A DNA stretch of 64,000 nucleotides from Aurantiochytrium sp. KH105. Its lineage: Eukaryota; Sar; Bigyra; Thraustochytrida; Thraustochytriidae. Positions 1-64,000 of the stretch are shown piece by piece. The DNA lies in contig BGKB01000010.1 in NCBI GenBank assembly GCA_003116975.1, positions 434,001-498,000 of the forward strand, in the 5' to 3' direction. The translations under genes and the position numbers were made by a program. The notes below the pieces were generated by a model, which was given only the letters and a program-made list of their open reading frames with translations, was not told where the DNA came from and did not search any database. Position 1 is the first letter of the stretch; every line of letters starts with the position of its first letter.

Positions 1-629
1 CGAAGTTTGAGTCGCTCGGTCTCAGCAAACCGAAGGGCGCGAATGGATCGCATGCGGGCCGAAAGTTGCGTACTGACTGTCATGATTCCGTATTCGACCT
101 CTTTGGTGACGCGCATGAGATCAGTGAGTTCCTGTTGGATCTTTTCAAAAGGTTGGCGCGAAGGTGTCCATGGCTCTGGTGCTTTTGTTGTCGTCTCTGT
201 TTTCTCACACGAAAAGTTCTTGTCGAGCTTCTTGGTGATCTTTCGCATGGCTGTTCTATTTGTGACGCAAAACTTCAAGAGACTTGCAACCTTTTCGGCC
301 CAGTGAACGAACGTCACAAGGGCTTGATCGTCTTTGGGGGAGAGCGAAAGGCTTCCCGGATGGCGCACAGCCTGTACATCCTTGATGACCTTTTCTCTTG
401 ACGAGCGCACCTCGGCAAGCAAGCCTTCAGCAAAGGCTTCGGCTGCAGCGAGATTGGCCTCGAGTCTGGCGTAAAACTGCTCATGAAGTACATTTGCCTC
501 CTGCCCACGATGATGCTTTTGGGCCTGCACAATGGCGAAAATGATCTTCTTGAGCGTATGATACTGGACGTAGTAGACCTCCCAGTTGGGTTCCATGAGT
601 TCCTCGAGCAACCTCCTACCGAACTTCAT
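1..629 (-). CDS. SPX-domain protein, N-terminal part (runs off the left edge)
   Basis: Reading leftward from the ATG at 629-627 the frame stays open to the window edge, giving about 209 residues. The start MKFGRRLLEELMEPNW, followed by VYYVQYHTLKKII, is the classic first helix of SPX domains. Residues 118-145 (LLKFCVTNRTAMRKITKKLDK) match the SPX alpha-4 helix, whose lysines bind inositol pyrophosphates. SPX domains sense phosphate status. They sit at the N-terminus of phosphate exporters (XPR1/PHO1), vacuolar VTC polyphosphate synthases, SPX-MFS transporters and SPX-RING proteins. The part that would tell these apart lies outside the window, so the exact role cannot be assigned. The domain call is firm, and the start is supported because the family begins at exactly this methionine. 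Confidence 0.88.
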   Translation of the reverse strand, partial: MKFGRRLLEELMEPNWEVYYVQYHTLKKIIFAIVQAQKHHRGQEANVLHEQFYARLEANLAAAEAFAEGLLAEVRSSREKVIKDVQAVRHPGSLSLSPKDDQALVTFVHWAEKVASLLKFCVTNRTAMRKITKKLDKNFSCEKTETTTKAPEPWTPSRQPFEKIQQELTDLMRVTKEVEYGIMTVSTQLSARMRSIRALRFAETERLKL

Positions 630-1570
630 TGTGCTCTTGTTCTCGCAAACACTTTTACAATATTAAAAAGTCGGCATCTACCAGAGCGAGTTTTTTGTTT
701 CGCGACAAGCGATCTCGTTCCGTGCGACGAATGCACCCGTTTTTCCGTGCGACTTTTTAAGGAGGGCGTGACTACGCGAGCGATACGTTGACCGTATCTA
801 TTCTCTCTTTCCTTTGGCGTTCACTCGTTTTGTCATTCGTGTGTTCGCTGTAGAGCCAAGTCGCTCACGTTCACCTGATCGAGGGCGTTGCAACGCACAG
901 AGGACCTCGACCTTGTCTCCTTTCTTTTTTTCTTCCTGGCCTTTGCAATCTTCGCTGACGTGAGGCTCTAATAATTGCCGGACTACGCTAGCCTTGCTTG
1001 GCCTCGTCGTGCTTTGGCTAGTGTCGCTCAATCTTAACGTTGGCGCGGTGGCGCAGGTGAGTGAAGCTGCTTGGTCTTCCTTCGTCTTGCCCTTCTCGTT
1101 TTCCTTGCGCGTGGTTCTTAGTTCTTTGCTCCTCCTCGCCTTCGCGAGGCGAGGTGCCGCTCGCAAGGCGCGCGTCCTCTGCGGCGGCGGCGACGCTCCT
1201 CCGCTTGGTGGTCTGGATCGCGCTAGCGTCGCGGCTAGCGTCTTCTGCCCTTGTGCTGGCTGGTCCGCGAGAAGGAGGTTGACCTCCGCATCCGTGAGAG
1301 AGATCCCATCAGAGTTTCTTGCTTGCAAGCAAGATTCGATTTCTCAAGGTGTGCGAAAAGAAAGACCTTGTAAGAAGTTATACTAGCATTGGGCCTATGT
1401 AGTCGTGGATGACGTAGCAGCAGCAGTACTACTCTGCCTGGAGAGAGAGAGACAGGTGAAGCACCTAGCAAAGACGAGCGAGCGCCGCAGAAATTTACAA
1501 GACAGCAGCGCTCTGCCTATAGCCTGGCATGTTTCAGATGGGCTGGGTGACATCAAAATGAGATCGAAAA
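630..1570. other. intergenic: upstream of the SPX gene, downstream of DNAJC25
   Basis: No gene is supported. Open frames on both strands here lack an ATG start and have low-complexity Arg/Ser/Lys content. The stretch should hold the promoter and 5' UTR of the leftward SPX gene and the 3' UTR of the leftward DNAJC25 gene. A consensus-like GTGAGT donor occurs near 1056 on the plus strand but has no coding context. Confidence 0.5.
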
Positions 1571-2728
1571 TCAGAATGGAGAAGGCTCGTCAGGATTGGC
1601 CTTTTTCCAGCGAAGATATTGCTTGTAGCGTTCGGGGTACTTGCGCTTGAAGCGAAGCTCTTGAAACTTTGACATGTTCTCTCTGTGCCAGCACTCCATT
1701 TCGATGAGCTCTTCCTTTTCTTCAGGGGTAAACTCATCGTCGATGGCGCCCTCGGGCATGTGCATTGCTTGCGTGAGAAGAAGGATTTTCTCTGCACGTG
1801 AAAACGGCTCACCACGCAGCGTGTGACGAATGTACCAGTCCGTATGGAACCAAATGGTCTTCGGCAACGTGTAGGGCAGCTTGATGATGCGGACAATGAG
1901 CAGCCCTTGAAGCGTCGGCTTGCTGTACCCGCCTTCGATTTTGACCTCTTGCGCGAGTTCATCCGAGACCTCCTTTTCGAGGCTCTCCAAAGCCGCGGTT
2001 TCTTCTTTTGCAGCAGCTCCCTTTTTCTTTTTGCGTCGTTCCGGTTTGGTAGATCCATTTGACGTTGTCGCGTTATCTGCATTCTTTGCTTGAAGACGTT
2101 CTTGCGTGACGCGCTTGACTTCTTTGAGAAAGCGCTCCGACTTGAGAATTTCTTTGCGAGCATTCTGGTGCATGATGTGCTGAAGGAGGTACTGCAGAGC
2201 GGAGAGGGCAATCGTCCAACCCACAACGACCACGCGCCAGTCAGATTTGGCCGCGTAGACGCGCGTGTAGTATCGATAACGGTTCATCATGACTTCCTCG
2301 GGATGGTCCATGTAATGGTCATACTCTGCGCGCGTGTCCTTGTTGATGAGGACTTCGTATGCGCGACCAACGCGCGCAAAGTCTTCATTTGCTTTTTGTG
2401 GGTCTTTGCTGTTCTTGTTGCGGTCAGGATGGAGCTCCCGGCTGAGTTTCCTGTACGCCTTTTTTATGTCTTGGTCGCTCGGATAGTCATAACGGTAGAA
2501 GCCAAGGACGCGGTAGCAGTCCTCGGGGTCGCAGTACATGCCCTCTTGCGCGTGCGCAGACGGCAGAGCCCCGGCAAGGAGGACGGCTGCAAGAGTGAGG
2601 ACCACCCATGTTCTCCAGACTGCACCGCCGTGGTGTCTTGCTCGCTTTGGCGACGGCTCAGTGCGCTGGGTCCATACATCACGAGCGCGCTCGTCGAAAG
2701 GCGCTACTGCCTCGCTGACGTCGTCCAT
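1571..2728 (-). CDS. DNAJC25: DNAJC25-type ER membrane J-domain protein
   Basis: 385 residues from the ATG at 2728; upstream in-frame starts are not ATG. A hydrophobic signal or anchor (about residues 38-60) precedes a J domain (about 66-140) with the intact HPD motif (ELHPDRNKN) that stimulates Hsp70 ATPase. The sequence entering the J domain, EGMYCDPEDCYRVLG, and the following DHPEEVMMNRYRYYTR match DNAJC25. So do the second membrane helix (WRVVVVGWTIALSALQYLL) and the C-terminal GGYSKP and YKQYLRWKK motifs. DNAJC25 is a membrane co-chaperone thought to place its J domain in the ER lumen, partnering BiP. A Lys/Glu-rich segment lies after the second helix. The length is close to the animal protein (about 360). 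The C-terminus ends NPDEPSPF. Family assignment is strong; the luminal topology is inferred from the family. Confidence 0.9.
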   Translation of the reverse strand: MDDVSEAVAPFDERARDVWTQRTEPSPKRARHHGGAVWRTWVVLTLAAVLLAGALPSAHAQEGMYCDPEDCYRVLGFYRYDYPSDQDIKKAYRKLSRELHPDRNKNSKDPQKANEDFARVGRAYEVLINKDTRAEYDHYMDHPEEVMMNRYRYYTRVYAAKSDWRVVVVGWTIALSALQYLLQHIMHQNARKEILKSERFLKEVKRVTQERLQAKNADNATTSNGSTKPERRKKKKGAAAKEETAALESLEKEVSDELAQEVKIEGGYSKPTLQGLLIVRIIKLPYTLPKTIWFHTDWYIRHTLRGEPFSRAEKILLLTQAMHMPEGAIDDEFTPEEKEELIEMECWHRENMSKFQELRFKRKYPERYKQYLRWKKANPDEPSPF

Positions 2729-3828
2729 GGTTTCCCTTTTGCCCGCGCGCGTTTCGTTCTGGCGGTTTGCTTTGGCTTGGCACGCTGCCAATGACTATGA
2801 TGACAGAGGAGAGAAAAGCTCGAACTTTGTTTACAAGAGAGACCGTCGAGAGAGACAGAGAACTTGAACCAAAGAAGGGTTTTCGGGAAGAGACAGAGAA
2901 CTTGAACCAGAGAGGAGTTCAGGCCCCCCCTTTCCCCCACGGAAAGTTTGGCAAAGAAGGAACGGAAACCGACTGACTCCTTACTTCTCAGCAAGGGTAG
3001 CTTGGTGGTTACGAACTACGTACGGTGTATGTGCTTCTTGCAATTTATGTCTCTTTTCGCGATGCATGCCTATCTGTCGCGTAAGGAGTGATCGAGATGC
3101 TGTTGGAGCAAAACAGTCGCTTTTGGTCAGTAGGCCTTCGAGGAAACTGAGAAGCAGTTGTTTGAGAATTACAATCGACTGTCAGTCACTTTGGCATTGT
3201 AGATTTTGGTTTTGGTTGCGCTAGGTCATTTTATTGACCCGCCAGTAGCGACTTCCTGTCATCAATTTCTTTCCGCCGTGAATCAAGAGGATTCATTGCG
3301 AATGCGTGCAAAACGTGAGTCGTTTGACATTGTATTTTAAAAGCAAATTGAATTGACGTCTTTCTGGGTTTCCTTGCACGCCCACACTTTGTTGAGAGGT
3401 GAAACTGACGCAGCGGCATGAACGAGCAGGGTGCGGGAGGTCGGCTTAAGTGCCAACCGCGTCTTCGCGAAGAAGCGCTTTTCGAAATGTAGACCAAGCA
3501 TTTCCTGACAGTCGGAGATCTCTTCTTGATGATTTCAGGGATTCAGTTTGGCCACGTTGTACATTGATCAAAGACCAGAAAAAATGGGTAGATGTAGTAT
3601 ATACAAGGTCGTACGGGACGAAGGAGTTGCAGAAAGGCGGTGACTGCAATAAACTTGCGCTCATTCTCTCGGGTGCATCATTTATTGTCAATGTCAACAT
3701 CGAAAAAAAGACAAAACTTGTTTCTCCGAACAATTTTGCGTTCGCTGCTCTATATGTGTGTGTGCGCGGGCATATTGCAAAAGCGAGTTGGAGGGAGAAC
3801 ATTGTACAAGGTGCTGCTTAAATTGTCG
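2729..3828. other. intergenic: DNAJC25 upstream region
   Basis: No gene is supported. A 21-bp sequence (AGAGACAGAGAACTTGAACC plus A) occurs twice, at 2851-2871 and 2889-2909, 38 bp apart, within the likely DNAJC25 5' UTR or promoter. The right part should be the 3' UTR of the leftward gene ending at 3829. It carries one Pumilio-type octamer, TGTATATA, on the minus strand at 3598-3605. Confidence 0.5.
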
Positions 3829-4401
3829 TCAGTCTTGACGTGACTGATCATCACTCAGCAACGAGGAGGCAGAGAGAGAGGTATTGGACTCGTCAGCAGA
3901 GTTTTGGGCTGTGCTTGGGATTCGAGGCAAGGACTCAACAATAGGAAGAGTAGCATCGGGCTGGCCACTACTCACGAGACCCCGAGTTTGTTCGCATTTG
4001 ACATCACTCGCGATGTTTTGATTGTTGCGCTTCCCTGGCTGAGCTGGTGGTGTGGAAGGGATGGAGGTCTTGCCTGACGATGTAACTGGCGCAGCGTCCT
4101 GAGCATTGGGTAGGACACCGCTGAAGACAGGCAGGTTCGAAGTTGCACGCATGCGGAAAGAGCGCGGGGAGCGCTTGACGCGTACGTTTCGTAGTTTGGC
4201 GGACTGAGGCAGCGGAATCGAGTGATGTCCGGCATCCGCGGCGGACGCCGGCTGCGTGCGGCGTAGGACCTCGAAGACAGGTATAGGTGTCATTCTGGAA
4301 TCGGAGCAGTACGCAAAGTTCGGGTCGGATTGGAGCGTCATGTGTGTAGATGTTTTGGGAGAGCCTTTGCTAGGGGGGCGCGCAGCGGCACTTGGGCTCA
4401 T
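3829..4401 (-). CDS. hypothetical disordered Ser/Pro-rich protein
   Basis: 190 residues from the ATG at 4401; the frame stays open upstream to about 4476 but without another ATG. Composition is Ser, Pro, Thr, Ala and Gln rich, with a basic patch (KLRNVRVKRSPRSFRMR) near residue 70 and an acidic/serine C-terminus ending SSLLSDDQSRQD. There are no membrane segments, signal peptide or recognisable domain, so it looks intrinsically disordered. It may be a lone exon or a regulatory protein. The minus-strand sequence 225 nt past its stop contains UGUAUAUA, the consensus target of the Pumilio protein encoded at 35.9-39.1 kb. Coding status rests only on length and non-repetitive composition. Confidence 0.4.
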   Translation of the reverse strand: MSPSAAARPPSKGSPKTSTHMTLQSDPNFAYCSDSRMTPIPVFEVLRRTQPASAADAGHHSIPLPQSAKLRNVRVKRSPRSFRMRATSNLPVFSGVLPNAQDAAPVTSSGKTSIPSTPPAQPGKRNNQNIASDVKCEQTRGLVSSGQPDATLPIVESLPRIPSTAQNSADESNTSLSASSLLSDDQSRQD

Positions 4402-5743
4402 TCGCTTGGGCTGGCTTGCACGAATGCCAAAAATGATGCCTGCGTGTCTTGGATGTCGGGAGGACAAAAGGGCCAATAGCGCAAAGAGGTCTTGGAGGAG
4501 AGAAGCAAAAAATCGACGGCTTGCCGGCAGGCAAGTAAGTAAAAAAGGTCGATCAACAAATAGATGGATAAAAAGTAAGAAGTACGGCGAGACGCAGGAG
4601 CTTTCGCACCTTCGTCCGTGCTGTTTCTTTTTCTCCTCACCGTTCGCGCGTGCGAGCGTACGTGGGCAAGACAGAGCGGGTAATCGATGAATCCGGTCGA
4701 CAAATGAATCACGTGCTCACTCTTCCTTTTCTTTCCGGTACGGTAAGCCAATCCAATTCGAGCCACGCCACGCCACGCCACGCCGCACGAGCAAGCTCTT
4801 CTCCCCGCTTGCTCGTCCTGCTGACGTCTCCTTTCTTCTCTCCCTCGGTCCCGACCTCCTCAGCGCGGTCCGTTTCCTCGCTAGCTTCTTCCTCTCCTTG
4901 CTTGAGCTTGCCGTTCTCGTGCTCGCGTCCCGCGGTCGCTGAGCCCCCTCGCTTGCCAGGAGGGAGACGCAGAGCGCAGCGACGCGACGCGCGCAGCCAG
5001 TCCCAGCCTGGCCTTCGTGCAGGTCCGGTGTCTCGTGCGCGCGAGCGCTACTCCGCGACGGCGACGGCGACGGCAATGGCGGCGATGGCGCGTCCCTTGC
5101 CTTGATCGGGGTCTGCCGTGGCCTGGCGCCTCTTTGCCTTCCTGCGCCTTCTTTCGTTCCCTTTTGTCGATTCCATTTTCCTTTTTCCTTTCTTTCTTCT
5201 TGGCCGCCCCCCTCCCGCATCGGCCTACAGCCAGCAGGAAGGCGCCGATGGCTGTACAGACAGTGGCCGCCAGAGGGCAGACTCGAACGAAGCGCGCCTG
5301 GAAGAAGCGAAATCCCCCGCGTCCCGCAGACGTCTGCGGGACGCTGTGGGACGCTGCGGGCCTCGCGAACATGCGTCCCGCCCGCACCTGGCTCGCCCGC
5401 TCGTCTATCTCCTCCACACCGCTTCTCCTCGCCTCGCTCACGGGGCAGGCGAGGGTGGACCCGCGAGGGCGGTAGCAGACGTGCTCCGGCGCCTGGGCTG
5501 TGTCCGTGCGTCTGGCCTGCCTCGCTCGCTCGCTCGACGGAGGCGGCCAGCGAGTGCGGTGCTTCTTTCGTCTCTCCTCTCTGCCGGTAGCCGAATAAGC
5601 GGCTCACACCCGCGCGGCTGCGGGCGCACTTGCTGGCCAGGGGAAGCGAGCCGCGTCCTTCATCCAACCGCCCGGTCACCCAGGTCAAGTCGATCAACCT
5701 CCACTGGCCGCCCAACCGCCCTCCCTCCCTCGCCACCCCCTCT

Positions 5744-5772
5744 GGCAGGCAGGCAGGCAGGCAGGCAGGCAA
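5744..5772. repeat. (GGCA)n microsatellite
   Basis: About seven perfect GGCA units. A second short tract with the same unit lies at about 11208-11231. Confidence 0.9.
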
Positions 5773-7792
5773 GGCCGGCCGTGACCGCTACCCCTTCCCC
5801 GAGTCTGCGCTCAAACCCGCCAGGGCCTGCGCCCGCTTCGCGCGGAGCTATGGCGAGCCTCCAACACAACACGTCTGTTGGCCACTGCGCAGCGGAGGAG
5901 GCGTAGCGGCCCCTACCCTGCCTGTGCCGGCGGCACTACCAGCGGCATTGCTACCCGCGTCTCTATTCTCCGAATCTCTCTCGCTGTGCGTATCCATCCA
6001 GAAAGCGCTTTCCCTGATAACCCTTTCCACGTATTTCTCGCACATCGACTTTCTTGCGCTCTTGCTCGACTCTGCTTTCGACCTTTCCCGGTCGCTCGCA
6101 GGGGCGGCCACGCGCGTTCTTCGTTGCTTGGTTTGTTGGTCGGTCGGCCCCTTGAAGGTTGAGTTTACGAACGTCGCAGCGGCCATGGCGGCTTCTTCTG
6201 CCGCTGATCCTCCTTTCCGAGCCGGCATCAAGCGACCAACACCTCGAGCCGAGCCACGTCGACTTGTTCGAATCGCTGCTCAACTGGTTGCTTATCCATC
6301 GGCGGCGCCGTTCCTTCGTAGTTTACGAGCAAATACACAATAGACAAATTGCGAAAGACAGCTGTAACCACGTAGGTCGTGATATAACAAGCTGCGAACC
6401 GCTCGTCGCCGTGGATGCCGCTGCTGCTGCCGCTGCCGCTGCCGCTGGATTGTTCGATGGATTGATCGACCGACCGACCGACCGACGCTGGCGCCCTGCC
6501 GACCAATCAATCACCCCATCCGCCAGCCGCCGCGCAGCACGAATGTTTCTATCTAGCGCGTCCATGCACGCATGCAGGCATGGAGGCATGCATGCACGCC
6601 CAGCGCGCCGGCCCGAAACTGCTCCGCGTCGAGGCTAGCCGGTCCTACGATTGTCATTACGCGCGGAGGATTTCTGGGCCCGCGGCCGCTTCAAGGGCTT
6701 TGCGCTGGTGCTGCCCCTCCGCGGCGCCACTCCTCGAACTGTTGACGCACTGCGGGGCTTGCTGCGCCCTGACTTGTGGGGTGGGGGCGAGGCCGGCCAG
6801 GCGGATGCGCGCAGTATCTTTCATACACGCCTTCGCCTGACCGGGATGGTGTACTATAAGGCCTATACATTCATATTGTAGTATAACACGCTCCTGCTGT
6901 GCTGCAGCGCATTGGCCGGGCCTGCCTGCGGCCCCTCGACCAACTTGCTTCACGCGCGAGACGCAGCTGCAGCTGCGGCCCGCAGCACCCCTTGGGCCCC
7001 GCTCAGGCCGCGCTCCAGGCGACTCGTCTGCCGTGGCTCGGGGCAGGAATTGGAACGTGGGCGGTCAGATTCTGAGGCTCCTGTCATCAGACAGACATAC
7101 AGGCAGGCAGGTAGACAGACACTACAGACCTTGCAGCGAGCATGTCCCTGTCTGCCTGCAACCGGGCAGTCACCAGTAAGCAGGCCCCTCGAGCCGCCGT
7201 CTGCGTCGCGCCGCGGCAGCCCAGCCCCGCCGAGCCAGCCAGCCACCAGTCCATCGGCCTCGGGGAACGCCGCCGCTCCTTCTCTTGCTCCCTCCCTCGC
7301 TCCCTCGCTCCCCCTCCCCTGCGTCTCCAAGGGAGGGGAAGGGACGCGCGGGGCGTGTCTTTCACGCCGGCCCGCGCCGAGTGAGTGAGTGAGTGAGTGA
7401 CCAGTGACAGTGAGTCAATGAGCGAGTCGGAAAGAGCAAGTGAGTGAGCGGGCCAGAGAGCGCGCGGAAGAGAGCCTGGAGAGGCGAGGCGAGGCGAGGC
7501 GGCGCCCTTGCGACCACCAAGAACGCGCCCGCGCCCGCGCTGCGCTGCCGCCAGGTGGTCTCAAGGGGCGACGCGACGCCCGCCTCCGCCACTGCTCGCG
7601 ACATGATGCCGCCCCCTTCCGAGGAAGGCGGGCGAAAGACGGACCGTCACAGGCGGCGGCGCGCCGGTCTGCCTGGGGGGAGGATGGTGTACGCCAGGAC
7701 TGGCTGGCGGCAGTTCGTGCACAGGCAGGTTCCCAGTGATCAGGCCCAGGTGGCTGCGTTGGTTGGCCCAGGACTCGTCCGGACGAGCTTAT

Positions 7793-7833
7793 CGACCGAC
7801 CGACCGACCGACCGACCGACCGACCGACCGACC
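7793..7833. repeat. (CGAC/GACC)n microsatellite
   Basis: About ten perfect tetranucleotide units. The same unit recurs in shorter tracts near 6467-6484, 9575-9597 and 30650-30687. Confidence 0.9.
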
Positions 7834-10800
7834 AATCCATCGCGCGGACGTTCGTCCTCTCACTCTCGCCATCGCTCTCGCGGTACGCGCGCGTGCGGAC
7901 GAACCTAACCTGCACGCGTGGCGTGGCTGCCTGCCTGTCACGTGGGGCGGCTTCGCTTGTTAATTCTTTACAAGGCTCGGCGTGGACATCGCCGGAGTCA
8001 GCTCGCTCTCGCACACGCACGAGCACTCTGCGGCCGTCGCTGCCGCCGGCGCGAGGGGCAGAGGGAAGCGAGTTGGAGCGGGCGCGCGGCGGAGCGAGCG
8101 TGCGCGGGCGTGGACTCGGAGGCAAGACAAGGCGAGGCAGGGCGGTGCGGGGCGGGGCGAGGCGAGGCGAGGCGGCGGTGGCTGCGCCGGCCCGGGCGAT
8201 GCTTGTCTCTCTGGGCCTGCGCTGTCTGGCAACTAATCACCACTGCGGGGCGGCCGGCGGCTCGAGCACCGGTCCCACAGCAGAGTATACCAACAGTGCT
8301 CGCACGTACGGAACGCGAACCGTGGTCCACTGTGCGAGCGCTCGGTGTGGGTGGGAGGGGGTCGGTAGAGGGGAAAGCGCCCACAGATCACTGTGCGAGC
8401 CCCAGCACCCACCACCCCCCCTGGTGTCCGGGACTGCTAGGATCGCGATGCGGAGCAGCGCAGAGTAGAGTAGAGCAAAGCAACGGCGCTGGCAACTTCG
8501 GGCTGCATGGCTGGCTGGCTGGTCGCCTCGAGGCAGCCGGCGGCCGGCGGCCGGCGGCGGCCGCAACGCGACGAAGAATCGCACGCACGCACGCATGCAT
8601 GGGCGCAAGAATGCAAGGCGGGGTCAGGCCAGCGCGAAGCAGCGCCCGCTGTGTAAGGACGGCCGGCCGCTGGTGCATGTCGACCCGTCTGTCGCTTGCT
8701 TGCTGCTTCCTTTCTCAATAGTCGCTCAGCCAGCTAGATGAATGGATGAAGGAATGAGCGCGTGGCAAGTAAGCAAGCGGCCGCGGCCGTTCGCGGCAGG
8801 CGCAGGACTGATCGTTCGGCCGCAGCATCGATCGATCGTACAGCGCCGAGCAGCTTGCGCGGTGCTGATTTTTACAGTATCGAGGGTAGCGAGCACGACA
8901 AGAACTCGGCGACAAGCTAAGCCCGAGAAAGAAGCACATGCACAAGAACGGCGCGCCTCCGCTCAGACAGTCTGGCTGACAGGATCCCGGGCGAGACACG
9001 ACGCGTCGAGACCAGTGGCAGCTACCGCGTCCGAGGAAGAGCGGAGGCAGGGGAAGCATCGCGAGCTTTGCAAAGTACACGAGCGCCCCTCCCTCTTTCG
9101 CGGAGACCGGGACCGCTCGGATGGATCTCTGGCCGGCGACCAGCTGCAGCTTCTTCGTATTACGCGCGGAACGTAGTGTTCATGGACGCGCGACTGCGAC
9201 GCGACGATCGATCGCTCGCATCAATCAACATCTCTCTCGCACGCTGCAGGCTCGGGGCCCGGGCTCCGCCGGGCGTGGCCTCCGAGAGGCCTGCCTCGCT
9301 GCCTGCCGAGCCTCTCCCGAGAGCCTCCGAGCGCAATGCCCAGGGGCGGCGAGCGAGGCGGTTGGGCGCCCAGAGGGAGCGCGCGCAGCGACCACTGCTG
9401 CCCGCTGGGATGCCTCGCGCTACTCATTCTTCGTCGCCGGGTCAATCAGTCAATCAATCAAACAAATCGAACAATCATTCCAGGCAGAAGCTGCAAAAAA
9501 CCAAGGCGGCGCGAGCGCGCCAGCGAGCCTTGAGCAGGCAGCCGCGGGCGCTGGATGCTTCGAGGGACCCCTATCGACCGACCGACCGACCGACCGATCG
9601 TTCATGTCATTCGTCGTTTCGCCCTCGCGCCGCAATCTAGCTAGCTACAGCCAGCTGGACACGCGAGGAATGATCGCCACACGCACGTCCTGCCGGCCGG
9701 CCGTCCGTCCGTCCGTAGCCCCGCCCGCTTCGCGCTGCCCCGCCTTGCCTTGCAGGCTGCGCCACGCATGGCTCCCGTTTTGAGTGGCAATCGAGCTGGC
9801 CCTGAGGAAGGAAGGAAGGAAGGAAGAAAGAAAGGAACTCGCTCGCTCTCGTCTCGTCTCGACTCAACTCGACTCGACGGGACGAGACAGGACAGGGCAG
9901 GAATTGACTGACCTCGTGACCTACCTACCTGCCGCAAAATCCAACCTGACCTCGCTCCGCGTCGCCGCACACACATACGCGTGGAAAACTACTTTCCTCC
10001 CCCAACGTGCCGCCTGCCAGCCTGGCTGCTGCTCCTCCGCGGCCTGCGCTCGCGGGGGAGCGAGGGGGCGGCGGGGGGAAGCGCCGCGCGGCGACGGTGT
10101 GGGGGATGGCGGCTCGCTCGCTTGCTCGCTTGCTCACTTGCTTGCTTGGCTGTACGAGGGCTGGAGCAGGTCAGGGAGTTGAACTGGCCGACGGGAACGA
10201 GAAAGTCCCCGGCCTTGACGCCGGCGCGGTGGAGCAGTCGCGGCTGGAGTACTTCGTGCGTGGCCTAGTACTTCGTACGTGGCCTCGAGGAGCAGGTAGA
10301 TAGATGGATGGCGGCGAGCCTGGAGCGTGCGAGGAAGAATGGATGCATGTAGTATCGTGTATACTCGCCAGTCTGTCGCTGTCGCGCGCGCTTCCTAGCG
10401 GCCACGGATGTCGAAAGACGCGAAAGGAGGCGGAGGCTGCAGCGGCATGCGCGGGAGGAGGCTGGTGGGTGGTGTACAGAGACGAGATCGTCAAAGGACA
10501 GGTCGAAGGATAAAACAAACGACTTGACACATAGGCAAAGGCCGGGGCAAGTCGAGCACTGGCAGCTTGTCAAGCTGTGTATACGCACTACCTCCTTCGA
10601 GTTCTCCTTCGCGGGCTGCGGCCGCAAGTTCTCGCGACGAAGACGAGGAGGCGGCACCCACCTTCGCGTCAGACAGAGGCAGCTAGCTCCCTAGCTGCAG
10701 CTCAACTCGGGGGGCGGGTTGACGGCGATGGGCTGGGTCGCTGATTGGAGATGTCGCGGCGAGATCTGCGAGGAAGCTGGTCGCTGCCGGCGCCGCAACT

Positions 10801-10841
10801 GTGCAGGCGGTCGGTGGGTCGATTGCTTGGTTCGTCGATGG

Positions 10842-10942
10842 GTCGTTGGATCGATCGTCGTTGGATCGATCGTCGTTGGATCGATCGTTTCGAACAAGTA
10901 AGCGGCCGGTTGGCCCGTCGTTGGCCCGTCGTTGGCTCGTCG
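10842..10942. repeat. adjacent 15-bp and 11-bp tandem repeats
   Basis: Three perfect copies of GTCGTTGGATCGATC (10842-10886) are followed after about 23 bp by three copies of TTGGCCCGTCG (10910-10942, the last with one change). The two units share the core GTCGTTGG, so one array may derive from the other. Confidence 0.85.
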
Positions 10943-11535
10943 CGCCGGACGATGACAAGTTTCGCCGGCCGTGCGTGCGGTGCGCACTGTCCGTCTCTGC
11001 GAAGTGCGCAGGCACGATCTTTGCAGCTGGTTTGGCCTGCCGGTTGCTCCTTTTTTATTTTTACTTTCTTGCTCGCGGATAAGTTGTATGTCGAGATTGT
11101 CTACTGCCAACTGCTTGCCGACCGGCGGCTGCTGGCGGGCGACGACAGCGGCCATGGCGGCCGCCAATCGCGCCGCTGCCAGCTGCAGCTCGTGCCGCGA
11201 AGGGTCGGCAGGCAGGCAGGCAGGCAGGCAGATAGTCAGGTAGGGGGGCTCAGGCAGCGGCAGCCAACGGGCAGCAGCCCTGGCAGACAAGGAGGCAGGC
11301 AGGGAGGCAGGCAGCCAGGTGCGCTGTTTTCGAGTGCCCATTGAGCGACCTGTGAAGGTGCGGGAATTGCAGGCGCCGCTGCGGGGCGAGGCACCCGCAT
11401 CTCCCTGAGCTGTGGATGACCAGCCAGTCAAGGTGCGGGGCCTTCATTCTTATTTTTTTTGCCCAGGCTTGCGCGCGCGTAGCCTCGCGACCAGCGGCCG
11501 GCTGGTGGGTAAGAGACCGACGATCTTGCACTCCG

Positions 11536-11536
<1 letters not shown>

Positions 11537-11581
<45 letters not shown>
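11537..11581. repeat. (GCT)15 trinucleotide tract
   Basis: Fifteen uninterrupted GCT units (CTG type) outside any supported gene. It lies about 230 bp from the long GCTT array. Confidence 0.95.
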
Positions 11582-11585
<4 letters not shown>

Positions 11586-11812
11586 TCGCTCGCGCGAGGA
11601 TCGGAGGACGAGCGGCCACGGCAAGCAGGACGCGGGCAGCGAAGGGCGTTGCGTCGTCACTTGTTCCTTTATTGTGGAGCCGCTGGCCGATGAGAGAAAG
11701 GAAGGGAGCTCACCGGCAGTGCGTCCAGGCAGCGCATGCGATCAAGCACACGCGACGCTTGGACGCTTGCTTGGTCCGCACTGTCCGGCGACCGGCGGCA
11801 GACGTTTGCTGG

Positions 11813-12004
<192 letters not shown>

Positions 12005-13004
12005 GCTTAGCCGACAAACAAATGCTTGGAAAAGATCCGGCTGCTGGGGTGGCGGCAGTTTACGCTGATAGTGGACGCTGGCAGGAAAGAGAGATAAAAT
12101 TATAAGTTGAGAGCCTGAGCTCGCACAAAAGCGGCGAGGGGCTCAAGAAGGGATTCTCGACGTGGGACAGCAGGCGGCGAGGTGGCATCTTGCACAGCAT
12201 TTGAAGAGGTCCCGGGGATGAGACTGACCCGGAAGCCCACGTTGGCCGGCTTTCGGGCGGACGGCCTCGGCCAGGAGAACCTCGCTTTCTTTACCTTACA
12301 TCGAGCCGCATTCTCGCGCACCGTGCATGGAATGGCCACCACTAGCCTGAGATCATGATGCGAGAAAAGCGATGGCCGGATTTTTAGGCACAAAGCGCGA
12401 AACTTTCATCGCCTTCTACCCTTCGGCCGTACGCGAAGTACGTGTGTCCTTCCGCACTGGCCCGTTGAGGACGCTCGGGGACGCGCATCGCGATGCGTCA
12501 AAAAACCAGGCTGGTGCTCGCTGGCTTGGTCAGCGCATCAGTTCGTTCGCGTCGCGGCCCGCCCAGCCAATCCTATAGTTGACCCAGGTCAGTCATGGCA
12601 ATTGGACAAGGCGAATATCGTCCAGCCACCGAGGTTTCCCCAAGCGAAAGACGTCGCGCCCATGACACGGTTGACCCCGCGAAGTAAGGGGATACCTGGC
12701 AAGTAGCGGTGTCCGGTCGCACAATAGTATAGTATATTCCTACTTTCCACTGCACAAATGCGCGGTCATTGAATAAAATCTGTCGCAAGGCGCTCACAGA
12801 GCGAATAGAATTCTCTTGCGGTATGATGGGTCTCAAGAGGGAGCCAAAAACGAGTTGTGCAGACCGCGGTTTGGTGTTCTCTTTGTTCCCCTTGATGTTC
12901 TCCGGCGTGATGGAGCTGGCGAGCACCAGCGGCCAGAGCACGAAGGAGGAGAAAAGTCAAAGCATCGCGAGAAGGCGGTGCGCGCGCGGCGCGAGCGAGC
13001 GCAA

Positions 13005-13486
13005 ATGTCGGGCAAGCATGGCGGTCCAGACCTCAAGAAGTAAGTCAACGAGAGCCTCGGCTTGCCTGAGGCGAGCGAGAGAGTCAGGGGGGCGGGCAAG
13101 ATTGAAACGCAGCCAACGAAACATCTGCGTCTCTCGCGAAGCGCGTAGAGTAGTAGAGTCTGCGCGCCTGCCTCGGCGAGCGCGTGCGACGTATGCGAAC
13201 AGAATGGAAAGACATACTAACAGCTAGATTTGCGAACGAATCGACGGGAATCTTGTCGCTCTTACTTTTGTACTTTGCGCACAGGTGCATGGAGAAGCGC
13301 TTGAGCGTCCGTCTCAATGCCAACAGAACCGTGCGCGGTGTACTGCGCGGCTACGACCCCTTCATGAACCTTGTCCTCGATGATACCGAGGAGGTCGTTA
13401 GTGAGACGGAAGTGAATGACCTTGGCATGGTCGTTATTCGCGGAAACAGTATCGTCGAAATTGAGAGTCTCGACCCGATCTTGTAG
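13005..13486 (+). CDS. SNRPG: small nuclear ribonucleoprotein SmG (two exons)
   Basis: Joining 13005-13039 to 13285-13486 gives 78 residues, the usual SmG length. Exon 1 encodes MSGKHGGPDLKK and exon 2 continues CMEKRLSVRLNANRTVRG, matching human PPELKKFMDKKLSLKLN. The Sm1 motif (LRGYDPFMNLVLD) and Sm2 motif (IRGNSI) are intact. SmG is one of seven Sm proteins that form the ring around U1, U2, U4 and U5 snRNA. The 245-bp intron starts GTAAGT, ends GCACAG and contains a perfect TACTAAC branch sequence at 13215-13221, 63 nt before the acceptor AG. The splice restores the Lys codon AA|G exactly where the family needs it. Both family and gene structure are firm. Confidence 0.95.
13040..13284 (+). 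other. spliceosomal intron of the SmG gene
   Basis: 245 bp: donor GTAAGT at 13040, TACTAAC branch box at 13215-13221, pyrimidine-rich stretch, acceptor CACAG ending at 13284. It splits a lysine codon after its second base. Confidence 0.92.
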
Positions 13487-13967
13487 GCCTCTTTGCTCGA
13501 TCATCACGAAACCGCATGGCAGCTGATCAAGACGTTGCGTCGTCATAGCATCCACTGAATGGATTAAAGCTGTATTCTTCGCTTCGATAGGTTCGAGAGC
13601 CTAACTGTTCCATCGCGACATGTTCATGATATTTTCCTACCCTGTGATCCATAGATTCCTACTCGAGTCGATGCAGAGATCCACTTCAAGGCATTCAAGG
13701 AAGAAGAAGTCTGTTCTGAGGGATGTTGTTTCGGAAATCGCAGACTTGCAAGGTCCAATCAGTTTTCTATATCCTCTAACAAATAACAAATAATACGGCG
13801 TCTTGGGCGTGTGGGCCAACTCGATAGGCTTCCTACTATGTTCACAATATTACGTCTCAAGTATGCGCCAACTCGATCGGTTCCTTTTTATTCTCACGAC
13901 ACCACACCCTCCACGGCTTTCAAAAATCGGCCAGGCACACACGTTAACCGACGAACCAATTTCGGGG
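13487..13967. other. convergent intergenic region
   Basis: No gene is supported. It should hold the 3' UTRs of SmG (plus) and of the gene ending at 13968 (minus). A short duplicated phrase (CCAACTCGAT followed by GG) occurs near 13816 and 13867. Confidence 0.5.
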
Positions 13968-14957
13968 TCATTTTTGGCCAGATCTGCTTGCATTAATAAT
14001 GCTAGCGAGCCTTTCGAGCTGCTCTGGTGTGATATCGGTCTCTGATCCGGGCCGTAATTCCGTGCGACCACCTGGAAATTGACTGCGAGGTCGCGTCGAT
14101 CGTGATCCTGGTCGTGCTGTCGCGGGCTCTTGAACAGCCATCGACTTCCGAAGTCGCACCTCGGCACGCAAAGACTGCGTACGTTCGTCAGCGCGGTAGT
14201 ACACAAAGGATTTGCGGTTTTCTTTGCCCATGCTCGCCACAGATTGCCGCTTCGACTTCCACAGTCGGTCAGTCTCCAGCTTAAGTTGTATTCTTTCCGA
14301 AACCGGCACACCCTTTCGTGTGAGCTCATCGATGAGGCTCTCGGCATTCTCCATAATACTCAAAATTGCTTCCTGGGTCTCAAGGCTCATGAGGTGCGCG
14401 CCAAAGTCCGTGGCCTGCTGATAGGTAATGCCCGAGCGCAACAGCAATGGGACGACAGTAAAATCCACATATTCTTTGTCGGCAGGGGTTGTCACGGGTT
14501 GTAGGATTCGCCTGCTCCCGACATGGGCAACGTCCCCCATTTCCTCCAAGGTGCTCTTGGGCCGTGCGCGAAGCAAGCTCTTGCGAGTCTTTTTCTCTGA
14601 ACCTGGCGGCAGACCCAAGAGAGACCGCGAGGATTCTCGCATGGACGGGCGCACAACCTCGGAGCGCGCACGTTCAAAAGGTGCCGGTCTCACGGACAGC
14701 CCCGTGGGCGGCAACGGTGGTGGCGGCGGGGGCGGGACATCTTCGTCATCAGCGTCAACAACGGAGTCCGCAAAGCCAACGGGTTGTCGTCGCATCCAAG
14801 AGGTATCTGTTTTGTCGGACAGACTGCGCTCAAAAGGTGCAGGTCGCGACGGGCCGGCCGAGGCAGACTTGCGGCGTCCCAAGGAAAGCCGCTGCGACCA
14901 ACGACGAGAGCCACCTCGAGACCTCGACCCCGTCGAGCGCGACGAGTTTGCACCCAT
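13968..14957 (-). CDS. unknown protein with N-myristoylation-type start
   Basis: 329 residues from the ATG at 14957. The frame is open further upstream, but that part is translated (CGAG)n and (CAGC)n repeats, so the MGANSS start is preferred. Met-Gly-Ala-Asn-Ser-Ser fits the N-myristoyltransferase consensus and the next 25 residues are Arg/Ser-rich, suggesting membrane attachment. A motif RPAPFER-x-RS/LS occurs twice (about residues 35-48 and 88-100) around a proline run (PPPPPPPLPP) that could bind profilin, SH3 or WW domains. The C-terminal half has a helical segment (VPLLLRSGITYQQATDFG to about DRLWKSKRQS) and a basic Ser/Arg tail. No family is recognised. It is transcribed away from Dnmt2, sharing about 470 bp of upstream DNA. 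Confidence 0.65.
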   Translation of the reverse strand: MGANSSRSTGSRSRGGSRRWSQRLSLGRRKSASAGPSRPAPFERSLSDKTDTSWMRRQPVGFADSVVDADDEDVPPPPPPPLPPTGLSVRPAPFERARSEVVRPSMRESSRSLLGLPPGSEKKTRKSLLRARPKSTLEEMGDVAHVGSRRILQPVTTPADKEYVDFTVVPLLLRSGITYQQATDFGAHLMSLETQEAILSIMENAESLIDELTRKGVPVSERIQLKLETDRLWKSKRQSVASMGKENRKSFVYYRADERTQSLRAEVRLRKSMAVQEPATARPGSRSTRPRSQFPGGRTELRPGSETDITPEQLERLASIINASRSGQK

Positions 14958-15184
14958 CGCGAGGTACTCTTTGCTCGCAGCGAAGCACTGGCGAGGAGTA
15001 TCAGACGCACACACACGGCCTCTCCTCCGTTGCGATTTTGGCGTAGCGCGCGCCGCCTGTAAAAAAACAAAACTTGCGCCAACAACCTCCAGCAACTTCT
15101 TCTTGGCAACACTTTGCAGTTGCAATGAGGAGAGGCCTCGCAGGGCACCGGCGCGTCCTTTTCCCCCTCTCGGACCATCCGGTG

Positions 15185-15215
<31 letters not shown>

Positions 15216-15424
15216 AAGGCGGCAGGGCCACTCCAGCTGGCCGTGAGCCAGATCCCGAGCGAGCGAGCGAGCGAGCGAGCGAGCGAGCGAGCGAGCGAGC
15301 ACCGGGCTTGCACGCTCGCCAAATGGACTCCCTCCGTCGCCAGCACGTGCGCGCATACCTTCACGCGCACACCCCCCGTAAGTACCATGCACTCCATAAC
15401 TTCTGAACGCTATGAATGATCTAG
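14958..15424. promoter_or_regulatory. shared upstream region of two divergent genes, with microsatellites
   Basis: 467 bp separate the starts of the minus-strand myristoylated-type protein and plus-strand Dnmt2, so this is a candidate bidirectional promoter. It contains (CAGC)n at 15185-15215 and eleven (GAGC) units at 15257-15300. No TATA box is evident. Confidence 0.5.
15257..15300. repeat. (GAGC)11 microsatellite
   Basis: Eleven perfect tetranucleotide units, 43 bp after a (CAGC)n tract at 15185-15215. Confidence 0.95.
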
Positions 15425-16807
15425 ATGGTCCAACGAGCGGGCGCCAAGCCGAAGCAGCAAAGGGGGAGAGGTCAATGGTGGAGCGGGACGCGCACCACAA
15501 GCTTTTCATCCATGGCCATGGAGTCGGAGATGACGGAAACGATGGAAACGACGACAAATAGCAGCGCCGGGGCGCCCCCGCGAGCGCCCGATGTGAGGGA
15601 AATGGACACGGGCAGCGAGAAAGGAAAAGAGGAGGAGGAGGAACTGCGAGTCTTGGAGCTCTTTGCGGGAATTGGGGGCATGCGAGTGGCTCTTGAAGCA
15701 GCCCTCGAAGCAGCGCATGATCCTCGCAAGGTCCACGTGACACCCGTTGACTCCTCGCAAGTCGTGCGTAAAGTCTACGAGCACAACTTTCCCGAAAAGG
15801 CGCGGCCACTCAACTTGGAAAGGGTCAAGCTCGCCGACCTCGACGGCAAGGCGCACATTTGGACAATGTCGCCACCCTGCCAGCCTTTCACCACAACGCA
15901 AATGGCGCAGCAGCTCGACCTTCAAGACCGCCGTAACGCAGCTTTCCTGAACCTTATGAATCTTCTCGAGCACATGAAAAAACGACCCGAGCGCATTTTC
16001 ATGGAAAATGTACGCGGCTTTTTCGGCTCCGAAACGCATACGAAATGGTGCGAGGTTCTGAAACGCTGCGGATATGCATGGCGACAATATCTTCTTACCC
16101 CAATGCAATTTCGCATTCCAAATAACCGCATGCGCTTCTTCATGGTCGCTGTACAATGTGAACAAAACTCTAGTATCCACGTTCAGGGCGCAATCTCATA
16201 CACGCAGGAACCCCAGGCCATTGATCGGCTCATTCCCGAATGCAAGTGTGATAGCGTCAAGCGCATGACGCTACAAGGCCAGACCCTAGATTGCTCACAA
16301 CTTCAGCTGCGGCAAGACCAGACAACGCAAGCCCTTCATGAAGAATGTCACGGGGGCGTTTCGGGACCCGAGGGCGTCAATCCGGTTGGTGCGTTTGTTG
16401 ATACTCACCTCGACTCGGAAACGCTAAAAGAGCTCATGCTTAGCGAAGCTGTCTTGCAGAAAAAGTGGGCGCGAGGGCTCGGGTATACAGGCCTTCAGGA
16501 CCGCACGACCTTTTGCTTCACCTCTGCCTACGGCCACACGTATCACCGCGCGTCCGGATCAATATTTCATGCAGGCTGCGCGCACCGAGGGGAACTCTCG
16601 GATCCAGAGGATGTCTGCGAGGCTTACAAGGGCAAAGTGCGCCGCTTTTCAGCTCGCGAAATGCTCAACTTCTTCGGCTTTCCTGATAACTTTACCTTTC
16701 CGGATGACATGACCTTTGATCAGCGATGCAAGGTTGTGGGGCAGTCTGTCAATGTCATTGTTGTTCGGGCTCTTATGCACGCTCATCTTTGTTCTGCTCG
16801 ATCGTGA
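15425..16807 (+). CDS. TRDMT1: tRNA (cytosine-5) methyltransferase, Dnmt2 family
   Basis: 460 residues from ATG; the first 70 are a low-complexity acidic extension and the enzyme starts at about residue 74. Motif I is LELFAGIGGM (S-adenosylmethionine binding). Motif IV is SPPCQPFT with catalytic Cys152, motif VI is MENVRGF, and motif VIII contains PNNRMRFF. The Dnmt2-specific CFT triplet is present in RTTFCFTSAYGH, and motif X is VVGQSVNVIVVRALM. Dnmt2 methylates C38 of tRNA-Asp and related tRNAs despite its DNA-methyltransferase fold. The family is usually about 390 residues, and the excess here is the N-terminal extension plus a loop around residues 255-330. All catalytic motifs are intact, so it is probably active. 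No DNA methyltransferase lies nearby. Confidence 0.93.
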   Translation: MVQRAGAKPKQQRGRGQWWSGTRTTSFSSMAMESEMTETMETTTNSSAGAPPRAPDVREMDTGSEKGKEEEEELRVLELFAGIGGMRVALEAALEAAHDPRKVHVTPVDSSQVVRKVYEHNFPEKARPLNLERVKLADLDGKAHIWTMSPPCQPFTTTQMAQQLDLQDRRNAAFLNLMNLLEHMKKRPERIFMENVRGFFGSETHTKWCEVLKRCGYAWRQYLLTPMQFRIPNNRMRFFMVAVQCEQNSSIHVQGAISYTQEPQAIDRLIPECKCDSVKRMTLQGQTLDCSQLQLRQDQTTQALHEECHGGVSGPEGVNPVGAFVDTHLDSETLKELMLSEAVLQKKWARGLGYTGLQDRTTFCFTSAYGHTYHRASGSIFHAGCAHRGELSDPEDVCEAYKGKVRRFSAREMLNFFGFPDNFTFPDDMTFDQRCKVVGQSVNVIVVRALMHAHLCSARS

Positions 16808-17281
16808 GACAGGTTTTGCTTCCCTATTTACATTACTGTATACCACCACTCTAGTATGATCTGCTGTTCTTTCTTGGCAAGTCCAATTTCGTTTTGGTTT
16901 TGCTTGCTTTATGTGCTTCTTGAAGTTCCTTCCCTCCGTTCAGTTGCTGCGTTTGCCCTTTGTCTGCCCTGATTCCCAGAGGCTCGCTCACTTTGCTACT
17001 ACCCACCTTGGGGGAAAAGGGAGGAAAAGAAAGAAAAAAAGAAAAAGGAATGGGCTCCGATTCGACGGTTGCACACGGTGAGCAAACTTGCTTGAGCAGT
17101 TCGAGCGGGACCGGCGCGGGCGAGACTACGTCAACGCGCAAGAAAGAGAGAAAATTTGGCACGGAGTCGTTGCCGCAAGGACGCTAGCAAGGAGGTCCCG
17201 GGGCACGGACTGTGAGGCACTTGCTAGAAACGTAACAGCGTAAAGGCACGAGAGCAAGCGAACTCGAACTCGAACCCAAAC
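16808..17281. other. intergenic between Dnmt2 and the coiled-coil gene
   Basis: No gene is supported. It holds the Dnmt2 3' UTR and the upstream region of the next plus-strand gene, including an A/G-rich stretch at about 17010-17050. Confidence 0.5.
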
Positions 17282-18814
17282 ATGCCCAAGTCTCGTGCCG
17301 GTGCGAGGCGTGCGGCTGCTCAAGGCACACGCAAGCGCAAGGTCAAGGAGGCCGAGGTGCTTCTTGTTGGCAAAAAGGCCAAAAAGGAGGACTCAAAGTC
17401 CGCAGGCTCCGAAGCCGTAAAGGACAAAAAGGCCTCCAAGGCGACGCGAGACCCTCCCGTTGACAAGGAGAACCTGGACGCTGGCAACGAAGAAGAATCA
17501 ACACAGAATGTTTCGCCACCAAAGAAGGAGCCCAAAAAGGCAAAACGGGGCAAACGCAAGGCTCAGCCTGCCGCCGAAAAGGAGGCGCTTAATGACGAAT
17601 CCGCGCCTCTCGTAGATAACATGGATGTCGAGGCAACCGAGCCTGTCAGCAACGCCAACGCTGAAGCCGATCCTACCTCCGTGGGTGATGCGGAGACTTC
17701 GGAATTGGCAGCTGCCTCGAATCAAGAGGCAAAACCTGACTCACAGTCTGCCACTGAGTCGAGCGAGCTTCAAGAACAAGAGCAAGAACAAGAACCGCAG
17801 CAACAGGTCTCCGAGCAAAGCAACAGCAACAACGAAAGCCATGACGAGGAAATGATCGAGCAGAAAGAGGACGCAAAGGTAGCCGACGTCGACCCTGCCG
17901 AGATCCCTCAAGCTCCCCCAAGCTCGCCGACTGCTAGTGTTCCTGCCCCTGTTGCCGCTGCTTCGACGAGTTCTGTATCTCCAGATACCGAAATCAGGGA
18001 TATCGCCGAAATTCATGACAGCGACGAAATAGCAAAGCAGCTCGAGCTGGATGACATTGCCCGCGAACAACTTCTTCAGGTGAGTCAAGAGGAGAAGCTC
18101 GTCTTTGACAAGATTCGCCAAGAGGAAGCCATCAACGCCTGTCTACAAGACTCGAGCGGTCTTGCTCTCGAAGACATGCCCCGGGCCCCAACAGTGGTGG
18201 AAACCCTGTTTCTCGAACTGAAGGACTTGAGGACTACGGCTGCCGAATTTGAGCTTAACAAGGTGCGTCAGCTCGCGACGGTTCGCTGCAAAGCGCAGGA
18301 CGCGGTAATTCAGGAGCTTCGTGGAGAAATCAAGGCCCTGCGCGCAGCCAAGGCTGCCAGTGTAGAAAGCGAAAGTCTTGCAACGCTCAAACGCGAACTT
18401 GCAGAGGCGCGCACGGCTCTTGCCAATTTTGGCGTGATACCTCCTGCGAAAGAGACTGCAGAACAGGCAGAGACTTCCGTGTCTAATGGGCCAGACGCCG
18501 AGGAGTTTCTGCGCATCAAGCATCAGCTGTCGGCCTTGAAAAAGGTAACTGGGCTCTCGGTGGAAATCGAAGACGAGGGCAAGCTCATGCGTTGCATTCT
18601 TAAGAACAAGAGCGAGCGCAAGGCGGTCAAGTACGAATTCGAGTCTGCTCCTGATGGCGAGGGCATCATTTTCCGACCCACTGGAAACGTGCGTTTCATG
18701 CCTGAATCAATGCGAGAAGAGCTTGACGTTGCAGGTGCCCAAGATCTTCCCGCGCTGCAGGCACTTATCCAGCACGAGCTCTTTTGCGCAGAGCCGGGGC
18801 CCGAAATGGACTAA
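17282..18814 (+). CDS. nuclear-type coiled-coil protein with possible Csm1/RWD-like C-terminus
   Basis: 510 residues from ATG. Residues 1-110 are Lys/Arg-rich with repeated KKAKK and KRGKRK patches (nuclear localisation type). Residues 110-240 are acidic and Glu/Gln/Ser-rich, with a run of QEQEQEQEPQQQ. Residues about 245-420 are heptad-like and should form a coiled coil. The last 90 residues (from LKKVTGLSVEIEDEGKLMRC) look like a compact alpha/beta domain with late helices. A coiled coil followed by a TGL-x-V...C-x-L start is the arrangement of the monopolin subunit Csm1/Pcs1 and other RWD-fold kinetochore proteins. This is a resemblance in layout and a few positions only; a generic chromatin-associated coiled-coil protein is the alternative. 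Confidence 0.7.
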   Translation: MPKSRAGARRAAAQGTRKRKVKEAEVLLVGKKAKKEDSKSAGSEAVKDKKASKATRDPPVDKENLDAGNEEESTQNVSPPKKEPKKAKRGKRKAQPAAEKEALNDESAPLVDNMDVEATEPVSNANAEADPTSVGDAETSELAAASNQEAKPDSQSATESSELQEQEQEQEPQQQVSEQSNSNNESHDEEMIEQKEDAKVADVDPAEIPQAPPSSPTASVPAPVAAASTSSVSPDTEIRDIAEIHDSDEIAKQLELDDIAREQLLQVSQEEKLVFDKIRQEEAINACLQDSSGLALEDMPRAPTVVETLFLELKDLRTTAAEFELNKVRQLATVRCKAQDAVIQELRGEIKALRAAKAASVESESLATLKRELAEARTALANFGVIPPAKETAEQAETSVSNGPDAEEFLRIKHQLSALKKVTGLSVEIEDEGKLMRCILKNKSERKAVKYEFESAPDGEGIIFRPTGNVRFMPESMREELDVAGAQDLPALQALIQHELFCAEPGPEMD

Positions 18815-18842
18815 ATACAAATACACATCATGATACACGGAC

Positions 18843-18884
<42 letters not shown>

Positions 18885-19249
18885 CTGGCAGTGATAGCTT
18901 CATCTCCTCCTTCCTTTTCTTTTTAGAGAAAGAACGAAAAGTTCCATAGCTTCTCGTCGTCCTTCCTCTTCTACAATGGAGCTAGCTTCTCGTCGTCTCT
19001 CCTACTCAACTCTGCTCTGCTCTGTTCTGCACTTTGCTTCTCTTCAAATTCGGAATATACTTTTTTCGATTTTATTTTTGCTTTTCCTTGCTACCGACTG
19101 TCCGTTCACATGAATAAAGAAAGTTCCATCCCTGCCTCATTCCAACAAAAAAAATTATGGGCCTCCACCATAGCCCTCACAGGAGAGTACAGAGGACACA
19201 CAAACGCCGCCGTCTCCGCCACAACAGGACTGAAGCAAAAAGCGAGACC
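18815..19249. other. convergent intergenic region with (CT)n tract
   Basis: 3' flanks of the plus-strand coiled-coil gene and the minus-strand sirtuin. It contains 18 CT units at 18847-18882 and a short direct repeat (TAGCTTCTCGTCGTC) at about 18948 and 18973. No gene is supported. Confidence 0.55.
18847..18882. repeat. (CT)18 microsatellite
   Basis: Perfect dinucleotide tract just after the stop of the upstream gene. Confidence 0.97.
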
Positions 19250-20668
19250 TTACTTTGTGCCATGGCCATCGTCTTTGACCTTCTCGGTCTTATCCTTGAC
19301 ATCATTGGGGTCGGCGTCCACAAGATGTGAAGGTAGCTCATTCATGGCACTGACAATCTCGTCGACAGCGCGGTCAAGATCGAGAGATTCTTCTGCAGAG
19401 TCATCCCCATCTTCCGAAGAAGTGTCAACCCCGACAAGATGGTTTGCGCCCCCTGCAGCCGATGCTCCCGTGGTGGAGCTCTTTTTCGTCTTGCGAAGCT
19501 GAAAGGGACCCCAACGCGCCGAAACGCGGCCATTGGTCGTGTCCACGTACCAGAGCTCGAATTCCATCGTGCCCCCCGGCGGGATCTGAAACGCAGCCTG
19601 ATGAAAGGCAGCGCGCTTGTCCTCAGGTCCAGGCTTGGTCATCGGCTCGTCCAGCAGCTCGCAATTACTGATGACCTCCATGTCCCAACGCTCCATGCCA
19701 GCCTCGACCAGAGCCAGAACGTGGCACCCATTCCAGTTCTCGAGACTCTCGCCCGTGAGGCAGAGCATGCCAGCGATCTGGCCGCTGGGGCGCAACGTGG
19801 TGTACTCTTCAAAGATAAAGATCTCCATGCCGCCCTCTTCATCGGCACGCGCGGCAGACTCGAGCAGCGGGAGGTCAAAGTCCTCCGAGTGAAAGCGCGG
19901 AGGCCGCGGCGGCGAGGGAAGACATTTGGTAACGTCCTCGTCGAGACGCCAGTTCTTGTCGAGGCCATCGGGCGCCATGGCAGGGAAAGCAACGAGCGGG
20001 TCGATGGGGTCAAGCGAAGGTCCGCCGTTGGACCCAAAAGATTCCACGAGCGCCTCGAGGTCCTCGCGCCAGCCGAGAATGTCACAAATGGCGCGGACCG
20101 CATCGTCGCAGGGGCCCTGAATCATGGCGTCGCGCCAGTTTTCCGGCTGATTGAGGCGCAGCCCATTGCTCTCCTCGCTGGGGACCCGCACGCCGACAGG
20201 CTTCATGTTGAGCAGGAGGCGCGGGCAGTCCGGCGGGACCATCTCCACGAGCCCTGCAAAGGGGTGGACGGTGAGCGAGGTGCCCATGACGATGAGCAGG
20301 TCGGCCTGCGGGAGATCGCTGGAGCTGCAGATGCCAAACTTGGCCGGCAGGCCCTCCCCAAAAAAGACAATGTCCGGCTTGACGAGCCCTCCGCAGCCGG
20401 GCTCCTCGCACAGGATGGGCGTCTTGCCCTCCAAAATGGCATTTTTGCTGCGCTCTGCGTCGAACGGCTTGCGGCACCGCGTGCAGCTCGAGTTGGCGAA
20501 GCTGCCGTGCGCCTCGACGAGCTTATCGTCCGGGACGCCGGCGACGCGCTCGAGCGTGTCGATGTTCTGCGTGAAGGCGCGGCGCAGCAAGCCCTTGTCG
20601 TGCAGCAGGCGCACAAAGAGGTGCGTGGGCGAGGGCTTAAAATTGTCGGGCCACATTTCCTTGGCCAN
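19250..20668 (-). CDS. SIRT2-like class I sirtuin, 5' part missing at an N
   Basis: The readable part starts at the undetermined base 20668 and runs 472 residues to the stop at 19250. It opens AKEMWPDNFKPSPTHLFVRLL, which aligns inside SIRT2 where human reads ALAKELYPGQFKPTICH. It then has the NAD/catalytic QNIDTLERVAGV and VEAHGSF (general-base His), a Cys4 zinc site (CTRC...CEEPGC), KPDIVFFGE and MGTSLTVHPFAG. The Rossmann-fold start of the family (GAGIS...DFRS) is absent: upstream of the N is purine-rich repeat in a meaningless frame. About 210 residues follow the catalytic core, including a possible beta-rich segment (MEIFIFEEYTTLRPSG to FELWYVDTTNGRV) not usual in SIRT2. The family is certain; the gene model is incomplete, probably because of assembly. 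Confidence 0.88.
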   Translation of the reverse strand, partial: XAKEMWPDNFKPSPTHLFVRLLHDKGLLRRAFTQNIDTLERVAGVPDDKLVEAHGSFANSSCTRCRKPFDAERSKNAILEGKTPILCEEPGCGGLVKPDIVFFGEGLPAKFGICSSSDLPQADLLIVMGTSLTVHPFAGLVEMVPPDCPRLLLNMKPVGVRVPSEESNGLRLNQPENWRDAMIQGPCDDAVRAICDILGWREDLEALVESFGSNGGPSLDPIDPLVAFPAMAPDGLDKNWRLDEDVTKCLPSPPRPPRFHSEDFDLPLLESAARADEEGGMEIFIFEEYTTLRPSGQIAGMLCLTGESLENWNGCHVLALVEAGMERWDMEVISNCELLDEPMTKPGPEDKRAAFHQAAFQIPPGGTMEFELWYVDTTNGRVSARWGPFQLRKTKKSSTTGASAAGGANHLVGVDTSSEDGDDSAEESLDLDRAVDEIVSAMNELPSHLVDADPNDVKDKTEKVKDDGHGTK

Positions 20669-21654
20669 CGCGCCGCAGCTCCCGACCGCGCCGCGAGCTG
20701 CGCCGCCGCGCCATGCACGGCCGCGCGCGCGGAGAGCGAGCGGCGCGCGGGCGCGGGCGCGGCGCGAGCGGCGCGAGGCGGAGGGAGGGAGGGAGGGAGG
20801 GAGGGAAGCGAGCCCGGAGACGCCGGAATTCCGGGGCGGAGGCCCGGGGGTCCGGGAGGGAGGGAGGGGAGGCGGGAGTCCGGGAGGGAGGCCCGGGATT
20901 CCGGGAGGGCGGGAGCGACGGGCAGAGCGACGGGCAGAGCGACGAGCAGAGCGACGAGGAGAGGGAGGAGGAGAGGGAGGAGGAGCTGCTCGGCGGCAGG
21001 CTGGAGGAGCGAGAGAGGGAGGACGAGCGGGAGAGCGGGCGGCGGCGAGCGGGAGAGAATGTGGAGGAGGGAGAGGGAGGGAGGGAGCTGCGGCTGCAGG
21101 CAGGAAGCGCGAGGAGAAATCTTTGGAGAAAGAGACCCAAAAGCGCGACGCGCGGACTGGTGGGAGAGCCCCGGCGAGCACGCAGGCACCGGGACCGAGG
21201 GCGGGCGCCGCGGTGGCGCGCGGGCTGGCTGGCTGGCCGGCCGGCTGGCTGGCTGGACTCGGCCCGGCGAGCGCGCGCGGGAGACGCAGAGCCGTGGCGC
21301 ACGAACAGACCTGGAAAGGGACCCGAGCTGAAGTGCAAAAACGGGTCTGCTGGCTGGGGCCAGAGACCTTATAATAGAAGGCAAGGCAAGGCAAGGCAAG
21401 GCAAATAGCAGCACAGTAACTACACTACACTGCGCTGCACTGCACCGCACTGTACGCGGGCTTGCTCGGGATGCGGCGGAGGAGCAAGGAGATGACCGGG
21501 TGCGGTGCCGTTGACGCTGCTTTGGCACTGTTTGTTTGGCGTTGCAAGAAGAGCCCGGACGTGCGATGCGGGCAGTGCAGCATCGTGGGTTGTGGAAAAG
21601 AGCAAAGAGGCAAAAGTAAGCAAGACGATACGAAAAGGGGAAAGCCCATGCAGT
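20669..21654. repeat. GC/purine-rich low-complexity stretch upstream of the sirtuin fragment
   Basis: About 1 kb dominated by GGGA, GGAG, GAGC and GGCT units, with an AAGGC pentamer tract at about 21378-21404. Long open frames on both strands here follow the strand-biased composition and are not supported as genes. The first exon or exons of the sirtuin would be expected in this place but are not visible. Confidence 0.7.
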
Positions 21655-21940
21655 AGGTCTATCTCAGCAGCAGCACGTCATCAGAAAATCGAAGGGAGAA
21701 GAACAAGACAAATTTCATAGTTTCACGCAATTTCGAGAGAACAAATTAACCGTCACCAAGAAGACCGAGGGCGCGAACATGGTGCGCATTCGCCGCAGGT
21801 CTATCTCAACAGCAGCACGACAATCAGAAAATCGAAGGGAGAAGGGCAAGACAAATTTCATAATTTTACGCAAGCGACGAGAGAACAAATTCACCGTCAC
21901 CAAGAAGATCGAGGGCGCGAACATGGTGCGCATCCACCTG
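21655..21940. repeat. direct tandem duplication of about 142 bp covering the 3' end of the ABCD gene
   Basis: Copy 1 starts at 21655 (AGGTCTATCTCAGCAGCAGC) and copy 2 at 21797 (AGGTCTATCTCAACAGCAGC). They stay aligned to the shared GAGGGCGCGAACATGGTGCGCAT near 21768 and 21911 with small indels and a modest number of substitutions. Copy 2 contains the last 25 or so codons and the stop of the ABC transporter; copy 1 is a downstream relic in its 3' flank. The high similarity suggests a fairly recent event. Confidence 0.9.
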
Positions 21941-23917
21941 CGGCGAATGCGAAATTGTAACGAGCGTGATGCCGAGTCGCTTGGCTTGCGCAAAGAGAGC
22001 ATCGATCTGCTCCTTGCTAATGGCCGCCGTAGCCTCATCGCAAAGAGCGAATTTAGGCCGATGAAAGAAGAGACGCGCCCAGCCAAGACGCTGCTTTTGG
22101 CCGCCAGAGAGACACGCTGACCAGTCGGCGATTCCGTCCACGCCATATCGAGAAAGAATGGTACCAAGGCCGACATCGTCGAGAAGCGCCGCAGCGCCGG
22201 CATCAGAAATTGCATCGCCCGCCCGAGGGTATGTGAGGAGCTCGCGCAAGGCTGCGCCTCGGGGCAAAAAGCTTTCCTGCGGCAGCACAAAGAGCGAGGC
22301 CGGGACGACGACCTCTGGGTTTTCGCCCTGCACACGCCAGAGCTGCGTCAAGACACGAAAGAGACTTGACTTGCCGAGCCCGTTTGCGCCTCGAATCACT
22401 GTGTGTTCGCCCGCGCGGATCTCCAAGTTCAAGTCTTTGATAAGCAGCGGGGGCGCGGCCACCTCATCTGCGTTGTCGCTCACCGTGTCGCACGGCAACG
22501 GTTGCGGTGGCATTACATCCGCATGAACAACGCGAATCGCCGCATTGTCCGGGTCGCATGACACGGCGCCATCGAAGAGAGTCTCGCTGCGCCCGCTTGC
22601 GTCGACCTTGTCCATGTTCCTTTCCAGCGCGTACACGCGCTCGGCAAGACCTTGAATGCGAGGCACCTCATTCGCAGAATCGGCAAGATCCTTGACAGCA
22701 GACGCAAGCGCGCCCAAAAGAGAAGAGTTGGAGAAAAAGTACTCTGTGAGATCCTGAGCGCTCTTGGAAGGGTCATAGTACCCGTTGGGCGTCAAGATCG
22801 AAAACGCGATCATCATGCCGCCGTATTTGAGCGTGTACGAAGAGAGCCAGTCAAGCACCGCATACTGCTGATTTTCCAGGTCGATCTCGCGACGTACGCT
22901 CGCGAACTGGCGGTCCACCGTGGCGCGTTCCCGCGAGATGCCGCCCTGCATGGCGATTTGTTCGCGAAAGCCATGCACATTCTGCAAAGACGTCCGCAGC
23001 TCGCTTTGCAGTCGACTGCGCTCCATGGCGCATTCCTTGAGAGGCTTGGGGAGGGCGCGAGAACGTACGCGCTTGAGACTCCAGTTGGAAAACCAAAAGT
23101 ACGCGTAAAAGATGCCCAAGTTCGAAAGTCCCAGACGCGAGCCCATGACGGCGGAGAGGTGGACGATGTCGATGAGCGGCTTGACAAAGTGGCCCACGCC
23201 GTGCACAAGCGAGCTGGAAAAGTCCTCGAGGTCCACGGTGAGCCGCGCGGCAGCATCGCTCAAATCACCATGATAGAATCGCAGGCGTTCCGCGTCGAGG
23301 TACCGGGCCTTGAGGTGCTCAAAGAGAATGGCGCGGGCATTAAAGGCAACGCGCTTTTCCAGGAATTTCATCGCGGCTGTCGTGGCCGCCGCGCCAACGC
23401 AAAACAGACCAAATTGAGCTTGACCCTTGAACATGTCCTCGTACCTCCGCGCTCCCATGAGACCTGCCAATCTTCCCGAGACATCGCTCAGTTTCACGGT
23501 GATGAGCACGCGTGAGCATAGCGTCAAGAGGTACAAGATAAACTCGGCGCCCTGTTGCGTCCACGCGTGCTTTCGGAGCAGCTTGAGGAGCTCCTCGAGC
23601 GCCCTCTTCTTGGCCTTGGCATCCCGCGTCTTGCGCGCCGAATCGGCCGCCGATTTCGACTTCTCGTCGGCCGGTGCAGGCTTCGATTCGGTGTCTGCGG
23701 CCGACGCTGCAGGACGCGGCCGTTGTTCCTCCCGCTTCGAGGACTTCTTCTTCTTCTTCTTCTTCTGCTGCTGCTGCAGCGTCGCGAGCCAAACCAGGTA
23801 CGCGCCCCACGACGAGAGGAGCACCTTGCCGTGCGGGATCGACCACGCCGTGCGCATAAAGTGGGACCACACGCCCTGCTGCGCCATCGTCGTCGCGGGC
23901 CGCGACACAGCCGCCAT
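21866..23917 (-). CDS. ABCD-family (peroxisomal acyl-CoA type) ABC half-transporter
   Basis: 683 residues from ATG. An N-terminal hydrophobic segment precedes a Lys/Gln-rich linker (about residues 48-110). The ABCD membrane domain (about 115-400) contains RLTVDLEDFSSSL and FVKPLIDI, which match the family pattern RLTxDVExFSxSL...LLKPxLDI. An ABCD EAA-like segment reads REQIAMQGG. The nucleotide-binding domain has Walker A GANGLGKSS (about 507), signature LSGGQKQR (about 600) and Walker B FALCDEATAA (about 620). ABCD proteins dimerise in the peroxisomal membrane to import acyl-CoAs, which would suit a lipid-rich protist. ABCD1-3 are 650-750 residues, so the length fits. The 3' end is duplicated in tandem just downstream. 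Substrate is inferred from the family only. Confidence 0.88.
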   Translation of the reverse strand: MAAVSRPATTMAQQGVWSHFMRTAWSIPHGKVLLSSWGAYLVWLATLQQQQKKKKKKKSSKREEQRPRPAASAADTESKPAPADEKSKSAADSARKTRDAKAKKRALEELLKLLRKHAWTQQGAEFILYLLTLCSRVLITVKLSDVSGRLAGLMGARRYEDMFKGQAQFGLFCVGAAATTAAMKFLEKRVAFNARAILFEHLKARYLDAERLRFYHGDLSDAAARLTVDLEDFSSSLVHGVGHFVKPLIDIVHLSAVMGSRLGLSNLGIFYAYFWFSNWSLKRVRSRALPKPLKECAMERSRLQSELRTSLQNVHGFREQIAMQGGISRERATVDRQFASVRREIDLENQQYAVLDWLSSYTLKYGGMMIAFSILTPNGYYDPSKSAQDLTEYFFSNSSLLGALASAVKDLADSANEVPRIQGLAERVYALERNMDKVDASGRSETLFDGAVSCDPDNAAIRVVHADVMPPQPLPCDTVSDNADEVAAPPLLIKDLNLEIRAGEHTVIRGANGLGKSSLFRVLTQLWRVQGENPEVVVPASLFVLPQESFLPRGAALRELLTYPRAGDAISDAGAAALLDDVGLGTILSRYGVDGIADWSACLSGGQKQRLGWARLFFHRPKFALCDEATAAISKEQIDALFAQAKRLGITLVTISHSPQVDAHHVRALDLLGDGEFVLSSLA

Positions 23918-24520
23918 CGTCCTGGGTCCCCGTGTTCGCTCTTGTCCCCAGACCGCGCAGGCGCGAGCCTCTGAGGCCCCGACCGTGCCCTCACGTAGCC
24001 TCCCTCCAAACCAATATACACGCCGACGAGGTCTTCGTGCGCGTCGACGACAACAACGACGACGACAAGGTTGAGGTCGAGGTCGAGGTCGAGGCCAGGC
24101 CGAACAACGCCAAGAGCGGCAAAGGGGAGAGCAGAGCAGCGCTGTCGCGGCGCCGCAGGTGTCAACGAGAGCGAGCTCGCTCGCTAGCTAGCTCGCGTTG
24201 CGACTCTGGTCTCCAAGTCGCGAGCGCGAGACTTACTTCGGTTTGCCGAGTAGTCGCGGCGCGACCTGGACGCGGGCTCTACGTGCGTGCATACGCGGTA
24301 CTACATACACTGCCGGGAAGCCAGGCTTATAAGCCCGGCTGCGCTGCCGCACGTGCGCGCGGCGGCGCGCGTCGCCCCGCGCGAGGCGGCGGCGGAGCAG
24401 GAGAAGGAGGAGCGGCGAGGCCAGGGAGGGAGGAGGAGGTCGAAGGGCATCATTTCATCATCACATCATCGACCGGCGACTCCGCGGCCGCCTGCGCCTG
24501 CTCTGCAGCGCGAGCGGGCG
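23918..24520. promoter_or_regulatory. shared upstream region of the ABCD gene and the four-helix membrane protein
   Basis: 603 bp between two divergent start codons, GC-rich, with repeated GAGGTC units near 24072-24095. A palindromic TATA-like GCTTATAAGC at about 24325-24334 lies some 190 bp before the plus-strand ATG and is a candidate core promoter. No gene is supported. Confidence 0.4.
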
Positions 24521-26131
24521 ATGCGCGGCGCGCCCGCCGCGGGCCCTGCGGCGGGGCCCGCGGCGAGCGGGAGCGGGATCGGGCGGCCCAGCGAGACGCT
24601 TGTGCGCCTCGAGCAGATGCACGAAGGCGACCTCGACGGGTTCACGGCACCGCCACCGTCTGAGGGCAGCGAGTACTCGAGTGAGGGGCGTGCCGCGGCT
24701 GGCGACGGCAGAAACGACGGCGACGGCGACGACGACGATGATGGCGATGATGACAAGGGCAATCATTTACACATAAACAACGACGACGACAACAACTGCA
24801 ACTCGGAATTTGCACAGACGAGGTACAATCGTGCAGGTGTCCCAGACCAAAGACTTAACCTCATGACGCTGCACAGACTGCAGATGCAAAATGGAAACGA
24901 GAGCGACGAAAACGACTCGAGCGGCGCAAGAGCGCCCAGCGATGACGAATTTGCGGCTGCGGTCACAAGCACACTTTACCAGGAACCAAAGCCCATCGAC
25001 ACGGCATCACCGCCACATTTTCAGCTTGATCGATCTCCCCTCTTGGCTGCGGCGCAAGAAGCGATCGACGATGCAGAGTTGGACGCGTGGCTTCTCGATG
25101 GCCGCGACAGTGCTCCTGCACTGTGCTGCGCAGGCTGCTGCAGCCTCTTTTCTTTCCTTGTGGTCCTTTTCGGTACGTGACTTGTTTTCCCCCCTGCGCT
25201 GACAGCCTTTGATCGAATGTTTTGTCTTTTTGCTCGACGCTGACTAACCGACCCGTTGGTTATTTAACGGGGGGCACCTCAATTGAATTGACGTTTCGCG
25301 CGCGCAGCTACAATAACCCCCTTTTGGGTGTGGAACACAGGTTCTGACTCGTACCTTTTTGGAGATGTTACAACGAGCACGGGGGGTTACACAGCCACCT
25401 CGCAAACATTGACAGGCTCTTTCTCACAAAACCGATCGTTTGTCCGTCAATGGACGTACTGGACGGCAATGCCTGTGATGGAGGGCGTCTGCAGCAACGA
25501 GACAACCCCAATATTTGGCCCGTACACTTCAGGATCCATGTATGATGACTGGGGGGGCAAATATGGTTTTTGTTCCCAAGTCGATGGAGAGCTCTCGACT
25601 CCTTCTGCCATTATCGCGCTGCAAGTGTGCTCAACCTTTACTGTCCTCGCTACGCTTCTTTCTTCGTGTGTCTCCTGCGCAACGCCCACCTCGGGTCGGT
25701 GGGCCGCGCGCACGGCTGGATCCTTTTCATTAGTTGGGTCGGCGCTCGCTCTCAGCTCTTTGTCGATTGCTGCTGCTTTTCCTTGGTACAAGGATCTGCG
25801 AGCCGGAGTTGGCTTTTTGCCAATTCGGTACATTCATGATGCCACCGAAGTTGAAGGCGTCATCGCCATCAAGCAGCCGCCGATGTCATTTGGGCCTGCT
25901 TTTTACGGCATGGTCATTGCATCATTTGTTTGCCTAATCTCTGCTGGACTTTTCTTTGTTACACTACGAGAGCCAGCGGAGCAAGATTATGCGGTGTGGA
26001 GGTCTGTGCCCGCTCTCCGAGACACCAGCCATCACACGACTGACACCACTGCGGAGGAGGACGAGGAGGTCGGGAACGAGTCAGGAAAGGTAATTGAGCT
26101 CACGCAAATTTCTACGGTCGCTCAAGTCTAG
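24521..26131 (+). CDS. four-helix (claudin-like topology) membrane protein, two exons
   Basis: Exons 24521-25172 and 25308-26131 join in frame to give 491 residues. The first ATG is at 24521; in-frame codons before it lack an ATG. The 135-bp intron has donor GTACGT, a GACTAAC branch-like site at about 25242 and acceptor GCGCAG. The junction falls inside membrane helix 1 (CCSLFSFLVVLF joined to ATITPFWVW), which neither exon encodes alone. Residues 1-200 are cytosol-type: Gly/Ala-rich, then Asp/Asn-rich and acidic. Helices lie at about 204-224, 317-337, 350-376 and 411-437, with an 85-residue, cysteine-containing first loop and an acidic tail. The PFWVW after helix 1 and a GFC before helix 2 recall claudin/PMP22 proteins, but no family is firmly recognised. 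Confidence 0.75.
25173..25307 (+). other. intron of the four-helix membrane protein gene
   Basis: 135 bp, GTACGT to GCGCAG, with GACTAAC near 25242. Removing it fuses two open frames into a complete first membrane helix. Confidence 0.8.
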
Positions 26132-26252
26132 CGTCTACACTGCACATTCCTGCATCTGTCAAATGTAAACTTTCAAAGCCACGTCTTGAATTATTTTTTC
26201 TTTCTACAAAATTTGAAGAACCGGAAGGAGAGAAAGAAAAACATGAGTATAC

Positions 26253-28880
26253 TCACTCGCGCTGTTTACTGCTCATTTGAAGCAAGAGACCAACAGCATC
26301 ATCGTCGCCGTTTTGCCCGCCGTCGTGCTGCTGTCGCATTCCTTGATCATGGTCTCGCTGCGCAACAGAAGGCATTGGAGCTAACGGCGGCGGCGGCGGC
26401 GGTTCTCCTCGATCACGCTGTGCCACGGTCGACAACAGGCGCGAGAGTCCTTCAGAGGCTCCGCTTCTCTGCGCTTCGGCATCGAAAGGCATAAAGGACT
26501 TTGGAAGTCCATTCCCTCTCTGCTCTGTTGCTGTTGCTATTGAATTGAATCTCTCGTCAGCCCTTTTGATTTCTGCACCATTAACACCTTCCCGTGACGC
26601 GAGTTGATTGCCAGCATCCGATGTGGACCCTATGTTTCGAGAAAACGACTGTCCGACGCGAGCTTCTTCAACTGCAGCGGCCAGATGTAGCAAATGTGCC
26701 GGAAGTTGCGGAAGAGGAACATGCGCCCCAGGTGCTATGGTCGAGACCATCGCTAACGCAGAAGATATCGGCGTAGTGGAGCTTTCCGACGATGATAACA
26801 TGGTAACTAATTCGGGGCTTCGAGTGCTCTCCTTCTTGTTCTTGTCCTGCTCATCGCGCTTCCTTTTTATACCCGTTGCCGGACTTGCTTCCTGCACACT
26901 TGCATTTTGCTGGATGTTTCGCTCACTCCGAGGCCCATCATTGACGTCTGAATAATCTTGTGGTAACATCCCTCGAAGCGTAGGGGCACCAAGTATGCTT
27001 TGCGCGAGAACAAGTCGCAATTGCTCCTCGCTCAGCTTGCGTAGCTGATTCCAAAGAGGGTTTGCTGCATTGTCTCTTGCCACAGCGTTGAGCAAGTCGG
27101 TGCGATCATACGCCGATGGCTTGGCTTCCGTGCGTTGCTGCAAGACATACTGATGCAAGGCCCGGAGTTCTTCAATCTGCTTTTCAATTTGCTTGCCCAC
27201 GCGAGATCGGAGATCTTCGAGCTCCGGACGTGGATAAAGTCCCACTTGAGATCGCAGACTTGCAAAGCTTCCCCCATTTCCTGTATCTTCTTGTGTCGAG
27301 CTCGTCAAATTTGCCAAGGAAGACGAGGATGAAGAGGACGACGATGAGGATGAAAAGGTAGGAGGAGGAGGAGGAGGAGGTGGTACTGGCGGTGACGGAA
27401 CAGAGACTCCAGGCGCGGTGGCCAATTCGCGTTTGGAAAGTTCACGCGAGAGTCCCGCATGATTTGTCCCATTGCCCGCGTAGCCTGCAGCCGGACGCGA
27501 ATCGGTGTCTAGTCTCAAATTAGTCTCTTTTGGCGAGCCTGGAGTCTGCGGTACCATGGGTGAATTTGGATCCAGCGAGTACCGTCTGCGTCTTCGACAA
27601 AAGAGCTGAAATTGAGGAGATTGGGCGATCGCCACACACTGAAGGATAACCTTGGACGGATCGCGGTCCAAACGTAATCCTAATTCCTCCAACATTGACT
27701 CTGAGAGGCTGCTGCTCGAGGCTGTTGTCGGCCGAGCGCGCTGGCCTTTCTCGCGAGATGTCGATGCGATCTCAAGGGTTTCGCGCGCCGTTGCCTCATC
27801 GTTCTTTGAATTTTGTAGAGGCTCGTGTTTGATCGCCGGCGCCGAGTTCTCTCCGCGAGGTTCAGGGGAGGATTCCGAAGCCACGGGAGGCGGAAGCTTG
27901 ATGGTCTCAAGCTTGGGCAGAGCAAGACGCGAACGTCTTGATGCGCCCAAAGAAGGTGAGCTAATGGAGTAGAGCTGTTGCTGGAGCGCATGGACACTTT
28001 CCATGTTGAGACCTGGAACCGATGCCACTTCTTCTTGAACTAACCGGAAAAGGAAAACGCGGACGCTGTGCTCAGCGTTGCAGCTGTGCTTGTTTGAGGC
28101 CCATCCATAGTGCCAGCCCTTTGTTTCCATGTTGAACCCAAAGTATGCATCCGCGTCGAGCGCTAAAGGGTCAACTTGAATCCCGTCCATTACAAGTTGA
28201 CTCGCGACATCGGCGTTGCGCAATCGTTTGCCGCGCATCCATGGTCGGAGCGGGTGCTGACGAGATCGTTCGAGAGCAAGCGCAGAGCTTAGTGGAACGC
28301 GTGTCCCCACACGCAGTCGCAAGTCTTCGTTCACGGGGAGGAATTGAGCCCAGCAAACGATGGACCGAGATTGTAAGAGTGACCTTGGGTTATCTTGCGG
28401 ATCTGTCTTGCGCGCGTAAAACATTGGTGAAGAATCTGGATCCTTTACGCTTAGCATGATGGGTCTGCCGCAGAATCCGCGCTCCTTGTGCCCTGCAGAG
28501 CAAAGAGGAAAACACCGAAGATTCTTGAGTCCGCCGCGTTTATTGTTTCGCTGATATCGCTGTCGAAAGTGGTCGGGAATAAACTTCATTTGCAAATGTC
28601 TCAGCAAGCTTGTCTCGTGGTCGTCCTCGCCGTGTCGCGTCGGTGTGATGCTGCTTCGGCTGCCAAACCCGAAATTGAAATCTACCCCGGGCCCAATGCC
28701 GGCATCCTCGTGTCGCGGAAAGCGTGAGTCTGCTTCCATTTTCACTGGGGATGCGGGTTCAGGATGCTTGGACTGTACGCGGCTTCCGCGCGCAACCACA
28801 ATTTTCATTTTGCCGTTCGCGTTCTCGCCATCGTCGGAGTCGCCGCTATCTTCGGCGTCCGGGTCTGGACCATAGTACAT
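26253..28880 (-). CDS. large protein of unknown family with N-terminal Cys/His-containing region
   Basis: 875 residues from ATG. After an acidic start, residues about 85-290 look folded. They include HLQMKFIPDHFRQRY, LRCFPLCSAGHKERGFCGRP, QLVMDGIQVDPLALDADAYFG and WHYGWASNKHSCNAEHSVR, with several Cys and His that could bind metal. The rest is Ser/Pro/Gln/Glu-rich and probably disordered, with a proline run (PPPPPPPP), a serine run, a coiled segment (RSRVGKQIEKQIEELRALHQ) and a nuclear-type patch (GIKRKRDEQDKNKK). The layout of one folded domain plus long disordered arms suggests a nuclear regulator, but I do not recognise the domain. It is tail-to-tail with the four-helix membrane gene, the two stops only about 120 bp apart. 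On the minus strand a CAG acceptor-like site (TTTCTTTCAG) lies 16 bp before the ATG, so an upstream exon is possible. Confidence 0.75.
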   Translation of the reverse strand: MYYGPDPDAEDSGDSDDGENANGKMKIVVARGSRVQSKHPEPASPVKMEADSRFPRHEDAGIGPGVDFNFGFGSRSSITPTRHGEDDHETSLLRHLQMKFIPDHFRQRYQRNNKRGGLKNLRCFPLCSAGHKERGFCGRPIMLSVKDPDSSPMFYARKTDPQDNPRSLLQSRSIVCWAQFLPVNEDLRLRVGTRVPLSSALALERSRQHPLRPWMRGKRLRNADVASQLVMDGIQVDPLALDADAYFGFNMETKGWHYGWASNKHSCNAEHSVRVFLFRLVQEEVASVPGLNMESVHALQQQLYSISSPSLGASRRSRLALPKLETIKLPPPVASESSPEPRGENSAPAIKHEPLQNSKNDEATARETLEIASTSREKGQRARPTTASSSSLSESMLEELGLRLDRDPSKVILQCVAIAQSPQFQLFCRRRRRYSLDPNSPMVPQTPGSPKETNLRLDTDSRPAAGYAGNGTNHAGLSRELSKRELATAPGVSVPSPPVPPPPPPPPTFSSSSSSSSSSSSLANLTSSTQEDTGNGGSFASLRSQVGLYPRPELEDLRSRVGKQIEKQIEELRALHQYVLQQRTEAKPSAYDRTDLLNAVARDNAANPLWNQLRKLSEEQLRLVLAQSILGAPTLRGMLPQDYSDVNDGPRSERNIQQNASVQEASPATGIKRKRDEQDKNKKESTRSPELVTMLSSSESSTTPISSALAMVSTIAPGAHVPLPQLPAHLLHLAAAVEEARVGQSFSRNIGSTSDAGNQLASREGVNGAEIKRADERFNSIATATEQRGNGLPKSFMPFDAEAQRSGASEGLSRLLSTVAQRDRGEPPPPPPLAPMPSVAQRDHDQGMRQQHDGGQNGDDDAVGLLLQMSSKQRE

Positions 28881-31465
28881 ATCCCGGGGACCACTGAAAG
28901 AAATTTATACTTGGTTGTTTGCTGCCACCGCCGCTACAGCTGCCGGCGAGACGCTCTATCGCCACCACAGCTTTTATGAGACCGACTGTACAATGTTCTC
29001 TGCCACCACAATACTGTTTTCTCGAATGCATGCACGTGACCACCTCGGGCCTCCTCCCCCGGTTCCCTGCGGCGCGTTTCGCTTCCTTTTATGGGCTCGC
29101 TTCGCTAGTCTTTACCTGCCCACTTCTCTCTCTCTCTTTCTCTCTCCCTTTCTCTCTCTCTGTGCTGCTGCTGCCGCTGCTGCTGCCGGTGATGTTTGTG
29201 ACTTGTTTTGGTCAGTGCCGCACCGTGTGGATCTTTTATAGCCTTGCGCGGATGCGGTTGTGTAGTCCGATGGAATCCGAGCCAAGCACCAGGCCTCGAG
29301 CACGAGCCCTCTCTTCACTTTCCTTGATTTCGGCCCAGCCCACCCAGCCTTGCAGACACGAAGGTACCTCCTTCACCACCGTCGTCGTCGCCGTCGCCGT
29401 CGCTGCCGCCGCCGCCGCCAATCTGTCTCTGCAGACCCGTGCCGAAGGCCTCCCGGCGTGAGTTGCGATACGGTAGCAACCGCTACCACGCCCGTCCGCC
29501 CCCCCCCCTCCCTCTGTCGAGCCCGAGTTCGAGTCCAAGTCCGGGTCCTAAGCCCAAAGCCGAACGCCCTGAACGGGCGCAAGCTTCCCAGCGAGTTCGC
29601 TAGCTGGGGTGCTGCTGCTCGCTGCACTTGCCGCGCCGCCGCTGTCGGCTGCGGCAGAATGCAACCGCAAGAATGCAAATGCGGCGCCGTCAAATTCCGC
29701 ACTGTAGGGCCTTCGCGCCACGCCGTGACGACCGACGGCTCGTGAGTTGTCCGGGGTATGCTCGCTCGGCTCGACCTCGCTGCGGCTTCAAGTTGGGCGC
29801 GTCGGCCGCGCCAGCCGCCGTGGGTCCTCCCTTTTATCCCGCGCGCTCTCTGTCTCTGATGCTCACCCGGCACACGGCGAGAGACGTCGTCCTGGACCAG
29901 GCCGGCACGGTTGGGACGAGTTGCGTTCCTTGTTTTCGCAGCTTCTGCAGCGGCGGCTACAGCTGCAACTGCTGCTGCGCTGCTGCAAGGACAACGATTG
30001 CGGATCCACGCTGCCCGTCTTGATCTGGCTGGCCCGGCCCAGTCTGGTCTGCTCGTGTGGCCTTTCTGGGAGTGAGCGAGGGATGCGGCGACGTGCAGTG
30101 ACCGGGCTCGGCTGCGGCGCGGTCGACCAGATTGGAGCGGGATCCGCGGCGCGGGATCTTTTTAACCTTGGCTCACTCGGTTGTCGCGCGCCTGCTTGCC
30201 CGCTTGCCCGCCTTCGTTCGTCGCGCAGGAGGATAAACCTTTCGTGTCTGCCGGTTGAAAGCGGCGCGAGGTAGCAGCGGTAATCCGTGTCCCGGCGGAT
30301 GCGAGGTCGAGGTTGCGGCCGCGGTCGAGTTTGGCGGCGTTTGATAGATGGGATGGGACACAGGAGGATCGCGTTTTGGTTGCGCGCAGTTTGATCGATC
30401 GCAATGCCTTGCAGCGGAACAGAGTGCAACGCAATGCTATACGATAGAATGGAGGGGAATGCAATGATAAACAGCTCTTTTTCCTGAGAGCGACCTCTGC
30501 GCCACGCCCGAAGGATGCGGCAGCGGCGACTTCGAACCGAGCAGGCAAACAAGCAGGCAAACAGGCAAACAAGCAGGCAGGCAAGCAGGCGCCTTCGGGA
30601 TCTGCGAGGTGCTCGCTGGTGGCGGAAGGGGCGACTGACGACGGCGTGCGGCCGACCGACAGACCGACCGACCGATCGACCGACCGACTGACGATCGCAG
30701 AGCTCGCGCTTGTGCGCGGGTGCTTGCGCTTGTGCGCGGGCGGGCGAGCGAGCGAGCGAAGTACTACGCGCACCGGTATTCGGGATTTGGTGGATTTGGA
30801 TTGGAATTTGAATTCAAACCCTCCCAGCGAAGCAGTTCTGCCGGCGCCCAAATCCCGCGCGACGTCGCGACGCGAGGCCGGGGCCGAGGGCGAGGACGCG
30901 CGCAAGCCCGAGACCTACAGCGTCAGCTGCAGCGGGCGAGCGTGCCTCGTGCAGCGAGCAGTTTGTATCTGCTTGGAGCAGGCAGACCGATCGACCGCTG
31001 GATCGACATTTGTAAAAAAGGTCCGCGGGATCGGACGAGGCCGGCCGGTAGCAGCAGTCGCCCAGGCCTCCCGCTGCCGAGCCCGCGTTCTGACCCGCCC
31101 GTGCCGCCGCGAGCACGCAAAGTGAAGCAGTGCAGCTGCAGCAGGAAACCCGCCCCGACGGGTCCGCTTCGCGCCGCCGATGTCGGCGCTGCTCTGCGAT
31201 GGTGCCGCGTCCTCCCTCGCGCGCGGGGCTCGGGCTCGGGCTCGGGCTCGTGTCGTGTCGTGTCGTGTCGTGTCATTTTAGAGCCTTCCTTGCCTCGCCT
31301 CGCCTGCCTCGCCGGGTCCCGATTCTGCGCCAGGATACCGCTGCGTGTCCGACCCGGCACGTGCCCGCGCACACCGCGTAGTTTTGTAACTAGTTTCACG
31401 CAGTCGGGTCGTAGTTCTGCGCAACGCTTTTTGGGAGCCGCTCGCAGCAGCAGGTCGAGCGAGCG
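28881..31465. other. 2.6-kb intergenic region, GC-rich
   Basis: No gene is supported between the divergent genes starting at 28880 (minus) and 31466 (plus). It contains (CT)n near 29125-29161, GCCGCCGTCGTC-type tracts at about 29385-29415, (GACC)n at 30650-30687, GCAG/GCAA repeats at 30543-30590 and GTGTC pentamers at 31250-31274. Open frames here follow the repeats. Confidence 0.5.
29233..29241 (-). promoter_or_regulatory. candidate TATA box
   Basis: On the minus strand the sequence reads CTATAAAAG, the textbook TATA element, about 355 bp upstream of the ATG of the large unknown protein. Position is plausible only if its 5' UTR is about 325 nt. Confidence 0.35.
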
Positions 31466-32902
31466 ATGGGATCGATCGATCGAAGCAAGCAAAGCGGACG
31501 CGGATCGCGCGGCGCTCGGCTGGCAGGCAGGCAGGCAGGCAGCGCGGCGGAGAAGAGGATGCAGGAGGGCGACCGTAAACGCAAGGCCGGAGGCGGCGTC
31601 GAGGCCGAGCTGCCGGAGTTCAGGTTGCTGCGCAGAATCGGCCAGGGAACCTTTGCGCAGGTGTTCGAGGCCGTCGCGATCGACGACACGGAGGAGTTAT
31701 CGTCAGCGACGCGCGTGGCGCCAGGAACAGCTGGGGCCGGCGCTGGGGCTGCTATTGCTACTGAGTATGCTACGGCTGCTACCGCTGGTGCTGCTGCTGT
31801 GGCGGTGAGCGCAAATTATGATCAAGCAGGGGCTGCAGAGAGCCCTCGTGGCACGAAAAAGCAAAAGGAGAACGACGGCGGCCATCAGGCCGAGACAGTG
31901 AACGAGAGCACGAATGATTCCAAGAAATGCGAGCCTCAAAAGGTGGCCATCAAGAGGATCCGGCAGGATGATGGGCGTGGGCCCGGCCACAGCGCCAAGA
32001 CATTGACCCAACGCGAAGTGGATACCCTGCGACGCATGGACCATCCCAACATCCTCAAGTTGTTAGGCGTCTTTGACAAACAAGGCCGTACGCATCTCGT
32101 GCTCCCACTCTGTAAATGGGATCTCGAGGCCGTTCTCGCGGACCGCTCGGTTCAGCTGACGCTCGCAGATGTAAAAACCTATGCGCAAGGCATGCTGCGC
32201 GGCCTCGCGCACTGCCATGAGCGAGGCATTCTTCACCGCGACGTGAAACCCAATAATATCCTTGTAGGAAATGATGGGAACATCAAGCTCTGTGATTTTG
32301 GCAGTGCTCGCGAAGTCCAAACAGAGCCCGGAAAGCTCACTCGTCAGGTGGTGACGCAAAACTACCGATCACCAGAGCTCATCTTTGGTCTTGACCCTTA
32401 TGACACACAAATCGACGTCTGGGCTGCGGCATGTGTGATTGGCGAGATGCTGCGCCGCGATGTACTTTTCGACGGGCGCTCTGACATCGATCAGCTCTCC
32501 AAAATATTTGCAGTCATCGGTACGCCTACGGAGAGCGAATGGCCAACGATGCGCTCCATGCCTTTTTACTTTCCGTTTCAAGTTGCATCTGCAAAGGGGT
32601 TAGCTTCAGTGCTTTTCGTTCGTGAGGACTTGGCATTTGGCTCAACAGCGGACGAAGCCTTAGCCAAGCAACAGACTTTAGCCTTGCTTGGCGGTATGCT
32701 CAAATTCGATCCGTCGCGTCGTACGACGGCGCACGCTGCTGCACAAGATGTACTCTTCGAAAGCCCACCTTTGCCAAGCCTCGTAAGCGGGCTTGCCCAA
32801 CCCCAATCTCTGGAAGGCGCTCATGGCAGCAGCACCGGCGCGTTTCGCGTAAGCAGCGACGGATCCATGTCGAGCTCTTCGCTCTCTAGTTGGGGCGAGT
32901 GA
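31466..32902 (+). CDS. CDK-like serine/threonine kinase (CDK7/CDK20-like) with insert in the N-lobe
   Basis: 478 residues from ATG; Met32 (31559) is an alternative start, since the first 31 residues read like translated flanking repeat. The glycine loop is GQGTFAQV (59-66), then an insert of about 85 Ala/Gly/Glu-rich residues (72-157) before VAIK with Lys163. The rest of the kinase follows: helix-C Glu184, HRDVKPNN (257-264), DFG (277-279), activation segment LTRQVVTQNYRSPE (291-304) and the C-lobe motif IGTPTESEWP. The QVVT-x-x-YR-x-PEL segment and the final FDPSRR...FESPPLP resemble CDK7 (CDK-activating and TFIIH kinase) and CDK20/CCRK. The helix-C segment replacing PSTAIRE is TLTQREVDTL. 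All catalytic residues are present. The exact CDK subfamily is uncertain. Confidence 0.85.
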   Translation: MGSIDRSKQSGRGSRGARLAGRQAGSAAEKRMQEGDRKRKAGGGVEAELPEFRLLRRIGQGTFAQVFEAVAIDDTEELSSATRVAPGTAGAGAGAAIATEYATAATAGAAAVAVSANYDQAGAAESPRGTKKQKENDGGHQAETVNESTNDSKKCEPQKVAIKRIRQDDGRGPGHSAKTLTQREVDTLRRMDHPNILKLLGVFDKQGRTHLVLPLCKWDLEAVLADRSVQLTLADVKTYAQGMLRGLAHCHERGILHRDVKPNNILVGNDGNIKLCDFGSAREVQTEPGKLTRQVVTQNYRSPELIFGLDPYDTQIDVWAAACVIGEMLRRDVLFDGRSDIDQLSKIFAVIGTPTESEWPTMRSMPFYFPFQVASAKGLASVLFVREDLAFGSTADEALAKQQTLALLGGMLKFDPSRRTTAHAAAQDVLFESPPLPSLVSGLAQPQSLEGAHGSSTGAFRVSSDGSMSSSSLSSWGE

Positions 32903-33243
32903 CCTTGGCTTCCTTGCCAGCGAGAGCTACTTTCCTTTCGTTTCTTGAAAACTGAAGAATTGGTCTGCCTATGTTACCAACCAACGCGCAATGGAACGAA
33001 AACAAACAGAGAACGCCAGCAACTTTGCCCATCTTTAGCACTATGGGCACAAGATCAAAAAATGAGTGAGAGAGAGAGAAAGAGGAGGATAACTGCCTTC
33101 TTTTCGCTCATTGGTCATTTTGTGGAAAGCAAAAATGAAAAAAAAAATGGAAAAGCAAAAAAGATGAGTTCGTGTAGGCACTACATTATTCTTTTCTTTT
33201 CTTTTCTTTCTTCTGATTCGTCAGATGTGACGACACAAAGTAC
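32903..33243. other. convergent 3' flanks of kinase and histone deacetylase genes
   Basis: 341 bp, A/T-richer than its surroundings, with A-rich and CTTTT-repeat stretches. No gene is supported. Confidence 0.5.
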
Positions 33244-34467
33244 TTACACAAGTCCACTTTGATGCAGCTTGCCCATCAGCTTTTCGCGATCAACGCCATC
33301 GCGCGCCAGCAGTTTCTCGATCTCTGCGAGAGCCTCCGACTCTGTTGCGCTTAGCGCATCACCAAACCCAAGAATGCTCGCAACGCGGTCGATCACTGCT
33401 CGCTGACTCGGCTGAAGCGCCTGATACGCCCACGCATTAGCCTCGACAAGGAATTCGTCTTCTGCCTTGGATTTATGGCCCGTAAGGGCTTCCACCACAG
33501 CGAGGCCGCAGAATGGACTGTATTCCTTCGAGTAGCCGCCCTCGTGCGCAAAGAGAATGCGGCCCTCGCACATGGTATTGGCGACCTCGATAATCTGGCG
33601 CGCCATGCCTCCAAAGGCCTCGCTCGTCAACATCATTCGTGCGAGGGGATCGCAAAAGGCACCATCGTAGCCAGCGCTGACAAAGATGAAATCGGGATCA
33701 AACTTGCGCAACGCTGGAAGGACGGCTTGCGTCATGGCATATTCGTAGGCACCAACGCCCGAGCCCGGAGGGAGGGGAATATTGATCGTGGTCTGACCGG
33801 CTTCGCCTTCAATGATGGCGCCGCGACCAATGGGATAGTTGTTGTCCTGGTGCAGGCTGATAAAGAGAAAGTCTTGGTCGTCTTTTGCCGCAGTCTCCGT
33901 TCCGTTGCCGTGATGAATGTCAAAGTCCACGACAGCAACGCGACGGTGTCCGAGGCGACGTGCGTGGAGCGCGCCAATGACAATATTATTGAAGATGCAG
34001 AATCCCATACCCTGATCAGGCTCGGCGTGATGGCCCGGCGGGCGCACAAGACAGTACGCATTACGCACCTTTGTGGCGTGAATGGCCTCGACAGCGGCGA
34101 GCACGCCGCCACAGGAGAGTATAGCGATACGCCAGCCTTCGTTACCGAGACGGGCCATTTCACCCGTGTCGCCGCCCCGTTCCCGCGCGCTGATTTCGGC
34201 GACCTTGTCCACATAGGCCTCGGTGTGAAAGTAGAGAAGCTCTTCGCGTTTCGCCTCACGTGCGCGAATCCGCGTTATGTCATCAAGAGCGCCGCTCACC
34301 TCGAGCAGGGCATGCAGCCGGTGCTTAGTCTCTGCGGCCTCCCAATGCTCTCCCGGCTGGGTCCAGATATCAAAGCTTACGGACCCTGGCTCGTGCCAAA
34401 GGTACAGTTGCTCAAAGACATATCCCGTCCCAGAGCTCCCGTGGTTCTCTCCGTCGCTCTGCGCCAT
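33244..34467 (-). CDS. class II histone deacetylase / acetylpolyamine amidohydrolase-like
   Basis: 407 residues from the ATG at 34467; the in-frame upstream extension has no ATG. Catalytic and zinc residues are intact: tandem His146-147 in GHHAEPDQG, zinc ligands Asp183 and His185 in DFDIHHGNGT, Asp268 in SAGYDGAFCDP, and transition-state Tyr312 in EGGYS. The N-terminus (LYLWHEPGS...QPGEHWEAAETKHRLHALLEVSG) resembles the bacterial HDAC-like amidohydrolases and the plant organellar HDA14/HDA5 branch more than fungal Hda1. The length suits a single-domain enzyme. No targeting peptide is evident, so location is open. It removes acetyl groups from lysines, or possibly from polyamines. It is convergent with the CDK-like kinase. 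Confidence 0.92.
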   Translation of the reverse strand: MAQSDGENHGSSGTGYVFEQLYLWHEPGSVSFDIWTQPGEHWEAAETKHRLHALLEVSGALDDITRIRAREAKREELLYFHTEAYVDKVAEISARERGGDTGEMARLGNEGWRIAILSCGGVLAAVEAIHATKVRNAYCLVRPPGHHAEPDQGMGFCIFNNIVIGALHARRLGHRRVAVVDFDIHHGNGTETAAKDDQDFLFISLHQDNNYPIGRGAIIEGEAGQTTINIPLPPGSGVGAYEYAMTQAVLPALRKFDPDFIFVSAGYDGAFCDPLARMMLTSEAFGGMARQIIEVANTMCEGRILFAHEGGYSKEYSPFCGLAVVEALTGHKSKAEDEFLVEANAWAYQALQPSQRAVIDRVASILGFGDALSATESEALAEIEKLLARDGVDREKLMGKLHQSGLV

Positions 34468-35926
34468 CTTGTTTCCGCTGCCAGCAGCCTGCAGATGTAT
34501 GTAGCCTAGAGGCAGAAAGAAGCCTGCAGCAGTACGTGGCAAATAAACCTCCAAACAGACTCTTTCTGCGCTGCGTATACGCGTTCAGGGCGCGCGAGTC
34601 AGTGTCGCTGGGCGGCGGCGGCTTCCTCGCTCGTTTCGGGTCTGCTCGCCTTTTTCTCTGCCAAAAAAAAGCTTCCTTGCATGCGTCGCTTGCATGCTGT
34701 ATAGTAAGTTAGGACCAGCTATACTGCTGTCAAAACTTCCGCAGCCGGCCCTGCAATCAAGCAGCCACCCAGCTGCACCGCTGGCCTGCTGGCTGGCTCC
34801 CGTCCTCTCGCCGCGCGCGCCGGCTCGCGCCCGCTCTCCTTTCTTCTTCTTTCCCCGCGCAGCTGGCCGCAGCCGCGTCGCCCCAAGCCATCCTCCCCGG
34901 CGCACACCCGTCCCTTCGCACACCCCCATCCCCGCGCGCACCCCTCCCCCCGCACCTGTCCCGCCTCCCGGTGACCGCAGGGTCCCCCGGTTCGACGCTT
35001 GGCTCGCCGTGCGGTGCTAGGCCCCTGCTACCGGGAACGCTACGGGGGGGGGGGCCGGGGCGGGGATAGGCCTGTTTGTAGAGGGCGCGATAGGGGGCCG
35101 GGAAAGAGGCCTATCCGGGGGGCGCGCCGCGGCGCTGGCAACCATCCAGACGCCCAGGCAGCACACGGAGAGGGCGCGGCTGCGAGGCGGCGAGGGCCGG
35201 GCAGACCCGATCGCGGCGAGGCCTCTGCGGCGGCCCTGGAGCCAGCCGAGCGGCCTTTCAGCCTTGGAGCCTCGCAGCCTTGGAGCCAGCCAGCCGAGCT
35301 CCTGGGGCTCTCGATACTGGGAGATTGCGTGCTTTGCGCGCTTGTGGACCTCGAGAAGCTAGCTAGCTAGCTAGCTGGCTGGCTGGCTGGGCGGGTGGGC
35401 GAGCGAGCGAGCGAGCGAGCGGGCGGGCGAGGCTGGGCAGGAGGCCGAGGGCGAGAGCAAGGAGATCTTGCTACGCGTGCGGAACATCGTCGACAGCGTC
35501 TTTGTTGGTGCTGCTGTTGTTGTCGCGGCAGCGTCAGCGAGGGTCTTTCTTGCGCGAGCAAGTCCAGTTTCCGTGGTGCTCGAACAATTCGCTTTGCATA
35601 GCGTTTGCTTTGCCTTGAAGCTGCTTGGATCCGTGCCTGATCGGGACAGCAAAGGGAAACCCGCGTAGTGCTCTTGGTTTGCTGTCACCCTTGCACGGCC
35701 TCGCGTTTCTGTACATCGGATTGTACATAGTCGATATCACGCGACGCAAGTCAACGCAAGCCAAAACAAGGCAACTCTTGTATTGTGAGCGCAGTGAGGA
35801 AGAGACGAGGAGCCAAGCTAAAGACGCAGGTGGATGCTATTCTGCTGTTAAAACTCATCATCAAAAAACACAACAAGGAGAACGGAATTGCGTATTCACC
35901 TTGCGTGTAAATAGAACGACCCGTCG
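34468..35926. other. intergenic: upstream of HDAC (minus) and Pumilio (plus)
   Basis: 1.46 kb with no supported gene. A run of 11 G at 35044-35054, followed by CCGGGGCGGGG, could form a G-quadruplex. A microsatellite chain lies at 35357-35432. The Pumilio 5' UTR should occupy the right end. Confidence 0.5.
35357..35432. repeat. chained tetranucleotide repeats CTAG, CTGG, GGGC, GAGC
   Basis: A continuous tract that passes from (CTAG)n through (CTGG)n and GGGC/GGGT to (GAGC)n and (GGGC)n, each block differing from the last by one base per unit. Confidence 0.85.
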
Positions 35927-36366
35927 ATGGCGCACACTTCAAAAGAGGCGTTTTCGCAGGACTTTGCGCAGCGTACGAGCATCCTCGGCGCCGAGCATCC
36001 GAACGCAGACCCAAATGCTCTCCTAAGGTCAACTTCTGTACCTCTAGAGGCACACCATGCGGGACCGATTTTGCCAGGACCTTCTGCAAGTAGCAGTACG
36101 CGGGGCATTGGCGCGGACGACTTTCTTGGAATCGATCGATCTGGAGCGCGCTCGGTGACGGGCGGCGGTCGTGGGCTGGGGGAGTCTGCAGCAGCAGCCG
36201 CGGCAGCCTCTGCTGCCGGCGACGCACCACAAAAGCCAGACAATGGCGCACCATTGAGGTCCAATGATGGCGCCGCCCCGTCGTCGTCGTCATCTTCATC
36301 GACAACAACGGCAGCGACATCGTCTTCGCGACCAGTTGGTCAAGCGCTTGCTGTTGCCCAGCAACA

Positions 36367-36397
<31 letters not shown>

Positions 36398-39088
36398 CAG
36401 GATAAATCGCAGACGCAGCAGCAGCAACAACCACAACATCACCATCAGTTCTCGTCATATGGTATGCCTGCTTCCGCGGCATCAATGTACCAGTATGTTC
36501 CTTCACCAGCTATGCATCCCGTCAACATGGGCATGATGGGCATGACACATCCCCCGAGTCCGGGTTTGTTTCCAGCATCGTTCGTCCATGCGACTCCAAG
36601 CCCGTATCTCGGCCCAGCGTCGCTCAGTCCGTTTTTGGCAACACCCCAAATGCGTGCCTCATCGACAAGTGCGCAGTTCGACTTTTACCCAAGGCAAGGC
36701 CAGCATCAACATCAGCAAGGCGATGGCTTCATGGATGCATCAGCCCCTAGTCCTTCCCCGTCTCCTTTCATGCACCCACTGCTACCGCAGTCGCTGCTTG
36801 GAACCCCGCCCTCTACGTCCATGCAAATTCACCAATTTCAGCAGCAGCAAGAGCTACAGCAGATGGCGGCCAGGCAGAATCAAACGACCCATGGCCAGTC
36901 ACGTCAGAATGGTGCGACGACAGGTCAAAATGCCCAGTATCAGCAGCAGCAGCAGCAGCAGGCGATGCCGCCGCAATTGCTCATGCCCGACTTGCAACTC
37001 AATCAAGATGCCAACAATAATGGAGCGTACATGGCGCAGAGCCAGGGAGCGCAGCAAATGGACGACATGCAGGTACCTTATTCGCAGCATCCTCATATGC
37101 AGCAACCGCACCAGCAGCAAATGCCGCCCATGATGCAGTACTCACCTGGATTTGGGCCGTCCGGCTACGCCATGTACGCGTATGCGCAGCCCGCGCCACC
37201 GCAAGCACAGTATTATGCCGCTTCTGGTTATGTAACATCCAGCCCAGGCATGATGCCAGGAGAAGTGATGTCTCCGATTGGCATGCCTTCCATTGCACAG
37301 CTGCCGCCTTCTGCAGCGCAAACCTCTCCAGCCCGTCAGACGAGTGCAAGATACCTTTCTTCCTCCTCAGGGTCTTCGCAGGGCGCCGGGAAGGGAGACC
37401 CACTCTCGGGTAGCGCGAAATCCCCCAAGGCCTCAGAGCGTTCTTCCGCATCTGGGTCTGGCGCGGGTGCCGATCGCAAGCCTCCCAAGCTCTCTGTAGA
37501 AACGTCGGGCGGTAGCCACGGACGAGGCGGAGGTGCAAATAGCGGCAAGCCTGGCAGCAGTAGCAGCAGCGGCGCTGGCGGAAACAACATCAGCCACAAT
37601 AACAACAACAACAACGGCGGTGGCGTAGCTGATGGCTCTGCGGCCTCAAATCTTCTCGAGAAACTTCATAGCAAATGCGGAGTTTCTCCTCGAAATGGCG
37701 GAAGCGGGCGTCAACGTGATGGGCCAGGCGGCCGCGGCGCGGCGTCAGGCCGAGGTGGAGGCGCCGCAGGTGTCAAGCGAGACAAGAAGTCAGCCCCTGC
37801 CGTGGCAGACGTGGAGTGGGGCTTGCGCTCGATCCGCGGCCAAGTCGTCGAGTTCGCCAAGGACCAGCACGGCAGCCGCTTCCTGCAAACTCAATTGGAC
37901 TCCCCGACAGTGTCAGACGAGGACAAAGAAAACCTCGTCGCAGAGATCCTCCCCGACGCACAGCGACTGTGCGCTGATGTCTTTGGCAACTACACAATCC
38001 AGAAGCTGCTCACGCATGGTGCGAGCACTCCCGCGCAGCAAGAGCAGCTCGTGAAGGAAGCCATTGAGAACCACATGGTGGAGCACAGCAACGGTAGCTA
38101 CTCGTGCCGCGTGATTCAAAAGATGATCGAGTGCATTTTCAGCGACCAGGGCGAAGAAGTCGCGCGCTCGCTCAAGCCTGGAGAACCTGGATCGACTCTG
38201 TATTCTGTCGAGTATCAAGACCAGCTTTTGCGAGAGCTTGATGGACATGTAACTAAATGCGCGTGCTCGAACAATGCAAACCACGTGCTTCAAAAGCTGC
38301 TCGAGTGCGTGCGCCCGCTGTCCCGCATCGACTTCATCTTTGACGCATTCAAGGGCAAGATGGTGGAGCTTTCAACGCAGGCGTACGCCTGCCGCGTGGC
38401 ACAGCGCGCCATGGAGAACGCAGAGGACGACCGCCTCGAACCTTTGCTCGCGGAAATCATGGACAACGTTGAGATCCTTATTCAGGACTCCTTTGGCAAC
38501 TATGTCACACAGCATATCATTCAGCATGGTGACCCTGAGTCCCATGATAGTTGTCTCAGTCGCCATCGCGCCGAACTCATCTCCATTGTCAAGACCAACT
38601 TGCTGCGTTTCTCGCAGCACAAGTTTTCCAGTAATGTCGTCGAGCGCTGTCTCGAGTCAGGTAATCGTGAGGAGCGTCGTATGCTAATTGCGAAAATGCT
38701 TGGTCCAGCAGATAGCGTCAAGACTTCAAATGCTACCTCCGCGCGGCAGCCTTCTGGCAACGCGCAATCTAGCGGTGGTAACGGGGCCACCAAGACTCTG
38801 CTTGAGGTGATGATGACCGATCAATTTGCCAATTATGTCATTCAAAAGGCGCTCGAGGTGGCCGAGCCCGACCAGCGTGAGCAAATTGTCATCGTAATAC
38901 AGCGCAACGCCAACGCACTCAAACGTCTCACCTATGGTCGTCATATTCTCAACCGTCTTGAGCTGAACAACAAGTCTGGCGGCTCTCGTCGTGGCCGTCG
39001 CAACAACGGTAGCAATCGTGGTCACGCCCACGGCCATGGCGGCCACTCGCACGGTGGTGGCCACGGCAATGGGTCAGACGGGCGGTAG
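35927..39088 (+). CDS. Pumilio (PUF) family RNA-binding protein
   Basis: 1053 residues from ATG. The first 620 are disordered and Gln/Ser/Met/Pro/Gly-rich, with polyglutamine runs near residue 145 and a basic Gly-rich stretch before the PUF domain. The PUF domain (about 629-1016) has eight repeats with recognition residues SR..Q (HGSRFLQTQ), NY..Q (GNYTIQK), CR..Q (CRVIQK), NH..Q (NHVLQK), CR..Q (CRVAQR), NY..Q (GNYVTQH), SN..E (SSNVVER) and NY..Q (ANYVIQK). Under the known PUF code these read 5'-UGUAUAUA-3', the canonical Pumilio/Puf3 site. Insertions of about 30-40 residues sit between repeats 3 and 4 and between 7 and 8. The tail is Gly/His-rich. PUF proteins bind 3' UTRs in the cytoplasm and promote mRNA decay or repress translation. 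Confidence 0.96.
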
Positions 39089-40089
39089 TTGATAGATATG
39101 TGTATTGCTGCTCGTTATCGCGTCGCTTCCACAACTCATGCCTTTTATTGGAACATCAATCTAACTAACTTACAGTGACCTATGGCGAATATATTCCCCG
39201 GGCTGTCCCTTTGGCTTGTGTCTCTTTCTCTTCTTGCTCAGAGACACAATCGGAATTGCTATCATTCCCTCTTTCTTTCCTTCTTTCTTGCTTGATTTTC
39301 TCAAAGCGGCCAGACGGACGTGAATCGAGGTCAACCTTGTCATGCAAATTCGACTCGACGCATTGATGTGATCTCTTTCCCCACTTCTCCGCATTCTTTC
39401 GACAAAGCAAACTTCGAATACTTGACTGGTGTCATTTACGACATTTTTGCAACACCTGGCCACAGACCGCAAGTTCAATGTTGTTTTTCCCAAGCAAATA
39501 TCGGCGCTGACTCCGTCTGCGATCATCCCCGGGCCGCTGAAAGCTTCTTGCCTGTGGCGACTCCTGCTGAGGGCCGTGAGTCCTCTCTGACATGTGAGTA
39601 CTCAGAGCGACTCCGTGAAACTCCTAACGCAGGCCCGACTCAGGTCCGCTGCTTCGTGGGGACCACACTGGTACCCGATGTGTCCCCGTTCTGGTGGCCT
39701 ACTTACGCGTCAAGACACTGGGGCCGACGCCGAGGGCCAGAAAAGTCTCAACGGCTATGTGTGCACAACCACAGAAGTCCCAAGTAGCGTTTTCGACTGA
39801 AAGCAACTACTGCTGCCAATGCCAATGCCAATGCCATAGCGGTCTCTCCACCGTAGCGTGGTGGGGAGAGACGGGCGGCGCAGGCCTCAGGCCTTCAAGC
39901 CGCGCGCCACAGGCCTCAGGCCTTCAAGCCGCGCGCCACAGGCCTCAGGCCTTCAAGCCGCGCGCCACAGGACTCAGGCCTTCAAGCCGCACGCCAGAGT
40001 CACTGCTGCTGCACACGTGTGCAGTAGTCGTGGCGAAGAAGGCGGCGGCGGTGACTGATTGCAGGCAAAATAAAAGCTCTTCGAGGACA
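39089..40089. other. intergenic: Pumilio 3' flank and CRAL-TRIO gene upstream region
   Basis: No separate gene is supported. The right half is open in the frame of the downstream gene but contains a 29-bp minisatellite. A CAG acceptor-like site (GACTGATTGCAG) at about 40051-40062 suggests a possible 5' UTR intron. Confidence 0.5.
39881..39996. repeat. 29-bp minisatellite, four copies
   Basis: Copies start at 39881, 39910, 39939 and 39968; the unit begins CAGGCCTCAGGCCTTCAAGC and ends CGCGCGCCA. The first three are nearly identical and the fourth has several changes. The unit length is not a multiple of three, yet the array stays open in several frames. Confidence 0.95.
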
Positions 40090-43000
40090 ATGACTTGGGG
40101 TGCGCGGTCATTGGGCAATTTCCGGCGCAGGCGACGACAAGTGTTTGCGACAAGCAACAAGCGACCCTACACGAAACAGCCTCGAGAGCTTGTCCGCCTT
40201 TCCGTGGAAGATCGACGCGCTGGCCGGCGCGAGATCGTGCAAACGCTCATCTTTATTGCAGCAGAGGTGCTAGACATCTTGCTAGACATGTCCAATTTTA
40301 TCTTCTTTATTAATGACTCATCTGCAAGAAGCTACAGAACCTATCGTCGCATGTACATTGCCTGCACCGTGCTAGTAACAACCTTTGCTCTCTACGTTCT
40401 GGTCAAGCATATTACACATCTGCATCACATCCGAGCTGAGATTCTCGTAGGCATTCATGTTGCAAAAGGCAGACGTTCGCTCATGGAACGATCACGCTCG
40501 AGCGAAGTAATGCCCGCAGACACTGTTCGCGAGAGCCTCGAATGCGATGATGGTTCTGATCTCGAGGAGCAAGCGGCAAATGTGTTTCCCGAGACGGCAC
40601 ATTTCCCCAACGAAAATATTCTCGTGGAAAAATCGTCAATGAGCTCGCAAAGTGGAGTGGATAGTTTTGAGGACGCAAACACGAGTCAGCAACGCGTTCT
40701 TGAGCTCGAGCTGGAGCGCTTGCAGCGGAGATCCACTCGAGCAAAGCTCATCGTCATCGGAGCCTTTGCCGAGGATCTGACGACCCTTCTCTTCGCGCTG
40801 TACCGGGTTGGGTTCACAAGCTACATTGTCGACGAAGATTTTGCACGGTGCCTTTTGACAAATACCAGTAGAGCACCAGTGTTGTGCGTCAGCCACCAGC
40901 TCGGCCTCGTGTTGCTGCAACTTTTGGGCAGCAGCTTACTTTTTGCTTTGAAAGTATCTTTTGCAAGGGACTATTACACGCTCCGATCTTTGGCGCGCGA
41001 AATGCAGGACGCACTCAGACGCGAAACGACTCAAGAAAGCAGTACACTCGACCTTTACAAGGATGGTCAAGTCACGACGCGCGAAATTAACAAAGTAGTG
41101 CAAATCCGTAATATTTGCGCTTTCCCGGGCCATTCACGCTACGCTTCCGACTGGCTAATTCTGCAGTTTTTACGTCTTAACCGCGGCGATCAAGTGGCAG
41201 CGGCACAAGCCGTGCAGTCTCTGCTTGCTTGGCGACGTAAACATGGTGCATCGACCATTCGGAGGCAGCTGCTCACGCGTGACATGGCGTGGGATGATAT
41301 TCCAAACCTGAGCAAAATCAACTCTGTTCTTCCCTTTGTGGATGCCTTCAAACTCGATGAGCAAAATGCCCAGCTCGTGCAGTATGCGTATATTGGATCG
41401 CGGGCAGACTACCCGTGTTTGCTTCGGCTCATTCGCGAAGAGGATCTGCTCAAGTGTGCCTTGTACCTGGCCGAACGCTCTTTATTATTGCTGGAAAGCA
41501 TTTCGAATCGAGTAGGGCGCGTCCATGAACTAACAATCCTCTGTGACGCAAGGGGCAGCCCCGATGAGTCCGGTCTGCTTCTCTTCATGCGGATGCTGAA
41601 AAGTGTTTGCGAGTCTCTCAGCCACTACCCGTTGCGACCCAAGCTTATTCTCTGGAAACCAAGTGCCGAACTTGCTGAGCTCGTCCGTGCGTATCCGTCT
41701 GTGCACGTTGTCAACTCAACGAAGATGCTGCGCATTCTGCTCTCTGTAGAATGCATACCCGAGGAGCTTAGTGGTGAGCTACGCTTTGGAAAACAGTCCG
41801 AGATGCTGAGCAAGGTTGACCCGTGGCAGCTACGCCAGTGTAGGTTTGCGCCACTGTCAAAGGTTCTTGGTCACTCCGAGATCGATCTCCACTTTTATCA
41901 TGACGTTTCCTCTGCAGAGGCGAACGCTGTTGTGTCTTTGCGCAGACTCCTCGCCGTGATCGAGAAGCAGGTTCGCAACGGCTCCACCGTGGCCGCGCCA
42001 GCAAGCTCGTACCGGTCTCGGGGCATTATTCGTCGCGGAAACAGCACCACACAAAGATCGTTTGATCATCAGGACATCTCTCTACCTGCGTTGCGAAACC
42101 GGATGAAGACCTTTCGCGCCGAAGGCGGCGCCTTGTACAAGGTCTCTGCAGAAGTTGCCTCGCACCTGATGCTCTTGCGATTCGTCCGCAAGTACATGTC
42201 AGCCGCGGAGCTCAAGCACTACGAGGAAATTCCCAGTCTCCGCTTTGATCCCCATACCTTTACTCGAGCCCCACTCGGGATACTGGCAGCGGCCATTGCG
42301 TACGTAGATACTCTGATTTGGCGGCTCAGATCGAAGCTCGACAGTTTGAATGCACGGATTAAAAGCGAGAAGATGGCACTCTGCGAAAGCTGTCCTCATG
42401 TCACAGCTGTCTGCAACGCAGCAAAGCTTCGTCCTTTAATGGGCTTTGATTCAGAGCACGCCCAGATCTTGGCGTTTTTCGTTGAGGACGCGCATCCCTC
42501 GTGCGATGCGTCACAGAACCCGCTCACTCAAGACATGATATCGTCCGCTTGTGCGGCACTCTTTGAATACTGGCTCATCATTCTGCATGCGGTTTCTGCT
42601 CAAGAAGAACGTGTGGTCTGCGTCCGCGAATTCTCTCACTTGGACAGCTACAGCCGCTGCATTGCGCGGCCGTGGGCTAACTTTCATCAAGTGATGCAAA
42701 GTTTGTGCTCACATTATCCTCTCTGCATTAAATCTGATGGAGTGATGCTTGTTCGAGGGGAAACACGCGGTGCGCATTTCGCATGTCGATTCAAGCGGGC
42801 AGTCTCCATTGTATGGCAGAACACAAATTGGACCGAGCCTGCGAGACCACGCAGGGGCTTGACTCTGGAAGACGCCACCAATCTAGCCAAGACTGTCTCA
42901 CCAACGATGATCCCCAAAGATCTTGGTGGTTCAAGCGAGTTTAAAGATGTGGGCAATGAGTCCCTGGGAACAGCACTGGCAAAGTATACGAGCGCGCTTC

Positions 43001-43299
43001 AACAAGCACTGCCGATTTGGAGCGCCCCGGAAGGTTCTCCAGTGGATCGCTTTGATGGACTTCCGGGAAGGTCCAGTGGACAAGGAGGAGGTCCGCTCGT
43101 GCTGCGCGACTCGGTGAAAATGTACATGCCGATCAAATTGCCGCGCTTCTACACTGACTCGCACATAAACCGAACAGCGCAGTCGCCCGCCGAAAAGTCG
43201 CCACTCGCAATGCTTATGAAAGGTCATACGCTGCAGACGCTCACAGCAACGCAACATCCTCCTAAAGCTGCGAGCGAGAGTGCTCCCGCTCCGTCTTGA
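40090..43299 (+). CDS. membrane-anchored CRAL-TRIO (Sec14-like) protein, possibly with two domains
   Basis: 1069 residues from the ATG at 40090 (MTWGARSLGNFRRRRR). An earlier in-frame ATG at 39757 would add 111 residues that mostly translate a minisatellite, so the later start is preferred. Four hydrophobic helices lie in the first 300 residues (for example EIVQTLIFIAAEVLDILL, MYIACTVLVTTFALYVLV and LGLVLLQLLGSSLLFALKV), with an acidic segment between the pairs. A CRAL-TRIO N helix (LILQFLRLNRGDQVAAAQAV) at about 357 leads into a Sec14-type lipid-binding domain (to about 570; VHELTILCDARG then HYPLRPKLILWKPS). A second, weaker unit is suggested at about 690-930, where YPLCIKSDGVMLVRGE resembles the Sec14 core. 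Sec14 proteins move or present phosphoinositides and other lipids. Membrane anchoring of this type is unusual for the family. Confidence 0.8.
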   Translation: MTWGARSLGNFRRRRRQVFATSNKRPYTKQPRELVRLSVEDRRAGRREIVQTLIFIAAEVLDILLDMSNFIFFINDSSARSYRTYRRMYIACTVLVTTFALYVLVKHITHLHHIRAEILVGIHVAKGRRSLMERSRSSEVMPADTVRESLECDDGSDLEEQAANVFPETAHFPNENILVEKSSMSSQSGVDSFEDANTSQQRVLELELERLQRRSTRAKLIVIGAFAEDLTTLLFALYRVGFTSYIVDEDFARCLLTNTSRAPVLCVSHQLGLVLLQLLGSSLLFALKVSFARDYYTLRSLAREMQDALRRETTQESSTLDLYKDGQVTTREINKVVQIRNICAFPGHSRYASDWLILQFLRLNRGDQVAAAQAVQSLLAWRRKHGASTIRRQLLTRDMAWDDIPNLSKINSVLPFVDAFKLDEQNAQLVQYAYIGSRADYPCLLRLIREEDLLKCALYLAERSLLLLESISNRVGRVHELTILCDARGSPDESGLLLFMRMLKSVCESLSHYPLRPKLILWKPSAELAELVRAYPSVHVVNSTKMLRILLSVECIPEELSGELRFGKQSEMLSKVDPWQLRQCRFAPLSKVLGHSEIDLHFYHDVSSAEANAVVSLRRLLAVIEKQVRNGSTVAAPASSYRSRGIIRRGNSTTQRSFDHQDISLPALRNRMKTFRAEGGALYKVSAEVASHLMLLRFVRKYMSAAELKHYEEIPSLRFDPHTFTRAPLGILAAAIAYVDTLIWRLRSKLDSLNARIKSEKMALCESCPHVTAVCNAAKLRPLMGFDSEHAQILAFFVEDAHPSCDASQNPLTQDMISSACAALFEYWLIILHAVSAQEERVVCVREFSHLDSYSRCIARPWANFHQVMQSLCSHYPLCIKSDGVMLVRGETRGAHFACRFKRAVSIVWQNTNWTEPARPRRGLTLEDATNLAKTVSPTMIPKDLGGSSEFKDVGNESLGTALAKYTSALQQALPIWSAPEGSPVDRFDGLPGRSSGQGGGPLVLRDSVKMYMPIKLPRFYTDSHINRTAQSPAEKSPLAMLMKGHTLQTLTATQHPPKAASESAPAPS

Positions 43300-43546
43300 T
43301 TCTTCATCATCGCCTTGTCGTGTTGTAGTAGAGGGCCTGGGCCTAGTCTAGACGTCAAGAGACGAGATGAAAAAAGAAATGTGCCAATGTCTTGTTCTTG
43401 CCAATTGTTGCTTTGCTTTGTTTCTGGTCAATCATGGTTGCAGCAAACCTGTCAGGCGAGACGCCGCGAGACTCTGCGCGCGGGGGTTTGAGCTGCTGCC
43501 GCCGCCGCCACTGAGAGAGGGGGGCGCGCACGCGGAGGCCGCGAGA

Positions 43547-44971
43547 ATGGGCCGCCGCGGGCGCAAGAACGCGCAGGGCAAGCCCTTTTGCTATTACTGC
43601 GATCGCGAGTTTATTGACGAAAACCAGCTCATCCAGCACCAAAAAGCGCGCCACTTTCGCTGCCTTTCATGCAGTCGCAAGTTCGTCAGCGCGCCAGCAA
43701 TGGGCGTGCACCTTCGGCAGATGCATGGACAGGATTTGGAGACTGTGCCAAATGCACTCCCCGGGCGTGAGTCACCTTCCGTGTCCGTGTCTGGCATGCG
43801 AGGCGTACCGCTTCACGATCCCGAGATCGCAAAGCGCTATCACAACTTTGCCGGCACAGGCGAGGGAACGCAACAACAGCAGCAGCAACAGCCGCAACAA
43901 CATCATCTTCAACAACAACAGCGGCAGCAGCACGGAACTGGCGCTCCGTCTTTGAATGTACCTTCACAAACATTCAATCCCTACCCAGTGCAGCAAGGTG
44001 TGATGATGCCGCCCATGGTTATGGGGGGTCCGCAGATGAGGCAGCCCATGGGCATGGCCCCGCCTATGGGTATGCCTCAGCCTATGGGCATGCCTCTACC
44101 TATGGGTATGCGCCCGCCCATCGGCATCCCTCCACCCATGGGCATACCACCTCCAATGGGAATGCCTCCGCCTATGGGCATGCCTCATCCACCTATGGGC
44201 ATGCAATCTGCAGGAGGCGGGCAGCAAATTGCTTCGGCTGAGCCTCCTCAGTCCCAACAAACGCCACAAGAAACACTGCCAGTATCAGCAACACCCTCGA
44301 ACGTCACCGCCGCATCCGTCCCGGAAAAGAACACAAAGCCTTCTTCGGGTGAGCTGGAACCCGTTCCCGCCGCTGCGGCGGTCGAGGACGCCAAGACCAA
44401 ACTTCTGAAGACCAATGAAAATCAGCCTTCAGCGGTGATGCCTGCCGCTATTGCGGTCCCCGTCGGCGCGTCGACAAGTCTAGCTCCACAAGCATCTGCC
44501 ACAGTACAGACTCTGGCTCCGAGCCCAACTCAGCCACAGCAGGCCGACACTGTACAAGAGTCCAAAGAAGGTGCCGCCCACGACTCATCCTCTGCGAATG
44601 CAGAGAAACCTTACTCGGCGTCGCAGGCTGGTGCTATTGCGACAAGCAAACAATCATCAGGGAATGAAGGTCCAATTCCCACATTCAATGACGCCTTTTC
44701 AGCCTCAAAGCTGGAAAAGGCAAATCCTGGCATGGCCAATCCTTCCGAGTCTACCTTTGGAGACCAACCAGGGCACCAGCATTTGGCGCAAGGACACTAT
44801 CCGAGTGCAAGCGCAAATCACGAGACACCGACCATCACAGCGGCGCGTCAGGGACAGAATGTGGACGTTGATGACGACTTTCTCCATGATGTTCCAGGTC
44901 TCGTTTTTCGACACGAAATGATATCACCGGAAGAGCTTCGTGCACGGGGCTCTCACTACAGCGCGGCTTGA
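43547..44971 (+). CDS. BuGZ/ZNF207 family zinc-finger protein (Bub3-binding)
   Basis: 474 residues from the ATG at 43547 (MGRRGRKNAQGKPFCYYCDR), which matches the family start MGRKKKKQLKPWCWYCNR. An in-frame ATG at 43367 would add 60 unlike residues. Two C2H2 fingers (Cys15-Cys18...His, then CLSC...HLRQMH) are followed by the family phrase VPNALPGRE and a GMRGVPLHD segment. The middle is Gln-rich and has PMGM/PPMGIP repeats (about residues 160-220), like the low-complexity region that drives BuGZ phase separation. The C-terminal GLVFRHEMISPEELRARGSHY matches the GLEBS motif that binds Bub3. BuGZ stabilises Bub3 at kinetochores and helps spindle assembly; the plant relative is SUF4. The presence of fingers, linker and GLEBS makes this a strong call. 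Confidence 0.92.
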   Translation: MGRRGRKNAQGKPFCYYCDREFIDENQLIQHQKARHFRCLSCSRKFVSAPAMGVHLRQMHGQDLETVPNALPGRESPSVSVSGMRGVPLHDPEIAKRYHNFAGTGEGTQQQQQQQPQQHHLQQQQRQQHGTGAPSLNVPSQTFNPYPVQQGVMMPPMVMGGPQMRQPMGMAPPMGMPQPMGMPLPMGMRPPIGIPPPMGIPPPMGMPPPMGMPHPPMGMQSAGGGQQIASAEPPQSQQTPQETLPVSATPSNVTAASVPEKNTKPSSGELEPVPAAAAVEDAKTKLLKTNENQPSAVMPAAIAVPVGASTSLAPQASATVQTLAPSPTQPQQADTVQESKEGAAHDSSSANAEKPYSASQAGAIATSKQSSGNEGPIPTFNDAFSASKLEKANPGMANPSESTFGDQPGHQHLAQGHYPSASANHETPTITAARQGQNVDVDDDFLHDVPGLVFRHEMISPEELRARGSHYSAA

Positions 44972-45414
44972 TGTGCAGGCGTATTTTCACTGTATCCACG
45001 AGCATGATTGAGGGAGGGAAGGCATTGCCCAAAGCAATGCCTTCCCCTTTGCTAATATTGTTCCTGACGATGCGTCTTTCTGCCTTCTCTTGTGGGACAG
45101 CGAGTCGGGGACAATCGAATCATGAATTGACCGAATCAAATGATTGATGATACCAAGGCCTTCTCTTTCGCTCAAGATAAACCGATTTTCCTTTTTCCTG
45201 TTTTTGTGAGTACGTATACATGGTGTGGTGTTTGCTGATGTATGATAGCTTGCTACGTCTGGCAGTGCAGACGAATTCACGGTTCCAAAGGAGTCACGGC
45301 AGACAGATAATATGTGGGCAGCGAAAAATTTCCTTTTTCTCAATTAATGTTGTGCTTTGTGTGGCTATACTAAGAAGAGGAACGAGAACGAAAAGAGAGA
45401 CTATGAGAAAACGG
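44972..45414. other. convergent intergenic region between BuGZ and CFAP77-like genes
   Basis: 443 bp of 3' flank for both genes. It contains the strong hairpin at 45016-45046 and otherwise A/T-richer DNA. No gene is supported. Confidence 0.5.
45016..45046. other. perfect 13-bp inverted repeat (hairpin) in the BuGZ 3' flank
   Basis: GGGAAGGCATTGC (45016-45028), loop CCAAA, then GCAATGCCTTCCC (45034-45046): 13 perfect pairs with a 5-nt loop, 45 nt after the BuGZ stop. In RNA it would be very stable and reads the same from both strands. It could serve transcript termination, 3'-end processing or mRNA stability. Confidence 0.9.
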
Positions 45415-46278
45415 CTACTTGGGAACGGGGAAGTCGATGCGAGGTTTGGCGTTATTGAGAAACTTCTTCATCTTCCAGGCGTCCGCTGGCGCTTCCTTTT
45501 GCTCGCGCTCCGTGCGCGTATGAGAGCTAAGAAGGTCAGATGACTTGGTCGGGCGCGGCTTGGGCAGACGACCCTTGCGGACCTGACCGCTCGTGTCAAC
45601 ATAGGGGGCATCATCTGCGTCTGCTGCAGACTGCGGGAAGATAATGGTGTTGATGTCCTCGCGCTTTCCCTCGCTCTGACTGCTGACACCATAGGTAGCG
45701 TTCGGGTCACGCTTGAAACCGCGGTCCTTCTTGCGACCTTCGATCTTGGGCCGCTGCAGAGAAGGCGCGTCCTTGTTCTTTTGCAAGAACTGATTGACTT
45801 GCTTTGGTGTGACCTGCTTGTTCTTCACTGCAGCCTTATTGACCTTGATGAGGCAGACGCCAGCAGCCTGGCTCTGACTGAGCTTGCCTGGAACCCAGTT
45901 GAGAACCACCTCTCCGGCGCCCTCAGGATCTGCCTGGTTGCGCTGACCATACGAAAAGGTGTGCTCCTTAAGGTTACGGGTGGGCATCTTGACCTTGCCA
46001 ATGACGCGACGAACGAGGAGCTCGTTGTGCTTTTCAAAGTGCCCAGGGCTCATCTCGAGCTTAAACCACGTGTAAAAGAGCTCAAATGGAATACCTTGCG
46101 AGAGGTCGCCGCCCTCGTACAACTCGCGCATTGCACCTTGCACGAGTACGAGACTCTGCGGGTCCGCCCGCAAGTTTACTCCCTGGACGACCTTGTACAA
46201 GTCTTTGAGCATGAGCATACCCGTCTCGGCATCCGCATGCTCGTCAAAGAGCCTTTGCACTGCTTCCTTGGAGAGCAT
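45415..46278 (-). CDS. CFAP77-like flagellar protein with an EF-hand-like N-terminus
   Basis: 287 residues from ATG. Residues 1-95 are helical and resemble an EF-hand-type region (LFDEHADAETGMLMLKDLYKVV). The rest follows the CFAP77 pattern: TFSYGQRNQADPEGAGEVVLNWV (animal DFNYG...GGVPEAIGRW), VNKAAVKNKQVTPKQVNQFL (animal MNRGAVKAGLVTAREN), then NATYGVSSQSEGKREDINTI (animal NMTFGIRARPSTPFFDLL). CFAP77 is a microtubule inner protein near the outer junction of axonemal doublets. If correct, the organism builds motile flagella. The C-terminus is basic, ending RIDFPVPK. The assignment rests on motif order rather than high identity. Confidence 0.68.
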   Translation of the reverse strand: MLSKEAVQRLFDEHADAETGMLMLKDLYKVVQGVNLRADPQSLVLVQGAMRELYEGGDLSQGIPFELFYTWFKLEMSPGHFEKHNELLVRRVIGKVKMPTRNLKEHTFSYGQRNQADPEGAGEVVLNWVPGKLSQSQAAGVCLIKVNKAAVKNKQVTPKQVNQFLQKNKDAPSLQRPKIEGRKKDRGFKRDPNATYGVSSQSEGKREDINTIIFPQSAADADDAPYVDTSGQVRKGRLPKPRPTKSSDLLSSHTRTEREQKEAPADAWKMKKFLNNAKPRIDFPVPK

Positions 46279-47553
46279 CGTGGCTCGTCTTGATCACTCG
46301 AGCGTGTATATTCCTTCTCTCGAAAAGGACCACTTGAGCGGACGGCGAGCGCAGGTCTAGCAGCAGGCAGGCAGGTAGGCAGGCAGGAAGGACGCACCTC
46401 AAGCTATCGCTCTTCGACGAGCTCTCGAGCTTGCGCAAAGGCACGCTGCCAAGTGTCGGAACTGGTCGGTCTCAGCTCGTATTTCTTTCCTACTCTCTCA
46501 ATCCTTTCCTCCTCTGCAAGTAAATCGGGCCGGTGGAAACGAGGCGCACACCTTTTTATCTCGTCTCTCGCGCCGCCACCGCCGCCTTTTTTCTTTTATA
46601 AAGCCAGAAATGTATGTTCAAGTCAACCTCGCGTCTAGCCTTTGATTCTATATTGATCTCTCTTTCTCTCTCTCTTGTCCAGCTCCTCCTGCTCCCCGCT
46701 GCGCGTCTCGCACGCTCCTGCGTCTTTCTCTCGCTCCCCGCGCCGCGCCGCGCGCTCTCGCCTCGCGCGACAGATCCGTTGGCCGGCCTCCGTGCGCCGT
46801 GCAGACTATGGCTTTGGTGTCCCTTATAAGCGACCTTCCAGGTAGAACCTTAAACTTGTATGTGCTAGTGCAAACTGTACCAGTCGCTAAGGGCCGCGCG
46901 AGGCCCGGGTTCGAACCCCGACAACTAACGAGAAATCGCTCGATCGACGCCGAAATGCGTTGCGCAGACCTGGGTCGAGGGCAGCGTGCAATCAAATGCG
47001 CGCCCCTGTTGGCAGCGAGGCCGCTCGCACAATCGGCTGACGCTGACCAGCGAAGGCACTGTCTTCCGACCGCAATTTTTGGAATCGAGGAGCAATCCTC
47101 GGCCCCTCCCCTCCTCCTCTCTCTTCTTTCCTTTCTTTTTGTTCTCATTTCCTTTTTGGTCCATCATCAGCTGCAGGCATGCATGCATGCTTGCTTGCTT
47201 GCTTGCTTGTAGGCGATAATAGACGAACGAGATGCATAGTTCGTTGCCAGCGGATGAATAGATTAGATCGACGCATCGATGGATGAACGAGACGGTCCGA
47301 TAGATGGATTGGCCGATCTCGCGAGCAGTCATATAGCAAAAGAAGGCGGCCACCGGGGTTCTGGGGCTTGCAGAACAAGTGAGTGGCTTCACTGCCACAT
47401 GAAAGACTCCCTTCTCCAGGTTAGGTTGGAGATTGAAAGGGAATGTGCATTTTCTGAGAGAAAATTCATAACATGGATCAAACAAATTTATGCTCGGCCG
47501 ACACAAGACATCCCTCGTAGTATTCTGTGGATGAAAGAAGAGCTCTGTCCCTC
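46279..47553. other. intergenic: upstream of CFAP77-like, downstream of the IQ-motif gene
   Basis: 1.27 kb with no supported protein gene. A TATA-like element (CTTTATAAAAG on the minus strand) lies at about 46593-46603, 320 bp upstream of the CFAP77-like ATG. A tRNA-like fragment lies at 46878-46929. Short GCTT/GCAT repeats occur at 47176-47208. Confidence 0.45.
46878..46929 (+). pseudogene. tRNA-like fragment (D-arm-like and T-arm, no anticodon arm)
   Basis: Contains a consensus pol III B box, GGGTTCGAACCCC (T-loop TTCGAAC, with four of five T-stem pairs). Just upstream is ACCAGTCGCTAAGGGCCGCGCGA, which resembles the D-arm of a Ser/Leu-type tRNA. No matching 5' acceptor strand and no anticodon arm can be found, so this is at most an internally deleted tRNA relic. 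Confidence 0.25.
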
Positions 47554-49923
47554 TCAAGAAAGTATGCTGCCAAGCTGAGAGGCGGAGTTTGGTCGACTGA
47601 GCCGCGCATGTGAGGCAGAAAAGCGTTTTTTGGACAACTTGGCTGACTTGCACCTCGCCAGACGAGAAGGTGCGCTTCTCCGGCGCGAAGCGACGCCAGC
47701 GCCAACCATGTCTTCTTGAGGCATGTCCTCCTCCTTGCTAGTTTGGTTGCAAGACAGGGTGTCACTCTGCGGCATCTGAGCGTCCAGGATCCCTTTTGTC
47801 GAGGATTTTGGCGGAACCTCCTCGAGCTGCGGTGTTGACGGACGCGTCAGACACGCCGGAATTCGCGAGAACAAAGCAGGGTTCGTGTGCCGCAAGACAT
47901 GAAAGTGTCGTTCGATGGACATTGGGTCGTACTCTGCGCGTTCCTCATCAGCACTAAATTCACGCTCGTTGCGCTCGACATCCTCCATGGATGAAGAGCG
48001 GACAGCAGGAGGTTTGACATGAACCAAGCAGATGCGTGGCGGAAGAGGAACATGGCGTCGACGCGTCTGGGGGCGATCTTCCTGGACAAAGTGGGGTTTT
48101 TGAAATACTCGAATTCCGGCGCCGTTGTTCGCGCGAAAGATTGGTTTCTGCAGCTCCTCGCGACTCGCGATGTGTGCCTTGCAGCGCATGTCCATTGATT
48201 GGAATCGGCGCGTCCACTGACCCTGTTTCCACTTACGAAAGGCGATCTGGATGCGCACTGCTGCTCTTGTTCTTCGTTCTCGCTCGCTCGAGAGTAAGAG
48301 TGCCTCCTGGGCATGCACTTGCTGCCAGACGATGGCTGGTACAAGCGCTTCGGCGCGATGTGCTTGTGCGATTGCTTTTGCTCTTTCGAGACCATCAAGT
48401 TGGGGCAGTGTTCGTGCGCGTTGCAGAGACGCTACTCTGCTCGCTTCCTCGCGTTCTGCGCGTGTAATTTGTATTTCGCGCGACTGGCTTGTGCGCTGCT
48501 CCGCTTCCGACCTTGCCGCAAAAGTCTCCTCCAAACGCTTCAAATAGTAGGTCTGAACGTCGCCCTGCGTGAACGAAGCGAGACAGGTTGGGTCGTGAAC
48601 AAGGTAATGAACGTTGCTGCGCGCTTCAAAGGTTTTCATGTCGCGACGCAGACCTTGCGTAAATGCCCGCTGGTCTTCAAGACGCTCTTTGACGCTGCGA
48701 ATCTGACTTTGGGCTCGCATTAAGATGCGCTGCGCCGAGGGAACCTTCTTTGCACTTGCATTTGCGTACAGATGCACTTGCCATAAAGCCCCGGCGTCAA
48801 ATTGACTTTCACCTTTGGTGTCTGCGTTTGCCTGTGCGTTTGCCTGTGCTGAACGAGATGTAGATCCCAAAGACCCGTCTTCTGAGACAGAAGAATCATG
48901 TGCTGGTGTTTGTCGGGTCCGTGAAGCACCGCGCTTTCGCTGTAAAGAGTGGCGAGATGAGGACGCATAATCGTGCGCAATATGCCGGTGATGATGGTGG
49001 TGATGGTCAGCTTCTTTGTTTTCGAGAAGCAATTGCCCTTTGCGAATGAGCATGGTGAAATCATTGTGTTTCAGACCAAAAATGTCACCATGCGAGAGAG
49101 TCCGTTTGGTGCGTTGTGACGTCGCGGACGCAGATACATCTTCGGGGTCAATGATTTTCCACTTTGCGGTGAAAAGTGCACGCTCGTCGTTAGTGACCAT
49201 CGTTATTCGTAGACCATCGCTTGAAAGCTTGAGCTTGGTCCCGAGGGCCTTGAGACCGTTGTGTGTTAAGAGACCGACACGTTCTCCATAGTAAACAGGC
49301 GAGGTACTGGTTGGATCGTCTAAATTGATGAGAAAAAATCGCCCTGGCTGACTCGCGAGCTCGCCATCGATGCCAAGGTACGCTTCGTCTGACTTGCACT
49401 GCAACACCACTTTGGCGCCATAAAAGATTTTCTCCTTGGCTTTGGTGCGAACTTTGTGGTCCTCGACAAATGTAAAGTCGTCCATGAGAACCTGTGTTCG
49501 TCGTCGGCTGTTGCTCAAGACCCCTTTGAATTGCTCGTCCCGAACAACATCGTTGAGACGATGACCCCAGGTTACCTTTTGGACGCGCCGATTCGACGCT
49601 TTTACCCGATTCCATACTTCGGAGTGCCGACGGTCGTCTGTATGCGGAGATGTCTTGGTAGCATCCGCCGCGGTCATTCGGTCCGAGGAGATGGAGTATC
49701 GCCGTGACTGAAGCTCCTTCGCTCGCCTTTCTTCGAGAATTTGGCGCTTGATTTCGATCTCTTCTGGATCAGCGCTTGGGTCTTTAGCGAGTGCAGCCTG
49801 TGCGGCGCTCTCGAGCGTATCCGTGCTTTCCCCACCCATGACATCATGTATCCTCTTCGTCTTGCGCTTGGTGCGTCCTTTGACGACGATAAAGTTGGCT
49901 TTTCGCTGTTTGCGGTTCGTCAT
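47554..49923 (-). CDS. unknown protein with a beta-rich (trefoil-like) domain and an IQ motif
   Basis: 789 residues from the ATG at 49923 (MTNRKQRKANFIVVKG); upstream in-frame codons lack an ATG. Residues 1-160 are basic with charged helices. Residues about 165-300 form a beta-rich block (KIFYGAKVVLQCKSDEAYLG, GRFFLINLDDP, GLLTHNGLKALGTKLKLSSD, GDIFGLKHNDF) whose repeated short strands recall beta-trefoil domains such as MIR or fascin. A polyhistidine run near 307 leads into a disordered, Gln-rich part. An IQ motif (AVRIQIAFRKWKQGQW) near 555 should bind calmodulin or a related EF-hand light chain. The C-terminal 200 residues are basic and disordered. No family is recognised; basic, IQ-bearing proteins of this kind are often cytoskeletal or flagellar. 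Confidence 0.75.
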   Translation of the reverse strand: MTNRKQRKANFIVVKGRTKRKTKRIHDVMGGESTDTLESAAQAALAKDPSADPEEIEIKRQILEERRAKELQSRRYSISSDRMTAADATKTSPHTDDRRHSEVWNRVKASNRRVQKVTWGHRLNDVVRDEQFKGVLSNSRRRTQVLMDDFTFVEDHKVRTKAKEKIFYGAKVVLQCKSDEAYLGIDGELASQPGRFFLINLDDPTSTSPVYYGERVGLLTHNGLKALGTKLKLSSDGLRITMVTNDERALFTAKWKIIDPEDVSASATSQRTKRTLSHGDIFGLKHNDFTMLIRKGQLLLENKEADHHHHHHRHIAHDYASSSRHSLQRKRGASRTRQTPAHDSSVSEDGSLGSTSRSAQANAQANADTKGESQFDAGALWQVHLYANASAKKVPSAQRILMRAQSQIRSVKERLEDQRAFTQGLRRDMKTFEARSNVHYLVHDPTCLASFTQGDVQTYYLKRLEETFAARSEAEQRTSQSREIQITRAEREEASRVASLQRARTLPQLDGLERAKAIAQAHRAEALVPAIVWQQVHAQEALLLSSERERRTRAAVRIQIAFRKWKQGQWTRRFQSMDMRCKAHIASREELQKPIFRANNGAGIRVFQKPHFVQEDRPQTRRRHVPLPPRICLVHVKPPAVRSSSMEDVERNEREFSADEERAEYDPMSIERHFHVLRHTNPALFSRIPACLTRPSTPQLEEVPPKSSTKGILDAQMPQSDTLSCNQTSKEEDMPQEDMVGAGVASRRRSAPSRLARCKSAKLSKKRFSASHARLSRPNSASQLGSILS

Positions 49924-50490
49924 CTTGCTCGCTCGTCTCTTTCTGCCTTGCGGGGTAAGCAACAAACGCAGTGAGAGCGCAGGCGCTTCTGCACCCGTCT
50001 CGTGTTTTCGCACAGACGACGCAGCTCACCCCTGGCGCTGGCCTGAAGCCATCGAGCAGAGTGACCAGTTACTGCGCTTCTGCCTCGTACAGCACCTCGG
50101 CTTTGAGAGCGCGCACACCATTCTTTGACTGCGGTACACACCCACTTTTGAGAACTCCGCTTTACGACTCCAAAAGTTCAATGCATAGCAACGCAAGGGA
50201 AGGCGAGATGACTGAGACTCAGTAGTCGAGAGGCAACAGGCTCAAGAGCACCCTGTTTGATTTTGCAAGAAAGGTTGTATTGCGAATAATTTGCTACAGT
50301 CCTTTGACGACAGAGTCGAAGCGTCCGAGAGTGCGAGTCTCATTTTGATCGTAACGGAACAATGCACCTCTGATCAGGCTTACTTCTAGAGTAGCTTGGT
50401 GGCAGTAGAAAGGGAGGGAACCCGCACACGAGCTCGGGTCACGTTTCAGTGGTAGAGTACACGCCTGAACGCGTCTAACTATTTTTTAAA
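49924..50490. other. shared upstream region of the IQ-motif gene and the metalloprotease gene
   Basis: 567 bp between divergent starts. No protein gene is supported. The last 60 bp contain a tRNA-5'-half-like sequence followed by a T6 run. Confidence 0.45.
50432..50487 (+). pseudogene. tRNA 5'-half-like sequence with A box and T-run
   Basis: TTTCAGTGGTAGAGTACACGCC closely follows the tRNA D-arm/A-box pattern (GCTCAGTGGTAGAGC). It is followed by a 4-bp hairpin ACGC-CTGAAC-GCGT in the anticodon-arm position and then TTTTTT, a pol III terminator. No T-arm or paired acceptor is present, and it ends at the metalloprotease ATG. Probably a relic or a chance match. Confidence 0.2.
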
Positions 50491-53148
50491 ATGCATACAC
50501 TCAAAGGAAAAATGCACGTGTGCATGCGCATTGCTTCACGCCCTTCGCGCAGGGCGCCAACAATGGCGCACTTTGAGGTTGCCATCGCTGTCATCGTTCT
50601 TGCCCTGCTCTCTAGCCTACCCTGCGCAAATGCCGGCGCAGAGAAGGAAAAGATGTGGCATATGATTCATGGGGCGGAGGTTGTGCTTGAGCCAAGATTT
50701 GCATCTTTGCGTGCGAAAAGAAGCAGCGGCGCGAGTGCGTTCATTGAAAATCTCGCTGATGAGCAGAGCTCGACACAAAATTATCATCTTTCAGCACGCA
50801 AGCACGTGGAAGAAATCAGCACAAAATTGTATTTGAACGAATCGATGCTACCCTTTCAGGATCTTTTCCAAGCTGAGCAAATGGTGCTTCCGCTGGTCAT
50901 TGCATCTGGCGAGATTGTTGACTTTGCATTGCAGCGCTCTTCCGTGTTGCCAGCATCCCTTCGCGAAAATTTTCCGGGCTTTGTTTCATATTCAGGCCCG
51001 AGCGTTGACAGAAGTCTTCACATGCGCGCCGACATCGACTACAGTCCGGTGAAAGGGCTTCGCGCTGTCATCAGAAAACCCGGCGTGGCAGATTATTATA
51101 TTGATCCGCTCCATCGTACCGAGCAAATTTATCACATGTACTCCTCGCGGCCATCTCTTCCCGGCTTTACAGCAGTGCAAAGAAGCGCAAATGGTGTCGT
51201 CGGTGAAGATAAAGACGGTACCAACAGATCACCAAAGGGCGAAAGATGGTCTTGCGGTGAAGGAGGTCATCCGAATGAATCTATGCCTGAACTTTATACG
51301 ACGGCAGCTGATAGAGACACTCTGACCGGAATAAGATCGCGAGATGCACTGGGCGAGAGTTTTGCGCAAGAGTATACCTTTACCATTGCCTTCGTGGCCA
51401 ATGGAGAGTATTCTCAGTACCATGGCAACACGGTGCAGAGCGTTCTTGCAGAAATTGTAACGCTCGCAAATCGCATCAATGGAATTTTGAGGCGGGAGGT
51501 CGGAATCAATTTACAGCTTCATGAAAAGTCGGCGGATCTTATCTGCCTACATCCTTGTGACGACCTTCGCAACTCGCATCTGGTTCTCGATGACCTCGAT
51601 GACTTTATCGGTCCCGTCGCCCACGTATCGCGCACTACCTATGACCTTGCGCACGCTCTCACAACAGATTCGGGTGGTCTCGCATGTTTGGGTGTTCTCT
51701 GCGACGAATTCTACAGCTCGTGCGGAACGACAGGGCTTCCGGATCCCATAACGGATGCATACTACGTGGACTACGTTCTTCATGAAATCGGTCATCAGCT
51801 TGGTGCGCAGCATACTTTTGTTGATTGTGTCGGTGCCAACAGCCATCGGAACCCTGGCACGGCCGTTGAACCCGGAAGCGGAAGTACGGTCTTGGGGTAC
51901 GCGGGTATTTGCGGCGCGTCAAATTTGCAAAGCAACTCGGATGCATATTTTCATGCGATAACGCTAGCAGAAATACAAGCGCAGCTTACAGCGAAAGCAT
52001 TCCCCGGCTCAAATTGCGGTAGCGTTGTGGAAACAGAGATGGCCGCTCCAGAGGTTTCCGTGAACCTAACATGTGTCGTACCTGCTGCGATGCCCTTTCA
52101 AATTTCAATCAAGGCGCCAATTCAAGAGTCGCAACAGGATGGCATAAACTCGACTTACCTCTATACTATAGAGGAATTGGAGCCGGCGGCCCAAGTTCGT
52201 TCGTACACGAGCCCTTCCACCCCTCGCTTTCGGTCGTGGGAGCCATCGGGAAAACGACAGCGCACATTTCCAAATCTCTACTACTTGATTTACGAAGTTG
52301 ATGGTCTTGATGAGATCCTGCCCTCTCAGTCGGCGAACATGACATTTCGAGTGACCGTACGAAGGGAGACGCAGGATAGCATTATGAGTGACCCTGGCAG
52401 TGTGATCGCACCCGGTCTTGGCATCTCGAATTTTCGCGATGTCGAGGTCCAGTTTCGAGGCGATCTCGCGCCTCTCAAGGACATCCGCGTCGCTCCTGTT
52501 GCAGAATCGCATCGGCTGTACGATGGCGAGACAGACGCAGCTCAAAATTCTAGCGAGGCCGCGCAAATGCGTCTCGTCGCCGGAGAAGCAGCAACTTTAT
52601 CATGGGACCAAGGCGATTCAGACGTACTCGCTCCGAACGTTGAAATTCTTATTGCTCCAAATACGATGGAGTATGTTGGCGAAGTGTTTGCAAGCTATGC
52701 GGAGGAAGTGCACGAGCTGAGTTGGGTCTCTTTGGGCATCGTACCTAATGTAGGCTCTGCTACGTTTGTAGTCCCAGAGCTTGAGAACGCGAACGTCGAT
52801 GCAAACTCTGACATTCGGGCCGTTTTCATGGTTCGACAGCCCCCAGCGTCGGATGGCTCATGCTTCTTTTTTGAAGTTGTTTCGAAGGTGAATGTATATG
52901 TTCCAAGGAACGACTCTCCGAGTCCGCTTGCTCCGTCGACAGCAGCGCCGAGTACGGTTGACGATGGGACGAATTCGCCGTCCACCACGCCGTCTCCATC
53001 TGGACCCGAAACCGTTCCTCGAGACAATGGCTCGAGCGATCTCGGAGGCGGAAACATTCCGCCAACACTTAGTTCCGCTTCTATGCGAAGACCACATCTT
53101 TTGGCTCTTGCTGGTGTGCTGGCTCGCATTTGCATCAACGTGAAATAA
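50491..53148 (+). CDS. secreted reprolysin-like (M12B-type) zinc metalloprotease
   Basis: 885 residues from ATG; Met25 begins a cleaner signal peptide (MAHFEVAIAVIVLALL...CANAGA), so translation may start there. A propeptide-like region (about 50-300) precedes the catalytic domain, with FTIAFVANGEYSQYHGN near residue 295 and the zinc site HEIGHQLGAQH at 431-441. The following VEPGSGSTVLGYAGICG and SDAYFHAI match bacterial and protist reprolysin-like enzymes, where the sequence is usually GSTIMxYAGIC. Here the Met-turn methionine is Leu468. Several Cys suggest disulphides. A beta-rich C-terminal part (about 515-810) leads to a Ser/Thr/Pro-rich stalk and a short hydrophobic end, suggesting cell-surface or GPI attachment. 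It probably degrades external or wall proteins. Confidence 0.9.
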   Translation: MHTLKGKMHVCMRIASRPSRRAPTMAHFEVAIAVIVLALLSSLPCANAGAEKEKMWHMIHGAEVVLEPRFASLRAKRSSGASAFIENLADEQSSTQNYHLSARKHVEEISTKLYLNESMLPFQDLFQAEQMVLPLVIASGEIVDFALQRSSVLPASLRENFPGFVSYSGPSVDRSLHMRADIDYSPVKGLRAVIRKPGVADYYIDPLHRTEQIYHMYSSRPSLPGFTAVQRSANGVVGEDKDGTNRSPKGERWSCGEGGHPNESMPELYTTAADRDTLTGIRSRDALGESFAQEYTFTIAFVANGEYSQYHGNTVQSVLAEIVTLANRINGILRREVGINLQLHEKSADLICLHPCDDLRNSHLVLDDLDDFIGPVAHVSRTTYDLAHALTTDSGGLACLGVLCDEFYSSCGTTGLPDPITDAYYVDYVLHEIGHQLGAQHTFVDCVGANSHRNPGTAVEPGSGSTVLGYAGICGASNLQSNSDAYFHAITLAEIQAQLTAKAFPGSNCGSVVETEMAAPEVSVNLTCVVPAAMPFQISIKAPIQESQQDGINSTYLYTIEELEPAAQVRSYTSPSTPRFRSWEPSGKRQRTFPNLYYLIYEVDGLDEILPSQSANMTFRVTVRRETQDSIMSDPGSVIAPGLGISNFRDVEVQFRGDLAPLKDIRVAPVAESHRLYDGETDAAQNSSEAAQMRLVAGEAATLSWDQGDSDVLAPNVEILIAPNTMEYVGEVFASYAEEVHELSWVSLGIVPNVGSATFVVPELENANVDANSDIRAVFMVRQPPASDGSCFFFEVVSKVNVYVPRNDSPSPLAPSTAAPSTVDDGTNSPSTTPSPSGPETVPRDNGSSDLGGGNIPPTLSSASMRRPHLLALAGVLARICINVK

Positions 53149-53801
53149 CATTTCGAGTGGTCTGTCTGTATAAAGAGATGTCCGCAATTTGTCTTATTCA
53201 GACCAATTGTAAGTACCACTCACGTTGATTGCTGAGTATTTTCAAAGTTGAAAAGGAGCGAAAGCAGAATTCGAATGAAGAAGCGGGCGGATCCACTGTC
53301 ACTCATCATAAGAACAAAACAAATGCCCAATATTGAAAGTGTTGATCGTTGAATCCCTGCGCGAGCCCTCCTCAGAGGCCGCACTGGATCGGTTCGACCC
53401 CCCCCCCCCCCCCCCCCCTCTTTCCCCTTCTTCCACCCTCCGTCCCCGTTTTCTCAGAGAGCGAGCAATTGGGTTAGCAAGCAAGCGATCAAGCAAGCAA
53501 GCAAGCAAGCAAGCAAGCGTAGAAACTGTCTCGCTCTCTAGGGACTTTTGCAGGCGGGACCGATTCGACAGCAGACAAAATCGACAGATTTCAGGGATCG
53601 ACCAGTCTGGCGCCAGTGCTTTGCAACGATCCTGAAGGACAAAAATAAAGAAGTGGAGCGATCTAGCCCCGCTTCATCGGCGGGGCGGCTAACGCACTCG
53701 CAGAAAATTGGAAGCGTGACCAAGATCTGCGCCGGGCTAACTATTAACAACATGTACGGTTGAGGATTGTTGCAAAAAGAAAAAATCGGATTGCTATGCA
53801 G

Positions 53802-53858
53802 GCTAGTTGGCTAGCTAGTTGGCTAGCTAGTTGGCTGGCTGGCTGGCTGGCTTGCTGG
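53802..53858. repeat. GCTAGTTGGCTA 12-bp repeats grading into (GGCT)n
   Basis: Three copies of a GCTAGTTG-containing 12-bp unit run directly into GGCT tetranucleotides. Confidence 0.85.
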
Positions 53859-54720
53859 CCTTCGAATTTGTCAACCTGGATCGAGATTATTCTGCGTCGA
53901 GGTGGCGCAACTCACCAAAATTGGTTGAAAAGCTGGTCGACCGGACCGGGTTTGCAAGACCAAAGTCGGTCGCACAATCGTCACGAGCAGTACATTGGAC
54001 AGTCCACTGGACTCGGTCGCGCGTCGTGGCGCGGCACTGCGCTGCGCGGCGCGGCGCGGGGGCGCGTGCCCTCTCAAAAGAAATCACCCACCCGCCCAAG
54101 CTATAGCTTCTTCTTTTCGAAGCGCGTTGCTTCTACTTCACAAAGCAAGCAGCTTTGCAGCCGCCTTCGGAATGACCGTTGAAGCCTCACGCACGGAGGG
54201 GAGCCGATGAAAGCAAGGCACGGAGGGGCGCCACCACAACAGCACCTCCACAGCCGCTATCTTTCACCCCAGGTGGCAACAGCCCTCCACACCCAAGGCC
54301 TCCACTGCGGGTTACTTGTTCTTGTTCTTCTTCTCCTTCTTCTTCTTCCATTTCTTCTTTTTCACAAAGGCGCGTGGAGGACGGCGGGCCACCACTCTGG
54401 CGCTACTGTGTAGGCCAATAGAAACGGCTCTGCCCCGGTTTCGGGCCGTCCACTTCTCGCGCGAATCGCGGACGACATCTATCCGTCCATCCATCTGTCC
54501 ATTTGTCTGTCGATTTGTCGATTGAGCGATCAATCGATCGATGGTCGATCGCTCAACGGAAGAAGTACCTGCTGCGGGCGGCTGCGGTTGATTTCATTGG
54601 GTTGCGATCCTGCCTCTCCCTAAGATGATCGCCATCGATGAATCGATCTGTCGATCGGAACGGACCGCGCCGCATCTTCATCTTCATTTGCGGCGCGGTG
54701 GTCGTCTCGCGGCACAGAGC

Positions 54721-54796
54721 AGTGCAGTGCAGAGCAGTGCAGTGCAGTGCAGTGCAGTGCAGTGCAGTGCAGTGCAGTGCAGTGCAGTGCAGTGCA
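54721..54796. repeat. (AGTGC)n pentanucleotide array
   Basis: About 15 units, with one interruption after the second unit (AGAGC). Read as LHCTA on the minus strand. Confidence 0.95.
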
Positions 54797-55726
54797 TGCA
54801 GTGTAGAGAGGGCGAGGGGCGAGAGAGGACGACCAGCATGGTGGCGCACTGTACTTGGTTGCTCGCCGCGTCTCACGTGGAGGACCCGGGGGCAATTCCC
54901 AAATTGATCAATCAATCCATTCATCAATCGATCGATCGATCTCCGAGATCGATCAAAGCCAATCGTTCGTCCCCTTGCCTTCGTCAACCAGCGCAGCCAA
55001 GCCAAGTGATCCGAGCCAAGCCAAGCCAAGCCAAGCCAAGGTCCAGCGACATCCGCGAGGAGGAAGACGCGAGGAGGAAGAGCGTTAGAAGTGGAAGGCG
55101 GCGCGGAGAAGGGGAGCTCGGAAGCAAGGAAGCAAGCAGAGCAAGGCGAGACAAGACAAGGAAGCAAACCTGAGCAGTTTGGCCAGTTGGCCCACGAGAG
55201 AAAGCCCCGCCCCGGCGCCTGCGAGGCTGCCCGGCAGCAGACCTGTCTCGACGCTCGCTCAGTTCGTGCGACCAGGCGAGGCAGCCGCGCAGGCCCCGCT
55301 CGCCGTCCAGGCCCTCTCGCGCTCCTCGACTCCGGCCGAGCGGCGGTATAGCGCGTCGAGGCGGCGGCTCTCTGCATTTCCATTCCGCCTGCCTCGCTCG
55401 TGAGACAATCCCCCCCCCCCCCTTCCCGGCTCCCTCAACGTACGCCCTCCGCGTCCATTTCGCAGCCGCTGCCGCGCGCACTCGCGCACTCGCGCGGAGA
55501 GCAGGTCTCGCTGCCGCAGCGCGAGGCGCGGCGCGGCGCGGCGCAGGCCTCGACCGGATCGAGGCGCGCCGAGGCGGGTCGAGGCGGCGGGTCAGGGCGG
55601 CTGATACGTCGCGCTCGGGAAGCGCCTCACAGTTGCTGGCCAACAGAAACTTCGCGCGCGCAACAGCTGCAAACCGGCGCGCAACAGCGACATAGGCCCG
55701 GAAAACAGTCGCAGAAGGCGACACGG

Positions 55727-55737
55727 GAAAGAAAGAA

Positions 55738-55789
<52 letters not shown>

Positions 55790-55790
55790 A
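55727..55790. repeat. (AAAG)n microsatellite
   Basis: About 16 purine-only tetranucleotide units. Confidence 0.95.
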
Positions 55791-56202
55791 GGGAGAGACA
55801 GAGAGGAAGCAAATTCAAATTCAAACTCACAGTCGAAAAGCAGCGGCAAGCAAACAAAGCAAGCGAGCAGGCAAACCCCCTTCGCGCGAGCGGAGACGCA
55901 CGCACTACGCACGCACGCACGCACGCACGGCGGCGCGCGCAGCGACAGACGGGCGGCGCGAGCGCGCGAACGCGGCGCGCGGAGGCCGCGAGGGCGGCGC
56001 GGAGACGCGGGCGCGCGGAAGCCGCGGCCGTGAGGGACCTCGCATCGCGTCGCGTCGGCGGATTCATTTGGATTGAACTGGCTTGGTTTCAAATCGGCGA
56101 GCACCGCCGTCGCGCTCCGGCCGCCGGCCGTCGGTCGAGCGGCGTCGCGAGGCGCGGCGTCGCGAGGCGCGGCGCGGCGAGGCGCGGCGCGGCGAGGCAA
56201 GG

Positions 56203-59200
56203 ATGCAGACGGGCGCAGCGCGCGGCGCGCGGGGCGCGGACGCGCGGGCGCTGGAGCGCTGGGCGGCGAGCATGGCCGCGGTGCCCGTGGCGCTGATGCG
56301 GCTCGACGCGGTGCCCGGCGCGGGGCTCGCGGGGCTCCGCGTGCGCGCCGCCAACGCGTGCGCGGAGAAGCTGCTCGGGAGCTGCGTTGTGGACTCCGCG
56401 CTCGTGGAGATCGTCGAGCTCGACGCCGCGGCGCGCAAGGAGGTCGCCGCGTGGCTAGAGTGTGACCGGCACGCGCCCTCCTCTGCAGGGAAACACCGTC
56501 AGCAACAGGGCGCTGCCGGGGACGAGGCAGAGGACGAGGACTACGGCGGCGTCGACTCGCCCTCCACGGACGCAGCCGGTCTGGAGGAGCGGAAAGATAT
56601 CTCCGACGAAGAACAGGCCGCAGAGGGGTCCATCACGGCCGCCAAGTCGAGGGAGAGCCTCCCGGCGTCCGCCAACCCCGGACCATCCTCAGAAGTCTGC
56701 TCGGACTCGGAAGAGTACAGAGAAATTAACTTGGCAGGCTTTGTCGATGCTGCGAGGCGGCAGCAGCAACAGCAAGACAAACAAGGAGACCATCTCCACA
56801 ATCAGCACCACCACCAGCATCCTCCCCGGTTGCAAAAGGATTTTCAAGGCGCTGTCAACATTCGCATCAGTCGGGACAGCCCCAGCGAGTTCACCGCCGT
56901 GCTGATGGAGGTCCCGGATGAAACCCCCTCGCGGCCATCGTCGCCAAGCGCCACTTCGTCTGCTGTGCGCTCAGAGGCTGTCGAGCGCCTTCTGTCATCT
57001 ATGCCAAACCCCGTCATTACCGCGACAAACGACATGGTCATCACATACGCGAATCCCTGCGCTGAAGAGGTCTTTGGGTACGACACGGGCGAGCTCGTGG
57101 GACAAAAGGTGAACGTGCTTATGGGCAAGTCCGACAGAGAGCAGCACGATAAGTACGTCGATCGCTATCAGACCACAGGCCAGGCGCGGATCATCGGACG
57201 AGACCCGCGGCCCATCGTCGGCACGCGAAAAGATGGAAGCGAACTACGTCTCCTGCTCACGGTCAACCGCCACGCGACCTTTGACGGCTACTGCGCGGTT
57301 TTTGTCGATGCCACGCGTGAGTTTCTTTTGGAGAGTCACACGCAACGCATCCTTACATCGGTTGCCACACCGGTCGTGCGCGTCAACAAACTCATGAAGA
57401 TCACCTTTGTCAACAACAATGCCCTCGAAACATTCGGCTACAAACATGACGAGCTTCTCGGGAAGTCCGTCAACATCCTCATGACCACCCGTGACAGAGA
57501 TTCTCACGACTCCTACGTTGACAGATACAGACGAACAGGCAAGGGCCGCATCATCGGTCAGAAACCGCGTCTTGTAAACGGCCAGACCCGCGAGGGTCTC
57601 CCGCTCAAACTCTACCTCACCGTCACCCAGGATGCCGTGGGCGACGGCTTTTGCGCTGTCTTTACGAACGTTACCCGCGAGGTGGAGCTCGCGGAACGCA
57701 CCTCGCGGATCCTCAGCTCCATGGCCTCGCCCGTCGTTCGCGCAGACAAATCCATGTGCATCACATATGTAAATCCGAACGCGGAAGATGTCTTTGGCTA
57801 CGAAGCGGGCGAGCTCCTCGGTCAAAACGTCATGGTCCTCATGCTTCCCAAAGATGCCGACAATCACGACAACATTATTGCGCGCTTCCACCGAACCGGT
57901 GTCAGCAGGGTCATTAACCGGAGCCCTCGCCTTGTCGACGGAAAACGCAAGGATGGTTCCACTTTGCGCCTCTACATCACCATCACCTGCGACGGCGACG
58001 ATGGGTATACTGCCTGTTTCACTGACGTGACGGAGGCTTTTGAGCAGCGCGAGCGAGTGGAGCGCCTCGCGTCCATGGACGCCCCTGTTCTCGTGCTCGA
58101 CCATCATCTCAACATTGACTACGTCAACAGGTCGGCAAACTCCATCTTTTGCTCGTCTTCCGATACGATTGTGGGCGCCAACATTCGATCATTTTTATGC
58201 CCGTCAAACCCTCGTGGGATCGATGGCGCCATTGAAGATCTCTTACAGACGGCCAAGCAGTCCGATAGTGACGACGTCGAAAAGGAGTGCAGCGGTCGAG
58301 CCGGATCCGTGACGTCGGGCTCACAGTTTTCCTCCGCGCATCTCTTTTCGAAATTTGGGCGGCGCAACTCGAGTCGCTCTACAGGCACTCCGCATGATGA
58401 CAGCACGGGATCTGATGTGGGTCACACTGGAGACCAGATCCTGCGCATGATTGACGAGGAGGGCAACAACCTCCTCATGCAATATCGCATTACGCAAAAC
58501 AAGCAAGGCTATACTCTGGCTCTCTTCGACGTGACCAAGGAGGTGGCCATGAGCAACCAGCTCTCCGCAATCATCCGCAATGTATCCAGCGGGGTTGTCG
58601 TCGTCGACAAGGATCTGCACATTCGCTTTGTAAACCACCATGGCCTCGCTACTCTCGGCTACCGTGCTCGCGATGTCATCAACCGTCCATTATCCATGTT
58701 CGGTCCCGATTTCAAGGACCTCACATGTTTCGGCGTGCGAAATCTCCTTACTATCTCTGAGACGGCATCTGAAGACGGCGATGAGGTTATTGCTGGCTCC
58801 AAAAGCGGCACGATTCCCCCCAATCCGCAACGTCAGACCTTTCGCGCGCTCACCAAACACGGAAACTCGGTCTTTGTCCATGTTGAATGCACCATGGCCC
58901 TCGAATACTACACGTTGGTCCTGACAGACGTGACGGAAGAGCACACGCTCATGATCAAGGTCAACAGCATGCTTGATGCCACGCCATCGCTGCTCTTCAT
59001 GTTTGGCGCCGACCCGAGCTTTCAGTCTGGTGTTCTCGAGATGGCCAAGGTTAATTCAAGAACGCCCATCGCGGAGTTGCCCCTCGGAATGGTCAGCAAG
59101 TCGTGTCGGCGCCTCTTTCAGCAACTTCCTAGCGCCTCGGGCCACAGCAAGCTTCAAGCCTTGCTCAACATCGTAGCAAGCGAAGACCGCGCCAAGGTTG

Positions 59201-60684
59201 AGCAGTGTTTGGCGAAAACCTTTGGCGAGGAGCCGGACTCGACCAACACCATGGAAGCTCGCATTAAACAGGTTCGCAAGGGCGAGCATAGTGTGGCCTG
59301 GTATGGTTTCAGCATCACCAAGTTACGGAGTGGACAGTGTTTCGTGAGTGCGCAAGACATTGGGGCCGAAGTTCAGCTTCGCGAGGAACTGCGATCCAAA
59401 CTGGTGCAGGGCAGCAGCTCGCTGGCGCAGGCTATGGCCGATAGTTCACACATTCGTCGCGTCCTGCAATACGTGGCTCACGAGTATCGCAACTTCTTCT
59501 TTGGAGCTGCGACCCTTGTCGAGGACCTGTGCGATGAGCTGCAAGGAAGCGCCATGCATGATGACATGCAGCAGATCCTGCGCATCCACAACCGCATGGG
59601 TCAACTCTTCGACGACTGCTTGCTCATGCAGAAAATTGAGGCACAAGAGTACACGTATGTGCGATCCTCCCTCAAGCTCAAGACCGTCCTCGACGATGCC
59701 GTCGCGTACGCGCAGAATCGCGACCGCAAGCGCACGCAAGAGGACGTCAACTTTCGCCCCATTCTCGGCGAGAAAGCGATCGACAGCTACATTGTCGGCT
59801 CAGCAGCGCATCTCTACCAAGCCATCACGAACCTCGTGAGTAACGCCTTCAAGTACAACTCGGCGGGCGGCGTTGTTGTCTTGGAGGCGCAAATCGAGGG
59901 TCCCGACGCCGTCATTCAGGTGCGTGATACGGGAATCGGCATTCCCGAGGCCAAGCGTGCGGTGATTTTCGAACCGTACAAACGCCTCGCCACAGGATCA
60001 CACCGTGTCGGAACAGGCCTCGGTCTGAGTTTTGCCAAAGACTTTGTCGTCAAGGGCTGCGGCGGGTCCATCAAGGTCAAGTCAAACAATGTCGAGGGCC
60101 AGGGCACCATTTTTGAGATTCGCATCCCCACTGTCCCCGCTCCAACGCAAGCACCGTCTACGCCTCCAGTCTCGCCGCAAGCCACCACGGACGAGACGAC
60201 GAACGACGTTGCTGAAGGGGCCAAGGATTCTGCCTCGACGCCTACCGTGGACGACATCGATCTGCCAAGGGACGTCGACGTCATCGTAGTTGACGATGAC
60301 GACATCATTCGTCTCACGCTCAGTCGTCGTCTCCGCAAGCTCAAGTGGCCTCTGGAAAAGCTCGGGCGGAGACTCCGCGTCATGGAGGGCGCCTTTGGCG
60401 AGGACGTCGTTCGTATGGCCCTTGAGCAGAACATGACGTTCTCGCTCATTACAATCGACCAAGACATGGGCGCGGACCACTACAGTGGGTCAGAGACGAT
60501 CCGCGTTTTGCGTGATGCTGGCTACCACGGCTCGATCGTGGGTCTCACGGGCAATGAGTCGGATGACGAGCGGCGTCAGATGCTTGTTGCGGGTGCGCAG
60601 CATGTTCTCATCAAGGGCTCCAAGGTCTTTAGTGAGATTGACAGAATTCTCCAAAAATGTCTTCTCGGCGAGGACGGGCTATGA
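56203..60684 (+). CDS. hybrid histidine kinase with five PAS domains, three FixL-like
   Basis: 1493 residues from the ATG at 56203; further upstream the frame is translated GC-rich repeat. After a disordered region come PAS domains at about 258, 380, 500, 620 and 786. The first three share the FixL core HDxY...R...RIIG...G-x-R-x-DG, with His315, His435 and His555 at the position of the FixL haem ligand. The kinase core has H-box VAHEYRN (His1093), N box NLVSNAFKY (Asn1210/1214), G1 DTGIGIP (from Asp1242) and G2 GTGLGLS (1270-1276). The receiver has the acidic pocket from Asp1364, phosphoacceptor Asp1421, Thr1449 and Lys1471. No membrane helix is evident, so it is probably a soluble sensor that passes phosphate from His1093 to Asp1421 and then to an HPt protein. 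All catalytic residues are intact. Redox, light or gas sensing is inferred. Confidence 0.94.
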   Translation: MQTGAARGARGADARALERWAASMAAVPVALMRLDAVPGAGLAGLRVRAANACAEKLLGSCVVDSALVEIVELDAAARKEVAAWLECDRHAPSSAGKHRQQQGAAGDEAEDEDYGGVDSPSTDAAGLEERKDISDEEQAAEGSITAAKSRESLPASANPGPSSEVCSDSEEYREINLAGFVDAARRQQQQQDKQGDHLHNQHHHQHPPRLQKDFQGAVNIRISRDSPSEFTAVLMEVPDETPSRPSSPSATSSAVRSEAVERLLSSMPNPVITATNDMVITYANPCAEEVFGYDTGELVGQKVNVLMGKSDREQHDKYVDRYQTTGQARIIGRDPRPIVGTRKDGSELRLLLTVNRHATFDGYCAVFVDATREFLLESHTQRILTSVATPVVRVNKLMKITFVNNNALETFGYKHDELLGKSVNILMTTRDRDSHDSYVDRYRRTGKGRIIGQKPRLVNGQTREGLPLKLYLTVTQDAVGDGFCAVFTNVTREVELAERTSRILSSMASPVVRADKSMCITYVNPNAEDVFGYEAGELLGQNVMVLMLPKDADNHDNIIARFHRTGVSRVINRSPRLVDGKRKDGSTLRLYITITCDGDDGYTACFTDVTEAFEQRERVERLASMDAPVLVLDHHLNIDYVNRSANSIFCSSSDTIVGANIRSFLCPSNPRGIDGAIEDLLQTAKQSDSDDVEKECSGRAGSVTSGSQFSSAHLFSKFGRRNSSRSTGTPHDDSTGSDVGHTGDQILRMIDEEGNNLLMQYRITQNKQGYTLALFDVTKEVAMSNQLSAIIRNVSSGVVVVDKDLHIRFVNHHGLATLGYRARDVINRPLSMFGPDFKDLTCFGVRNLLTISETASEDGDEVIAGSKSGTIPPNPQRQTFRALTKHGNSVFVHVECTMALEYYTLVLTDVTEEHTLMIKVNSMLDATPSLLFMFGADPSFQSGVLEMAKVNSRTPIAELPLGMVSKSCRRLFQQLPSASGHSKLQALLNIVASEDRAKVEQCLAKTFGEEPDSTNTMEARIKQVRKGEHSVAWYGFSITKLRSGQCFVSAQDIGAEVQLREELRSKLVQGSSSLAQAMADSSHIRRVLQYVAHEYRNFFFGAATLVEDLCDELQGSAMHDDMQQILRIHNRMGQLFDDCLLMQKIEAQEYTYVRSSLKLKTVLDDAVAYAQNRDRKRTQEDVNFRPILGEKAIDSYIVGSAAHLYQAITNLVSNAFKYNSAGGVVVLEAQIEGPDAVIQVRDTGIGIPEAKRAVIFEPYKRLATGSHRVGTGLGLSFAKDFVVKGCGGSIKVKSNNVEGQGTIFEIRIPTVPAPTQAPSTPPVSPQATTDETTNDVAEGAKDSASTPTVDDIDLPRDVDVIVVDDDDIIRLTLSRRLRKLKWPLEKLGRRLRVMEGAFGEDVVRMALEQNMTFSLITIDQDMGADHYSGSETIRVLRDAGYHGSIVGLTGNESDDERRQMLVAGAQHVLIKGSKVFSEIDRILQKCLLGEDGL

Positions 60685-60953
60685 TGAGAGATCGTCGCTT
60701 GCGAGCGAGAGCGAGGTGTGCCTTTTTGAGGGAATCTCACATCGTTTTGTTCTCCACTGCCCGTCAATTTTCCTTCCTTTTTCTTTATCTTTTTTCCTAT
60801 CCCCATCTTTGTCGCTCGGCACGCTGCCGCGCATTCTCATCACCACCACTCTTTCTTTTTTTTTGGAATATCGTGTCAAGAACGTAAAAGCCATTAAACA
60901 TTTATGTTACAATAGAAACAACCAGATGCTGCTGCTCTCGCCCATGAACTTGC
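60685..60953. other. convergent 3' flanks of the hybrid kinase and the ABC transporter
   Basis: 269 bp, pyrimidine-rich then A/T-rich, with no gene. It opens with a small hairpin (TCGCT-TGCG-AGCGA) about 10 bp after the kinase stop. Confidence 0.5.
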
Positions 60954-63815
60954 TCACTCGCCAAAAAGCCTGTGGTATTGGCTCGTCGGGTCGGCGCTAA
61001 GAGCCGCGTGCGTTCCCATTTCTGCGACACCGCCACGATCCAGCAATATCACAGTATCAGCGACCAGTTGCAATGGCTCCATGCGGTCGTGGGTGATCAT
61101 GAGCACGGTCGTGCGCTTCGCCTCAAGTTTTTTTGCAATCGTCCGCTCCACAAGACGCCGCGAACTCGGGTCAAGTTGTGCTGTGGGCTCGTCGAGAATG
61201 AGAAGACGCGGTTTCCGAAGAAGCGCACGTGCCAGGACGATTCGCGCCCGCTCGCCACCGCTTAGACCAAGTCCACGCTCACCGACGCGAGTTTGATATC
61301 CACGATCGAGTTCCATGATGAAACCGTGCGCGTGAGCATCCTGCGCGGCGGTGATTACGTCACTCTCCGTGTACTCGCCCGGCGCCAGTCCGTAAGTGAT
61401 GTTTGCTAAGATCGATGATGCAAAAAGCTGAGGATCCTGAGGTACGAGACCAACATGCCTTCGGAAAGCAGACTTGTGCAAAGCAGCGAGGTCGTGTCCA
61501 TCCACTGTAATGCAACCCGTGGAAGGTCGATAGAACCCGAGCAAAAGTTTTTGCACGGTCGTTTTCCCCGCGCCATTGGTCCCGCAGAGAGCAGTAAGCG
61601 ATCCTGGCTCGAGCTGAAAGCTTACGCCGCACAGACTTGGGCGCGACGCAGATGCATACGACATGGAAACATTTTCGAATTTGACGGAACATCCCACGTC
61701 GGCATCGAGGGCGACCTCTTCATAGAGCGTCTCGCGTCGAACGCGCGCAGCCTCGAGCAAATTCGACTCAAGGGTTGACAAGAGACCAAAGACGCGCTGC
61801 GCTGCGCCTGCGGCGCGATTGAACGCGTCCATATTACTGTTGATCTCTTGGTAGGCGTTGTTGATCACATTCCAGTAAAGCATGAACTTGACAAGCTCGC
61901 CGGGGGTAAGATGCTCTGCGTACATGAGCGCCTCGTAGCCACCGAAGCCGAGAATAAGAAAGGTTCCCGTCATGCTGAGGTTTTGGGTTATGACATTGGC
62001 CAGAGCCGTGCCAAAGGCATCCTTGATTCCCTTGGCCAGAGCGTTGCCTGTAGCTTCAATGAAGCGCGCCACCTCGGCGGATTCCATGGCATGCGCCTTG
62101 ACCGTGCTTATGTTGTTGAAGGCCTCTGTTGCAATGCCATTCGCGTCCGCGATTCCGCCCCAAATCTCTCGATTCAAGCGCGTGCTCCAGCGCGAGTACA
62201 CAGACAGCAAATACGTGATAGGCACAAGACTTGTCACAGCCACGGCAGTTAATCGCCAAGAAGTAAAGAGGCAGACCCCGAGACCGCCGATCATGACAAG
62301 CATGTTGGTGAAGAGACTGACGATGACCGCGCGCCAAGGAGAGACCATTGCGTTCACGTCGTTGGTGAGGCTTGCCGTGAGACCACCAGACATGTTCTGA
62401 TCGTAGAAGGGATGTTCTTGCTGAATGAGTTTTTGGAACATGTCATTGCGCACCGAGGTGGCGACCTTGCGTCCAATGATGGAAACGCAGGTATCCCGAA
62501 CAATGCCCAAGAAAACCACCAGGAGACCGCACGCAATGAGCATGTGAATGTGGTTGTGAAACCCCTTGAGATCTTTTTCAAACACCGCATCAATAATTTG
62601 GCCCTGGAAGTTCGGAAGCCCCACCTTTGCAGCGGCGTTACCAAACACGCAAATAATTGCAACGCTGAGAAGAAGGGCATGCTGGACGATCATGTCGCGA
62701 ATCGAGGTTGACCAAAAGGAGAAACCCTTTGAAGGGGCCGGAGAAGAAGAGGCCTGTGGCGTGTTGCCGTCCGCGCCGCGCTTGTGAGGACGCACAGCCG
62801 CGCTGAAGCAGCGGCGACACACGTCAAAGTCACAGCGTTTGCAGCGATAACCGCGACCGCGAACTCTTCCCATGCAAATATCGCACGTGTTGAAAGGCAG
62901 CCGCGGCCAAAAGTAGAGCTTGTGAGGATGCAACGCCTCGAGGAGATGGCCACGATCGCGGCCGACGACATCTACGGCTCCCTTGAGCACGAAAAACTCC
63001 ACGCTTGCCACCATCATGATCCCAAAGAGAAGTGGCACCTGGACTTTGCTCCAAGCGAACTCGACGGTGATGCAGCGAATCGCCATGTAAAAGGCAATAA
63101 ACGTATCAAAGACAAAGGCAATGCCCAGGACAAGGTTGCGCGAGAATTCAGCTCGCCTGCGAACCTTGTAGGCTAGGATCTCTGGGTTTCGCAACGCCTC
63201 CGAGTGTTCGAGCTCGATGATCGAAACGTTGCGTCGCAGACCGAGAGGCTGGCGCGGGTCCGCAAGAAGTGGTCTGCGGACTTCGGCCGCGGACATATCC
63301 GCATAGGCTGCTTCGAGTCCTTGCGCCTGGATGTGGCGGTTTGCATAAGCCCATCGAACACACACAGCAAGCGCCAGGAGATTTACAAAGGTGCGACCAA
63401 TACTGAAGAGGAGCACGCCGTCAAGAATGCCAACAAATTTTGTCACGTGGCGCTTGGTAACTTGATCAAAGCAAATGCAAAGACAAAGATCCAGCGCAAG
63501 AACGATGCCGAGGAGAACTACCCGTCTCGTTCCCTCGTTCGACCGTCGAAGTCGGCTGCCTCGCTTGGCCCGGCTGCGCTGGTGCTGGTGCTGGTGCTGG
63601 TGCTCCTGTTCTTGCTGGTGCTGCTGGTGCTCTTGCTCATGACTGGGAGGCGGCGGCAAGCCAGGTCTCTGGCACTCTACGTCTTCATCGAGCTCGCCGT
63701 CGCTATCTACACTCCCCGTGCTACTGCTGTTGCTGCTCGCGCTACTTAGCTCGCTGGGCAGGGCAAAAGCCTCGCGCGCGTTTGTTGACGCCTCCGCATC
63801 GTCCTCGATTCGCAT
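60954..63815 (-). CDS. TAP-like ABCB half-transporter with a ZZ zinc finger
   Basis: 953 residues from ATG. The N-terminus is acidic, then Gln/His-rich (residues 55-80). About four hydrophobic helices (roughly 98-290) form an extra membrane domain like TMD0 of TAP and ABCB9. Then a cysteine cluster reads C311-x2-C314, YRCKRCDFDVC (C325, C328, C333) and C336, followed by His344: the ZZ-type zinc-finger pattern. The ABC membrane core follows (about 380-690; EHPFYDQNMSGGLTASLTND is the ABCB elbow/TM region). The nucleotide-binding domain has Walker A CGTNGAGKTT (about 742), Q-loop VPQDPQLF, signature LSGGERAR (about 850) and Walker B RLLILDEPTA (about 870). Such half-transporters dimerise in ER or lysosome-type membranes and often export peptides. 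The ZZ finger would lie on the cytosolic side and is unusual. Confidence 0.9.
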   Translation of the reverse strand: MRIEDDAEASTNAREAFALPSELSSASSNSSSTGSVDSDGELDEDVECQRPGLPPPPSHEQEHQQHQQEQEHQHQHQHQRSRAKRGSRLRRSNEGTRRVVLLGIVLALDLCLCICFDQVTKRHVTKFVGILDGVLLFSIGRTFVNLLALAVCVRWAYANRHIQAQGLEAAYADMSAAEVRRPLLADPRQPLGLRRNVSIIELEHSEALRNPEILAYKVRRRAEFSRNLVLGIAFVFDTFIAFYMAIRCITVEFAWSKVQVPLLFGIMMVASVEFFVLKGAVDVVGRDRGHLLEALHPHKLYFWPRLPFNTCDICMGRVRGRGYRCKRCDFDVCRRCFSAAVRPHKRGADGNTPQASSSPAPSKGFSFWSTSIRDMIVQHALLLSVAIICVFGNAAAKVGLPNFQGQIIDAVFEKDLKGFHNHIHMLIACGLLVVFLGIVRDTCVSIIGRKVATSVRNDMFQKLIQQEHPFYDQNMSGGLTASLTNDVNAMVSPWRAVIVSLFTNMLVMIGGLGVCLFTSWRLTAVAVTSLVPITYLLSVYSRWSTRLNREIWGGIADANGIATEAFNNISTVKAHAMESAEVARFIEATGNALAKGIKDAFGTALANVITQNLSMTGTFLILGFGGYEALMYAEHLTPGELVKFMLYWNVINNAYQEINSNMDAFNRAAGAAQRVFGLLSTLESNLLEAARVRRETLYEEVALDADVGCSVKFENVSMSYASASRPSLCGVSFQLEPGSLTALCGTNGAGKTTVQKLLLGFYRPSTGCITVDGHDLAALHKSAFRRHVGLVPQDPQLFASSILANITYGLAPGEYTESDVITAAQDAHAHGFIMELDRGYQTRVGERGLGLSGGERARIVLARALLRKPRLLILDEPTAQLDPSSRRLVERTIAKKLEAKRTTVLMITHDRMEPLQLVADTVILLDRGGVAEMGTHAALSADPTSQYHRLFGE

Positions 63816-64000
63816 AGCAGGCCGTGCGTGTTGCGGGACGAGACAGACGCTGCTGCTTTACGGCACCGTACGGCGTCGCAAAGTACCGAGCACAGGAACA
63901 GACGCCCTCGGCGAGCCCTCGCGGCAGACCTCGGCGCGCGCGAGCGCGCGTCGACAGACCTGCGAATGGTTCTGGATGACATACTACGCGCGCGATTTTT
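63816..64000. other. upstream flank of the ABC transporter gene
   Basis: 185 bp to the window edge. It should contain the ABC transporter's 5' UTR or promoter; no gene is supported. Confidence 0.45.

Follow-up and report, generated by a model that had tools for sequence, protein, structure and literature searches.

The window analysed here, by which we mean the whole stretch of 64,000 nucleotides, contains a gene for a hybrid histidine kinase on the forward strand (Table 1). BLASTP aligned its product with a protein of Hondaea fermentalgiana (P0002) at 1453 of 1470 identical residues. This match within the stramenopile lineage bears out the preliminary description of a eukaryotic sensor kinase. 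Residue numbers of the kinase depend on the chosen start, as the public Hondaea model takes Met24 of the 1493-residue numbering used here (window position 56272) for its first residue. Pfam assigned PAS repeats, an HATPase_c domain and a receiver domain to the protein, and the presence of the latter two makes it a hybrid histidine kinase. No HisKA model was listed among its Pfam matches. However the motif VAHEYRN, which we take to be a phospho-acceptor motif, contains His1093 as the probable phospho-acceptor.

Table 1. Positions in the window of the kinase gene, its parts and its surroundings
Feature	Window positions	Strand	Remarks
GAAA tandem repeat	55735-55790		upstream of the kinase gene
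Hybrid histidine kinase CDS	56203..60684	+	1493 aa from ATG at 56203; stop ends at 60684
FixL-type PAS unit 1	56971..57330	+	residues 257-376
His315 codon (unit 1), equivalent of BjFixL His200	57145..57147	+	
FixL-type PAS unit 2	57331..57690	+	residues 377-496
His435 codon (unit 2), equivalent of BjFixL His200	57505..57507	+	
FixL-type PAS unit 3	57691..58050	+	residues 497-616; Ile at the Tyr203 position, Asn at the Gly217 position
His555 codon (unit 3), equivalent of BjFixL His200	57865..57867	+	
PAS repeats lacking the haem-ligand His	58051..58947	+	approximately residues 617-915; borders set by eye
His1093 in VAHEYRN, probable phospho-acceptor	59479..59481	+	read from the sequence
HATPase_c domain	59803..60132	+	residues 1201-1310; Pfam E 2.2e-22, over the cut-off
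Receiver domain	60280..60621	+	residues 1360-1473; Pfam E 1.1e-07, over the cut-off
ABC transporter	60954-63815	-	membrane and ATPase domains

The N-terminal half of the kinase is dominated by three histidine-bearing PAS units, and at least two PAS repeats without this histidine lie between them and the kinase. The first of these repeats carries a long insert, and the best PDB match for the whole histidine-less stretch reached only E 0.083. No 19-residue stretch of the protein passed a simple Kyte-Doolittle test for hydrophobic segments and the kinase is therefore probably soluble. A check for an adjacent FixJ gene found an ABC transporter gene as the downstream neighbour, and the kinase carries its own fused receiver. 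Directly before its membrane domain, the transporter shows a match to a C1-type zinc finger (Pfam C1_2, residues 295-336); the combination of C1_2 and an ABC membrane domain in one protein looks unusual.

Resemblance of the three PAS units to FixL

The array had been placed at 56970..58050, which is right to one base, and the borders between the units are our own cut. In all three units the printed alignments agree with the earlier assignment of His315, His435 and His555 to FixL His200, and the codon positions confirm a spacing of 120 plus 120 residues. Ungapped windows of 120 residues around the histidine share 54, 52 and 54 identical residues between the units, and 39 of 121 aligned columns are common to all three. 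The elements RY, RIIG and DG, described before as kept, are each found in two of the three units: unit 3 has RF and RVIN instead, and unit 2 has EG. The term gapless likewise holds for the equal spacing of the histidines but not for the comparison with FixL, since every unit carries an additional residue between IIG and the arginine that matches FixL Arg220. This arginine (Arg336, Arg456 and Arg576 in units 1, 2 and 3) stands at His+21 in each unit as opposed to His+20 in FixL. Furthermore, the last hairpin of unit 3 is one residue shorter, which the His-to-His spacing does not reveal. Unit 3 also differs from FixL by the substitutions of Tyr203 by Ile, Tyr207 by Phe and Gly217 by Asn; it keeps the histidine, Arg206 and an arginine in the region of residue 220, as does its counterpart in the related protein P0003.

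FixL haem domains were the top PDB matches by sequence for every unit. A query with all three units matched FixL with E 2.2e-15, the alignment falling on unit 1, and units 2 and 3 alone reached E 3.4e-13 and 6.7e-12, respectively, making unit 3 the weakest FixL match of the three. Given these values and the matches to curated models, chance similarity was rejected. The FixL equivalog model of NCBIfam (NF041777) gave 201.7 bits with residues 255-396 as the best stretch, a score below the model's cut-off of 850.

In FixL, Leu236 and Ile238 have roles in the haem pocket and Arg220 is the distal residue that contacts O2; we further take Arg206 and Ile215 of BjFixL to correspond to Arg200 and Ile209 of SmFixL. 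The propionate arginine (Bj206/Sm200) is present in all three units. At the distal pocket positions, units 1, 2 and 3 have Ile, Ile and Val for Ile215, Leu, Leu and Ile for Leu236, and Val, Val and Ile for Ile238. In SmFixL, Arg200 has been linked to a propionate of the haem and Ile209 to the binding of O2, and the Soret band lies near 418 nm in the oxy and near 434 nm in the deoxy form (PMC10765370). Within the FixL/DosP cluster, haem binding has been described as depending primarily on the histidine at the FixL His200 position, which about 60% of the members possess and about 40% do not (PMC10468136).

Structure prediction, suggested in the preliminary description as a means of comparison, gave a FixL-like PAS fold for each unit in the AlphaFold model, with the histidine in helix F-alpha and the Arg220 equivalent (His+21) as the first residue of the next strand. 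The mutual arrangement of the three units in this model is not to be trusted at a pTM of 0.51. The 13 best structural rows obtained with VIA-align, which took a second look at the picks of Foldseek only, were all FixL entries. In the Foldseek list sorted by E-value, PpsR and DosP precede FixL, whose first entry is found at rank 9. Sequence, curated models and predicted fold agree on three FixL-type PAS units.

Relatives, origin and constraint of the array

Matches to the kinase core (best 120 of 3334) were led by P0002 with 990, P0003 with 844, P0001 with 442 and P0004 with 310 bits, the next one scoring 196 bits. Three histidine-bearing PAS units each are found in P0002, P0003 and P0004 and seven in P0001. 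Their spacing is 120 residues twice in both P0002 and P0003, 119 twice in P0004 and 118 six times in P0001. The seven units of the metagenomic protein P0001 (residues 164-872) are only 44-57% identical, yet the distance from one histidine to the next is constant throughout. No protein with an oomycete name stood in the match lists, which were limited to 120 entries each and include many without an organism name. Genome and viral sequences scanned with the family alignment A3 yielded no confirmed relative.

For the family counts we used the 16 units of the window protein, P0003, P0001 and P0004; P0002, being almost identical to the window protein, was excluded. The histidine is kept in all 16 units and forms one of 17 invariant columns out of 119, at a pairwise identity between units of 40-86% (median 50%). 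As the units share ancestry, this count does not represent 16 independent events. For the next PAS domain, a weak alignment places I (window protein), V (P0003), K (P0001) and N (P0004) at the histidine position, and the neighbouring histidine-less PAS has none of the HD...RY...IIG motif. The pocket is kept beyond the histidine as well: residue 206 is R or K in 15 of the 16 units, I215 is aliphatic in 16, the R220 equivalent is present in 15, and L236 and I238 are aliphatic in 16. The joint pocket set occurs in 14 of 16 family units versus 74 of 82 bacterial FixL-type units, and elsewhere in 4 of 70 other histidine-bearing and 3 of 52 histidine-free units. This contrast is supportive rather than independent: family sequences served to build the unit profile, to which the family units therefore necessarily align, and a FixL alignment was used to choose the loci of bacterial FixL (best 80 of 537).

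To address the origin of the array, we selected 88 of the 239 domains detected, according to score and locus and without P0002, and built a tree from 118 columns by a quick search. The tree was rooted at the midpoint and comes with long-branch warnings and many open forks. In it, the 16 family units, joined by two histidine-less PAS domains on long branches, are separated from the 70 other rows (SH-aLRT 97), and units 1, 2 and 3 of the window protein pair one-to-one with units 1, 2 and 3 of P0003 (SH-aLRT 85, 98 and 96). The one-to-one pairing indicates that the array is older than the split between the window protein and P0003, and a triplication private to this species is thus not supported. 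Nor does the separation of the family units from the 70 other rows support a direct recent transfer of a rhizobial FixL. The phylogeny of the units against bacterial FixL, as proposed earlier, placed them in a group of their own and not inside alphaproteobacterial FixL. Duplication without indels had been assumed for the units, and the tree supports tandem duplication within the family. Duplication also goes on elsewhere, as two units of P0004 are 86% alike.

A second haplotype of the kinase gene is present on contig C81 (L094, G000:C81:125600-130800). Between the haplotypes, the three units differ by 20 synonymous (about 258 sites) and 0 nonsynonymous changes (about 822 sites). Synonymous and nonsynonymous differences number 15 and 10 in the N-terminus, 29 and 4 in the other PAS domains, 2 and 1 in the linker, 16 and 1 in the kinase core and 12 and 0 in the receiver. 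The PAS array is as constrained as the receiver. Judged by these sequence comparisons, histidine and array are under strong constraint, which speaks for a function of the whole array and not for haem in particular. By eye, 13 of the 15 amino-acid differences of the second haplotype from the window protein correspond to the residue of the public Hondaea protein.

A search of 308 proteins with the family profile found 172 with a domain of at least 15 bits, and seven of these have at least three histidine-bearing units in a row (the window protein, P0001, P0002, P0003, P0004, P0076 and P0077). None of the seven bears a bacterial name, although five of them (P0001, P0003, P0004, P0076 and P0077) come without any organism name. 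Among 83 translated loci, 80 contained a qualifying domain and the longest run of histidine-bearing units was one in 78 and two in 2; a kinase of Azospirillum (L008) has two FixL-type PAS domains with the histidine. Since both samples (308 proteins, 83 loci) were picked by similarity and the frames of the loci were cut by the flank, these numbers do not show an absence of longer bacterial arrays.

The TmcB-type proteins P0076 and P0077 share tandem histidine-bearing PAS units with the window kinase. In P0076 (2492 residues, gene on a 403 kb contig), thirteen consecutive units occupy residues 962-2463 at a spacing of 121-129. P0077 contains a run of three units and a fourth outside it, together with a TmcB repeat domain (PF25474), a model not listed for P0076. 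Unlike the window kinase, they have hydrophobic segments (several in P0076) and no kinase domain is listed for either. Haem is less sure in these two proteins because the pocket set is much less kept, being found in 4 of the 14 units that passed a stricter filter and were scored out of 17 detected.

Proposed function and rival readings

FixL of Bradyrhizobium and Sinorhizobium (1drm, 1dp6, 1d06) shares with the window kinase the PAS fold, the F-alpha histidine, the equivalents of Arg206, Ile215, Leu236 and Ile238 and the histidine kinase output. However, FixL has one haem PAS, whereas the window kinase has three in series followed by further PAS repeats before the kinase, and it differs from FixL by one extra residue in the FG loop, its fused receiver and its eukaryotic host. 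E. coli DosP (9cdr, 1v9y) provided the next PDB matches by sequence after FixL and also contains a histidine-ligated haem PAS but, unlike the window kinase, is a c-di-GMP phosphodiesterase. FXL1 and FXL5 of Chlamydomonas are eukaryotic FixL-type PAS homologues that reportedly bind haem. Aer2 of Vibrio cholerae is said to be a dual PAS-haem receptor and would thus resemble the window kinase in having more than one haem-type PAS per protein, in the latter case by prediction. In Aer2-type domains the histidine is located on E-alpha and belongs to a haem-PAS cluster described as unrelated to that of FixL (PMC10468136), whereas it lies on F-alpha in the window units. Oomycete PAS-array kinases also come from stramenopiles and share receiver domains, the lack of a transmembrane domain and long N-terminal tandem PAS arrays, with 10, 15 and 21 PAS domains in P. 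infestans; the likeness is one of description and the passages on these arrays do not name haem (PMC3019232). FixL-type PAS domains and PAS-array kinases are both already known. What seems to be new is an array that keeps the FixL haem histidine in each unit in a thraustochytrid kinase family. Our literature search, with most subscription journals outside its scope, found no paper on this kinase.

In our view the protein is probably a soluble hybrid histidine kinase with three FixL/DosP-type PAS units in tandem making up its N-terminal half; these would bind haem and signal gas to the kinase, and a putative multi-haem sensor of O2 or another gas is its most likely identity. The haem reading of the units is, on sequence and model, somewhat favoured. 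With respect to occupancy, each unit would most likely bind haem b through its F-alpha histidine. As to the ligand, we infer that O2 (or NO or CO) would bind on the other haem face and shift the FG loop via the arginine one residue beyond FixL Arg220. The signal would then travel along signalling helices and would have to cross the histidine-less PAS repeats, because these lie between the array and the kinase. As output, the passage of the phosphoryl group from His1093 to the fused receiver, and from there to an HPt protein, would be altered. An HPt protein is matched at two genomic sites, which score equally and may be two alleles; HATPase_c matches of any type number 38. For FixL it has been reported that a ligand bound to the haem changes the shape of the PAS dimer and of the coiled coil that leads to the kinase (PMC13060918).

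Several observations count against the haem proposal: the extra residue before the Arg220 equivalent, the absence of Tyr203 and Gly217 from unit 3, the HE of its P0003 counterpart, which is also without the extra residue, the histidine-less PAS repeats before the kinase, a tree that does not nest the units in FixL, and the rank of PpsR and DosP in Foldseek. In addition, about 40% of the FixL/DosP cluster is without the histidine, and PAS-A of human PASK, which lies near this cluster and has lost the histidine, binds non-haem compounds (PMC10468136). Of the three units, unit 3 is the least FixL-like; its affinity may differ, or it may no longer bind haem. Its three substitutions, its weaker match to FixL and a P0003 counterpart with HE in place of HD and without the extra loop residue would fit a protein in which not every unit binds haem (most likely just units 1 and 2) and a degenerate unit 3 serves mainly as structural relay or dimer element. 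We regard this as rather unlikely, as unit 3 keeps the histidine, Arg206 and an arginine in the region of residue 220 in both proteins and shows no amino-acid change between the haplotypes. Doubtful, too, is a scaffold in which the length of the array sets reach or dimer length and the repeats provide redundancy rather than cooperativity, a reading compatible with haem binding. The serial PAS domains of the P. infestans kinases (PMC3019232) and the copy number of 3 to 7 within the thraustochytrid family are in line with it, but if the units were nothing more than a scaffold, the ligand histidine would not have to be present in all 16 of them. It is improbable that the units are haem-PAS descendants which now bind another ligand or none and keep the histidine for, e.g., packing, metal binding or haem-supply sensing: PASK PAS-A offers a precedent, though without the histidine, and 66 of 70 other PAS units with a histidine at this column lack the pocket set, but the family keeps this set beyond the histidine in 14 of 16 units and the HD...RY...IIG motif is missing from the neighbouring PAS.

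Returning to the haem reading, we tentatively suggest that eukaryotic serial multi-haem gas sensors might have arisen by in-register multiplication of one FixL-type PAS. The number of copies (3, 7, up to 13) would then set the threshold, the dynamic range or the cooperativity of the sensor; on this view the family in thraustochytrids would represent one such line and the 13-unit protein maybe a second, independent one. Overall, the initial observation is right and the related sequences make it stronger than first claimed. To our knowledge, oxygen sensing in single-celled eukaryotes outside animals, plants and fungi is poorly known. In Aurantiochytrium, the supply of dissolved oxygen changes growth, transcription and DHA yield, according to an abstract that names no sensor (PMC10015696). 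The kinase with its three well-kept haem-type units is a concrete candidate oxygen sensor for thraustochytrids, and with its homologues, which naturally carry 3 or 7 units, the effect of repeating a gas sensor could be explored.
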